A DNA stretch of 64,000 nucleotides from Sabellastarte sp. h YS-2021 (Eukaryota > Annelida > Polychaeta > Sabellida > Sabellidae), in NCBI GenBank assembly GCA_964017235.1, contig OZ024938.1, positions 57,155,816 through 57,219,815 of the forward strand, given 5' to 3'. Each line of letters opens with the position of its first letter. Position 1 is the stretch's first letter. The translations under genes and the position numbers were made by a program. Under the pieces are notes generated by a model, which had not been told where the DNA came from, did no database searches, and saw only the letters and a list, made by a program, of their open reading frames with translations. Of this stretch, positions 1 to 64,000 are shown piece after piece.

Positions 1-192
1 TTCAAACTAAAACCTACTGAAGTGTTTTCGTCCGTGGGCTACGAATACCATCTAGAGTCAGTCCTTGTTGCTTGCCTCAACGGGGAAAATGGAGAGCAAG
101 CCTCTACAAAGGGTCTGTGGTCAGACAGGAAAAAGCTACACATAAATGTTCTAGAGCTCCACATAAATTCACATAAATGTTCCACATGGTAA
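1..192 (+). pseudogene. Retroelement RT/RNase H remnant
   Basis: Frame 1 is open from the first base to a TAA at 190-192. It encodes SVGYEYHLES (about residues 11-20) and, after a short linker, GLWSDRKKLHINVLEL (about residues 38-53). The first motif resembles the end of the reverse transcriptase domain in DIRS-like and related retroelements. The second resembles the RNase H segment of the form W-S-x-HIN-x-LEL. The linker is much shorter than the usual distance between these two regions, so the copy looks internally deleted. No integrase or recombinase is visible downstream. The family assignment comes from motif memory only. Confidence 0.5.
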
Positions 193-241
193 GCTTGTAG
201 CTTATAAAAGCTACATTTAAGTAATTAAAATTTTCAAATTT
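179..241 (+). repeat. 62-bp dispersed repeat, copy 1
   Basis: This segment, beginning GTTCCACATGGTAAGC, is repeated almost base for base at 53114-53175 in the same orientation, 53 kb away. It overlaps the end of the retroelement relic. The ATG|GTAAGC inside it resembles a splice donor. Confidence 0.75.
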
Positions 242-705
242 GTAAGGTATTCAGGTGGCTTTACAGCACTGGATGATCACACGATTTCATGCATCACCTC
301 AGATCATATTTTTTACCCCGTCTCCATACACTTAATGTGATATATTCTGATCTTATACATTGAAAAATATACACTTTCTTTTTTTTTGTACAAGATTTTA
401 TTGACAAAAGACTGGTACATAATACATGATCACACAGATCTTTTGTCAAACAAACAAAAGGTACCCCACAAAACGCATGCAAGGCTAGAGGACGTAGTTG
501 TACCTTGGTATGACAAACATTTGCATATCTTATGACCCATAGCTATACATAGCTAAAAACAGGACACACAAAATGAAAATTGAAATGAATTATGTCACTG
601 GGAATATGGGCTAAGGACATACAGCTGCATATGGTGGGATCACTCTGTGGTTTAACATAATTTACAATACGTATTTTTATGTCGACACTAATAATATTAA
701 AGGTC

Positions 706-1389
706 TGGTTCCAAATTCAAGGGCATATAGAGACCCCGACTTTAAAAATTGGTTAGATGTGGGGTAGAAAATTGCTAAAAATTGCAAAAATATGGTGCAA
801 AATTTGAATATATCCCATCCATCGTGATCAGGCTTGCCAATACCTGATTTATCCGGTAACCTATCATCCCACGACTATCCCTAACCTTACATTGAGTCCC
901 AAGCACTCTTAATGCCTACTTTAGACAATTCTAATATGGTTTCAATACAACTATATGGATTGCTGATATGGCATTCAACGTTCACGTCTGACTTTCTTAA
1001 TTTATCAGTAATAAAATGACAAGGGATGGCAAGTATGTAGCCAACCTATTCCATCACTGGTCAAAGTTGGGCCAAAAACTGCTTGACCTATAGAGTTTTA
1101 ATATGATTGGTCGTTATACAGCAATATGATTGCATTGATTGGAAGTATTGGCGATAGGATAGGTCTGGAGTGACTCCTGAACTACATGATTTGACTTAAT
1201 CGGCTGAAAATACTGACTTTGGGGGTCGGAAAACAAAGTCACCAACGTTGCCAAAAATATCAAACATGTTTGATATTCAGCCAACTTTTACCAAATTTCC
1301 TGAGTTTTATTCCTTACCTATTTAATCATCAAAAATTTTGATCCCAACCTCAAAGTCGGGAAGTGTCCGGGCCCTGAACATGGAACCAC
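706..1389. mobile_element. Candidate TIR element (~0.68 kb)
   Basis: The left end TGGTTCCAAATTCAAGGG, followed about 20 bp later by CCCGACTTT, is matched in inverted orientation by the right end (CAAAGTCGGG, then CCCTGAACATGGAACCA). The arms are imperfect. The interior has no ORF and no clear target duplication was found, so this would be an old non-autonomous DNA transposon if real. Confidence 0.4.
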
Positions 1390-2442
1390 CGCTTCACGTT
1401 GTGAACTGTAGCCTTGCAAAGACCTAATTCTGTACAAAAAAGCATTTTCTAACATGTTCACACATGGCTGTTACATTGTATTCATAAAGAAAAAAAACAT
1501 GTCTCGTTAACTGCAGGCTTTGACCTGATTAATTTATAATCTTAGCTGTCAACTTTAAGAGACTTAAAACTTTATCTTGGACTTTGGTATTCATAAAACA
1601 CTCTTGTGTATATATAACTTATAATAAATTTCAGTTTTGAGAAAATCTTTATATAGATGTACCAAGTGCACTTAAAAAAACATAAATTGGACATTTGTCA
1701 GATAAAATATGGGATTCTTCTTGACATTGCTTCAATTGATGTACAGGCCTATTGGTACAAGTGCACAGTATGTAAACTATAAAGTTTTGTTCTGAAATAC
1801 AAATAAAATCGGTTAAGGCTTCGGCAGGGCTTACCGTGCACCATTAATTTGACATGTTAATTCATGCTAAATATGCTAATGTACTAATTGTCAAAGGAAA
1901 TACGCAGTTTTGGGTGAAACCTGGTTTTTGTCCAAGCAACCAACTTTCATAGAATCATTATGAGTCATAAATACACCAAGTCAATATATGTACTGCATGC
2001 ATACTTGAAATAATTTTAATATTTGTTCTAGATGTATGGTCTATGCTCTCACACAATAACCTAATGGACTGTTCACACAGTTTACATGCTGTAGTAATAA
2101 CTGGCTTTTGCATTTTGCTTTACGACCTTGCTCTTTATGGGTCTGAAAAGAGACCTCTGTCTTGATAGTGCACGTTTACAGCCATTCAGTCCTCTGGCGA
2201 AGATGTAATTACACCCGAGAGTTTTTCTTTTGTGAAAAGTGTCCAATATCTTTCACTATTGGCTACTTTGTGATTTTGACCATATATAAAAGTTTTTTAG
2301 CATATTTCCAAAGAAACCTTTTTACATTTATTTCAACTAAAATGATTATAAAAACCGAAACAATACACATCAAGAATATAGAAATGAAAAGTATTGATGC
2401 TAAACAACATCTTAAAGATTATAAATGAATTAATATGTGTAA

Positions 2443-2585
2443 TTTAAATAGGTTAATAGCCTCGTTAGTGTCCAATATTGGGAAATAATGACGGTTGACT
2501 TGGTTCCTTCCTTCGGGACCTCGTAAACAGTCCATTATTTTCCAATATTGGACACTTATTTGGCCATAAACCTATTCAGTTTAAA
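2443..2585. mobile_element. Palindromic MITE
   Basis: A segment of about 140 bp folds on itself. The left arm contains AGTGTCCAATATTGGGAAA and TAATG; the right arm contains CATTATTTTCCAATATTGGACACT. The outermost AAATAGGTT and AACCTATTCAGTTT also pair. This is the foldback layout of a non-autonomous DNA transposon. No coding capacity. Confidence 0.55.
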
Positions 2586-5500
2586 TGTAAGAGCTTGGAG
2601 TAGGTTTTTCAGACATTTAAAAAAGTCTACTGGGTGCTTGAAACACAGTAGGCCTGTTTCGCAGAGTGATTTTTGTGAACTGGATTGCAAAGATCAGTGG
2701 ATTCTTTTTTGAGGGACGACAAATCATGATCTAGATCATGATCTTTTTGATCTAACTCAAGGGTTAGATCAACGGATTCAGATCTCACGGACTACCCACA
2801 ACAAAATATATCCTATTCAACTTATTACAATAAACATATTATTTTTTTTATTTTTTTTTTCATTTTGGATGTCAAATAGTTTTCTTCCGTGGTTCTATGC
2901 AGTCAGAAAACGCATTTAAAAATGTCTCGAAGTAACTTGCTTTTGAGACCAAATTTTAAATTGTATCAAAATATTAGGTCAAGCCTTCCTACATGTTGTA
3001 AACTAATTTCATTTTACCTTAAGCCAAAAATAAGGTAAATATATGTACATCCTCCCAGATGAAATAATGCTTGAGCTTTTGCTCAAATATTTTAGACAAC
3101 ATATACCTGCTTTAAGTTTGAGTCTAAAGCTGAAACTAAACTGGTCTCAACTATTTTGAGAATAGCCAAGTAGCTTGAGCTCGAAAATGGTCTTAGACTT
3201 ATGACCAAAGTCTATAACTTGTGATAAAATTTATATAGCCTCAGCAAGTTTTATGAATACTGGCTCTGATATTAAAACACGCTTTCAAAATCATTTCAGT
3301 CATTGTATTTTTATCTGGAGATATATGTAAACCATTATTCATTAATATGTAAACCATTACTTATTATCAAGAAAAATGAGGGTGACCAAAAGGTATATAT
3401 GTTTCCAATGTTTCACTTATTGGCTTTTATTGGATCTGGCTTTAAATGTACGTGCATACATGAGGAAACATATGGGATAAAACCCATGAATGGTTTGGGC
3501 ATGAAGAAATTCTAAGATTATTATATAAAGTGTATATAATGAGTGTGTGATTATAATGGTCACCCAGTGTATTTGCACACTGAAGTGATTAATCCTTTGT
3601 CGGTCTCCTATCATAATGCAAATGGTAGAAAAGCTATAAATTAGTTTTTTAGAATGAAAATGAAACACCAAAAATACTATACTGCAGAGTATTATATACG
3701 TACAAATACATAGGACATAATTATAAGAATGATACATAATTTAAAAAAAACTTGTCAAATTATACAGACATTAAACAAATTAGTCTTCTTTCAAGTGACA
3801 CATGTAGTGATACAGTGGGATCAAACAAGTACATATTAATTAACAATAAATGAATAATTACATAATTAAATCAGATGGACATTGGAGATTATATAGAATC
3901 AGTACAATAGACATGTAAAAGGTACAAAGAAATATAGTATCTGTTTGAAGGTATTTATGGAATTCAGATGCCAAGAGGAAGTCAGTTATTATCTCAAAAG
4001 AATAAATTAAATATACATGTAATTTGAATTCCCATATGTATAATTAAGTAATGAACGTACAATTACACAATGAAACCAAGTAGACATTGGAGATAATATA
4101 GAATGAGCACAACTGAGATGCGAGGATACAAATAGCTGAAATTTAAATAAGGAATACACATATCAAAAAGGAGTAATTTGCAATTAAAAACAGAAAAAAA
4201 AAAAAAATTAAATCAACTGCCACCTACCAAACAAACTTCCAGTTGTGTATAACTTCATTGACTATAAAGTTCTGACTCTAAATATATTGAAATAACATTG
4301 AACCACCATATATGCAACATAAGTATCATTATAATATTGTTTAAGATTGACAGATTTCACAGAAAATTACTGAAAATTATTGCTACCGGAAACTGAGATA
4401 GGTAGTTATAAATGACTTAATGACAGTAGGCAAGTCACTTTGTAAAATAAGTATAAGTTCATATAGTTATGGCCCGTTCACACTGTTCTGTTCATTAATA
4501 TCAACACATACATGTATTTGAATTTTTGTTTAAAACCTTGTCCTTATTGTTCTGAAAATGGACCTTCCATGTGGGTAGTTTTAAAAACTATTTAATATTG
4601 TACTCCCCCTCACCGCCCAACTTCAGTCTGGACATTTTAGTGCAAGCACATGAGAGCTTGTGGCAAGTTTTTCAAACATTAAAAAAAATCTGCCACACAC
4701 TGTGATGGGTTTGCACTTACTGCAATGGGCAAATACTACTAAAACACAAAATGTTTTGAACCACCAACGAGACCCGACAAGCTGCTTTGCTCTTGTATGT
4801 ATAGCCCATGAAGCCAACACAAAACAGTGTGATCTGGGTATTACATTGCTCAGGTCAAGGTATTTATCAGCCCAAAACAACTGTTATCACATCTGTCTGT
4901 TAAATTAACCACAACAAGTCGTTTGACCATAATTAACTAAGCTGATTTGACTGTTTTTATCCACAAGCAGAGTTTCTGTTCATTGTTTGTTCAAATGAAG
5001 GTAATAATTAAATAAGTCCCTCTCACAAAGAAAAGGCTCCCATTATTAATATTCAGTCATTTTGAAAAACATGACCCCATTCTTGTGAATAGTTTTTGAT
5101 TTGCGGATGCGAAATTGCCGAAAAATCACAAAAACAAGTATCAGTTTTGAGGCCTTAAATTGAAAATGAAAGTGCTATGTAATCTAGCTTTTGCTGCCAA
5201 AAGTGGACGTGAGCACTAAACAGAACCAAATCCTATAGATATTAGAGATTTTAGTTGTCGCCACATTATTACCATAACTCCTAGGTTAAATTTCTTTGCA
5301 TACACTTTATAAATCGGATCATATTTAGCAATGGGTTAATTTAATTCTTACCATAATGTATTATAATAAACTTTGAGATAGCAAGCCCTATATATATATA
5401 TATACATATATTATGGGCTTATAAATTACTTTAAATTAATTGCAACAAGCAAACAGAGTTAAGAAAACTGAAATATTCAGCAGCAGAACTTACCCCCCCC

Positions 5501-5596
5501 CCCTCCCCCCCCTCCACACACACACACACACACACATACACCATGCTTCCTTCATACATATATGTACAAACTGCACCATGTACCCAATAATTATAC
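2586..5596. other. Non-coding AT-rich stretch
   Basis: No gene or conserved ORF recognised. About 2690-2790 is GATC-rich and recalls the interior of the element at 9747-10175. About 3060-3220 has GAGTCT/CTCAAA-rich sequence like the interior of the elements at 14862-16170, so degraded copies are possible. Around 3845-3960 and 4045-4165 a diverged direct duplication shares GACATTGGAGAT.ATATAGAAT, offset about 205 bp. A C-run and (CA)n tract lies at about 5491-5537. Confidence 0.5.
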
Positions 5597-5893
5597 TGAC
5601 GTAACTATACATCGGCAAACAGTTTATGACGTCAGTTTATAAAATATCAATTTATACGCTTAATTGAAAGGCTAATTTATATATGCTTATAAAGCATTAG
5701 TTTCAACTTTATATTGTAATTAATATTATTTTTGTTGGTTATTATAAAACCATTCTTTATTTAGGTGATCAATAAATAGATGTTTTTTGAACTCATAAGT
5801 GTTACGTCACTGTTTTGAAAGCTGACGTCGTATATGTTGAAAAAGTCGTCACAAATAAACTTACTGACGTTCCACAAAATAAAATCGACGTCA
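5597..5893. promoter_or_regulatory. Cluster of CRE-like TGACG/CGTCA motifs
   Basis: Seven TGACG or CGTCA cores lie in 300 bp of otherwise AT-rich sequence: TGACGTAA 5597, TGACGTCA 5627 (full palindromic CRE), TTACGTCA 5802, TGACGTCG 5823, CGTCA 5847, TGACGTTC 5865 and CGACGTCA 5886. CREB/ATF/bZIP factors bind such sites. It lies about 3.4 kb upstream of the GS TATA box, and no gene start is recognised immediately next to it, so the target is unknown. Confidence 0.4.
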
Positions 5894-6410
5894 TAAAACA
5901 AACCTCTATAACAACTTCTTAAAATGGGGAAATGACTGTTTTTTATTTATTTATTTTTTTAGTGTTTTTTGCATGTTTAACCATTGTGCGCCTTTATGTT
6001 AATTTGTTAATATGTGTAGCTATGCTATAAAGAGGGATCAATTTTCGAAAAAAAAAAAAATAATAATAAATTGGTAAATTGAAACTACCACACTTAAAAG
6101 ACGTTATGTGAACTCTAGCAGTGCATGATATATGTCTAGCCTGGTTAAATGCTAGACTTTGATTTAATTTGGGGAAACTTCCAGTAATAAAGTACATGTA
6201 TCATTTTATATAATGTACCATTATACTCTGGCTCTTACATCACCACACCATAGACAGAGACTGTCTGGTGAGGTGATATATCCTAACATGTACGAGTGTG
6301 TGATGAATGTCAAATATTTGTGCACAGGCTTGAAAAAGATACGGTAAAAAGCCGAGCCTCACAGCAAGACGAACTGTTGGGGTCCCAATTCATAAAAAAA
6401 AAGGTTCTTG

Positions 6411-6647
6411 GTTTATTTATTCATGGTTTTACGTTGCTTTCAACACTGTACAGGTCATATCACGACCGGTAGTTGAAAGGGCAGAGGAAACCAGTACATA
6501 CAGTTTGTCAGGGTTCTGTACTGTAAACTGCTGACCAACGGCAAGCAACTATACCAGCTTTCCGACTTGAGGCCGTGCTGGGAACCGAACCCCGGCCTCA
6601 GAGTTGGGAGGCGAGAGTGTTACCACTCTAGCTGCCACCGTGGCCCC
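6411..6647 (-). mobile_element. tRNA-derived SINE (family 1), antisense, with TSD
   Basis: Read on the - strand it begins GGGGCCACGGTGGCAGCTAG, has a pol III B-box-like GGTTCGGTTCC, and ends in ATAAATAAA. It matches the + strand copy at 26175-26403. Both sides carry the same target duplication (AAAAAAGGTTCTTGG, one base different; about 6396-6411 and 6649-6664), as expected for LINE-driven insertion. Transcription would start from the internal promoter, but this copy is probably old. Confidence 0.85.
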
Positions 6648-6711
6648 TAAAAAAGGGTTCTTGGATGATGGGCCAAATATCAGCCTAAGTTTAGCATAAA
6701 AAGCTGTATAC

Positions 6712-7417
6712 CCGGGCCGGGATTCACAAAAGGTCTTAAGCAAAAAATTGTCATAACTTTAGGGGAAAAGTCATAACTGTGCAAGAATTTTGTCACAAAG
6801 TTAAGACTTTTTTTTGCTTAGACAAAATGGGATTCGCAAAAGGTCTTAGACAAATATTTGTCTTAGAATTTGTCATAACTTTAAGACCACTGCAGGGCAG
6901 ACTTAAGACAATTTTAAAATATTCCATCGCATGTATTTACATTTTACCCTTTGTTATGCCAACAAAATATATACTATGAGGATCTATGCTTCCTATAAAA
7001 GTAATTTCTGTGGATTGTAATAAAAATTTACGTCCTTTAATTACTTATAAATTTCCACATTTTACCTTCTTGTGGTAAAAATAATGTCATAAAAATGGCT
7101 GACTCACAATAAAACACAACTACTACTATTTTTACATAATTTTACAAAGAAAAAGTAACAAATCTGTTTTATAATTTTAAAGAGCATGTTTGGTGTATTT
7201 ATTGATGAAAATGTTTTTATTTTACTAAAATTTGTTAATTTGAATTCAAAATAGTTAAGATTTTTGCACAAATTTTGTCTCAGCTAAGATTTTGCTAAGC
7301 ACTTTTTGTGAATCCCAATTTAAGAGAAATCTTAGCTAAGACAAAAGTCATAACTTTAAGATTTATCTAAGCAAAAAAATTGCCTAAACTTAAGACCTTT
7401 TGTGAATCCCAGCCCGG
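6712..7417. mobile_element. TIR element ending CCGGGC..GGGATTCACAAAAGG
   Basis: Left end CCGGGCCGGGATTCACAAAA and right end TTTTGTGAATCCCAGCCCGG are inverted copies with one mismatch, and the match continues into GGTCTTAAG. A second inner pair (GGATTCGCAAAAGGTCTTAG at about 6830 and TTTTTGTGAATCCCAATT at about 7303) suggests a nested or duplicated terminus. The interior repeats TTGTCATAACTTTAAGA-type motifs. No transposase. The ends recall the CTG-site elements at 14862, 49473 and 63712. Confidence 0.75.
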
Positions 7418-9030
7418 AACTTATTTTTCGCTGATCTTTGCTGATCTATTTTATGAATGTTGTCCCAGAGTCTAAGTTTATTAGTAACAATCCCTGCATG
7501 AAAACTAATTGTTAAATTGTCAGGAAAAATGATCGACGGACAACCAGACAAAAATCCCCCAACCAAATGAACTCTAGGCCGTGGTGGGAGGGATAAATTG
7601 GTTTCACTTTTTTTTTCTCTTTTTCATAGTAAATGTGTCCTTAAACACTTGTTCTTGTGTCAATGCATATTTTTAAACATTATTAACCTTCAAAACACAG
7701 GTATATGCTTTTGGTTGGGCTTGTTTTGTTTGTTTTTCAAAATAACTTTAAAGTTGTTGATGAAATTTGATAAATTGCATGGATTCTGTTTTTTTTTACT
7801 CATAATTAAGCCACATTGGAGGTGTTGGGTCTTTTAGGAGGTTTTGCACTCTCCAAGCGATTTTTTGGTTATACATAAAACAAAAACAAGCACAGATGAG
7901 AATTTTGTGTAAGAGCTATGCCAAGTTAAGGTGGATTGGAGTAAATTCAATCAATGAATCAATTGCCATTTAAAAGCAAAGAATTTGTGTATTAATGTAA
8001 TACTTGTACATATACAGCTAGGAATGAAATCAATTCTATTTTGTTCCTTAAAAACAAAACAAAAAAAAAAACAAACAAAAAAACAAAACAAAAAAACATT
8101 TAGGTATTTCTTCCACAAGACATTAATTCCAACATGGTTTTGTTTACAAAAGTCCTGGCTTCCACGCTCATGTAAAGTCAAGAGTCACGTGCACGGAGAC
8201 AGAAAAGGCTGTTACTTCTTATACTATAGTCAGATTTGGTTGGTGGGAATTTACCTGGGTCGACTTTTGGGGGATGGCTAGTTTTCTCAAAAACCAATAC
8301 ATATATATCTATGTAATTGTGTTTCACCAAGGTGAATTATTGTATTCTATGTGTCTGCAAACCCCGGGGTAACCTTGTGGTTAATTTACAGAAAATCCCC
8401 GGCCTTGGCTTGTGCAAGTAATTTCATCATTAATAGAGAGCATGGTGATCAGAAATAAACGGTAAAGGTCACAAATAAACAGTTTTATTATATGAAGCAT
8501 TCTTTGAGGTCCCCTTTTCCAAATTAATTTCACATCTGGTAAAATACAACAAACAATTAAATAAGCACAATTTGACCAATATAAATAGCAGGACGTGAAG
8601 AGAGAAAAAAACAACATTTTTTTATATACCGGGTAACGAAATCTGTGTCTTTGGCATTTGTTTTAAATAACTGCACAAATACACTTATGGAAATGTACAC
8701 TTAGATAGTATACTGTATAAAATTAAACAGGTGGATTTGGTGCCATAAAATGAACTATCTCAGGAAATCGAATAAACATGTCATTTATACAATTTTCTGT
8801 TCCAAGAAATGCCATGCAGTTTCTGAAAGGCTTTCCCTAGATTTGTAATTTTCCCTCACACTTGAGAAAAAAAACACCTTTTTTCATAAATGGACCTTTT
8901 CAATAGTGGGCATTATATGTAAATTTTGTGGCCTATATTTCACATAAAAACTGAGGGCCATCCCCAGAACCTGTAGATTATATAACAATACTCTCTTCTC
9001 AGCTGAAAATCTTCCCAACCCATGTTATGT
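7418..9030. other. Non-coding stretch upstream of the GS promoter
   Basis: No recognisable gene or well-bounded repeat. An A/C-rich low-complexity tract lies at about 8048-8097. ORFs here are short and unconvincing. Confidence 0.5.
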
Positions 9031-9038
9031 TTATGTTA

Positions 9039-9311
9039 TGTTTACAGCAAACCAATTTGCACTGAGAGGGGGTGAAGGTCAGAAACAGAAGCACGTGCTT
9101 CATAAGTGACTCTTCTTTGTTTACATGCAGTCAGCTGGCTCTGGGCGTGTAAACAAACCCTTTTCTGCTGGAAATAATTTCCTACTGAAATTTGCATATC
9201 AGTGGTTTGGTGTATGGGTGATTGTGTGGCTCTTTGGTAGCATATAAAAGGCAGGGGATATCAGTCCTGACAACATTTATTGGCAAGGAGGCGTGTCAGT
9301 TGTGTGTTTAC
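9039..9311 (+). promoter_or_regulatory. GS promoter: TATA box, E-box and four forkhead-type sites
   Basis: A TATAAAAG box is at 9243-9250. Forkhead (FoxO-type) TGTTTAC cores lie at 9039-9045, 9118-9124, 9149-9155 (reverse) and 9305-9311. A palindromic CACGTG E-box is at 9092-9097. Transcription is expected to start about 25-30 bp after the TATA box, near 9270. In mammals glutamine synthetase is a known FoxO target; that regulation applies here is inference from the motif cluster. Confidence 0.6.
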
Positions 9312-9393
9312 GTTTTTGTAGATTGGAAGAAGCTAATATATTCACATATATTGGGCAAACAGCTGATAATATATTCAGATATTTCTTTCTCAG
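9270..9393 (+). other. Probable non-coding exon 1 of GS (5' UTR)
   Basis: From the predicted start about 27 bp after the TATA box to a donor CAG|GTTAGT at 9393/9394. The first coding exon has an acceptor (TATTTTCAG) ending at 11272, giving a 1.9-kb first intron and a leader of roughly 185 nt. Vertebrate GS genes also have a non-coding first exon. The exact ends are inferred and have no transcript support here. Confidence 0.5.
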
Positions 9394-9746
9394 GTTAGTT
9401 ATTTCAAGATATTTTATTTGTATATTCTGATGAAGTACCGTATTTCAGAATTATATATGCACCGAGTGAACTCTCAGTGAGATTTTTATGCATGTATTAC
9501 CGGTATTTATTAGATCTAAATAAGGAAGTATACAATAAATATTACATATCATACTTTCAGTGATTCAGAAATTTTCCTTTAATAGTAATATTTCCTCAAT
9601 CACTTTTTGTTTAGTCACTAGATGTTTAATCTATTTATATTACATGTTTACAATATTATTTATTGCAGAGGATATCTATGCATTTGCAACAATCCTTTCT
9701 GTTCGTGTTATTGAATGGTGTTAAATCTACAGAGGTGAAGAGTTTA

Positions 9747-10175
9747 AGTAGGCGTATTCCACAACTTAAGATCTGTGTGATCTTTGTGATCCAGATCGAG
9801 ATCGAGATCCTTCAGATCAGTAGAATCTGTGAAATGCAAAAATTGCAGAAATGATGATCCAAGATGGGCACTGAAATGGCATGCTTTGCATCTTTGGAAT
9901 TACTCTTTTATCTTTGGAATTACTTTTTACTTTTTCATCTTTGGAATTACTTTTTTATCAACAATTAAAATTATAAATGGAAATTTCAAATCTCGTGTTT
10001 TCCGCCATGTTTACAAAGAATTGTGGGATACCTCACAGATCTGATCTCTCGAATCCACCTTTTCATGAGATCACTCAGATCATGATCCAGATCAGTCAGA
10101 TCAGGTTCTTTTGACCTGATCCGTTGATCCGTCGAATCTGGATTCTACAGATCACGGCTGTGGAATACGCCTACT
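9747..10175. mobile_element. 429-bp MITE with perfect 17-bp TIRs
   Basis: AGTAGGCGTATTCCACA (9747-9763) is exactly inverted at 10159-10175. The interior is GATC-rich (repeated GATCCAGATC, CAGATCATGATC) and partly self-complementary. No transposase. It lies in GS intron 1, between the non-coding exon and the ATG exon. Confidence 0.85.
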
Positions 10176-10931
10176 GTGGATATAGAGCAATTTTGGTTAA
10201 GGTTTAGACAGTCTGTTTGATAATTGATATTGTTGTTTATTGTCTATCTGTTATATATAAATATTAAATACTTAAAGAGTTTGAATTTACCCAATTGAAT
10301 TTTACCAGCCAATTTACCGGTATCATATCCAAATTAAAATACCGGTATATATTTTGTTTAGCTGAATTAGATCAAAGAGAGGGCATGTAATATATCAACT
10401 TAGATGATAATTATTGTATCAATTAAATTGTGGGCCAAGTGTGGCAGACCATATATAGCTGCTGCCTCGGTCTAGATTCTATTCTGTTCTATTCGATCTA
10501 TTTTGTACTTTTAAAGCACTTAATCTCTGCCAAAGCAGACTCTAAAGTGCCTTGACAGAGATAAACATTTATTCTAGTATATCGTTAATCAGCTTATTGC
10601 AGCCACTTTATATCTTAATTCACCAGTCAAGGCATCTCTTTGGGAGATATTAAAGCACAGGGAAATGTAAATTGCAAGACTTTTAGTTATATTTCAAATT
10701 ACTCTTTTTAATTGTTGAAATTTTAAAAATATTTGTTTGAACATGTCTTAGGTTGTTTGGTGGTATTCTATACTAATTCTATTGATGGACATTAGTTATG
10801 CACACAAAAACAATTCTGGATCTGTAAATATGGTTTGATCCCACCTTGTTTGAATAGACCCTGATCTGATTTATACCTGTCCACATGAACAAAAAGACAA
10901 ATAAACAGATGTGTTTTCAAAATTTTCAATA

Positions 10932-11212
10932 CCTTCGCCTAGGGCTGCCACGAGTAGTAATTTTACTACTCGAGTACTCTTTAACCATTACTCTACTCTT
11001 GAACGAGTACTCTTTTTTACAATGAAATCAAGAAAATGTACCATTTCACTGTATAATTTGATATATTGCACATCATTTCTGACAAAAATATAGTGGAAAA
11101 TTCAAAATTTTCATGCAGACGAGTACTCTTTTCCTGATTTTGTACTCTAAATAATCCAGTACTCTACTCTTTGACGAGTACTCTACTACTCTGTGGCAGC
11201 CCTACCTTCGCC
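10932..11212. mobile_element. hAT-type MITE with 8-bp target duplication
   Basis: The element is 10940-11204 (265 bp) with ends TAGGGCTGCCAC and GTGGCAGCCCTA. It is flanked by identical 8-bp direct repeats CCTTCGCC (10932-10939 and 11205-11212), the target-site length of hAT transposases. The interior repeats ACGAGTACTCTACT. It ends only 60 bp before the acceptor of the ATG exon of GS. Confidence 0.92.
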
Positions 11213-11272
11213 TCTCCCCTTCAGGAGGCTCGGATAATTACTTTTCCTAAATACCTGTATATGTATTTTCAG

Positions 11273-11479
11273 AGAAACATATAAAAAAATTCCAACCTGC
11301 AGTATTTAGCTGAACAGTAAAACAGAGCTTCAAGATGACAGATAAATCCACTTTGGGGAAGTATATGGAAATGGACCAGGGAGACAGAGTCCAAGTGATG
11401 TACGTCTGGATAGATGGATCCGGTGAGGGACTGAGAGCTAAGACCAAAACCATGGAGAGTGAACCCAAGATGCCCAAAG
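11273..11479 (+). CDS. GLUL: GS exon 2: leader end and first 48 codons
   Basis: The acceptor TATTTTCAG ends at 11272, and 62 nt of leader precede ATG 11335. It encodes [24 protein letters not shown] to SEPKMPK, with donor AAAG|GTACAG and phase 1. A second possible acceptor (CTGCAG, 11302) would shorten only the leader. Confidence 0.9.
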
Positions 11480-14400
11480 GTACAGTACGAACATTTCTTT
11501 TCAATAAATTCACAATGCACCCTTTGTTTCAGTTAAGGTCACCTTAACTTCTCAAATCATTTCAAGATAAACTTACTTGACATTTTGCTCATTCCACTGT
11601 GACTTAATCTGATGTAAGATTAAGTCGAGACTTAGACTCATTGTGCACTCAAGCTAGGGTGGCCTTATACTGCAGAAATTAAACATAATCTTTTTCAGGC
11701 ATATTAAGGTGGCTATAACAGCTGTTCAAAAAGATGCTCTGGTACAAGATCAATGTTAAAACACTAAATATTACTAAGGTTGAGAGACAAATCAAAACAA
11801 TCTCATGACTATAAGGACTGGTCTTGAGTATTCAGGAGAGAAATCATGCTCTTTCTCTGAGGTTTTTGAACATGTTTCATGTTCGGATGAGCATAGAAGA
11901 TCAATGTAATTATGATCCTGACCTACTCAACTGAAAAAATAAGTCATTTAGCCAGCAAGATTATACATTCAGGAATACATTTTTCGGGTGGTCAGTAGGT
12001 GGTAACTTGCCACAGTGGAGCAGGGGTATAAGACAAAATTGTCCTTTATTGTGAGACACTCTTGTGCCATGTTCCTTATCAGCATGCCACATAATCATGG
12101 GGGACATGCATCTGAGTTTTGCGTGATGTCAGTTATGAGGTAACTATCCCCTATTGTGAATTGGGTACAGTAAAACCCCTCTTATGTGGACAGGCCATAT
12201 ATATAGCAGCATTACCATACAGAAAATGTTTATAAAAAGTCAATCCAGGTGTCTTGTCACTGGCATAACGTGTATAATATACTACTGGCACAGCAAGTTT
12301 GTATACCGTAAATTTTCCAAATAATGCCCAGGTTCAAATAAACGCCTGGTTCAAATTAACCCCTGGTACCAAGCACACTGTTTACAATTTACAACACTGT
12401 TTTTGTATTTCAAAAGAACGCCTGGTTCAATTTAACGCCTGGTCTGATGTCATTTGAAAATAATTAATGCCTGGGCCTTATTTTGAAAAAATACGGTAGA
12501 TGAATTTATAGTTCTGGCTCATTTGATTTGTTGACCTATATTTAGCTATCTGAATTATTTCCAAGTATTCACTACTCTTCGCCGTAGCTTGAACTATCAA
12601 TGCTCTCATTGTTTCCCTATTTTACTCAGAATGTCCAATCTGGAACTTCGATGGATCCAGCACAGGGCAGGCTGAGGGTTCAAACTCAGATGTGTACCTG
12701 TACCCAGTGCGGCTGTTCAACGACCCATTCCGTAGAGGCAAGAACAAGCTACTCCTGTGTGAAACATACAAATACAACAGACTACCAACAGGTGAGGCCA
12801 TTTACATATATGTTGATTATTTAGGTTACGTGTTTTTCTCAGAGCTCCCTTTAAGTGGAATTTTTAATGACTGGAATTGCCTCTGAAGGACCTCTGACTT
12901 AAATTTGTTGCACAAATTTGGGCTGAAAAATCTCTGAAAAGAGGAGTTGTTATGTATAAGATTCAAGAGAGACCCAAGTAACGCCTGAGTTTATATACCT
13001 CTATTTTATTTATTGTTTATGACTCTTGATTATGACAGTGACTTTGTTTTGGCACCTTGGAATTTGTTATTAGAGTAAGAAATGTAAAATTCACCACATA
13101 TCTGAAATTTGCCACATGTGGAAAGACTAATAAGAGACTAAAAGACTAATATATAAAATGAATTGAGGTGAGATTTGTTGAATGTATAGTAAATTAAGGC
13201 TTTTTGAACTGGAACATACCAAGTTTAAGACAAAACTTCTTCTTTTCATAGAATTAAGTAAGATTTTTAGAGATGGCGAAATTTAGATTTCTGGCAAATT
13301 TAAGATTCTCTAGTAATCTCTACTCTATGCAAAAAGTGCCTAAAAATTTGAAAATGAAAGTAAAAAAATAAAATAAAATGAAATAGCATCTGCATGACAG
13401 TGAAGTCTTTCATAAACACTTAAGTACACTTTATATGAATACTATTTTTGGATTAATTAGCATTAGTAGACTTTATACTGGGTCTAAACCTGTTTCATAG
13501 TTATATCACAATAAATTTGATAATTACCCTACATAATTTTGATTTTATATAATAAACAATTTTGGGACTTGGCAAGATTAGATTTCACTTAGAGAAAAAA
13601 ATTTTCAAAAGTTCGCTTCTTTAGTCATATTATGCAGTAGATTAATCAAAACAAACAAGGAAAATAACTTGAAAAATAGTTTTATGTCTTAGATTCTAAT
13701 TGTTCTACATATACGAATATAATTTTCTATTTTGAGTCAATTTGGCAAGACAAACTATGCACTGTCAACTTAAAAAAATCTCAGATGGTCCTCCTTATTT
13801 ACCTTGTGTATAGAAGAGTTATCAAAATAAACAAGGAAAATCCTGTTGAGAAAATAAATCCTACAGATTAGTTTCATGCAAAATTTTCTTTTGTATATCA
13901 TTTTACACATTAAAGCTTCCACAGCTTTACACTTTGCAATAAAAGCCAAACAAATATTGAAAGTAGAAGAAATATTGAAAGTAAAAGTTCAATAGAAACA
14001 TTAACACATTCAAGTGTAAAAAGTGATGCAATAAAGTCACATATTTCTGTGCCATTTTATACACATGAAATGATGTTAAGTTCTTTTCGGATGATCAATG
14101 ATTTATGTATAACATGTCAAAAAAGCCCACGAGGTGTTTAGTCATTTGAATGAACAATAATCCAATGTGTCCGTGTACAGTACAAATAATGATGCAATAT
14201 CAAGTTGTAGACTCTGTCCGGTTCAAGGAGTACAAAGCTTTTGATATTCTGTGGAAAATTGAAAATATGGGTTTTTGTGTCAAATCTTCCAATGTATTGT
14301 CATAGACCTTCCTTTCCATAGTTGAGGTAATTAATAACATATACCTCAAGTTTTTAAATTTTATGTTTAGGCGTTAGCGTACCAGCAAATGTACAGTGAA

Positions 14401-17400
14401 CTGAAATGGTGCCACAATAGGGTTAAAAACTTTGACCTGACTTAAGTCAGATTTGTCTGCCGATTAGTCATTTTTCACAAAAAAAAAAAAATTCTTTGGA
14501 TTAGTTTACCAGATATTTGACATTTTATTTTTGATTAATTTTTTTTCATCGTCGACCAGGCATATTTGTTCCACTGGTACGTCCAATTGGTAAATATTAA
14601 AATGTCCCCCCTTCATCCCCCCTCCCCAAAGAAAAGTAAAAAACCTAACCCCAGCAATTAATGGCCATTCACACAAGATGTGTGGACATTGTAGTTATTT
14701 AAATGTTGAAGATAAACTATTGACAGTTTAAGGGGGCCACGGTGGCAGAGTGGTAACACTCTGGCCTCCCACCTCTGAGGCCAGTTTACAGTACAGGACC
14801 CTGACGAACTGTATGTACTGGTTTCCTGTGCCCTTCCAACTACTCCTTGTGATATGACCTGGGGCCGGTTTCATGAAAGGACTTAAGTCTGGTCTCAGGC
14901 TCAAATCTGAGACTTTGGGCTCAAATATTGTAAATATTTTGCTGAGCCTGTGGACTCAGACTCAAAGCATTACACAAACAGGCTCAACTTGAGATTTGGC
15001 TCAGTCATGGACTCAATTTTGAGCCCACCAAGGAGGTGTCTCAAATTTTGAGTCCAAAGTTTGTCATCCAAATACTTGTGTATAAAGCAATATAATTTGC
15101 ATGAAAATGAATTTGTTGAATCTTGAAATATTATATTTTTATTTTGCTTACTAATTACAACTACATATTCAATATTCATAATAAGAAAAGTCAATGGAAT
15201 TGACATGCTTTTTTGCTCATTGTCAAGTGACTAGTCTCAAGTGGGGACTCAAAGCTTGACTCGGTCTCAGTTGAGTTTCAAACAATTGGCTTGTTACCAA
15301 TAATATTATATCAATTTTTTTTCATGTGTTATCAGTGTTAATGCAATTTAAATCGATAATGACGATGAAATAAATGCACTTGCATAAAAAACAAACCAAG
15401 GAAGCATCTTAAATTAAATTTAAAAGTTGAGACTATGACTTGAGACCAGTCTCAGCTGAGTCACCTTTTGTGAAATCAATTTGAGCCAAAAACTCAGCCA
15501 AGACAAAAGTCTCAGATTTGAGACCAAGACTCAGCCCAAAACTGGTCTCAAACTGAGACTTTTCATGAAACCGGCCCCTGGGGCTGATTTCATGAAAGGT
15601 CTCAGACTTAGCCCAGTCTCAGGCTGAGCCACTGGCTCAAATCTGAGCCTTTGGGCTCAGCTAAGTCTTTGTCTCAAATGGTTTTCACAGAAGGGGTCTC
15701 AGTTGAGACCAAGCTTATCAAATAACCACAGTGGTTTTCTGTGTCATGTGACCATTTTTTGTAGTCAAAATATTCTACTGATGACATATATGTTCCTTGT
15801 TTGACACATAATATCTCTGATCAAATGCTATTTTGCAGTGGGAAACCTTGTAAACATGTAAAAACACCCAAAGACTACTTCAGGGGGTTGTTTTATATAC
15901 TTGTATCCTATTTTCAGCCATTTCAAATTTTGAAGTGATCGAAGAAAGAATTATGGCAGCCATATTTGAGCCTTTGTTTACAAAACTTAAGCCCACTTTC
16001 AACCAGTCTCAACATTTGAGCCAGTGGCTCAGCCAAAGCTGAGACTGAGACCTTTTGTGAAATCCATTAAGGCTGAGCCCATGGGCTCAAGTAAAATATT
16101 CCAATAATTTGAGACAAAAGTCTCAAGTTTGAGTCTGAGACCGGGCTAAGACCTTTCATGAAATCCGCCCCTGTACAGTGTTGAAAGCGACATAAAACCC
16201 CAAATAAATAAATAAATTGACAGTTTAAAATCTCTGCTAAGTCCACTGGAATATGAACATAAATGACTCGTGGACTATATACTCCGAAATGCAGAGGATC
16301 TTGTGGGACATATTTCAGTGAATTGTTTACTCTGAAGTTGAAAATCAGTAACACTTTCAGTATTTCATACTATTTTCAATGCTTCAAACTCAGATAAGAT
16401 GTGTATTTTTTCCTGTATCATAATTTCAGATGTTTTGCAAAATACCTCAAGCATCTGAGTGCTATTATTTATTCTTTAGAGTTCATTTAACACAGTGGTG
16501 AATAATCTGTATCACTTATCATTGATTCTCAAAGGGGTCTGACATTACCCTTCAATGCAGGCAACATGTGTTACTTGACATTGTACATGTGACAAAAAGC
16601 TGGATTATCTCCTGTTACATGTGTCCGTGTGCCATTTATAATAACCTTTATTTGGTCAATTGAGAGGTTTACATGGCTCTGCCTCGTGATATTTCATTGT
16701 AACAGCCAATAAATATAGTTCTGATGACAAACCCTGGTGCAGTTATATTGATTGAATCCTTAAGATTTTGCTAACCCTCATAAACAAAGAAAATAAGAGG
16801 TTATATTTCTGTCATGCACGAGAGTGTCTCATTTCCAAATTAATTTTTTCAAAAGCTAGACCTGTTGAGGCAAGGATATGCGAGTGTTTTGTTGTTTTTT
16901 TTTATTCAAGAATGATGAGTGGTTGTTTCATGAGTGTAATTTAAAAGCAACGTGTAAGCATCGTGGGTGGGGGGAGGGGGGGAGGGGGTGGGGGTGGGGG
17001 TTGTTCCAGTGAGGACACTTGGCATAATGTGAAGGTCAGTGTGAAATACACACTGTCGTGGTACACGCATGTGAAATGTTTTCACATGGTCTGCATACTT
17101 TATAATGTATAACTGTTAAAGTCTGTTATGTTTATTTTCCACAAGCCATACAGTTTGTTCATTATCATAACTGTTATGCTGATTTTCCACAAGCCATACA
17201 GTTTGTTCATTATCATTCGCATCACTTACTCTAGGGATTGCTAGGCGTCCGAGTAGGTAAAATACTAGCTCGCTTTGAAGAAAAAAATAGCAGGAAATCA
17301 GTTTATTCAAAATATGATAAAAGACTCCAACTTGCAGAGATGCTATTTTGTAGTCAACTTTAACGTCTGATTTCCACTCCTGATTTCCAATTCTAAATCA

Positions 17401-17596
17401 CTTCATTTTTGTCATAACCCTTTTTTCAAGGTGGGGGTTCACATGATCACATCAGACTAAATTTTGGTAAAATTATAGTGCATTTCCTGTAAATTTAACA
17501 CCACTCTCAAGAAATAATTTTGTACTTTGGGTTGAACCCCTTTACATTATTATATCCCCAGACGAAAGTCGGGGATATATTGGATTCAGGTCCGTC

Positions 17597-17642
<46 letters not shown>

Positions 17643-20600
17643 AGAAATTTCCTTGTGGACGCGATAACTCAAAAACAAATTAATATTTTTTTTTCAAACT
17701 TGGTACACATGTTAAGGGTGCCCAAAGGAAGATCCCTATTTTAAGGTGACCTTAAACTCCCAGTAAAAAAGAACTTATGGCCACCTTAAGGTCAGAAATT
17801 GCACTTTTGGCCACTTAGAGCCCTGTAGGTCACAAACTATGATGCTCAGCTGGCTGAAATTTTACCTGACAACACATTAATATGTTCTTAGTACATGTGC
17901 CGAAAATCATTACTTTAAGTTGAGGAGAAAATTGTGTTTGAGGCCCATAAATACCCCCACTTAGGGATTTTTTGCTATACTTTTCACATATTTTGCCCTA
18001 TAATTTGGAAGTGATAATTCTGATGAGTCTCAAACTGCGCTAGGTATAACTTTGATATGTAATCCTTGTCTGTAGAAAATTTTAGGGCTGTAGGTTTACC
18101 CAAAGGGGTCGACTTAAGGTCTCAAAAGTGCCCACAGAGACCCAATTTATGCACTTTTTGCCACTTTCAAGCACTGTAGCTTTCAAACTATGTCTCTCAT
18201 CTAAGTTAAATATCATCTGGGAATATATCTATGTGTTTTCTTATATGTGCCCCAACATTTAGGCCTTTAATAGACAGTTAACCTGTGTATCAGGACCATA
18301 AACACCCACCCGAGTGACCCTTATAAGACATTTTTCACATCTTTTTCCCTGTAACTTGGAAATGGTAAGTCTGAGAAGTTTCAAACTGTATTAGATATAT
18401 ATTCTGTGTGTAATCTTAGTATGTAACAGATTTTAAGTCTGAAGCTTTAATTTTGAAGGTCAAATTGAGGTCTCTAAAAGGCTCCCAAAGACCCAATATT
18501 TGGACTTTTTGCTACTTTTAAGCCCTGTGACTGTCAAACTATGTGACTGATAGAGCTCAAATCCTATCTGAGAAGATATTAGTATGTTATTTTTATATGT
18601 GCCAAAAATTAAGGCTTTAAGAAGACATTTAACCTGTGTATGAGGACCATAAATCCCCACCCGAGTGACCATTTTTAGACATTTTTCACATATTTTGCCC
18701 TGTAACTTGGAAATGGTAAGTCTAAGAAGTTTCAAACTGTATTAGATGCATATTCTATGTGTAATCTTAGTATGTGACAAATTTTAAGTCTGAAGCTTTA
18801 ATTTGAAGGCCACATTTAGGTCTCTAGAAGGCCCCATAAAGACCCAGTATTTGGACTTTTTGCCAATTTTAAGGCCTGTGACTGTTAAACTATGTGACTG
18901 ATAGAGCTGAAATCTCATCTGGGAATACATTATTATGTTCTTTTTACATGTGCCAAAAATCAAGGCTTCAAGTAGACATTTAACCTGTGTATGAGGACCT
19001 TAAACACCCACCTGAGTGACCCTTTTAAGACATTTTTCACATATTTTGCTCTGTAACTTGGAAATGGTAAGTCTGAGAAGTTTCAAACTTTATTAGATAC
19101 ATATTCTATGTGTAATCTTAGTATGTAACAAATTTTAAGTCTGAAGCTTTAATTTGAAAGCCACATCGAGATCTCTAAAAGGCCCACAATGACCCAATAT
19201 TTGGACTTTTTACCACCTTTAAGCCCTGTAACTGTTAAACTAAGTGATTGATGGAGCTGAAATCCCATCTGGGAATGCATTATTATGTCCTTTTTACATA
19301 TGCCGAAAATCAAGGTTTTTAGTAGACATTTAACCTGTGTATGAGGGCCATAGACACTCGCCCAAGTGCCTTTTTTGACATTTTTTCCGTATTTTGCCGT
19401 TATTTGGAAATGCTTAGTGTGACAAGTCTTAAACTGTATTATATATAATTTTTGTTTGTTATGTATGTCCCCCAAAAAGTTTCAGATCTGTTGTTTAATT
19501 GCTAAGGTCTCTTTAACAATTGTAAAATGCCCACAGAAACCCAATTTATGGATATTATGCCACTTTAAAGCCCAGTAACTGTCAAACTATGTGGGTTATA
19601 GAGCTGAAATCTTTGAATTTTTAAAAGGAAATGCCTGTCTATTTAAATTTTGAATATTAATAATGTTATGGCTATCTTAGTCTTTTAAGAACTTATTTTT
19701 GTGTGTTATACCTCTGCTTGCTGAGTTTTTCACTTTTTTAAATGAAACTGGTTAAACATATTCAAGTAGGCAAAATGGACACTTTAAGTGAGCTTTAAGT
19801 CCCAATATTAATGAAATTATATCCTTATGTAGTAAAACTAGGGGATTTTTAACCCTCAACTAGCCCAGTTTTATTCAACTTGCCTCAGTTAATTTTGGCA
19901 CAGCTCCTACAGTTATGAACTCATTTCAGTTGATAATCACATACTTAAAATTCTCAATTCTTTTTGTATTTGAGTACCCCTTTTATATAGATTGTTTGTT
20001 TACCATTTATGCTCAACCCACATCCCCCACCCGGATTCCCCCCACCCACCTCTGGGACCTCCAGCTATATTGAGTGACACTAAATAAACAAAGGTATTTA
20101 ATGATATCAGATGAGAAACAAAGAACTCAATGGGGTTGCAGATCTTGTGTAATAGTGAGAGAGGTGTGGAGAAGGGGAGAGGGGTGGGGGTGGGGGTGGG
20201 GGTGGGAGGTGGTGGGCTTCATTACATATAACACAAAGGGGAGTCAGAACTGAGATTGTGTCACATATTTAGGTTGCATATATATGGACCACATATATAG
20301 GTATAGAGGAAATGAATAACTGAAAACAATTTGCAAATTCTAAAAATAATATAATAAAATAATAATATAAATAATTTTTTTTTAAATAATATTTTATTTG
20401 TGAACAAATATAGAAACAGATATGCGCTTTTGGGATTATGAATTTTAGAATGGACATTGAATCATCAATCATTTAAATACTTTGAAGGAAGATTGAAAAA
20501 TATGATGAGTTGAGTTAAAAATAATATTTTATTTGTCAACAAATATAGAAACAGATATGCACTTTTGGGATTATTATTTTAGAATGGACATTCAATCATC

Positions 20601-23600
20601 AATCATTTAAATACTTTGAAAATAGGTTTAGAGTTATCATTGCAGGAAGATTGAAAATATAATTTGAGTTATGTATTCGGCGTCTGGGGATACACCATCT
20701 TCCTTGGGGAGATATAAACAGAGTAGATTGATGTGCTGAAGTTCATATAATAATGGGTAATTATGTTTTAAAAAATTCCCGATCAAAACCTGTGGCGTGA
20801 GTGATGACCTGTCTGGGGATATGTTGGCGCCGAGTTGGCCCAATCTAGTTTTTCAAGGGGGTGGGGGGGTTTCGAACCCCCTAAACTGCCCCCCTGGATT
20901 GGCTAGTGTTCCTATAGTTTGCTGGGTCTTGTAGAACTCTGATGGGCAATTATAATAGCTTTTGTAAGATTCCATGGTCTATGATTTTTTTCTGATCTTG
21001 AAAACTTATGGTTCTTGGATGTTAAGCCCTTTCTTGATGGAAATTGTGTGCATTATTTATACTGGTAATTCCAATTAAGGCAGCTTCAGGTATTACGTGT
21101 AAAGACTGCTCACACAAATCAAATATGTATGCTCCTTTTCACTAATTGTAAAACCCCCTTAAGTAAAATGCCACTATATAGACTATCTGTCTTAAAATAT
21201 ATAAATGTAAAAATAATTATTTGGCCTAGAAAGAGCCTTTGTGTTTAAAAAATTATCTAGGTATTTTTACTATTTTACATTGCTGATCAACCAGAGATAC
21301 TTTTTTAGACCCTTTAATTGTATCCACTGGAAGCATCCGGTGGATACTTTGGTTTAGCGTCCGCTACGCCGCCGCCGCCGCCGCACATAGAGAGATTTTC
21401 GGCGTTAACGCTCTAAGAGGAAAACAACAGCAGCTAGGTTCACCAAATTTGCAGGATATCTTCATTGGGGGGCAAGCTTCTCTGGGAAGGAAAATAGCCT
21501 CATTCTGAAAAACAAGATGGCTGCCACGGGCATTTCTTTAAAAATAATCTACATTTTTCTACTGGCTGTTCCTCATAGGTAGAAGGTCAAATCTCTTCAT
21601 AGGTGATATGTATGACACATATACATGTCCTCTATAACCTTGCACACATTTGACCTTGAAGCTCCTAATTCAAGGTCATCCACGGAGTGCCGAAGTAACC
21701 CACATAGCGGACTTTAAAAGTGCCTATATCTCCCTTATTATTGGTCCTAGAGGTTTGCAATGTGAAGCCAACCTATAGGAAATCATGTGCTGCGAATCTT
21801 CTGATGTGGTCACATTTGACCTTGGGCCCCTCCTTCAAGGTCAAACGAGGACAGCCAAACTTAAAAGTGCTTATAACTCGCTTATTATTGGTCCTAGAGG
21901 TTTGGGATGGTAAACCAACCTATAGGAAATCATGGGCTGGGAATCTTTTGGTGTGGTCGGATTTGACCTTGGGCCCCTCCTTCAAGGTCAAACGAGGATA
22001 GCCAAAGATAAAAGTGCCTATAACTCGCTTATTATTGGTCCTAGAGGTTTGGGACAGTAAACCAACATATAGAAAATCATGGGCTGGGAATCTTGTGGTG
22101 AGGTCGGATTTGACCTTGGGCCCCTCCTTCAAGGTCAAACGATGATAGCCAAAGGTAAAAGTGCCTATAACTCGCTTATTATTGGTCCTAGAGGTTTGGG
22201 ACGGTAAACCAACATATAGAAAATCATGGCCTGGGAATCTTTTGGTGAGGTCGGATTTGACCTTGGGCCCCTCATTCAAGGTCAAACGAGGACAGCCAAA
22301 CTTAAAAGTGCCTATAACTCGCTTATTATTGGTCCTAGAGGTTTGGGACGGTAAACCAACATATTGAAAATCATGGGCTGGGAATCTTTTGGTGAGGTCG
22401 GATTTGACCTTGGGCCCCTCATTCAAGGTCAAATGAGGACAGCCAAATTTAAAAGTGCTTATAACTCGCTTATTATTGGTCCTAGAGGTTTGGGATGGTA
22501 AACCAGCATATAGAAAATCATGGGCTGGGAATCTTCTGGTGTGGTCGGATTTGACCTTGGGCCCCTCATTCAAGGTCAAACGAGGACAGCCAAACTTAAA
22601 AGTGCTTATAACTCGCTTATTATTGGTCCTAGAGGTTTTGGATGGTAAACCAACATATAGAAAATCATAGGCTGGGAATCTTCTGGTGTGGTCGGATTTG
22701 ACCTTAGACCCCTCCTTCAAGGTCAAATGAGGACAGCCAAACCTAAAAGTGCTTATAACTCGCTTATTATTGGTCCTAGAGGTTTGGGATGGTAAACCAG
22801 CATATAGAAAATCATGGGCTGGGAATCTTCTGGTGTGGTCGGATTTGACCTTGGGCCCCTCCTTCAAGGTCAAATGAGGATAGGCAAAGGTAAAAGTGCT
22901 TATAACTTGCTTATTATTGGTCCTAGAGGTTTGGGATGGCAAACCAACCTATAGGAAATCATGGGCTGGGAATCTTCTGGTATTGTCGGATTTGACCTTG
23001 GGCCCCTCCCTCAAGGTCAAACGAGGACAGCCAAACTTAAAAGTGCTTATAACTCGCTTATTATTGGTCCTGGAGGTTTGGGATGGTAAACCAACATATA
23101 GAAAATCATGGCCTGGGAATCTTCTGGTGTGGTCGGATTTGACCTTGGGCCCCTCCTTCAAGGTCAAACGAGGATAGCCAAAGGTAAAAGTGCCTATAAC
23201 TCGCTTATTATTGGTCGTAGAGGTTTGGGATGGTAAACCAACATATAGAAAATCATGGGCTGGGAATCTTCTGGTGAGGTCGGATTTGACCTTGGGCCCC
23301 TCATTCAAGGTCAAACGAGGACAGCCAAACTTAAAAGTGCTTATAACTCGCTTATTATTGGTCCTGGAGGTTTGGGATGGTAAACCAGCATATAGACAAT
23401 CATGGCCTGAGAATCTTCTGGTGTTGTCGGATTTGACCTTGGGCCCCTCCTTCAAGGTCAAACGAGGACAGCCAAAGGTAAAAGTGCCTATAACTCGCTT
23501 ATTATTGGTCGTAGAGGTTTTGGATGGTAAACCAACATATAGAAAATCATGGGCTGGGAATCTTCTGGTGAGGTCGGATTTGACCTTGGGCCCCTCCTTC

Positions 23601-24267
23601 AAGGTCAAACGAGGGCAGCCAATCTTAAAAGTGCTTATAACTCACTTATTATTGGTCCTACATGTTTGGGATGGTAAACCAGCATATAGAAAATCATGGG
23701 CTGGGAATCTTCTGGTGTGGTCGGATTTGACCTTGGGCCCCACGGTCAAGGTCAATTGAGGACAGCCAAACAAAAAGTGCTTATAACTCTCTTATTATTG
23801 GTCCTAGATGTTTGGGATGGTAAACCAACATATAGGAAATCATGCACTGGGAATCTTCTGGTGTGGTCGGATTTGACCTTGGGCCCCCCCTTCAAGGTCA
23901 AATGAGGATAGCCAAACTTAAAAGTGCTTATAACTCGCTTGTTATTGGTACTAGAGGTTTTGGTGCATTGTCTTTACAGTGGATACAATTTGCATTGGTT
24001 CTCCGATGCGCTAGGTCTAGTTTCATCTTGACCACACTTTGGATATATGACACTAGCTGTATTTATGACAAAAGTGTTGCATTCAATTTTTCCAGAGACC
24101 AACCATCGTTACACCTGTAAACGAATTATGGAGAGGGCAGAAAAGTCACACCCTTGGTTTGGCATTGAGCAGGAGTACACACTACTCGGGTTGGATGGAC
24201 ATCCATATGGTTGGCCCAAAAATGGCTTCCCCGGACCACAGGGTGAGTAAAACGAGTGACTCAAAAT

Positions 24268-24314
<47 letters not shown>

Positions 24315-27300
24315 AACCAACCAACCACCACAAAAAACCTGACGTTCAATCAGATTTGTCTACCTGATGTTTGTTTTCCACACACTTTTACTAATTATCG
24401 TAGATATTTGATAATATATTATCACAGATATTTGATAATATATTTTCACAGATATTTGAGAATATATTTTCACAGATATGTGACAATATATTGTCACACA
24501 TATTTGATAACATATTTTCACAGATATTTGATAACATATTTTCACAGATATTTGATAATATATATTCGCAAATATTTGATAATATATTTTCAATAATTTT
24601 TTTACATCAACCTGCCAATTCATGGCTCATTATAAAAACTACCTAAAAACCAAATAAACTGTACTTATGCTTTTCTATATGACAGGTCCATATTACTGCG
24701 GTGTGGGAGCTAACAGGGTGTACGGAAGAGATGTGGTAGAAGCCCACTACAGAGCCTGTCTGTATGCTGGAATCAAAATATCAGGCACAAATGCAGAGGT
24801 CATGCCAGCACAGTGGGAGTATCAGGTACAGGGGAATTCATTAATTTAAGATCAAATTAATTACCTCCCTCAAGGAGGTTGTGTAATTGGTGGGGTGCAG
24901 TTGCTCTTTGTTTGACCGTCTGCTTATTTACTTGCTAATATCTCAAAAAGTTACATTCAGATTTTGATGAAATTTTCAGGAAATGTCAATGACAATCACA
25001 TAAGGAACAGATGACTAGATTTTAGTGGTGATGCACATCACCGCCTGAGTCCAAGAATTCTTTAATGGATTTTTGATCATTATAAGCAGTATAAGAGGTG
25101 GTGGGCCTTGGCAGAGGTATACAGTCTCTGAATTGCAAGATGTGATGGTTAGTTTTAGGAGAAGCATTTGAAGGAAATATTGTTCTTTAGCCTGGCCTAA
25201 GTAGCAACTGTTGTACGCGAGTATTTTTTTACCACTTCTCTCTTTTTAAGCATAAAAGTAGACAACTGGTGATATTAAACAAAGGTGGAGTACTCTTTTC
25301 TTAATTTCGTACACCATTCATTGATTACTCTGTTGTTTAATGAGGATCTGCTGTTCAAACCTTGGAACCTTAAATGGGAAAGCTGATCATTGCATACTGA
25401 TTGCCCAGTAGTTTATACTCATGACCAATTAGTATGTACTGGTTTCCTCTGCCCTTAGTATCCACCGTGATATAACCTGAAAAATGTAGTGAAAGTGAAG
25501 TTGAAAACCAAATGATTAAATAAATTCAATTGTTTTGACGTGTACACAAATACAAGCAACTTGTCTATGATTTGTCTAGCTAAATGTTGAACTGAACCTA
25601 CTTCCCACAGTTTCCTGTAATTAGCAGCTCAAGGCGAACTTCTTGGGCTTTGGGCAGGGAATAAAGCAAGCTACTAAAGAGAAAACATCCTGTTCTCCAT
25701 GAAATTATGTTTAAGTTCAACTAAAATTTATTTGCTTTTGAATTGTACATTTGTCATTACTGTGTGTAATACATTTATGTCGCTAAATTGCCCTTGTGAC
25801 AGTCTTTTGACTTGCTTCTAAATGTCTACATGGGTGACGATCGTAAGTTGTTTCTTTTTATGACCCTTACTGTATAATCTTTATTTATCTATTAGGTTGG
25901 TCCCTGTGAGGGCATTGAGATGGGAGACCATCTGTGGATGTCTCGCTTCTTGCTGCACAGAGTGGCTGAGGACTTTGGAGTGGTCGCTTCTCTGGATCCT
26001 AAACCCATGCCTGGAGACTGGAACGGTGCAGGAGCACACTGTAACTACAGCACTGAAGCCATGAGGACTGAGGGAGGGCTCAAGTGAGTGTCCCGTTATA
26101 TTGTGGTAAAATATGTGGGGAAAGTAAAAGGTTCAATCATTCTTGGAGTGTATGTACATGAAAAGTCCTCCCTAGGGGTCACGGTGGCAGAGTGGTAACA
26201 CTCGCCTCACACCTCTGAGGCCAGGGTTCGGTTCCCGGCATGGCCTCAAATGGGAAAGCTGGTAGTTGCTTGCTGTTTGTCGGCAGTTTACAGTACAGAA
26301 CCCTGACGAACTGTATGTACTGGTTTCCTCTGCCCTTCTCACTACCCCTCATGATATGACCTGTACAGTGTTGAAAGCGACATAAAACCCCAAATAAATA
26401 AATTGTCTGACGATGTGGGAAGAAATTTTGTTCAGCTACTGGCGTGGTAATATAAAATTTGGAAAATATTATAATTATTTATTTAGTGTAATATTATAGT
26501 TATTTAGTGCTATAACTTTTAGTTTGGGGAGGATGGATGTTTGAGGAGACTCAGTCTTTAATGGTTACTAGTGCTAGGACATTACCATGATTTTACATGT
26601 CGATATTCATATAAAAAAATTTTGAACAAAGATCATCATTGCCGATGATTTAATCAAAAGTGTAAGTCATTCCCCCCAAAATATCGAGCATTAAATAAAA
26701 ACAAAGAAATAGACACTGTTCTCCAAATGTATAAGTAAAATATAACCTAAACAGTTTTCACATCTCTCCCGCCACTCTAAACCATGCTTTATGTATCCTA
26801 ACTTGTGATTGGCTAATTTTATTTTCACCTTGACAACAGTAGGAAATCCCCCAAGGAGTTTCTGTTTACTTTATTGTTTTGCTTTTACGGCCAACTTGTG
26901 ATTTTTAACTTATTGTTTTGCATTTACGGCCAATTTTGTGATTTTTAATTTATCACAAAGTGTGATTTTGTTATGTCAAAAATGCCACAAAGAAATGAGT
27001 TTGGCAACTATCGGTTGTATTTAAAATTTACTAATCATTGCTCGTCAATGAGCCAGTGGGCAATAAAACCGAACTCAAGCTGCTTGATTTTCCGTAAAGG
27101 CTTTGCGGATCTTATCTGTAATTGACATCCGTAGCTCTTCCGTATCACACCCGTGAGTGTCCTTTTTGTCCGTATACCCATCCTGGATGTCCTTGTGGCA
27201 TCCCTTACATCCTTGATGCTTTCACAGCAAAAAATATAAAAACATTGCCAGATCTGCTATGGATCTGCTATGGACTGACATGGACAGGGTTTGCGGATTA

Positions 27301-30300
27301 AAAACCAGTCATAAGACCAATCCTTGGTGCAATCTTTTCATCTGCAAACCTGTCCGTAGCGGTCCGTAGCAGATCCGTGGCAGTTCCGTACATCTTTTAC
27401 ATGACCACCCCCATCCCTTGTGCATCCCTATCAGTTAACATATATGGAACCGTGGGCTATATCTGTGGTGCATCCAGCTATGTGTAACTGGCCCCTAAGG
27501 AAAGGTGTGACTTTACCTTTAGAGTTTGGATAAATATCCACTGGTGTTGGTAAATATTAACTGAAAATAAGTTTCAACTTGTATTTTTATTGCGTAAAAT
27601 ACCCTTACCTTATCCTCACTAGTGCTTACGGGTTAGCGGGAGCAAACAAGTACGACCAAACGAGAATATTTTTAAAATAAATATTCTTGTCGGTACCAGT
27701 ATGTATACGCATGACCGCGCATGCGCGTGCACCGGAAGATCCCCGTTAAGCCTCACTTTTATTTTGGTCGTGAGGGAGTAAACATCGTTTGACACGATCT
27801 TCGTTTGCGAAGAGTTTCAACATGGCTGGCAATAAAGGAGATGTTTTGAAAAGAATTCACGCTTTCATTAGTTTTGGAAGGTTTTATTTCTTTTCTTTTG
27901 TTATTTGTCAGCCATTGTCGTCAGGAAGTCTGCATTTCAGTGAATATACGGCTTTTACAGACCTTTTACTTAGTTAGTGGTAGGGTTCTGTTAGCCATTT
28001 TAAAAGAAGATTTTCCTCGACATTGAGAAAGAATTCATCTTCTGACCCTCTGCATACAGCTTATACTAGCACGTCTAGAAGCTATGGTTAGTGGTAGGGT
28101 CCTGTTCGCCATTTTATAAGAAGTTTTTCCTCGACATTCAGAAAAGAATTCATCTTCTGACCCTCTGCATACAGCTTATACTAGCACGTCTAGGAGCTAT
28201 ACAGGGTCCATCATCTGTCTTATTAATGAACAGAAGAACCTCGTAAGTCTTCTGCTTCATTGGGTTTTATACAGAAGAAGATGGCAGGAACTGCAATTCT
28301 TAAAGATCTACCTTTTTACAGTGTAGTGGCCAGAATACGATCTTCATCTCATAAAGGGTAGTACCTCTGCCTCCTCTAGTGAGGTAAATATGGCAGAGGC
28401 AACCCCTACAACAGACACTGCAATTTTACAAGATCTACCTCGTCACAGTACTACCACAGATCTCTTCCTTGAGGCAGAAGAGTGGCCAGAATAAGATCTT
28501 CATCTCGTAAAAGAGTAATTCTTCTGTCTCCTCTAGTGAGGTAAATAGGGCTGAGGCAGCCCTGTAACATAAGAAGGGTTTAGGAATGAAGGTTCTTCTC
28601 ATCACATGGTTTCACAACTACAGCTTGCAGAGAATGCACTTGGTCAAGAAGATTTTCTTCAAACTTATCATAATGGAAACAAATTTAATTTCATTGGTCA
28701 GTAATTTACAACAACTAAAGAGGACGATCATGTTGTTCTAACTAGGAACTAGAAGGTCACTACAAGGCTGGTTTTCATCTCTTGTTTACCATATGGAAGG
28801 TCTCTGTTGGGGTTTCTTATTGTAGAAACACATCAACAGTTTTCTCAACAACAACACACAGATGCCAGGATTTTTCAGAAGTTTTTCTTCAATCTACCTT
28901 GTCTTCTACAACTTTATGGTCATATTTCACAGTTTACAACCATGCAGTTTAAGACACAGCATATTTAAATGCTATGGTTGTCCATCTTCTGGTCACAATT
29001 CTCGTCAAGTAACTCTCAAATTTGGGAAATGCTGTAATATTTGGGTTTGGTTTCAGTGGACCAACACTTCATTAACACATGGAAGTACTACTCAGCTACA
29101 TTCAGACCTAATTTCTTTCTTTTATTGGGAAGTTTTTAGAAGCAACGCCTTAGTGTCACATATACACTAATTAATATGTCAAGTTATTTGTGGTAATACA
29201 GACAAGAATTAACAGAATGCATCACAATCCATCAGAGGTATTGCTTTGGGAAGTGACAACCAAGGTTTGAGGAAATGATGGCTGGAGGTTGTTTTACTGC
29301 AATATTTAGTTAAAATGAATGTCATCTCGAGGTTGGGCACATTCTGCAATGCAGTTTAACATTGGAACTACCTTATCGAATTGTCGACAATTCCCACAAT
29401 TCATAGTGGTTATATTCTGACAGGAAACAACAACTTTAATGGTTAAAGTGTACATCAAATGCTTCTGTATGTTTATAATCTCAGTAAAATGGGTACAACC
29501 CTACAGTTTTACAGTTCATTGGTGACCTTTGAGGGTAGTGTATGCGTAAAACAGCACACGGTTTCACCATTGAGGACGCAAGGTAACAGTACTTCATTTG
29601 CGAAGATGGATAGGTAGTCGCGGTACATGTATCAGACGCGTTCTTCCTGAATCCCAGGTACATCAAACTGCTATGCTTCATTGTTTATTTGCTGGTGGAA
29701 GAATGCACCCTGTCATAAGTCATTCTTTTCAGTTCACAGCCCTACACTTCGGTACGGCAACGGATCCATTCGAATTTGTCCGTGTAGCTCCACATTCATC
29801 AGTATCGGGAACACTGGTTATATGCTGTCACCAACATCGCATATTTGCTTGTAGAAATCGAAGCAATTAGTGGCCTGTGTACAGAACTACAGTGGGTGAT
29901 AAGCTTATGGGGTTAGAACTCATCCCAGTGAAACACTTCCAGTTCTTTGGTGACAAATTCAACCTTGGCAAGGGTGAAGTGTCCCTATAGGAAGAAGTCT
30001 GGTATTTGAGAAGTTTAGGGATACATTGTACATGGGGTGATAACCTTGATGTCAGAACTCATCCCATCACAGCACTTACTTATTCAACCATGGCAAAGAT
30101 GAGGTGTCCCCATAGAAGGGAAGTGGGGTATTTCAGAAGTTTATGGATGGTGTACATACAAGTTTGTAAACCACTCCAGAATTCTACTGTCATTTATAGT
30201 TTTTTAGAACCTATAAATATTCACAATCCTTACACATTCAGAGATGTTGTTCATACCTTTGAAAATATATCTGTTTTGATGTAAATCAGAGGTCTTACCA

Positions 30301-33300
30301 GGTCTTAGTGCCCTAAAGGAGAGGGTATTCAGAAGGCTATGGATGGGTATATGCAAGTTTGTTAGCATATTTTCATTCCCATGATTCTAATGTCATTTAT
30401 AGGAATCTATAACCTACATGTTATCCCAATGGACATTTTTCACATAAATGTTGCTTGGAAATTCCATTGGAAACCAGAAACCAGGAAGTACTCAAGGCTG
30501 CATTTCTGATAATGTTTCAGATTCACCTACACAGTACAGGGTTTTACTTCAGATAATGGCATGGCACAGTGTTGTCTTATCTTAACAAGAGGGACCCATT
30601 CATTAGATATGTGTCTGAGGGTCTGATATCTAATGGTCCTTTGGAAGCCCACAACACTGTCTGAGGGCCCGACACAGTTAGGGCTGTCAAGGTGTGATAT
30701 CAACCTCTTTTCATACAGGGATAAGCCATTCAAACAGAATGTCCTTCATCCCATAGTTTCGCATTAATTGCCAAATTTGGCACACTGCTAGGTTAGATAG
30801 CTTTGGTTCAAAGATAAAGAACAAACTATCTGTGTTTATTTCACCAGTCTAATACCCTAATGTAATGCAATACAATGACTGTAGATGTATTGAGTATCCT
30901 ACAGTTGAGTATTTCTCATTTCAGAGGTGCGAATTCAACTTCTTACATATTACCAGGAGCCCCAGGGTGACCAGGGATGTGTTGGTTTGGGGACCTAGTT
31001 GACTCAAAATCACTTTTGCCCTATGGAATAGAGGAATCTCTGTGAACAGCTATCAACTAGAGAATCATGAAAGGCTGCCATATTTCAAAAAAAAAAAAAA
31101 AAAAAAAGGCAAGGTGGTTCTTTTTGAATCTGATTCAAGGAGATTCAGTTGGTCTTCCAATAGCCTCCTCTCTTCTTAATAGCAGATTTTTGACCCTTGG
31201 ATTCACAGGCAAAATCTGATTTCTACCACACTGACTGATACAGGGAGGTTGTTGCTAATCAGTTGGGTTTACTACTACAATCATTCATAGTTATGAACTC
31301 AGTAGACTGATAAGGGGTTTTCATTTGGGTTCACTATTGAAGTAATTCATAGGTATGAATTCAATGGACTGATACATGGTTTTCCAGTTGGGTTCACTGT
31401 GGAAATCATTCATACTTATGAACTCAGTAGACTGATAGATGGGTTTCATTTGAGTTCATTTTGGAAATCATCCATAGTAATGAACTAAATGGATTGATAG
31501 TGGTTTTTCTGAGGATGGTTCAATGTAGGATGGTGCTATACCTTTCACTCTCTTTGGACATGTCTTGATTATTCTTAGTCTTGACAAAGTCTCTTTTGAA
31601 TCATCTGTATCCATGACCTTAGCCTCGGGTAGATAGACAGGTGAGGGTGTTTGGTCTTTCAGATCATTGAACACAGAACTGGAAGGAGTTCACAGTTTTC
31701 TCCTTCATCAGTACTCCTAGCAGAGAACAGATGACCTCAGAGGGTCACGGTATTGTTCAAGCTGGTTTTCATTCCTGCTTTTATGCTAGTCTGGATCATT
31801 CTTTGACTGAAGTTATGACCTTTTGCCCCTTTTAGAGCTCTAAGATTTTATCTTGATATTTTTCAGATCTTAGATAGGGGAACTATGTGCTATACTGTGC
31901 ATGTGTGTATATGTATGTATTTTTCAGGAGGCAGTCAAGGAGCTACCATGTCAACAGGCAGACAGTTCTGCTAGCTGGTCAAATATTTGACCTTGAAACT
32001 TAGAATGTTTCCTTGGCCAAGGCTCAAATTGCTCCTTTTATGGCTGGAAGTCACACTCCACAATTTATACTTTAACTTCTGACTTGAAAGTCTAATGAAG
32101 GTCAGATTAATCGTTAGAACGATAGTATCGCCATGTGGTTCCTTCATAAGTTGTGTATTGTATGATACATTACAGTAATTGTATGTATATGTACTGTTCC
32201 AATGGCCAGATCACACTGTTTAGACCCATTGGAAATACCCAATCATGTTCCTGTTTTTGGGTAAGCATCTGATCTGGTGTAAAGGCCCAAGGAATGGGTT
32301 AATAGGTGGTCTTATCCATATAAAGGAGCAGAATCTCCTTTTATTACCAATGCTCCTGTCCATGGTTGGGGAACACATTGGTTTTTAGTGTTATAAAATT
32401 CCAAGGTGGGAATTTTTCAATGCATATTCTGGACAATTCCAGTTTACTTAATAACAGAATATAACTACATAGGTTATGTTGTTATGTTGTTAAGTATGCC
32501 TATCATACTCTTGTACTTATCGCCACAAGTGTGTTTTAAATTAGTACATTGGATATAAGATTCATGCAGAGCCAAGGCACCTTTGGGAAGGTTGCCAGGT
32601 AGTGCTTACATATATAACTATTAAATGTTATTTTTGTTAAGTTACTTTTATTGGATAATATAGTCTGGTACTCACAAGATTTCTTGAGATATGTACTTTG
32701 ACTTTTCATCTGGTTATACCTGCTTTTGGTGGCAAAAATATTAAAAATCCCACCACCAGTATGGTTGTAATCAAGCACTAGTGAGGATAAGGTAAGGGTA
32801 TTTTACGCAATAAAATGTAAAAATTTTATTGTAATTTAACTTTTTATAAGTTAAATACGTACCTTATCCTCACTAGATTCGGATTCCCGCCCTGCCAACC
32901 CCACATTTTCAAGATTTTTGGGTTTGCAATATATTATATTGACTCCCAAAATTAAAGTGAGGCTTAACGGGGATCTTCCGGTGCACGCGCATGCGCGGTC
33001 ATGCGTATACATACTGGTACCGACAAGAATATTTATTTTAAAAATATTCTCGTTTGGTCGTACTTGTTTGCTCCCGCTAACCCGTAAGCACTAGTGAGGA
33101 TAAGGTAAGTATTTAACTTATAAAAAGTTAAATTACAATAAAATTTTTACAATTCGCAAAGGAAACAATAACATTCACTAGTGTTTTTTCCTTGGACTAT
33201 AGTGAAGTTTGTATAAAATCAACAATAAAGTTAAAAGCAGTGTTTTTTTTAAAAACCATGCAAGGCCAAATAAATTTTTAGTGATATAGGCTGTGTATTT

Positions 33301-36127
33301 AGTTATCAAATATATTCTGTCTCTTGTAAAATGTTACAATTTTGGTGAAAAAAGTGATTAAAATTCATGTACATTTACTTACTGCAATAAATATCTGGAA
33401 TCTATATGTACCCAGGTTATATACATAATATTAAGTAATTTTTATAATTAGTGTATCTCCTCTGATTATCACCCCTAACAGGTCTTGATACCTCTAGGTT
33501 ATACAGCAGAATCTCTTATTATCTGATCCTCTTGGGAGAGTAACAATTAGGTCATACAATAGAATGGTCTCATAACAGAAAGCCTACAAAAATGTCGGAT
33601 AATAGAGGTTCTACTGGATACATAATATACCGTAATCTCTGGAATTAGTGCCCCCTCTCTGATTATCACCCCTAACATTTCTAGAACAAGTGGCAGTGAT
33701 CCAAAGATCAGAAATTAAGGCAAATGCTTCTCAAAAGTGAGAATCCTGTTTAAAGATCTGTTAGGGATCCTCTTTTTTACATTAGCTGTACATAATTAAG
33801 AGTGTGTAGTAAAATAACTTTGATTATTAATTTTGGCTGCCATTTGTCTTACCTGTTACACCAACACAAAGTAAGCAAAAAAATACTACAGAAAAAAACA
33901 ATTAATTTAGTTAATTTAATTAATTTAAGGTAGTCGTTAATTCTGCACAAATGCTTTTTGTTGTATACCCCACATCTATCAAAGATGCACAGCCCCTGGG
34001 CAATTATTATGGCAATTATGGTAGTTACACTGCCACAATCATGCAATAATAAATAATATTATAAAATAATATAAAATGGTACTAATTACTACTAAACACA
34101 TTCAATGGCAATTTTTGGACATTATGTTATTTTATTTATATTTTTGTCATTTATTTGAGTTCAGCTCTCATCTAACAGGCGAACCTCAATCTAGAGAAAT
34201 CACTGATAATAACAGCCCTAATAAATATAATGTACTGTGTATACCAGTATATATATTTATATTATATATCATGTGTTCCTTTTCCATTTAATTCGTGCAT
34301 ATGTTTATTTATCTATTTCTTCCTTTTCCTTTTAATTCGTATGAGCCTAACACCAAGGCTAAATATAGCACTTCCTTTACATGTGGAAATTTTGCCCAGA
34401 AAAAAAGAGAAAAAACAAACCAGGGTGTATATATATATGGAAGTCCGTTTCTTGCACATGATAGTTTTTTATGTAAGCCACTGTTGTAACTGTGTATGAT
34501 TTACCCACAGAAGTCCTTGTAAGGCAGTTTACACAGTCCTGTTTCAGGCTTATTTCATGTGATCTCAAACAGTAAATAGTGTTATATCATTCTCCACAAT
34601 CACTCATTGGGTGCATGGTTAAGGTCAAGGATTATCTGCTGACTACACTTTAGTGCTTTTGATGCTTTCCATTCCAAGTTTCCACTGTTCTTTTTTTAGG
34701 GGTAGGAGAGTGCTATTACTTATTTTAATAATCAATAATAATATTTACAGGATGTGGATATCAGGGATTCACTTTGATTTAAAGAGTGTTAATAAACTGG
34801 TGGATATTTGAGATTCTTTGATTTAAAACAATATTAGCAAGTTAGTGGACATTATTCTTTGATTTAGTCTTGACAAAAAAAAAAAAAAAAAAAAAAAATG
34901 AAAAAAAGTCAGTGGACACTTGGAGAGATTATCTGATTTTGAAAGAATATAAACAAATTGATGGACAATCTACATGTAATGCCACAGATGTTTAGTCAGG
35001 CAAATTGAATAGCTAATGAGAGTTACCAATAAATCAATAAAAGACTAATTGACAGACCATAAAGAACAGAATTTGACTTATTGAAGTTATTTACATGATT
35101 CATGTTAAGTCTTGCCACATTTAGTTACAAAGAGGTATAACACCACTGTTGAAAAGCTGTGATCTCTTCTATGTACATGCCTTTATTAAGCTGCTCCTGC
35201 TGGGAACACAGCTTGTATCAAAATGCACTCAATGACCAAGCAGATGCTTTTAGTATGTTTGTAATTTTTCCAGTGAGTTGCTGCTCAGAGACGTATATAC
35301 TATAAGTACAGTGTCAAACAAATCTCCACATTTTGAGTAAACTTCATTTCCCAATCCAAATTATGAAGAAATAAAAAATGAACGCTTGTATTAATCATTC
35401 TGTGAGCTTTTCTTACTCTATTCTTTCTATTATATTCTACACTTTTGTAGCGCATAATCTTTGCCAAGGTAAAACCAGAAACTAATTCAATAATGGTAAT
35501 CCACAGACACAGCATGGTCCATACCATGATAATTAATGTTTACTTTGACTCTAGACTTACATTATAACCCGCCACAACTCCCCCCCCCCCCCACCACCCC
35601 CCCCCCACCCCCACCCTACAACCGAAGAGGAGGTGTGTTTGTTTATTTTGAGAAACTTAGTGCTTAAACATTTGATTTTTTTGTGATTTTTGGCAATATA
35701 TTCATGCATAACTCACAAACTGTTCATTGAGTCAGGATTATATTTTCATTGTCCTTAAAATGGATAAATATCGAATTTATTATCATTATTTTGTGTTTTC
35801 AGAGTCATCGAAGAAGCCATTTCCAAGCTGGGAACCAAACATACTGAACACATCCGCATGTACGACCCCAATGGAGGCAAGGACAATGAGCGTCGCTTGA
35901 CAGGTCTCCACGAAACCTCGAGTATCCATGACTTCTCAGCCGGGGTGGCGAATCGCGGAGCGAGCATTCGTATCCCAAGGCAAGTTGGGGAGGATGGTTA
36001 TGGTTACTTGGAGGATAGGCGACCATCTTCCAACTGCGATCCATATGCTGTAACTGAAGCAATTGTCAGGTCAACAGTGTTAGATGATTGGAAGGACATA
36101 CCCAAAGGACAGGTGTCATTTTATTAG
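11335..36127 (+). CDS. GLUL: Glutamine synthetase (type II), spliced, 368 aa
   Basis: It makes L-glutamine from glutamate, ammonia and ATP, usually in the cytosol as a decamer. Six coding exons (11335-11479, 12630-12791, 24096-24242, 24686-24825, 25896-26083, 35803-36127) sum to 1107 nt, with GT/AG at every junction and no frame break. The beta-grasp N-domain has [17 protein letters not shown] (53-69). Catalytic residues are present: E127 and E129 (IEQEYT), E189, E196, E203 (GPCEG), H246 in [12 protein letters not shown]292, E298 (LHETSS), R312, R317, and E331 in [11 protein letters not shown]. The length matches animal enzymes (about 360-373 aa). The start [11 protein letters not shown] fits a cytosolic form; no clear mitochondrial presequence is seen. 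Confidence 0.97.
12303..12498. mobile_element. 196-bp MITE, TACCGTA ends
   Basis: Left TACCGTAAATTTTCCAAATA and right TTATTTTGAAAAAATACGGTA are imperfect inverted repeats bounded by TA, as in Tc1/mariner-class elements. The interior repeats AACGCCTGGTTCAA on both arms. A related half-copy beginning TACCGTAATCTCTGGAATTA lies near 33630. Confidence 0.7.
12630..12791 (+). CDS. GLUL: GS coding exon 2 (FDGSS motif)
   Basis: Acceptor TTTTACTCAG|AA, donor ACAG|GTGAGG, 162 nt, phase 1 on both sides. It carries the GS signature [10 protein letters not shown] and ends [14 protein letters not shown]. The preceding intron contains the TIR element at 12303-12498. Confidence 0.96.
13071..13327. mobile_element. 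MITE, TAGAGTAAGAAAT family, copy 1
   Basis: It starts TAGAGTAAGAAATGTAAAAT and ends TAATCTCTACTCTA. It is colinear with the better-preserved copy at 42145-42372, sharing CCACATATCTGAAAT and TGTATAGTAAATTAAGGC. The ends here are diverged, so this copy is older. Confidence 0.8.
13328..14718. other. Intronic stretch without recognised features
   Basis: AT-rich GS intron sequence with no coding or well-bounded repeat signature seen. Confidence 0.5.
14862..15577. mobile_element. CTG-site TIR element 1 (716 bp)
   Basis: The left end GGGCCGGTTTCATGAAAGG and right end CTTTTCATGAAACCGGCCC are inverted repeats. CTG lies immediately outside both ends (14859-14861, 15578-15580). The interior is rich in GAGTCTCA / TGAGAC motifs in both orientations, so it can fold on itself. 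No transposase. The short ORF at 14970-15206 (-) is not convincing. Confidence 0.88.
15581..16170. mobile_element. CTG-site TIR element 2 (590 bp)
   Basis: Ends GGGCTGATTTCATGAAAGG and CCTTTCATGAAATCCGCCC. It is separated from element 1 by exactly one CTG and followed by another CTG (16171-16173) where the SINE resumes. Interior motifs match element 1 but the sequences differ, so it is a related subfamily and not a simple duplicate. Confidence 0.88.
16960..17002 (+). repeat. G-rich tract
   Basis: Runs of three or more G separated by single T or A bases satisfy a G-quadruplex pattern on the + (GS sense) strand inside an intron. Simple-sequence origin is likely. Confidence 0.7.
17123..17219 (+). 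repeat. 48-bp direct duplication
   Basis: CTGTTATG followed by ATTTTCCACAAGCCATACAG is present twice in tandem with only a few differences. Confidence 0.85.
17596..17641 (+). repeat. (GCC)n microsatellite in copy A
   Basis: About 15 trinucleotide units start roughly 50 bp from the element's 5' end. Length differs between copies (37736-37786 in B, about 46003-46028 in C), so it is unstable. A predicted Arg run in one frame is an artefact of this tract. Confidence 0.95.
17790..19620 (+). repeat. ~350-bp tandem array, 5-6 diverged units
   Basis: Landmarks such as TTTGGACTTTTTGC and CCTGTGTATGAGGACC recur with about 350-bp spacing (for example 18499, 18850 and 19200). Units share AACTTGGAAATGGTAAGTCT. 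It is the core of the Helentron-like element and recurs in copies B and C. The antisense ORFs inside it are repeat artefacts. Confidence 0.88.
21316..24023 (+). mobile_element. Second Helentron/HINE-like family, satellite-bearing (2.7 kb)
   Basis: The 5' end AATTGTATCCACTG (21316-21329) is part of a hairpin (TATCCACTGG/CCGGTGGATA) and is followed by a GCC run (about 21366-21384). An exact inverted copy CAGTGGATACAATT is at 23977-23990. After it come a hairpin (GCATTGG, 23992-23998, with CCGATGC, 24003-24009) and CTAGTTT (24017-24023), the same terminus as the 3.3-kb family. The core is the 147-bp array. If only the paired ends were counted this could be read as a TIR element ending at 23990 with AATT target sites; the shared 3' end favours the Helentron-like reading. 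Confidence 0.65.
21716..23960 (+). repeat. 147-bp tandem array, ~15 units
   Basis: ACTCGCTTATTATTGGTCCT recurs every 147 bp from about 21728 to 23933, giving 15 periods with one single-base indel, plus partial units at both ends. Each unit contains TTGACCTTGGGCCCCTCC and GGTAAACCAACATATAG. Because 147 is divisible by 3, several frames stay open on both strands; none looks like a protein gene. Confidence 0.97.
24096..24242 (+). CDS. GLUL: GS coding exon 3 (metal-binding EQEYT)
   Basis: Acceptor TTTTTCCAG|AG, donor CAGG|GTGAGT, 147 nt. It encodes ETNHRYTC through [10 protein letters not shown] to NGFPGPQ. The Helentron-like element upstream ends only about 73 bp before this exon. A 40-nt A-run starts 31 bp after the donor. 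Confidence 0.96.
24273..24312 (+). repeat. Poly(A) tract in GS intron
   Basis: About 40 consecutive A, followed by CCAA repeats. No adjoining LINE or SINE body recognised. Confidence 0.9.
24401..24592 (+). repeat. 24-bp tandem repeat, ~8 units
   Basis: GATATTTGATAATATATTTT followed by CACA repeats with a 24-bp period and scattered substitutions, between GS coding exons 3 and 4. It contributes only Ile/Tyr-rich spurious ORFs. Confidence 0.93.
24686..24825 (+). CDS. GLUL: GS coding exon 4
   Basis: Acceptor ATGACAG|GT, donor TATCAG|GTACAG, 140 nt. It encodes [20 protein letters not shown] to [12 protein letters not shown], including active-site E189 and E196. The downstream junction is phase 0. 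Confidence 0.96.
25340..25530 (+). mobile_element. Degraded SINE family 1 copy
   Basis: TGGGAAAGCTG, TATGTACTGGTTTCCTCTGC and GTGATATAACCTG appear in the same order as in the intact copy at 26175-26403. The head is lost and the tail is AAATAAATT. Confidence 0.7.
25896..26083 (+). CDS. GLUL: GS coding exon 5 (catalytic NGAGAH)
   Basis: Acceptor TCTATTAG|GTT, donor CTCAA|GTGAGT, 188 nt. It encodes [14 protein letters not shown] through [25 protein letters not shown] (26175-26403) begins 92 bp after the donor. Confidence 0.96.
26175..26403 (+). mobile_element. SINE family 1, best-preserved copy
   Basis: GGGGTCACGGTGGCAGAGTG has an A-box-like TGGCAGAGTGGTAACAC. The B box GGTTCGGTTCC is at 26225-26235 with normal spacing. 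A conserved body (GACGAACTGTATGTACTGG, GATATGACCTGTACAGTG) follows, and the tail is (AAAT)n. The tRNA-like head is diverged beyond a functional cloverleaf. It is transcribed with the GS intron. Confidence 0.88.
27973..28201 (+). repeat. 114-bp direct duplication
   Basis: GTTAGTGGTAGGGT to CACGTCTA(G)AAGCTAT is present twice in tandem (starts 27973 and 28087), with a few substitutions. Confidence 0.9.
31228..31510 (+). repeat. ~62-bp tandem repeat, 4-5 units
   Basis: ATGAACTCAGTAGACTGATA-type units recur at 31295, 31357, 31420 and 31482, spaced 62-63 bp, alternating with TTGGGTTCACT. Confidence 0.88.
32816..33151. mobile_element. 336-bp element with 61-bp TIRs
   Basis: TGTAAAAATTTTATTGTAAT.. 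to ..CCTTATCCTCACTAG (32816-32876) is inverted at 33091-33151 with one mismatch. It starts at the base after the 5.2-kb element ends. About 32943-33090 is the reverse complement of the subterminal block of that element (27628 to about 27770), and both TIRs share CCTTATCCTCACTAG, so the two are one family with different outer ends. Confidence 0.9.
33504..33616. mobile_element. Short pogo/Tigger-like MITE
   Basis: CAGCAGAATCTCTTATTATC at the left and GGATAATAGAGGTTCTACTG at the right are imperfect inverted repeats resembling the CAGTAGAACCTC..ATTATCCG ends of pogo/Tigger elements. A lone related end (CAGTAAAACCCCTCTTATGT) is near 12170 and another remnant is near 42450. Confidence 0.65.
33617..35802. 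other. End of last GS intron
   Basis: AT-rich, with a poly(A) tract near 34875-34898 and a C-rich tract at 35578-35620. No gene recognised. The intron ends in a TTTTGTGTTTTCAG acceptor at 35802. Confidence 0.5.
35803..36127 (+). CDS. GLUL: GS terminal coding exon
   Basis: Acceptor TTTTCAG|A completes Lys261, then [10 protein letters not shown]. It contains [27 protein letters not shown] and [19 protein letters not shown], and ends KGQVSFY followed by TAG at 36125-36127. The last ~17 residues diverge from vertebrate GS, as is usual for this tail. Confidence 0.97.
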
Positions 36128-36792
36128 GATTTAAAGTGACAGGAGTAGATAGAGAAGAGAAAACAATAGAAAAGATACCTTGACATAAACAAGTCATGAT
36201 TGACCACAGTGTGTGTTGATATTATAAGAGCTTGTCATGTCACCAATAATACCTGCAACATCTGTATATAGACAGTCTGTGTGTACAGTGATTACTTAAC
36301 TAATTAGTGAATCTCAGATATCATTCTAATTATTCAGGAGATGTGAAATCTGGGTACAGGACAAAATGTACAGGGACAGAATATACCATACCAAGAAATA
36401 ATTTTGATTTTCAGTTAAAGTTTAATGTTGTTACTGATTACTTTTGTACTATTTTCAGTGAATATTGAAAAAAAAAGTGTATGAAGATTTAAAATTTTCA
36501 GAATTTGTTTCAGTTTTGTGTATTGATAGAACTGTTGCTTATTTTGTTGTGGTAATTTATGGTTTAAGTGTGAAGAGGAAAACTGCAGAGTTTGAAACAG
36601 ATAAAATAAGAGCCATTTATTGGAGATAGACTAGTTGAAAAGTAGTATTAAAAAATCCTTTTTCCATTATGCAGAAAAATAACAAAGTATTTGTAGAAAC
36701 ACATAATGCTTGATTTCTGAAAACCTTTTCTGTTGGAGATCACTATGATTTATATTTGTAATTACTGATTTTATAATTAGTCAGATATCAAT
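36128..36792 (+). other. Probable 3' UTR of GS
   Basis: Non-coding sequence after the GS stop. A weak ATTAAA signal occurs near 36646, but no AATAAA with a convincing downstream element is seen before the hAT MITE at 36793. The cleavage site cannot be fixed from sequence. Confidence 0.4.
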
Positions 36793-37289
36793 TAGGGATG
36801 GGTCGGTATGAAAAATATGCAGCACCAATGCAAAACCGTACCGATTCCGGGATTCCGCGTTTTAGTACACTCCAAACAAACATGGACGTTTCCTCTTCAT
36901 GACATCACAATAAAAGTGACCAAATGTGCGAAATACAAGATAAAAGCTTATAATTTCTTCAGATTTCTTGTTTGTTCCCAATATCTTAAGTTTTCCTTCA
37001 GTTATATAAGCTGACAAGTGAAATTGAGGTTATAAATTGTCGTAACCTAAACATGGCAGTTCTGCTCAACATAATCGATAGTACTGTATAAAGTCTGCAA
37101 ATGCATGAAAATTAGGGAGAAAAGCTTATAATTTCTTCAGATTTCAGGTCTGTTTCTAATTTTTTAACTCTTCCTTCCATTACATGTGCTGACAAGCAAA
37201 GTGGCGGTTGTAAAATCTCATCACGGTATTTCAGTAAAATGCTCTCAATACTGAGATACCGGACCTACCGACCCATCCCTAATATCAAT
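36785..37289. mobile_element. hAT-type MITE 2 with 8-bp target duplication
   Basis: The element is 36793-37281 (489 bp), ends TAGGGATGGGTCGGTA and TACCGACCCATCCCTA. It is flanked by identical ATATCAAT (36785-36792 and 37282-37289). The interior contains two diverged direct copies of AAAAGCTTATAATTTCTTCA. No transposase. Unrelated in sequence to the MITE at 10940. Confidence 0.92.
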
Positions 37290-37685
37290 ACATGCTGCTA
37301 AGATCCGATAAGATTACATCTTATGACAAAGGGCATGTATTAAGTTGGTTTATAATGTGCAACTCAACAAGATATGGTGATGTCATTGTTTTTGTTTTAG
37401 TTGTTTTATGTGCACCCTTTTCGATGATGTCATCGGGTCATGTGTTCATGTCACAGGAATTAGAAAGCAGGAAGACTTGAAAATTGTATTGTCACTCTGT
37501 CACATTGTTATGAATTGCTGGTAAATAGACAATTTTGTTTCTGCAGGTTTTGTGAAAAATTTAATTTCTCAAGTTTTATTGAGGCCAAAAGTTTTGAACT
37601 ATTTTAGCATTGTTTATGAAATACATGTTGTGGACCATTTGTGTACCTTATATGGCAAATAGCTTTGGACAAAACATGGGTATCA

Positions 37686-37735
37686 TTATTATATCCCCAG
37701 ACGAAAGTCGGGGATATATTGGATTCAGGTCCGTC

Positions 37736-37787
<52 letters not shown>

Positions 37788-40700
37788 AGAAATTTCCTTG
37801 TGGACGCGATAACTCAAAAACAAATTAATATTTTTTTTTCAAACTTGGTACACATGTTAAGGGTGCCCAAAGGAAGATCCCTATTTTAAGGTGACCTTAA
37901 ACTCCCAGTAAAAAAGAACTTATGGCCACCTTAAGGTCAGAAATTGGACTTTTGGCCACTTAGAGCCCTGTAGGTCACAAACTATGATGCTCAGCTGGCT
38001 GAAATTTTACCTGACAACACATTAATATGTTCTTAGTACATGTGCCGAAAATCACGACTTTAAGTTGAGGAGAAAATTGTGTTTGAGGCCCATAAATACC
38101 CCCACTTGGGGATTTTTTGCTATACTTTTCACATATTTTGCCCTATAATTTGGAAGTGGTAATTCTGATGAGTCTCAAACTGCGCTAGGTATAACTTTGA
38201 TATGTAATCCTTGTCTGTAGAAAATTTTAGGGCTGTAGGTTTACCCAAAGGGGTCGACTTAAGGTCTCAAAAGTGCCCACAGAGACCCAATTTATGCACT
38301 TTTTGCCACTTTCAAGCACTGTAGCTTTCAAACTGTGTCTCTCATCTAAGTTAAATATCATCTGGGAATATATCTATGTGTTTTCTTATATGTGCCCCAA
38401 CATTTAGGCCTTTAATAGAGAGTTAACCTGTGTATCAGGACCATAAACACCCACCCGAGTGACCCTTATAAGACATTTTTCACATCTTTTTCCCTGTAAC
38501 TTGGAAATGGTAAGTCTGAGAAGTTTCAAACTGTATTAGATATATATTCTGTGTGTAATCTTAGTATGTAACAGATTTTAAGTCTGAAGCTTTAATTTTG
38601 AAGGTCAAATTGAGGTCTCTAAAAGGCTCCCAAAGACCCAATATTTGGACTTTTTGCTACTTTTAAGCCCTGTGACTGTCAAACTATGTGACTGATAGAG
38701 CTCAAATCCTATCTGGGAAGATATTAGTATGTTATTTATATATGTGCCAAAAATTAAGGCTTTAAGAAGACATTTAACCTGTGTATGAGGACCATAAATC
38801 CCCACCCGAGTGACCATTTTTAGACATTTTTCACATATTTTTCCCTGTAACTTGGAAATGGTAAGTCTAAGAAGTTTCAAACTGTATTAGATGCATATTC
38901 TATGTGTAATCTTAGTATGTGACAAATTTTAAGTCTGAAGCTTTAATTTGAAGGCCACATTTAGGTCTCTAGAAGGCCCCATAAAGACCCAGTATTTGGA
39001 CTTTTTGCCAATTTTAAGGCCTGTGACTGTTAAACTATGTGACTGATAGAGCTGAAATCTCATCTGGGAATACATTATTATGTTCTTTTTACATGTACCA
39101 AAAATCAAGGCTTCAAGTAGACATTTCACCTGTGTATGAGGACCTTAAACACCCACCTGAGTGACCCTTTTAAGACATTTTTCACATATTTTGCTCTGTA
39201 ACTTGGAAATGGTAAGTCTGAGAAGTTTCAAACTTTATTAGATACATATTCTATGTGTAATCTTAGTATGTAACAAATTTTAAGTCTGAAGCTTTAATTT
39301 GAAAGCCACATCGAGATCTCTAAAAGGCCCACAGAGACCCAATATTTGGACTTTTTACCACCTTTAAGCCCTGTGACTGTTAAACTATGTGATTGATGGA
39401 GCTGAAATCCCATCTGGGAATGCATTATTATGTCCTTTTTACATATGCCGAAAATCAAGGTTTTTAGTAGACATTTAACCTGTGTATGAGGGCCATAGAC
39501 ACTCGCCCAAGTGCCTTTTTGGACATTTTTTCCGTATTTTGCCCTGTTATTTGGAAATGCTTAGTGTGACAAGTCTTAAACTGTATTATATATAATTTTT
39601 GTTTGTTATGTATGTCCCCCAAAACGTTTCAGATCTGTTGTTTAATTGCTAAGGTCTCTTTAACAATTGTAAAATGCCCACAGAAACCCAATTTATGGAC
39701 ATTATGCCACTTTAAAGCCCAGTAACTGTCAAACTATGTGGGTTATAGAGCTGAAATCTTTGAATTTTTAAAAGGAAATGCCTGTCTATTTAAATTTTGA
39801 ATATTAATAATGTTATGGCTATCTTAGTCTTTTAAGAACTTATTTTTGTGTGTTATACCTCTGCTTGCTGAGTTTTTAACTTTTTAAAATGAAACTGGTT
39901 AAACATATTCAAGTAGACAAAATGGACACTTTAAGTGAGCTTTAAGTCCCAATATTAATGAAATTATATCCTTATGTAGTAAAACTAGGGGATTTTTAAC
40001 CCTCAACTAGCCCAGTTTTATTCAACTTGCCTCAGTTAATTTTGACACAGCTCCTACAGTTATGAACTCATTTCAGTTGATAATCACATACTTAAAATTC
40101 TCAATTTTTTTTGTATTTGAGTACCCCTTTTATATAGATTGTTTGTTTACCATTTATGCATCCCCCACCCGGATTCCCCCCACCCACCTCTGGGACCTCC
40201 AGCTATATTGAGTGACACTAAATAAACAAAGGTATTTAATGATATCAGATGAGAAACAAAGAACTCAATGGGGTTGCAGATCTTGTGTAATAGTGAGAGA
40301 GGTGTGGAGAAGGGGAGAGGGGTGGGGGGGGGGGGAGGTGGTGGGCTTCATTACATATAACACAAAGGGGAGTCAGAACTGAGATTGTGTCACATATTTA
40401 GGTTGCATATATATGGACCACATATATAGGTATAGAGGAAATGAATAACTGAAAACAATTTGCAAATTCTAAAAATAATATAATAAAATAATAATATACA
40501 TAATTTTTTTTTAAATAATATTTTATTTGTGAACAAATATAGAAACAGATATGCGCTTTTGGGATTATGAATTTTAGAATGGACATTGAATCATCAATCA
40601 TTTAAATACTTTGAAGGAAGATTGAAAAGTATGATGAGTTGAGTTTGAAGGAAGATTGAAAAGTATGATGAGTTGAGTTAAAAATAATATTTTATTTGTC

Positions 40701-41013
40701 AACAAATATAGAAACAGATATGCTCTTTTGGGATTATTATTTTAGAATGGACATTCAATCATCAATCATTTAAATACTTTGAAAATAGGTTTAGAGTTAT
40801 CATTGCAGGAAGATTGAAAATATAATTTGAGTTATGTATTCGGCGTCTGGGGATACACCATCTTCCTTGGAAGATATAAACAGAGTAGATTGATGTGCTG
40901 AAGTTCATATAATAATGGGTAATTATGTTTTAAAAAATTCCCGATCAAAACCTGTGGCGTGAGTGATGACCTGTCTGGGGATATGTTGGCGCCGAGTTGG
41001 CCCAATCTAGTTT
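37686..41013 (+). mobile_element. Helentron/HINE-like element, copy B (3.3 kb)
   Basis: Same ends as copy A and nearly identical through its length, including the 350-bp core. It differs by microsatellite length, a few indels and a short duplication near 40620-40680. Flanking sequences differ from copy A, so it moved by transposition and not as part of a larger duplication. It lies about 1.6 kb downstream of the GS stop. Confidence 0.75.
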
Positions 41014-41970
41014 GATCAGGGTTTCTTGCTACAAATCAACATTAAGTATCAAACATTTTTTTTAGCTCAAATGAACTTAACAATGTGTACATGTATTATA
41101 TGTTAAGATTATTAATGCTTTTTAACTTTGTAAAATACGATTCCATTAAAAAATAGAACTTCAATTGTCTTATGTGTGTATTCACTTAACTGTAATAATT
41201 TCGAATAAAATCTGTCGAAAATAATGCCAAAATCTCAGTTCAATTACAGGCCTGATTAAAATGATTGGAGCCACTTTAGAAGTTTTGAAGAGTGGTTAAT
41301 GTTTGCAATAAGTATCCATGATTTCCCAAAATTTTATAAGTTGGATTTCTCTATGCATACAATAATGGCTGAAAACATAATAACTATATATACTAATAGT
41401 TTGGTATAATTGTGTAAACTTTTAGAAAATCCTGTTGAAAAGAATCTCTGGTTTGTGTGTCAAAAAAGTAACTGCAGACCATATGAATTGACCCTGTACG
41501 GCATCAGAGGTCATGTGAAACATTTTAAAGGTGTGGGAACTTCTCCTGTATATCTTAATATGATCAAAATCAGCTGCTGTTTTGATATTCAAACTATTTA
41601 ATATTTATATACGAGAAAAAAAAACAACTAATAATGACAATCTGCATATATATGACCCTCCCTAAAACACTGTAGATCTTGCTTATGTATTGCTTGGTGG
41701 CATTAACAAGTTAAACAATTATTTAAACTTTATAATTGGTATAAAACCTTTGATAAATCTTATAATTTTTTTTGTGTGTGTGCTTAAGAGAGCTTCTATC
41801 AACATAACCAGGATTCTTATTAAAAGAAAAATACAGAATTTATATTGAACGTATTGCGGCTCATTTTTAAATGTGCACTACCCACGTATGGACCAAGAAG
41901 GGCAAGGGTGTGAACCAAAATTCAAATCCATGTTTGTATGACTGCAAGGACCAGTGTGAATAGGCCACAA

Positions 41971-42140
41971 ACCAAATATGTATTTCCCTACTATTTTATC
42001 GTAAGCTACCAAATTTGTACTTCCCTAATGTTTTATGGTAAGCTACCAAAATTGTATTTCCCTACGTTTTTATCCTAAGCTACCAAATTTGTATTTTCCT
42101 ACTGTTTTACCCTATGCTACCAAATTTGTATTTCCTTACT
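41971..42140 (+). repeat. 36-37-bp tandem repeat, ~5 units
   Basis: CTACCAAATTTGTATTTCCC-type units start their ACCAAA at 41971, 42008, 42045, 42082 and 42118. Confidence 0.9.
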
Positions 42141-42144
42141 GTCT

Positions 42145-42372
42145 TAGAGTAAGAAATCTAAAATTCGCCACATATCTGAAATTCGCCACATGTAAAAATA
42201 CTAATAAAATAAATGAATTGTGGTGAGATTTGTTGACTGTATAGTAAATTAAGGCTTTTTGAACTGAAAATACCAACTTTTAGACAAAAACATCATTTTC
42301 TTCATAAAATTAGCTAAGGTTTTAGAGGTGGCGAATTTTAGATTCCTGGCGAATTTTAGATTTCTTACTCTA
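42145..42372. mobile_element. MITE, TAGAGTAAGAAAT family, copy 2
   Basis: Perfect 26-bp TIRs (42145-42170 and 42347-42372; TAGAGTAAGAAATCTAAAAT.. and its inverse) with TA at the outer ends. The inner arms repeat AATTCGCCA/TGGCGAATT twice. Homologous to 13071-13327. Confidence 0.9.
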
Positions 42373-42949
42373 CACCAAGCTACCTCTTTTAGTTTACGAC
42401 TATTGTTTGACCTATACAAAATATTTCTGTCAGAACTGGGTCAGATATTAGAGGTTCTGCTGTTTATTAAAAGGGTAAAGCTTTCAACTATAAATAGATT
42501 ATATTAATCACACTTCTCTATACTACATAATGGCAGCTACGTTAAAATGAATTTTGTTTATTTAATGAACATAGAATTAATTCAAAATAGGACATTTAAA
42601 ATTACCTATTCCATTCACAAGGTTATTAAAACAAACATACGCAGGTTGTTCCTTTGTAGAAGTGATCCTATCATAAAATACTTTAGATCCACCTAAATTT
42701 GAATAATTCAAATTAAGATTCCTTGGTAGATTTGAACCTTTCAAAAATACTTTTATCCACATTAATTTGACCATTGGCTATATTTTAGGTCGAGATTTCT
42801 GTACTTGTATTGATTTTCTTTGAAGCTAGATACAGGTAAATATATATTGCATTACAAGCTTTACCTCCAATAAAAAATATATAGAAAAACGAAACCCAAA
42901 CTTAGAGAAAACTCAAACCAGATTTTTTTTACATATGAAATCTGTATTT

Positions 42950-45900
42950 AAACTAGATTGGGCCAACTCGGCGCCAACATATCCCCAGACAGGTCATCAC
43001 TCACGCCACAGGTTTTGATCGGGAATTTTTTAAAACATAATTACCCATTATTATATGAACTTCAGCACATCAATCTACTCTGTTTATATCTCCCCAAGGA
43101 AGATGGTGTATCCCCAGACGCCGAATACATAACTCAAATTATATTTTCAATCTTCCTGCAATGATAACTCTAAACCTATTTTCAAAGTATTTAAATGATT
43201 GATGATTGAATGTCCATTCTAAAATAATAATCCCAAAAGAGCATATCTGTTTCTATATTTATTTGTTGACAAATAAAATATTATTTTTAACTCAACTCAT
43301 CATATTTTTCAATCTTCCTTCAAAGTATTTAAATGATTGATGATTCAATGTCCATTCTAAAATTCATAATCCCAAAAGCGCATATCTGTTTCTATATTTG
43401 TTCACAAATAAAATATTATTTAAAAAAAAATTATTTATATTATTATTTTATTATATTATTTTTAGAATTTGCAAATTGTTTTCAGTTATTCATTTCCTCT
43501 ATACCTATATATGTGGTCCATATATATGCAACCTAAATATGTGACACAATCTCAGTTCTGACTCCCCTTTGTGTTATATGTAATGAAGCCCACCACCTCC
43601 CACCCCCACCCCTCTCCCCTTCTCCACACCTCTCTCACTATTACACAAGATCTGCAACCCCATTGAGTTCTTTGTTTCTCATCTGATATCATTAAATACC
43701 TTTGTTTATTTAGTGTCACTCAATATAACTGGAGGTCCCAGAGGTGGGTGGGGGGAATCCGGGTGGGGGATGTGGGTTGAGCATAAATGGTAAACAAACA
43801 ATCTATATAAAAGGGGTACTCAAATACAAAAAGAATTGAGAATTTTAAGTATGTGATTATCAACTGAAATGAGTTCATAACTGTAGGAGCTGTGCCAAAA
43901 TTAACTGAGGCAAGTTGAATAAAACTGGGCTAGTTGAGGGTTAAAAATCCCCTAGTTTTACTACATAAGGATATAATTTCATTAATATTGGGACTTAAAG
44001 CTCACTTAAAGTGTCCATTTTGTCTATGCAAAGATTTCAGCTCTATAACCCACATAGTTTGACAGTTACTGGGCTTTAAAGTGGCATAATATCCATAAAT
44101 TGGGTTTCTGTGGGCATTTTACAATTGTTAAAGAGACCTTAGCAATTAAACTACAGATCTGAAACTTTTTGGGGGGACATACATAACAAACAAAAATCAT
44201 ATATAATACAGTTTAAGACTTGTCACACTAAGCATTTCCAAATAACAGGGCAAAATACGGAAAAAATGTCAAAAAAGGCACTTGGGCGAGTGTCTATGGC
44301 CCTCATACACAGGTTAAATGTCTACTAAAAACCTTGATTTTCGGCATATGTAAAAAGGACATAATAATGCATTCCCAGATGGGATTTCAGCTCCATCAAT
44401 CACATAGTTTAACAGTTACAGGGCTTAAAGGTGGTAAAAAGTCCAAATATTGGGTCATTGTGGGCCTTTTAGAGATCTCGATGTGGCTTTCAAATTAAAG
44501 CTTCAGACTTAAAATTTGTTACATACTAAGATTACACATAGAATATGTATCTAATAAAGTTTGAAACTTCTCAGACTTACCATTTCCAAGTTACAGAGCA
44601 AAATATGTGAAAAATGTCTTAAAAGGGTCACTCAGGTGGGTGTTAAAGGTCCTCATACACAGGTTAAATGTCTACTTGAAGCCTTGATTTTTGGCACATG
44701 TAAAAAGAACATAATAATGTATTCCCAGATGAGATTTCAGCTCTATCAGTCACATAGTTTAACAGTCACAGGCCTTAAAATTGGCAAAAAGTCCAAATAC
44801 TGGGTCTTTATGGGGCCTTCTAGAGACCTAAATGTGGCCTTCAAATTAAAGCTTCAGACTTAAAATTTGTCACATACTAAGATTACACATAGAATATGCA
44901 TCTAATACAGTTTGAAACTTCTTAGACTTACCATTTCCAAGTTACAGGGAAAAATATGTGAAAAATGTCTAAAAATGGTCACTCGGGTGGGGATTTATGG
45001 TCCTCATACACAGGTTAAATGTCTTCTTAAAGCCTTAATTTTTGGCACATATAAAAATAACATACTAATATCTTCTCAGATAGGATTTGAGCTCTATCAG
45101 TCACATAGTTTGACAGTCACAGGGCTTAAAAGTAGCAAAAAGTCCAAATATTGGGTCTTTGGGAGCCTTTTCGAGACCTCAATTTGACCTTCAAAATTAA
45201 AGCTTCAGACTTAAAATCTGTTACATACTAAGATTACACACAGAATATATATCTAATACAGTTTGAAACTTCTCAGACTTACCATTTCCAAGTTACAGGG
45301 AAAAAGATGTGAAAAATGTCTTATAAGGGTCACTCGGGTGGGTGTTTATGGTCCTGATACACAGGTTAACTGTCTATTAAAGGCCTAAATGTTGGGGCAC
45401 ATATAAGAAAACACATAGATATATTCCCAGATGATATTTAACTTAGATGAGAGACATAGTTTGAAAGCTACAGTGCTTGAAAGTGGCAAAAAGTGCATAA
45501 ATTGGGTCTCTGTGGGCACTTTTGAGACCTTAAGTCGACCCCTTTGGGTAAACCTACAGCCCTAAAATTTTCTACAGACAAGGATTACATATCAAAGTTA
45601 TACCTAGCGCAGTTTGAGACTCATCAGAATTATCACTTCCAAATTATAGGGCAAAATATGTGTAAAGTATAGCAAAAAATCCCTAAGTGGGGGTATTTAT
45701 GGGCCTCAAACACAATTTTCTCCTCAACTTAAAGTCATGATTTTCGGCACATGTACTAAGAACATATTAATGTGTTGTCAGGTAAAATTTCAGCCAGCTG
45801 AACATCATAGTTTGTGACCTACAGGGCTCTAAGTGGCCAAAAGTGCAATTTCTGACCTTAAGGTGGCCATAAGTTCTTTTTTACTGGGAGTTTAAGGTCA

Positions 45901-46079
45901 CCTTAAAATAGGGATCTTCCTTTGGGCACCCTTAACATGTGTACCAAGTTTGAAAAAAAAATATTAATTTGTTTTTGAGTTATCGCGTCCACAAGGAAAT
46001 TTCTACGGCGGCGGCGGCGGCGGCGGCGCGACGGACCTGAATCCAATATATCCCCGACTTTCGTCTGGGGATATAATAA
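42950..46079 (-). mobile_element. Helentron/HINE-like element, copy C, inverted (3.1 kb)
   Basis: Reverse-orientation copy: it begins AAACTAGATTGGGCC and ends GGGGATATAATAA. It lacks about 190 bp present in A and B (the stretch after GAGCTGAAATCTTT), and its GCC tract is shorter. It faces copy B across about 1.9 kb. Confidence 0.75.
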
Positions 46080-46876
46080 GTTGAAGAAACTTTAAATGTT
46101 GCTCAATTTATTGAGTATGGTTTAAGTGCATGTACTTGTGGAAATTTTTTATTTTGCTAGCTTAATTTATTACTGGGATGTACTCGGGATCGAAAATAAG
46201 AAACATGCTGTATAATTTATGTGTTTTTAAAACAAAATTTCACAACTGTATATGAACAAGTCCTTCAGGTTTTTAAGGAAAATATGTAAACAAACAACTT
46301 TCACAAATTTACAAAGACCTGCAAAACACAAATGATGAATAAAAATGATTTTTATTATGTTAATGTTTCCTTTTTGTGTGTGTGTTTTTGAATCAAAATA
46401 ACCAGTAGTGTCAGAGTCAGCATACAACAGTAACACTGTCCCATTAGTCTATGGTCAGTGGAAATTGTTGAAGCCTGGCATCTTGCAAACTTGCTGTTCC
46501 ATTTAGCATGTGGTTTTTGTTAGACCAAGGATTTTTTTAAAACTTTTAATAATACGCTTTGGGCCAGATGGTTTCCAGATCTAGAAATCCCTGATAATCA
46601 CAGTTACCAGGAGGAACTTTATGGTGAAATTTCTTGTGCATAGGTAAGAATTGGCCAACATAAGATCTCATTACAATTACATTAGAGTTGTGTTCAATTG
46701 GAGCATTCAGTGTTCTTTAGTATTTACTACCTGTATGTTTTTGGGTGTGTTGCTTTGAATGTCTGGCTGATGGTGTGTGTTCGCGATAACTCCAAAAGAA
46801 ATGAAGGTATCTTTCTGAGATTCTGATTGTGGGTAGGGCATTACCAAAGGGAGAAGTTATTAAATACTTTTCATCT
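46080..46876. other. Spacer between copy C and SINE family 2
   Basis: No gene recognised. At about 46778 a short TCGCGATAACTC..AAA motif resembles a piece of the Helentron-like 5' region. Confidence 0.4.
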
Positions 46877-47212
46877 GCCACTGTGACCTAGCGGGTAACA
46901 CACTTGTCGAGGAACTCAGAGGACATCAGTTCAAACCCAGGTACAGGCAGATACGTAGTGGCTCGGATGACCACTTAAAATGGCCACTCTGTCATTGGGT
47001 CCTATCCCCAGTGGCAGGCTAAAGAACCTCAAGGACATTGATAAAAGCTCATCCTTGAGCCTCTATCTTTCAGTTGGGGAATGTGAATTACTTGTGAGTT
47101 GGGGCTGTACTTGCGCAGTCGGATAGGTTAAATAGCACTAGGAGTCCTGTAGTATATGGAGAAATTGCGCCGAGTGTAAAATTAATACACAATACAATAC
47201 AAATACAAAAAT
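46877..47212 (+). mobile_element. SINE family 2
   Basis: The tRNA-like head CTGTGACCTAGCGGGTAACA provides an A-box-like segment, and AGTTCAAACCC is the B box. The body contains CTTGAGCCTCTATCTTTCAG and TTGCGCAGTCGGATAGG, and the tail is ATACAATACAAATAC. A reverse copy of the 3' half is at 49813-49945. The sequence is distinct from SINE family 1. Confidence 0.75.
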
Positions 47213-47279
47213 TTGGGGAAAGATTTGTTTGTCCAAAAAATCCCAAATTTTTAAATGTCACATTGCCATAAAATAAGTA

Positions 47280-47935
47280 GTGGATCTTCATGGATTTTTT
47301 TATGCAAGTTTAGGGCCTGGCCAGAGGAAGAACTGATTACATTTTAAGAAAGATATTCTGAATATAAACAATCCCAGTTTTTCCCAGTGGTGGATACCTG
47401 CGGTCAGCATGTGCTTTCTAATTATAAATCTAAGAGAAATTCTCCAGTAGAGCAACACCCAAAAAGTAAACTGAGCAGAGGTCACTGATACATTAAAGCA
47501 GATCAGATACATGACTGAATGTTTACACAAAAATCACCATCTTTTTTTACACAAATGTTCAGTGATTATCTCCTCCACAAGGATATGTCTTCGGATGTGT
47601 TCGTTTGTCTGTTGACATTACACAAAAAGTAACGAGTAGATCTTCATGAAATTTTTTTCATGATTGGTAGGGTCCGGCCAAAGCAAAAAATAATTACATT
47701 AAAGGATCATATTCTGGATCATACAAAAAAAAAAAAAAAATTCAAAATTTGGAAATGTGCGCTGGTAGAGGTTTGCACTCCCGAGTGCTTTCTATATGTA
47801 CACATAAATCCGAAATAGTTCTCCAGTGTATCCAACCCAAAAGGAGAAATGAGAAAAAGTCACTGTTATTTTAAAACGGATCGGATAAATGCCTGAAAAA
47901 TGTGCACAAAAATCATATTGATGTATTTACAAATA
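47280..47935 (+). repeat. Two diverged direct copies of one repeat
   Basis: Landmarks GATCTTCATG, GGGCCTGGCCA / GGGTCCGGCCA, GTGCTTTCTA, TTCTCCAGT and AAAATCA occur in the same order in about 47280-47525 and 47638-47925. The second copy is preceded by TATCTCCTCCACAAGGATAT. Probably fragments of one old transposon family. Confidence 0.6.
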
Positions 47936-49070
47936 TTATACAGAAAAAATCATGTCAAATATGTGACTGTATATCCTCTGTCATGAATTTTAAATTTCTT
48001 TGTCAAATATATTCTGTATTTTACATTATTCATTTTAACAATAAAACCAATCATTGTTAAGGACATTAAATTAATTTATTTGTATATTTTTAAGTGGTTT
48101 CAACACAAGTGGTTTCTTCCTTTGTATTGATAAATATCTGAAACACATATCAATCACTATATTTATATATCATCAGTAATGGTAAAGTTAATATTTCTGT
48201 ACAGTGTACAACAGTTTCAGTTCCAAAACAGATTATTACTTTTCATAAATGGATTATTGATTAAAAACTGGTTTTGACATTGTAAAAAAACAATGGCTTC
48301 AAGAAATGTGAACAAATCATATAGCTTTGTCAATTTTGCAATTCTATGTTCCTTTTCTGCCTGAAAGAAACTTAACAGAACTTTACATTTAATTCTGAAT
48401 GCCACAACCTAGTTTTTCTTCAAAATTTATAACCAGTCGCTGATTTTTATGATAACCCAGGTTGTATTTATAAACTTATGACATATGTATATTCATAAAC
48501 ATTAAACGATAAATAAATTAACCAAGAACATGGCACGCTAAACTGAAAATATATTAAAATCAGAAACTACCAGGTCTCAAGTGCAAAAACCATTAATAAA
48601 ACACTATGCTGTCATCATATTCATCAATATTGTCCCAAGCTTTGGGGAAAAAATTGACTGACATAGATACATCGTTTCCTGTACAAATTTTCACTGTAAT
48701 ATTATTAGTCAATGGAAATATTAAATTTTTATACATACAAATGTCTAAGTGCTTCTAAACTATTTTATGCAGTTTCCATTTTTATAATAAATTTGTCATA
48801 ACCCTTCTATTTTATGTTCAACAAATTTGAAAGAAGAGGTTAAATTTAGAATATACTAAACTATCCATAGTTTGGAAACCGCCACAATTCATTGTGAAAA
48901 TGAAATTTGCTAAGAATTGATATTGAGCAGCAGCACAGACTTTTAATCGACCTTCCCTATTGCTGAGAGTCCATCCATACCAATAGACCAAAGCAAATGC
49001 CTCAACTGAACTAGGTTAATATGTAAAAACTTTCCGCATTTTTTACATGTACGCAGTCCGGAAGTAGAAG
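47936..49070. other. AT-rich stretch without recognised features
   Basis: Nothing coding or well-bounded was seen. Confidence 0.45.
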
Positions 49071-49074
49071 AGAA

Positions 49075-49469
49075 CATTTACAGGCAACGGTTGAAAACCT
49101 ATCAACTACTGCCGGATAGGTAGGTTTTAAGCCTTTTCCTGAGAGAGGTTAGAGAACAAGCATTATAGATATAATTGTGTTGTACATTTATACACCATGC
49201 AATATCTCTTTTACCAACAAGCAACAGTTGAAAGCTTACAAACTACTGCCGAATAAGATTGTATACCTTTTCCAGAAAGAGGTTGGTGAGTAAGCTTTAT
49301 GCATATTGTATTGTATATCTATACTCTGAGCAATATCAGTTTTACTACCAAGCAGCAGTTGAAAGCCTATAAACTACTGCTGAATAAATAGGTTTTAACA
49401 CTTTACTGAAAGTGGTTAGAGAGCAAGGATTATTGTACATTTATACCCAGCACAATATCCCTTTCACTA
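49075..49469 (+). repeat. 131-137-bp tandem repeat, 3 units
   Basis: Units contain AAGCAGCAGTTGAAAGCCTA, GAGGTTAGAGAGCAAG and ATACCCAGCACAATATC. TTGAAA marks fall at 49091, 49228 and 49359. The last part of each unit resembles the reverse complement of the SINE family 2 tail (TACACTCGGCGCAATTTC). Confidence 0.8.
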
Positions 49470-49472
49470 CTG

Positions 49473-49811
49473 AGGCCAGTTTCACAAAGCCTCCTTAAGA
49501 TAAACGACACCTTAAATTCAAGGATTTCCTTGAATTTCTCCCTCCTTTAAGAAATCTCAGTTTCACAAAGCCTCCTTCCTTAAAGGAGACCTTAAAAACT
49601 CCCTTAAATTTCAAGGAAGTGAAGGACCTACCTTAAATTTTAGGAAGTGTCCTTCAAAGAATGTTTATTAACTTTAATGAACATTTGCTCCCTCCTTAAA
49701 TTTCAAGGAAGGAGAGTTAAAGGAAGCTTTGTGAAACTGAATTTTAAGGTGGCCTTACCAAAGGAATAAAAATGACCTTCCTTTCCAAAGGAGACTTTGT
49801 AAAACCGGCCC
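49473..49811. mobile_element. CTG-site TIR element inside SINE family 2
   Basis: Left GGCCAGTTTCACAAAGCCTC and right GAGACTTTGTAAAACCGGCC are inverted repeats. It is bordered by CTG at 49470-49472 and CAG at 49812-49814. Read on the - strand, SINE sequence (AGTCCTG) stops at the element and appears to resume (TAGT..) beyond it. The interior is CCTTAAA/TTTAAGG-rich. Confidence 0.75.
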
Positions 49812-49812
49812 C

Positions 49813-49945
49813 AGGACTCAAAGCGCCACTTGACCTATCCCAACTGCACAAGTACAGTTCAATCTCCCTAGCGACTGTTATTTTCCCTGACTGAAAGACG
49901 GAGGCTCAAGGATCACCATTGCCAAAGTCCCTGAAGTTCCTTTGT
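49813..49945 (-). mobile_element. SINE family 2, 3' fragment, antisense
   Basis: The reverse complement contains CCTTGAGCCTCCGTCTTTCA, TGTACTTGTGCAGTTGGG and GAGTCCTG, colinear with 46995-47150. Confidence 0.7.
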
Positions 49946-50277
49946 ATAACATAAATTAGAAATCTGGATAAGGGGAGACATTAAATAAGATTATATAATT
50001 AAATAATGCACAATAATGTACAAGCAGAAATTTTCAATTTGCAAATAATTTTAGCTATTTCAGCTAATGAATTAGGAAAGCAAAAATTAATTCCTGGTGA
50101 AATTTTAAATTTTAGCCTATTTATCTTTTAAGAAAAACAGGGTTATTAGTGAAAATTAATTCTAATGAAAGGACATGGTATACATTTGTCAATGTTTACT
50201 CTCAAACGACTAAAATAAATACCAAGTATTAGAGGGAACTAGGGATGTGACTCAAGCACAGTCCACTTATGCAAAAC

Positions 50278-50390
50278 AAGTAAGTACTAACAAGAATATA
50301 CTTTTTTAAATATTCGAGTTGTTTGCTCTCGCCAACACATATCAATAGTGAGGATAAGGTAAGGGTATTTTAATAATTTTATGCAATAAA
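50278..50390 (-). mobile_element. Fragment of the 5.2-kb element's terminus
   Basis: AATATTCGAGTTGTTTGCTC, then AGTGAGGATAAGGTAAGGGT, matches the inverted left terminus of 27585-27700, with the GTAAGCACT link altered. One end only; no partner found nearby. Confidence 0.7.
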
Positions 50391-52425
50391 AACTGATAAT
50401 TGGTTCAATTTTTTTCGAGCTAAATTTTCTACTTATACAGTATCCCGAAAAGAGAAAGTTGGAAAATTGAGGGTATACTGTAGTGCTATGAGTAACTTTT
50501 TCAGTCCTTTGAGAACTGACACTGAGAATTTCTTTTAACAATATTTCAAAAATAGATAATACTGACATCCTGATCTCCAACGCACAAGCAAATGTACAAC
50601 AGCTGTAGGGGAAGAATTATTGAAGAAATCAATGATAACTCCATCTGTGATACATGAGTGGAAGTTCATCCCAGATTAACTTCATTTTAATTGACATTCC
50701 TTTGTGAATCAGAGCTTTGACGAAAATTGTAGAAAAACAAGTAGGTGGGTGAGAAAACCGGAGGATTCTAGTAATCGCCATACAAACGACAAAATACTTT
50801 CCTATTTTGGGCCATGGCTTTAGTGTTGGCAATCCTCTCCAATTTACCACATTAGATTAACTGCCCTTTTATACCAACCGATGATCAAGCCAATATGACC
50901 ATTAATTAGTCACTTTATCCTGTTAAAATGTTGTCATTGTATCATATTTTAAGACACTTTCAGGGGCAGCAAACTTCTCTTAATTAAATACACTTGATAC
51001 GCATGCATAAATAAAACTAAACAGTCATTTTATTGGAGTTTAATGTTTGAATGGAACCAAATCAGGAGAAAAAGTAGTGCACAGATCATTTGAAATTTTG
51101 TAGGAAATTTAGGTTTCTTTAAATAGTCGGTTTAAAATTGTCAATAATCAACACCACGATGCTGAATTTTCAATGAAGATGAATCGAATAAAATCAAATT
51201 GTTCTGCTGGTAATAGCTTGAGAGATTTGAGCCCTTGATCTCAGAGTTGGGAAGCCAGTGTGTTACCACTATTAAGAGCATTTTGAGTATTGATTGGGTA
51301 AAAATATATATATTTTTTAAATATGAAATATCTGATTAATAGAAGTTTGGCTGTCAAAGCTTCTCCCTCTACTACAAATCCACTGTTAATATTTAAGTCT
51401 TAAAATGGATTTTAATTTAAATAACAAACCACACAGAGAAAAAAAAAAGATGACAGTTCATTATGTTTTACATAAAATCTGAAAAGATCATACATAACTT
51501 AGTGAGCTGATAATGTAGTTCTGTACTATAAGATAAGCCAGGACAAACTTCATGCCAATTAAAATGCAATATGACTAACTTTTTGTTAAAAGTTAACTAC
51601 ACTATAAATTATACACACACACCAAATGCTTTTGTACTCGTACCTGACATTTTACAGTTTTTAAACTCATTCAACTGCCAATATAAATCAACAGATAAAT
51701 AAAATCTAAAACAAAAAATATCACATCAATCAATCAGTTCCATTCATAGATGGTATGATTAAAAACATGTCATATGACATAAGTATCGTTGAACTCCCAT
51801 AAATTAAACAAACTTAAAAATACAGATAAAATTAATTAACGGGTGTTGTTTAGCCCCTTTTCACAACTGTTTCATCATTTTGCACTTTTTTTGGTCAAAA
51901 ATCTTTTCTTTTTTTTTCCTTTTTTTTTTTTGCAGGGAAGTGCTATGAATTAAGACTCAGATTCATCCATTTGTTGTTTGTTTATTTACTGCTTTTATTT
52001 GCAGATATTATATGACTTATTCCAGGAAATTATAATATAAAGGGTGAAACAGTCTACCTAATTTTGTGCTTTAATTTCAGATCCTTGGTCACTAAAAGTT
52101 CTCTGAAAAGTGTTTGTTGGGTCCACAAGGAGAAAGAGGGTGTTTATCACAGAAATTATGTTAAAAATTAAAGTGTCGCTTGTTGTCTTTTCAATTCCTT
52201 AAGAATTTTGTCATACACAATCTGTTCATTTTTTTTTTTTTTTTTGCATATACATATTTATTATTATTTTTTTCAGCTTTATTTCTTTACATCTTCTAAT
52301 ACTGATATCTACTTCATTGTTAATTTTACTTATGGGAGTTCAAGTACACCACACAACAACAAAACAATGACCCGATGAGTGTAGCTGTGAATATATACAT
52401 TAGAATTTCCTATAGAATCTCCCCA
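50391..52425. other. Intergenic stretch with a SINE scrap
   Basis: No gene recognised. An antisense SINE family 1 fragment is at about 51226-51280 (TGATCTCAGAGTTGGGAAGC). T-rich tracts at 51902-51933 and 52230-52247. TTTATT at 52256 and 52281 are possible AATAAA signals for COQ10 on the - strand. Confidence 0.5.
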
Positions 52426-52593
52426 TCAACTGGAAGTATAGGCAATGATTTTCTTTGGAGGGTTCTTAATACTTGGAGGTCCGTACAGCGTATCAGCTCG
52501 CTTCAAGAATGATTTCACCATTGTCCTTACGATTTCATCAAAGAACACAGTTGCCAATTGAGAATGAAGGGAAGAACGAAACTCAAAACCAAC
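52426..52593 (-). CDS. COQ10: COQ10 terminal exon (55 codons + stop)
   Basis: Acceptor TATCTTTCAG|GTT; encodes [20 protein letters not shown], then [20 protein letters not shown], ending KKIIAYTSS with TGA at 52426-52428. F-E-F-R-S-x-LHSQLAT-x-FFDE is diagnostic of COQ10. The tail after YGPPS is lineage-specific. Confidence 0.93.
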
Positions 52594-55500
52594 CTGAAAG
52601 ATAACAAGAATATCCTATTAAAAACAGAAAAATTGACTTATTAAAAATCAATGTTTATACGAAAATATTTTTGTAATAATTCTCTCTCTGTTTTATTATT
52701 ATAGGGGAAAAATAGCAATCACTTGGTGGACTTCATCCAGAAATATAGTCCTATTGGCAGTTTAGTACCACAAAGGTTCTAAGGTGCTAATCAGACTATA
52801 ATTCTGCATAATGTCCAACATGTTAAATATACTTATCTGATCTGTGAATTGTCACAAAATTATCATTCTATATATTGAAATAAATAAACTGATGTAGTTT
52901 CAGCATCGAACTACAATTATATCAATATAAAAATCAGATCTCTTTCCTTGCAATAAAATGCACGTATTCCAAATTCGCAGTCAACTTGAAAGAGGAAGTG
53001 GATGGCTACGTCACTACTGGGGTCACCTCGATGCCAAGGCATCTCGCCAGTATTATGCGTCCATTTTTCTTGGACGTTGGCTGGATGCCTACGGCCTCCC
53101 AAGTTAGCATTCAGTTCCACATGGTAAGCTTGTAGCTTATAAAAGCTACATTTAAGTAATTAAAATTTTCAAGTTTATACGAAAATATTTGTGCAATAAT
53201 TCTCTCTCTGTTTTATTATTATAGGGGAAAAATAGCAATCACTTGGTGGACTTCATCCAGAAATATAGTCCTATTGGCAGTTTAGTACCACAAAGGCAAA
53301 GCATGAGTGGTTCTAAGGTGCTAATCAATAGTAATCAGACTATAATTCTGCATGATGTCCAATCAGTGATGGATCATTACTATTCAAATATGAAACATGT
53401 TGAATTAAGTATGAATTCATTCTTAATGACACTTTTCATGTGGGCGATAATTGGGCTGGCATTCCAACAATTTTCACCTCTCAACCAATTAAAAATAAAG
53501 AATTGGATGGAACGAGTAGATTTGTATTCAAACACTCTTTTCCTAAAGTCTAGTCTTTTAACACCAGTCTACTCTTATTGGTATAAAAAATGGCCAACTG
53601 AAGGAAGTCATTTATTTTCATGTAAAAAGTGTATGAAATCACTAATTCAGGTACAGTGCATAAAATTAACACCTACCCTCCCTCCCCACCTCTGTCTCCT
53701 CCCCCCCCCCCCCCCCCTCGTTTAAGACTGGTTAAATCCTGTATTAAATTAAATTTAAAAGACAAGACAAAGTTTTCATAATATTTTTAAGCTCTATTTT
53801 TTCATTAAACAATATATTACTGAAGTAATCAGACAAAATTAACAAAGATTATAATATTCTATAATCTACAAAGATTATAATATTCTATAATATAAGATTA
53901 TAACTTTATAAGCCTTCTCCAAGGAAGAACTACTTACAAAAGAATACAAATAGATTATCATGATGATAAACATGACAGAAAATGTGGCTAATACAAAAGA
54001 AGGTCAGTGGTTATTACAGGTAAATCTTGCAACTTGTTAAAGATCTGTTAAAACATATTAATGTATTTGTTTCATAGGAAATGTAAAAAGACAAGGATAA
54101 ACTATCATGAGGAAAATTTCTTTTAAAACTTTCTTGCACATTATAGACATATTTCAATATACAAAAAGAAACCCTTATTCCAATGAAGCTATATGTCTTG
54201 ATGATTTTCTGTCAGGTTGAATCACGAGATGTTTTTTACTATGTAACTGATGTTTCTCTTTTAGGAACAGAACTCACGAGATATATCATAATTAAGTACA
54301 GCAAAAAAACATACATGCACAACCAACCATGCCTGTACAAAGAATTCATGTGTCCCAGTATACAAGGCATGAAATCACATTTACATATATACATGTAATC
54401 CCCTGATCCACTTTTGGGAGTTGCAGTAAGATGTTGGGATTTTTAAACTCGGGGACTGGGGATGAAGGGTTGAGGCTGCTACCACGGATCTTGTTGAAAA
54501 TGGACAGGAAAAATGTCAAAAATTATGTGATTTGCCGCGAGTGAAATGATAAGTCATATGACCAAAAAGATTGGCCTATGACCTACTCCCAAACTGGGAT
54601 GATTAATGAAGATCAAACAGGTCAGCCAATGCACCTCTAGTGCAGTAATAAGGGGATCCAGTGCATATTATTTCTCTTAGGACCAGATCACTCCTCATAT
54701 TTGTACAAAAGAGTGGACAAAATTATCCATAGCAGTAAACTAATAAATTGTAACACCATAATGGTAATTTGTAATGCGCACTGAATAATCGTAACTGCTT
54801 TATGACCAAAGACAATGGTTGTGAATACTCGTGACAAACCTGCTAACACATACATATAGGCTGAATATTCCTTAGGTGCAACTACGATCATCCCTATTAC
54901 AACTGTAAAGATAAGTGGAACAGCCAATAAGATTTTGCTCTGGATCTCCATAATCTGGGCAGTTGGGAGGCAAACTTGTGACATGTAAACAGGAGTATAA
55001 GTTATTTTCTTTTCTGTAAAGAATTCTGGAAAAGTAAGTTCAACATGTGTTAGTGAGTTGTTCCCTGAATTATTATTTTCAAAGATAATTAATGCACCAA
55101 AATGTTGAATGTTTACAAGTTAACTCCCACAAAACCAGAAATAAATGGTTAAACTTAACCATGAATTCCAATAAGCAGGTTTAATATGAAATGAAACGGA
55201 CTCTCTGAGGTCCTGATATCTACTTCTAAACTTAGAAGTGAATTTTATATATCACAATTATTTAGAAGGAATTTACTGAAATTTAAAAAAAATCTACTTT
55301 TAAAGCTGTTTGGCGTCAATTCATTTGGGCAGTCTTTTTTAAAATTTGATATCTTACTGGTACCAAATGTAGTAGGTTGATTTTAAAATATTTTTAATAT
55401 TTTCAGTTTATTTATGATTAACACCTTTGTACCAATGGGTAGTATTCAACAGAACCGGAGAGCTCTTGGCATTGCTGAGAATTTAAGACGGTTTTTGTTG

Positions 55501-58500
55501 CATCATACTTCTATAGACTTAATCTATGTACTAACAGATGGTAAGGTGCGAACACACAAAAAAAAGGCTGTTGCAAAATTACTTAGCCATTTGACAAACA
55601 TAGGCTGACAGGACAGTTATCCACAGAGATGCCGGATAACTGAGGAATATTAAGGAAGAAAAGTGTATACCAAGATACCGAAACCTGTTCGAATAGACAA
55701 TTCTTGCATCATGTTTGTAAGCTTTGGGATGGGCATTTACATGGGCAATACCAAGATTTCCCATTGAGAACTTAAAAAAAATTGTGCAACACATTGTCTA
55801 TGTAATTGACTGAATGGAAAGTCATGTAAGCAATTTTTGGATTATGTAAGTATGATCAGTTCAGCCAATGAAGTTGGTGACCCAGCAAAGTCTGTCACCC
55901 ACCAGGCAATCTGACAAGTAATTATGGGAGGTACTACAGATATACTGAAAATGGCCTAACTGGCAAATGCCTGGAGCAAGACAATGATCCAGATCACCAC
56001 CAAAAATCAATTCCTCTGTCCCTTGCTCCATTGTCAACATTTCTTGAAAGTTTCATCAAAATCCATCTGTAAGTTTTAGTGTTACTTTACCAGCAGGCAG
56101 ATAAACAATCAAACCAATGTCGTCAACACCAAATCCTCCTTGATGGAGATATAACAAATGGAATGAGTGTTTTGAATAATAATTATGAAGAAGTTTTAAA
56201 CTTGTCATAAAACCTGAAATTAGTACTAGGTATTTGGTTCATAAGTAACAGAGGCTTCTCTTTAAGTTTTCACCCAAAATTTAATTTGCCTAACCATGTT
56301 CAAATAAAAACTTAAAATTTTGAACATGTGACTTTAAAAAGTATGCCCTTTTTCTATTAACAGGGAGGAATACAAGGAGAAAACACAGAAAGGTCAAAAT
56401 GGATACTCCAGAAAGTAATAAACACAAAAGTGACTTGCTTTTCTCAAATAGACATTTATCGCAAAAGCACCAATTAACTAACTACCTTTTTTTACTACAT
56501 TTCATTTCCTCTATTTTTTACAGCAATTAATCTACTTTCAGATTTTAATTGGTTATGAAACTTAAAATGTTTCCAAAGGTTATTTGGTATGTTATTAGAT
56601 TTTGTTTTGTATTTGGAGATACAAAACTTTCAGATAATTCAACTGACACAAAGTAGATAAATTTTTTTGATAATTTCTTTAGTCATAAAGTTCAAATAAG
56701 AATGATTATTAAATATATTCCATTTTTTTACTCCCTGCATGAATCAACTGGATAAACAAGTAACAATTATTCAATTTTAAAAATATTTTTTTCACACAAA
56801 GATTCTAAAAATTTAAACATTTATTTTCTAAAGTTCAAAAAGGTAACTGTACACCCATATAATTGTTAAGGTTAGTTGTTCTCGAGGTGTAAGAACATAT
56901 TAAAACAACTTTGTAAAATAACTTTGAAATGTCCTAGAATATTTGAATAAAATTAGTAAATGACTGAAACTATTGGGGATTATTAATACCTTCTCCAACT
57001 TGTATTAATTTATTGGAATCGGAATGTCAGCATATGGCATGCACCTTCATTTAAAATCACAACTTTTTATATCTAGTCTCAAATTAGATTTTTTTTCATC
57101 ATATTCTTCAGCTTTAATAGGGCTTGGTGACATGCCATACATTTGTCACATAGACCATAGATTGGTTAAGGGTGTGGGGACCATTATAGGCATGTCTATG
57201 CATTAGAGATTTTCTGAAATACATCCAGGCAAATTGTGTGATAAAGTACACTAAATTTCAGTCATTTTGTGAAATCCCGGAAATATTTTGAAGTTTTGTA
57301 TTTTATGGTTCACTAAAATGTATAAGTGTTAATATAAAAAAAAAGAGTATTCTGTATTTTTTGCAAGAAGAGTTACCGTTATAAAAGACTATGTTGTTCC
57401 CCAGTTGCCAAGAACACTATGTCCTCATATAATGTACATAAAGATTATATGGGTGCATATTTGCATGTTATTGTTTCATAAAAAAGGTAATCAAAAAGTT
57501 TTTGTAAAATGCAATTTTAATGACAGTCTATTATATTGTGGTTATATCTAAAAATTAAGAATGGTTTCTAGTTTTATTAAATCATCTATGAAGTTGAAAC
57601 TTTCTTCCTTATAGTTTATAAATTTTGACAAGTTATTTGACATGTGCACAATAGAAATGGGTACAACTCGTCAGGGTTATTGTACTGTGCAAATGCAAAA
57701 GTATTTTTAAAAGTTTACATAATACTCTATTTTTTTTCGAATAAATTTTTGATGCAAAAACGCTCTATATTTTTAAAAGTTTACATAATACTCTATTTTT
57801 TTTCGAATAAATTTTTGATGCAAAAACGCTCTTGCTGTAAAGTTTACAATGCTAAAACTATACTCAGGAAAAAAAGCCTTGAAGTTCAAGGGAAATGAAA
57901 AGGCAAAAGCCCTTAATAAGTTGAAGGTTTCTTTCAACATTACCTGATTTTGGCTGAGGGCCCCTGTCCACAGGTATCATTTAATGTGTTTTTGGCTGAT
58001 TTTTTTATCAACTTCCCTTTCTCTTGAGGGCTATATGCCCCTGCCCCCCCCCCTCACACACGCCACCCCCTCCAAATTGATCAACATGATTGGTTCTGCA
58101 TCTACTGTTAAACTATATGCAACAGCACTTACAACTGGAAGGATTGCATGCACAACAATATAGTATAATTGACTGACGAACAACATACAAATGATATATG
58201 ATGAATTGACAATACAAAAGCAGGCAGGAGTAACAGCACAAAATTTCAACTAAAAGCTTGAATTAAAAATAGTCTTATACAAAGGAATATAAACAGGGTC
58301 AACTACCATATTACAGTTGCAACATAGATATCCAAGGAATTCAAAGCGTCTTAAATTCGTTTTTCATTGTCCAATACATTTCCAATTCTATGCAGTGAAA
58401 GAACTAAACTTATATAGAAGATTAAAATAATATTTACAAACATAACTTTACTGGTTGCATTATAGTTTAATTGATATGAACCGAAATAGCTGGAATACAG

Positions 58501-61500
58501 ATAGTTAAAACAAGGTCACATAATCTCTTGTAACAAGTCATAGTGACATGGGTTACACCGTAACACGTATGAGTTGTAAAATTATAACTTTAAAATATCT
58601 TATCCTTTATATACCTTGTCAATCAAGTTATTTCAAACAAGAGGTGTTGACAACCATTCAATCAAAATATTTTGGATATGAAAATTTAAATGGTAACGTA
58701 AATCATGTGACTTTATTTCAACTTAATATTTTTAGCTATTTCTGTTGAAATATATATCTTTAGCTAAATGAACTTACACTGAAATCAAGTGTACAAGTTT
58801 GTGGGTTATCCGCTATTCCTGGGCCAAATCTCCATAAATTCACTAAATGGGTAAATAAGTGACCATCTGTACTCTCAGCCTACAGGACAGAAGAAAATAA
58901 ATGCTTGTAAGTATAAGTGAAAATAACAAATATGCCGAAAACTGTGCCCACAATGAAAGAAATTAGTATATCAAACAGGCAACTTGTGTTCAACTTCACA
59001 TTTGACCTGGAATTAACCTTGACAATGTCAATATATAGGTGGAGCCATGTATTTTCACCAAATTATACACCAGTCGCTGAAAGGAAAAATAACAGGTGTT
59101 TAAAACTGTGTCCTTGATGAATGATATCTCAAAACCTGAAGGGCAAATTTAGACTTGACCTTGACATTATCTCGAAAATTTCACTGAAAAGTAGAGCTGT
59201 GTATAATCACACAAATGTAACAAGCTTAACATTCATACTTTCCTTGAAATCTTGAGTTTGAAGAGTGTGTTAAGAAAAGAGGAACAACGCAAGGCATTAT
59301 ACAAAGGTCAATTGATATATACCAATACCAGCAAGTTATTATCCCCAGCAGTATATATTACACTTGTGACTCACATATTAAACATCAAGCATTAGTTCAC
59401 TTTTTGAGAATTTCTACTGTCACTAAGCATTGATATTCAATTTTCAGAGAAAAGAAATTTGTAGATGTCATTGGAAATGTTGCAACTGCATCTACCCAAG
59501 GAAAATGACTATCAGTAAAAACAAATATAACAACCCTTGGACCCCTTTAAGTAAATCTCTGTAAAGTAATATTCATTTCTTAAACATGAATTATCAGGTC
59601 CCAACAGCTCTGTTCCACTGTTGGACGTCTACCCACCAGCCTGAGGGTTTTTTACTGCTCACTTTACGAAGGTAATCATGGTGATTGCATGATCACAGCG
59701 ATGGTAGACGCTCCTCCCAGTTTTGAAACATAATTGAAAAAAAAATTTGTGAGTGAACATTTTTGAACATCCTGAGTAATTTTTCATCTTTTCAGTTGTA
59801 AGGAAGTTACAATTAATCCTTTGGGTGCTATGACTAACCATTAGGGTCTTAACACTCATTGTTTAGATCCTGTAATGTATCTTGAAAAAAGGAACTGACT
59901 TATCCTGTTGCAGGGGAAGGTTACCTATAGCCGTCCCCTGATTACTCCACAAGTGAGATTTGTGGTCGGTGTAACTAGACATCTATAATAAATCATGACA
60001 GTCAGAAGTAGGTTATAAGGCCAATCTTTTCAGCTGTACTACCAAGTAAGTTGATCTTCAGTCTTCCCAGCCTCCAAAGTGTCCGAAACAGCTTAGCTAG
60101 GATTATCACCAACACAACCAGATATTCACAAATACCTCCAGTACTTAAGAGTTTGCACTAGTTGGTAATCCAACAACGTTCAGTGTTCCAAACAGCTACA
60201 ATATTCTATAAGTTCCTCCAGAGTCGTTATCCTAAATATTTCAGTCCCAGTAAAAGTTTTTATAATATTAAGAACAGCTAGGTGAATGGTAAAGTTCTTG
60301 AGGTGCCACAGTTTATTCCATGTGTTCATAAGTCAATAAAGCAATTTGGTTTTAGTTTTACTTATATGATGTTCCCAAGGTATGGAATGAGTTGCTGGAT
60401 GACATCCGGTCTGTCACATCTCTTTTATCTTTCAGGAACTTCCTGACAGGAAGAAACTGAAGCTTAACTCTTCACAAAAGGCCTCGTACCCACCTTAAGT
60501 TCATCATATTCTTCTGATTGTATCTGCGGTGCGGACCCCCCTTTTACGTCTCTGGACTATGAATTTTTTGGACTTCTTGTTTCCTGGTTACAGTCTGTTT
60601 TTTAATGGAGATTAAGTGCTACAAAAGTCATATTAATTAGTTAGTCAGTTAGTTTAACAGGATCAGATACAGCAACACCCAGAGCTTAAAATGAGCCAGG
60701 TCTTATAATAAGTAGCAACAATGGAACAGCAGCATTAGAGAGTCTCTGCAATTCACCTTTACCCTTTTTCAGAAATTCCTCTTTGAGAAGAAGTATTCTT
60801 CTAATTAATTTTATCTGACTTATAAGGGTTCAAAGGTTGTACAATCTGAGATTGGAGAAAAATACATAGAAATCATTCTGTAATCGTCTTTTCGTGTGGG
60901 AAGAAAAATCATCTGAATAGCAATGAGCAACTGTAATAAACCCCTGTTTAATAAACTATGAACATTAAGCACAATTAGAACTACATATTATGACAGCTGT
61001 ACATAAGCACATGCAGTGTATAATAACAAGGAAAATAGCATCTGAACAACAATAACCAAACATACAGTAGATCTTCTTTCATCTGCCCCTCTATTAATCA
61101 AATATTCCTATTTATGAGCTCATTTCAATGCTTTACAAGTTTGTATTTTAATATTGTTTTATCTTGTTAAAATACCCCTTCTATTTTATGAGGTTTCTAT
61201 TTTCTTTTTGTTCCCAGACTGCATATTTATTAGCCTTTATGTACAACTTACAAAGATCACCAGAGCGAGGTGGGGGGTTATAGAAATCAGGACAAAGGGC
61301 CAGTGGACAAAATGCTGGTAAAAATTGTAAGGGAAGACAAAAGAGCATGCCCATCTTTGGGGAAGGGTGGACAAAATGCTGGTCTTATCAAAACACATTA
61401 TATACTTTTATTCTTATCTCTCAGAATAATTATATGACATTGAAACATACTTTTACACATTTAATCTTAAAACAATGGCAATTATATAAGATAATTATGT

Positions 61501-63182
61501 AAGCTACTGGTGAAATGCTGCATACAAACATACTTCTACACACTGAAACTTAAAACATATAAAATAGTTACGAAAAGAAAGGCCGTTACAGTAGCACTAA
61601 AATATAATCATACGTCAATTATAGCAAAACTGTCTTTTCATCAGAATAAAATTGACATTTTAGCCTTATATATGCCTAATTCCATTGAAAAAGTCTCCAA
61701 CGAAAATGGTTTAACTCCATCACTGATCACACAAGTTGAACAAATTTTGTGGGAGGTCTTGCACATCTTCTCTGCCTTTTTGGAGGGGGTTGTCCATGGG
61801 CTGTTTGATGTAACTGGGTAATTACTAGAGCTGCATCATCTCTCAAGTGGTTAATGAGCCTCTAAACTGATTATTATGTCTAATTGCCTTATTTTTCCAC
61901 CATTGTTTTAAGCTTCGATGTGCAAAGGCATGTTTCAATGTCTTATAATTATCCCAAGAGATAAGAATAAAAGAATATAAAGCGTTTTGTTAAGACCGAC
62001 ATCTTGTCCTTCCCCCTTCAAAAATGGCTAGTATTGTGTCCTCGCTTGCAATTTTGACCAGCGTTTTGTCTACTGGCATTTTGTCCACCAGCTTTTTGTC
62101 TGTGCACCAAGGTTATATAACCACAACATATTTTGATTGTGGCTAGTAGCCACAATCTTATAGGAATACCAGCAAGAGTCAGAAAAAAGAAAGAATTGAT
62201 TGCATAGGCCTTTTTTTTTTTGGGGGGGGGCTTTAGATCATGCAATTACAACAAATATTTCTTGAAAATGTTTGCAATGATTAACCATTCAAACTGTCAA
62301 CTATTTATTTTCCTGGTGAAGTAGAACATGGCCACAACCATAACAGAATAATCTATATTTTACATGTGACTGAATCACTGAATACATCAAATGTTATTTT
62401 GAACTGTGTGTAATAGCTTCGAATATAATTCGGGAAAATGTTTACAAAATATCTGTTGAAAATTACTGCATTTGCTCTATACACTAAACACTAATTGGCT
62501 ATTTCAGAACATTTTACAGTAAATGTCAAAACAAAAAGGATACTTTTATGCAATGGTTCAAAAAGTTCAGTCCCACCATTACATTAACCAATTCTTTCAA
62601 ATGGGTTTGTAAAAGTAGATTTATATGAGGCACTATTGTATTATTCAAAGCATGTAAAAATACTGTTTTAAAAGATCTATTCAATGAAATCAATGCAAGT
62701 AGCTGAAACTAATATATCTATATTATACAGTGTCATGTCTTCTAGGTGGGTGATAAAGCAGAAAATATAGATCCATGTACAATAGTTTTGAAGCTTTCTA
62801 GCAGGGTACCACACTGAAAAGAAACCCCACAGAACAACTATTGTCCACACTGCTGTTATTTTTTAATATATCTCGCATAAAAAGAACAATATTAGCCTTT
62901 TTATTTTTACTTTTTTTTACTGCTTTATACCAAAACATTGATATGCTTTCTACTCTTTTATCAGAATTTTCTCTATGTTTGGAAAATTATTCTGTAATAT
63001 TAAATTTTCAATGTGGTCAGATAATAGAGGTGTCCAATGTGGTCATAGCATCTATGCACTATGGATTATGTACGACTTACAGAATAGTCTAGAGTACATG
63101 TATTAGGGTACTCCTGTAAACCTGGACTAAACCTCCAAATAGTCAACAAGTGGTTGAAAAGTCTTCCATCAGTACACTCGGA
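52426..63182 (-). CDS. COQ10: COQ10-like coenzyme Q-binding protein (3' part of gene)
   Basis: START/polyketide-cyclase family protein of the inner mitochondrial membrane side that binds coenzyme Q and supports respiration. The recognised exons encode [25 protein letters not shown] and then [20 protein letters not shown], the C-terminal half of the family. Order on the - strand: 63081-63182 or 58778-58879 (both 34 codons, phase 0), then 52426-52593. The N-terminal exons (mitochondrial presequence and first half of the START domain) were not found up to 64000 and must lie beyond the window. Confidence 0.9.
52653..52830 (+). repeat. Broken duplicate of the 53173-53370 segment
   Basis: GTTTATACGAAAATATTT through CAATCACTTGGTGGACTTCA to TAATTCTGCAT.ATGTCCAA matches 53173 onward at a constant 520-bp offset. 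It then loses about 14 bp (CAAAGCATGAGTGG region) and about 10 bp, destroying the reading frame open in the other copy. Confidence 0.9.
52940..53122 (+). CDS. Unassigned open segment, possible exon
   Basis: GC-richer than its surroundings. A frame opening after an AG (AATCAG|ATC) reads ..[20 protein letters not shown] to QVSIQFHM and ends at ATG|GTAAGC, phase 0. But an overlapping ATG ORF (52958-53107; ..[20 protein letters not shown]) and an antisense frame (52917-53120) are also open, so the coding strand is undecided. No family recognised. Confidence 0.25.
53114..53175 (+). repeat. 62-bp dispersed repeat, copy 2
   Basis: Nearly identical to 179-241, ending where the 53173 duplicated segment starts. 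Confidence 0.75.
53225..53650 (+). CDS. Putative 142-codon exon, unknown protein
   Basis: A strong acceptor (CTCTCTCTGTTTTATTATTATAG ends at 53224) opens [20 protein letters not shown], runs 142 codons without a stop and ends at ATTCAG|GTACAG. It contains a hydrophobic stretch [15 protein letters not shown] (about residues 82-96) that could be a membrane segment, and a CKKC near the end. The frame can join the 52940-53122 segment across a ~100-nt intron. No homologue recognised. It lies antisense in the COQ10 intron. Confidence 0.35.
54688..54984 (-). CDS. 98-codon ORF with several hydrophobic segments
   Basis: Starts [20 protein letters not shown] and has hydrophobic stretches at about 18-36, 43-60 and 66-92 ([20 protein letters not shown]), ending LLYKYEE. 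This looks like a small multi-pass membrane protein or an exon of one, but AT-rich DNA yields such frames by chance. No family recognised. Confidence 0.2.
   Translation of the reverse strand: MSQVCLPTAQIMEIQSKILLAVPLIFTVVIGMIVVAPKEYSAYMYVLAGLSRVFTTIVFGHKAVTIIQCALQITIMVLQFISLLLWIILSTLLYKYEE
55407..55540 (+). CDS. Putative 44-codon exon
   Basis: Acceptor AATATTTTCAG|T and donor GATG|GTAAGG bound a phase 1-1 segment reading [20 protein letters not shown], then [19 protein letters not shown]. The composition is protein-like, but no homologue is recognised and the phase does not match the exon at 53225-53650. Confidence 0.3.
55900..56160 (-). repeat. Old repeat related to ~24870-25110
   Basis: CAAATCCTCCTTGATGGAGAT, TTGAAAGTTTCATCAAAATC and GATCACCACCAAAAATC appear as a diverged reverse copy of the segment after GS coding exon 4 (CCTCCCTCAAGGAGG, ATTTTGATGAAATTTTCAGG, GATGCACATCACC). 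An interspersed family of unknown type. Confidence 0.45.
56161..57700. other. COQ10 intron, no recognised features
   Basis: AT-rich. One short open frame at 57024-57206 resembles nothing known. Confidence 0.45.
57702..57831 (+). repeat. 66-bp tandem duplication, identical
   Basis: TATTTTTAAAAGTTTACATA to TTTTGATGCAAAAACGCTC is present twice in direct tandem with no difference seen, so the duplication is recent. Confidence 0.93.
57900..58777. other. COQ10 intron up to alternative exon B
   Basis: C-rich tract at about 58040-58070. Otherwise AT-rich with nothing recognised. Confidence 0.4.
58778..58879 (-). CDS. COQ10: COQ10 alternative exon B (34 codons)
   Basis: Acceptor TTCTGTCCTGTAG|GCT and donor AGT|GTAAGT; encodes [20 protein letters not shown] then [14 protein letters not shown]. 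It is the same protein segment as exon A, with about 20 of 34 residues identical, same length and same phase. It lacks the family's usual Cys after E and has Gly for Ser in WRFSPG, but has no stop or frame break. Confidence 0.88.
60340..60655 (+). pseudogene. LINE 3' end (non-LTR retrotransposon remnant)
   Basis: One frame reads [20 protein letters not shown] then RNFLTGRN and a stop, the conserved C-terminal tail of non-LTR ORF2 proteins (W-N-x-LP..IR..S...F+..L). The residues just before it (FSFTYMMF) are in another frame, so a frameshift is present. The tail ends in TTAG/TCAG short repeats (about 60637-60655), as in many LINEs. 5'-truncated; the upstream limit is unclear. Confidence 0.65.
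61285..62110. mobile_element. Inverted-repeat element (~0.8 kb)
   Basis: Left arm 61285-61390 (CCAGTGGACAAAATGCTGGT, GGGGAAGGGTGGACAAAAT) is the diverged reverse complement of 61990-62110 (TTTTGTCCACCAGCTTTTTG, GACATCTTGTCCTTCCCCC). Each arm itself contains repeated GGACAAAATGCTGG units. A 103-codon ORF (61510-61821) lies between the arms; no homology is recognised. Confidence 0.65.
62111..63080. other. COQ10 intron between inverted-repeat element and exon A
   Basis: AT-rich, with a T/G homopolymer run at about 62211-62230. Nothing coding recognised. Confidence 0.4.
63081..63182 (-). CDS. COQ10: COQ10 alternative exon A (34 codons)
   Basis: Acceptor ATCATTTTCAG|TCC and donor TCT|GTAAGT; encodes [20 protein letters not shown] then [14 protein letters not shown]. 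This version is closer to the family consensus (CTDG.LFNHL..IWRFSPG) and is probably the ancestral exon. Confidence 0.9.
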
Positions 63183-63711
63183 CTGAAAATGATAAATCTT
63201 ATACAAATTTACTTTGCATGACTAAAAACTAGTTCCCCAACTTAAAACATGGCAAGTGTGATGCTGACTTCATATAAGTCTTGACAAAACATTTTATACC
63301 ATAAATAATAGTATTTCATGAGAGCATTATTTCACAAAATTATTCCGTTTGCAACACAAACAATACACATTCTTTCAATTAAAACACTGAAAAAAATATA
63401 CAAGTAAGAGAAGAATCACAGAAGAGTGCAATGTCTTAGACAGACACTGGAAAAATGATTGTATTCATTGACAGAGGTTAATCTAGGTCCATGCCAGTGT
63501 CATATTGTCTCATAAATACTTCTCATTACAAACTTTAAAAGGGATTATTGGTATGAGTGTGACTCTGAATGAAAAATGGGGCTAGGTACCAATCCAAATC
63601 TGTGTACTTGTATTTTAGTATTAACAAACTAAATGCACCAGTAAAGCAAATATAGAATAGAATGGAAGCAGTTTTATACTGCAAAACTGATGTGAGTCCT
63701 CTAGAGTGCTA

Positions 63712-63888
63712 GGGCCAGTTTCACAAAGCCTCCTAAAAAATAAAGGTCACCTTAAATTAAAGGATTTCTTTGAATTTCAAGGGAGTTTTCAAGGTCTCCT
63801 TTGAGGAAGGAGGCTTTATAAAACTGAGATGTTTTAAAGGAGGGAAAAAGGTGACCTTTATCTTAAGGAGGCTTCGTGAAACCGACCC
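63712..63888. mobile_element. CTG-site TIR element (177 bp)
   Basis: Left GGGCCAGTTTCACAAAGCC and right GGCTTCGTGAAACCGACCC are inverted repeats, bordered by CTA (63709-63711) and CTG (63889-63891). The interior matches the 49473-49811 element (AAAGGTCACCTTAAATTAAA, TTTGAATTTCAAGG). Confidence 0.8.
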
Positions 63889-63953
63889 CTGGCTCAGAGT
63901 CACAGCCCTAATCATTATACACTGGAAGTTTCAATGTAACATTAAAAAAATTA

Positions 63954-64000
63954 AAACTAGATTGGGCCAACTCGGCGCCAACATATCCCCAGACAGGTCA
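63954..64000 (-). mobile_element. Helentron/HINE-like element, copy D (truncated by window)
   Basis: AAACTAGATTGGGCCAACTC through the hairpin to ATATCCCCAGACAGGTCA is identical to the 3' end of copies A-C read in reverse. The rest continues beyond position 64000. Confidence 0.85.

Follow-up and report, generated by a model that had tools for sequence, protein, structure and literature searches.

The COQ10 gene of the annelid Sabellastarte sp. carries two homologous versions of one exon, here called A and B, and their anatomy and constraint suggest, with a probability of roughly 0.78, that they are used in a mutually exclusive manner. One COQ10 gene would then give rise to two START-domain quinone carriers, one using A and the other B, and the choice of exon would swap strands 5 and 6, together with the beginning of strand 7, in the sheet that forms the lipid tunnel. 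From the exon's place in that sheet, the A and B forms should differ in their preference for ligand or partner. The parts that we infer are the spliced use of both exons, their mutual exclusion and the difference in binding; the exon pair itself can be read directly from the window, which is the whole stretch of 64,000 nucleotides that was analysed (C19:57155816-57219815, in a genome assembly of 1,785,957,881 bases and 647 contigs).

The exons and introns of the gene are listed in Table 1. The initial annotation had described two interchangeable-looking COQ10 segments on the minus strand, and its coordinates, 102-nt lengths, phases and splice sites all proved accurate. Acceptors end in CAG at exon A and at the last exon and in TAG at exon B; both donors are of the GTAAGT type (GTAAGTCG for exon A, GTAAGTTC for exon B). 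Joining is in frame on both sides for A and B alike, including the clean junction proposed earlier from either exon to the last exon, which begins at 52593 on the minus strand. An intron of 10,157 nt separates exon A from the upstream exon. The transit-peptide exon was not found in a limited search (six donor patterns, an Arg-codon junction, 70 kb), and the single candidate, a poor one, was rejected.

Table 1. Exons and introns of COQ10 and the paired exons of COQ2 in Sabellastarte sp. Positions given without a contig are those of the window; COQ2 exon lengths come from a reading of their splice sites.
Feature	Position	Strand	Length	Remarks
COQ10 further upstream exon	C19:57230038-57230133		96 nt	Outside window; encodes ...KKLEYSERRILG
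COQ10 upstream partner exon	C19:57229155-57229347		193 nt	Outside window; phase 0 end, ...VSRPYLVR
COQ10 exon A (canonical version)	63081-63182	-	102 nt	Phase 0-0; single genome copy found
COQ10 intron A-B	58880-63080	-	4,201 nt	No further COQ10 exon detected inside
COQ10 exon B (alternative version)	58778-58879	-	102 nt	Phase 0-0; open frame; single genome copy found
COQ10 intron B-last exon	52594-58777	-	6,184 nt	Second last exon not detected inside
COQ10 last coding exon	52426-52593	-		Common to both forms; stop codon TGA at 52428-52426
COQ2 e-type exon	C1:112669128-112669259 (matched codons)		131 nt	GLTLNWG...YSHQ; L and S at diagnostic positions
COQ2 a-type exon	C1:112700276-112700410		134 nt	GLTFNWG...YAHQ; F and A at diagnostic positions

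When the whole genome was searched at the protein level with exon A plus the last exon, four places matched: the last exon itself, exons A and B and, weakly, a site on contig C2. A query of upstream sequence plus B matched five: the upstream exon, B, A and weak sites on contigs C7 and C8. The weak C2, C7 and C8 matches (E = 0.23, 1.2 and 1.7, respectively) were rejected as COQ10: their identity is 27-29%, and two of the three, including that on C2, carry stops. A tblastn search with the four exons found no other convincing copy in 144 kb, made up of the window and the 80 kb upstream of it, where the best extra match had E = 0.031 over 23 residues. Within the sensitivity of the searches and the completeness of the assembly, we found a single COQ10 locus in 1.786 Gb. 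Because the upstream exon, A, B and the last exon each have a single copy in the genome, B does not appear to come from a second or decayed gene; the initial annotation had named a separate decayed paralogue as the origin of B that would speak against its interpretation, and these searches, together with the constraint on A and B, rule against it. Vertebrates similarly have two forms of the same START protein, COQ10A and COQ10B, but there each form has its own gene, whereas in Sabellastarte a single gene holds both versions of the exon.

Exons A and B are homologous neighbours that match in length (102 and 102 nt) and phase (0-0) and have intact splice sites, the features by which paired exons are recognized. 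They agree at 64 of 102 nucleotides and, as had been estimated, at 20 of 34 amino acids. Aligned without gaps, they score 126 with BLOSUM62, whereas no more than 34 was reached in 200,000 shuffles. Bases agree at 22, 28 and 14 of the 34 first, second and third codon positions, respectively, and only six of the 20 residues common to A and B are encoded by identical codons. In this comparison of two sequences and 34 codons only, the proportion of synonymous differences, pS, is 0.80 (saturated), with pN 0.26 and dN 0.32, as expected under purifying selection on both copies. Neutral decay of B was simulated, roughly, in 20,000 runs with A as the ancestor and equal base changes: an open frame with identity of at least 20/34 survived in 10.5% of runs at 0.3 substitutions per site, in 0.17% at 0.5, and in none at 0.75, 1.0 or 1.5. 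The flanking introns of A and B have no clear homology over 300 bases on each side when compared without gaps in 20-base bins (2-8 bases agreeing per bin). Saturated synonymous sites, a low dN and dissimilar flanking introns indicate that the duplication is old and that both copies appear constrained; the earlier description of an old duplication in which neither copy has decayed, with open frames and intact splice sites, thus holds.

Both the A form and the B form belong to the Polyketide_cyc/START domain family (PF03364), with full, continuous matches of 79.3 and 76.3 bits, respectively, above the curated cut-off of 23.4 bits; either covers protein residues 12-139 and profile positions 2-125 of 126. 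With neither exon, the match is truncated at profile position 63 and scores 49.8 bits. With A and B in series, the match splits into two stretches, the best of which spans profile positions 2-98, and, as both stretches count, the whole-protein score of 83.4 bits slightly exceeds that of A or B alone. Only the single-exon forms, then, give one continuous START match, which supports the initial interpretation of the pair as mutually exclusive exons; a transcript holding both A and B would encode a disrupted START domain, a point against their being joined routinely.

Along the full domain, both forms also resemble CC1736 of Caulobacter (PDB 1T17), a member of the COQ10/RatA START-like family (query residues 8-148 of 165; E = 6.7e-8 for the A form and a slightly better 5e-9 for the B form). 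CC1736 belongs by sequence to the same family as the A and B forms but, unlike them, is bacterial, has one form and is without exons. The exon was placed on a structure model of a bacterial homologue near-identical to CC1736, not of a spliced COQ10 form, built with 37 of 80 kept loci (337 confirmed); it has a mean pLDDT of 88.5, and Foldseek ranks 1T17 first among its matches (E = 1.2e-17). On this model, the exon corresponds to residues 70-103, which span strands 5 (72-79) and 6 (82-94) of the START fold and reach into the beginning of strand 7 (97-108). The two isoforms had been expected to differ in the WRFSPG region of that fold; this is too narrow a description, as the swap takes in strands 5, 6 and the start of 7.

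Many of the 14 differences between A and B in these 34 residues are conservative. Taking a human COQ10B segment as reference, A matches at 27 of 34 residues and B at 21, and eight residues are changed in B only against two in A only, weak evidence that B is the more changed copy. Nine residues between 70 and 103 are invariant in the 37 bacterial homologues (V75, L77, G80, P81, F82, L85, W89, F91 and F102), a narrow measure of conservation because nearly all of these sequences are from Caulobacterales. Seven of the nine align to the exon, with G80 and P81 falling in an alignment gap, and at these seven the bacterial residue is kept at six in B and at five in A, which has Y for F102; at V75, A, B and the human segment all have G. 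Residue 14 of the exon (N87) is N in B and in 36 of the 37 bacterial homologues and T in A and the human segment; judged by strand alternation, it would lie on the face shared by L85, W89 and F91, which we take as the tunnel side.

Exclusion, if it happens, is not enforced by the exon structure. Both exons are multiples of three, all splice sites are GT-AG, and the 4.2-kb A-B intron is too long for steric hindrance; with neither frame, nor a short intron, nor mixed splice-site types to impose it, a regulator would have to act. Regulatory proteins can impose exclusion, so a mechanism visible in the sequence is not required. The competing intron pairings that the initial annotation recommended looking for do occur in the sense that two exceed shuffled sequence, for which the best of eight rough shuffles reached -31.5 kcal/mol. 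Both join the A-B intron to the intron between B and the last exon: one of -42.1 kcal/mol near 60028 and 54577 (-52.2 in longer pieces), and a second, C/G-rich one of -33.0 kcal/mol near 61789 and 58076 (-43.1 in longer pieces). The other two pairs of COQ10 introns gave no duplex stronger than their own shuffles. The arms of the -42.1 kcal/mol duplex occur at no fewer than four and 13 places in the genome, their own copy included, and this pairing was set aside because both arms are dispersed repeats; we take neither pairing as evidence.

A comparable pair is known in COQ2 (coq-2), whose mutually exclusive exons 6a and 6e are described in nematodes, flatworms, annelids and molluscs (Tan et al. 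2020; PMC7434440). The likeness to COQ10 A and B lies in near-equal lengths, the same phase, a gene of the coenzyme Q pathway and a remodelled protein core. COQ2, however, is a prenyltransferase and selects the quinone precursor, whereas COQ10 is a quinone-binding carrier. RNA and exon deletions in C. elegans support the COQ2 pair (PMC7434440), whereas the COQ10 pair is known from sequence alone. As reported by Tan et al., the e exon is marked by Phe-to-Leu and Ala-to-Ser changes and was present, among the animals examined there, only in rhodoquinone makers (helminths, annelids and molluscs), and C. elegans without it had essentially no detectable rhodoquinone (PMC7434440). Support has been reported for the first diagnostic residue, while the second was found to be less diagnostic (PMC12403961). 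In Sabellastarte, COQ2 is located at 112.65-112.71 Mb of contig C1 and has exons of both types, 31 kb apart with the e exon first, that match the same part of the protein; the e exon has Leu and Ser at the diagnostic positions. The a and e exons are identical at 26 of 45 alignment columns, close to the 20 of 34 for COQ10 A and B. Since both types are present, this annelid is a probable rhodoquinone maker.

Among the exons found of COQ4, COQ5, COQ7, NDUFS2 and NDUFS7, parts of some of these genes not being found, none is duplicated. An exon pair was present in two of the seven quinone genes probed, but COQ10 was the starting point and COQ2 was already known; without them the count is 0/5, and there is no enrichment. 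Overlapping COQ4 and COQ7 matches were rejected as duplicate exons because the matches extend beyond the exon ends (checked for COQ7, on its own strand), and weak matches on contig C2 at 24-32% identity were taken as other methyltransferases rather than further COQ5.

Two other readings of exon B deny the exchange itself. We consider it very improbable that B is a relic out of use or belongs to a second gene that has decayed: the excess of residues changed in B only does make it the more divergent copy, but no other COQ10 exon copy was found in the genome or in the surrounding 144 kb, divergence is saturated at synonymous sites and low at nonsynonymous ones, and B has no stop and keeps its splice sites. 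It is also unlikely that some transcripts carry B as a cassette in addition to A, yielding a protein 34 residues longer. Such a product would be in frame and nothing in the sequence forbids it; against it stand the division of the Pfam match into two stretches, the roughly two and a half extra strands that a tandem A+B protein would have to accommodate in its sheet, and the constraint on B at positions homologous to those of A, which fits replacement and not insertion.

Replacement of A by B is compatible with more than one function. The two forms may be tissue- or stage-specific carriers of one and the same quinone that differ in affinity, partner or stability, a reading to which we give even odds. 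The facts of the exon pair fit it too, as do the many conservative differences, and the exons found of the five other genes, none of them duplicated, do not point to quinone proteins being remodelled in general; it leaves unused the co-occurrence with the COQ2 e exon, although that is a single species and maybe chance. More tentatively, mutually exclusive use could be extended to a switch between ubiquinone and rhodoquinone, in which the A form would carry ubiquinone and the B form rhodoquinone, in parallel with COQ2 a/e splicing; exon choice would then set both the synthesis and the delivery of the anaerobic quinone. The occurrence of both COQ2 exon types and the COQ10 pair in one species, the similar divergence of the two pairs and the binding of the quinone head group by COQ10 (PMC11541779) are consistent with such a switch, but we regard it as doubtful. 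The binding residues named for S. pombe Coq10, F68 and P70 (PMC4807763), probably have their equivalents in the upstream exon (GFPP motif), outside the swapped exon; the second COQ2 position is the less diagnostic one; bacterial homologues mostly share the N that B has at residue 14, among them the Caulobacter group, whose protein reportedly binds coenzyme Q, so B need not be a rhodoquinone form; and the five other quinone-related genes have no exon pair among the exons found.

Paired alternative exons are a known kind of feature, here in a gene for which none is reported in the open-access literature that we searched. Among the matches listed, judged partly by titles and the starts of abstracts, we found no report of paired COQ10 exons or of a ubiquinone/rhodoquinone carrier; as a search term, COQ10 also picks up the compound coenzyme Q10. 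In Tan et al. (PMC7434440), the term coq-10 is absent from the main text, as are coq-10 and COQ10 from that of PMC8659336. The search covered open-access papers, so gene models of related animals may already show both COQ10 forms. In the accounts of two-quinone animals on which we drew, the switch described is the COQ2 synthesis step, and how each quinone is directed later is left unexplained. A second exon switch, in a quinone carrier, would make the direction of quinones after synthesis directly testable and would provide a second sequence marker of rhodoquinone use. In its boldest form, which we likewise regard as doubtful, the idea would extend to rhodoquinone-making invertebrates, whose anaerobic quinone would then have its own carrier from the same COQ10 gene. 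Even without a link to rhodoquinone, a COQ10 gene with paired exons would be a natural swap of part of the tunnel wall, suited to finding the basis of ligand choice.

The window also contains a glutamine synthetase gene on the plus strand (11362-36103), with six exon matches to a human sequence that overlap in the query by at most a few residues, except at exon ends. Inside this gene is a 147-nt tandem repeat of 15.3 copies (21714-23960), with an open frame of 342 codons on the minus strand. Three tandem arrays of a 351-nt unit are present at 17981-19445, 38126-39592 and 44200-45530, the third apparently inverted. Adjoining the last exon of COQ10, a 124-nt segment occurs twice, 520 nt apart and 98% identical (52653-52776 and 53173-53296), and the bases neighbouring it are repeated too.
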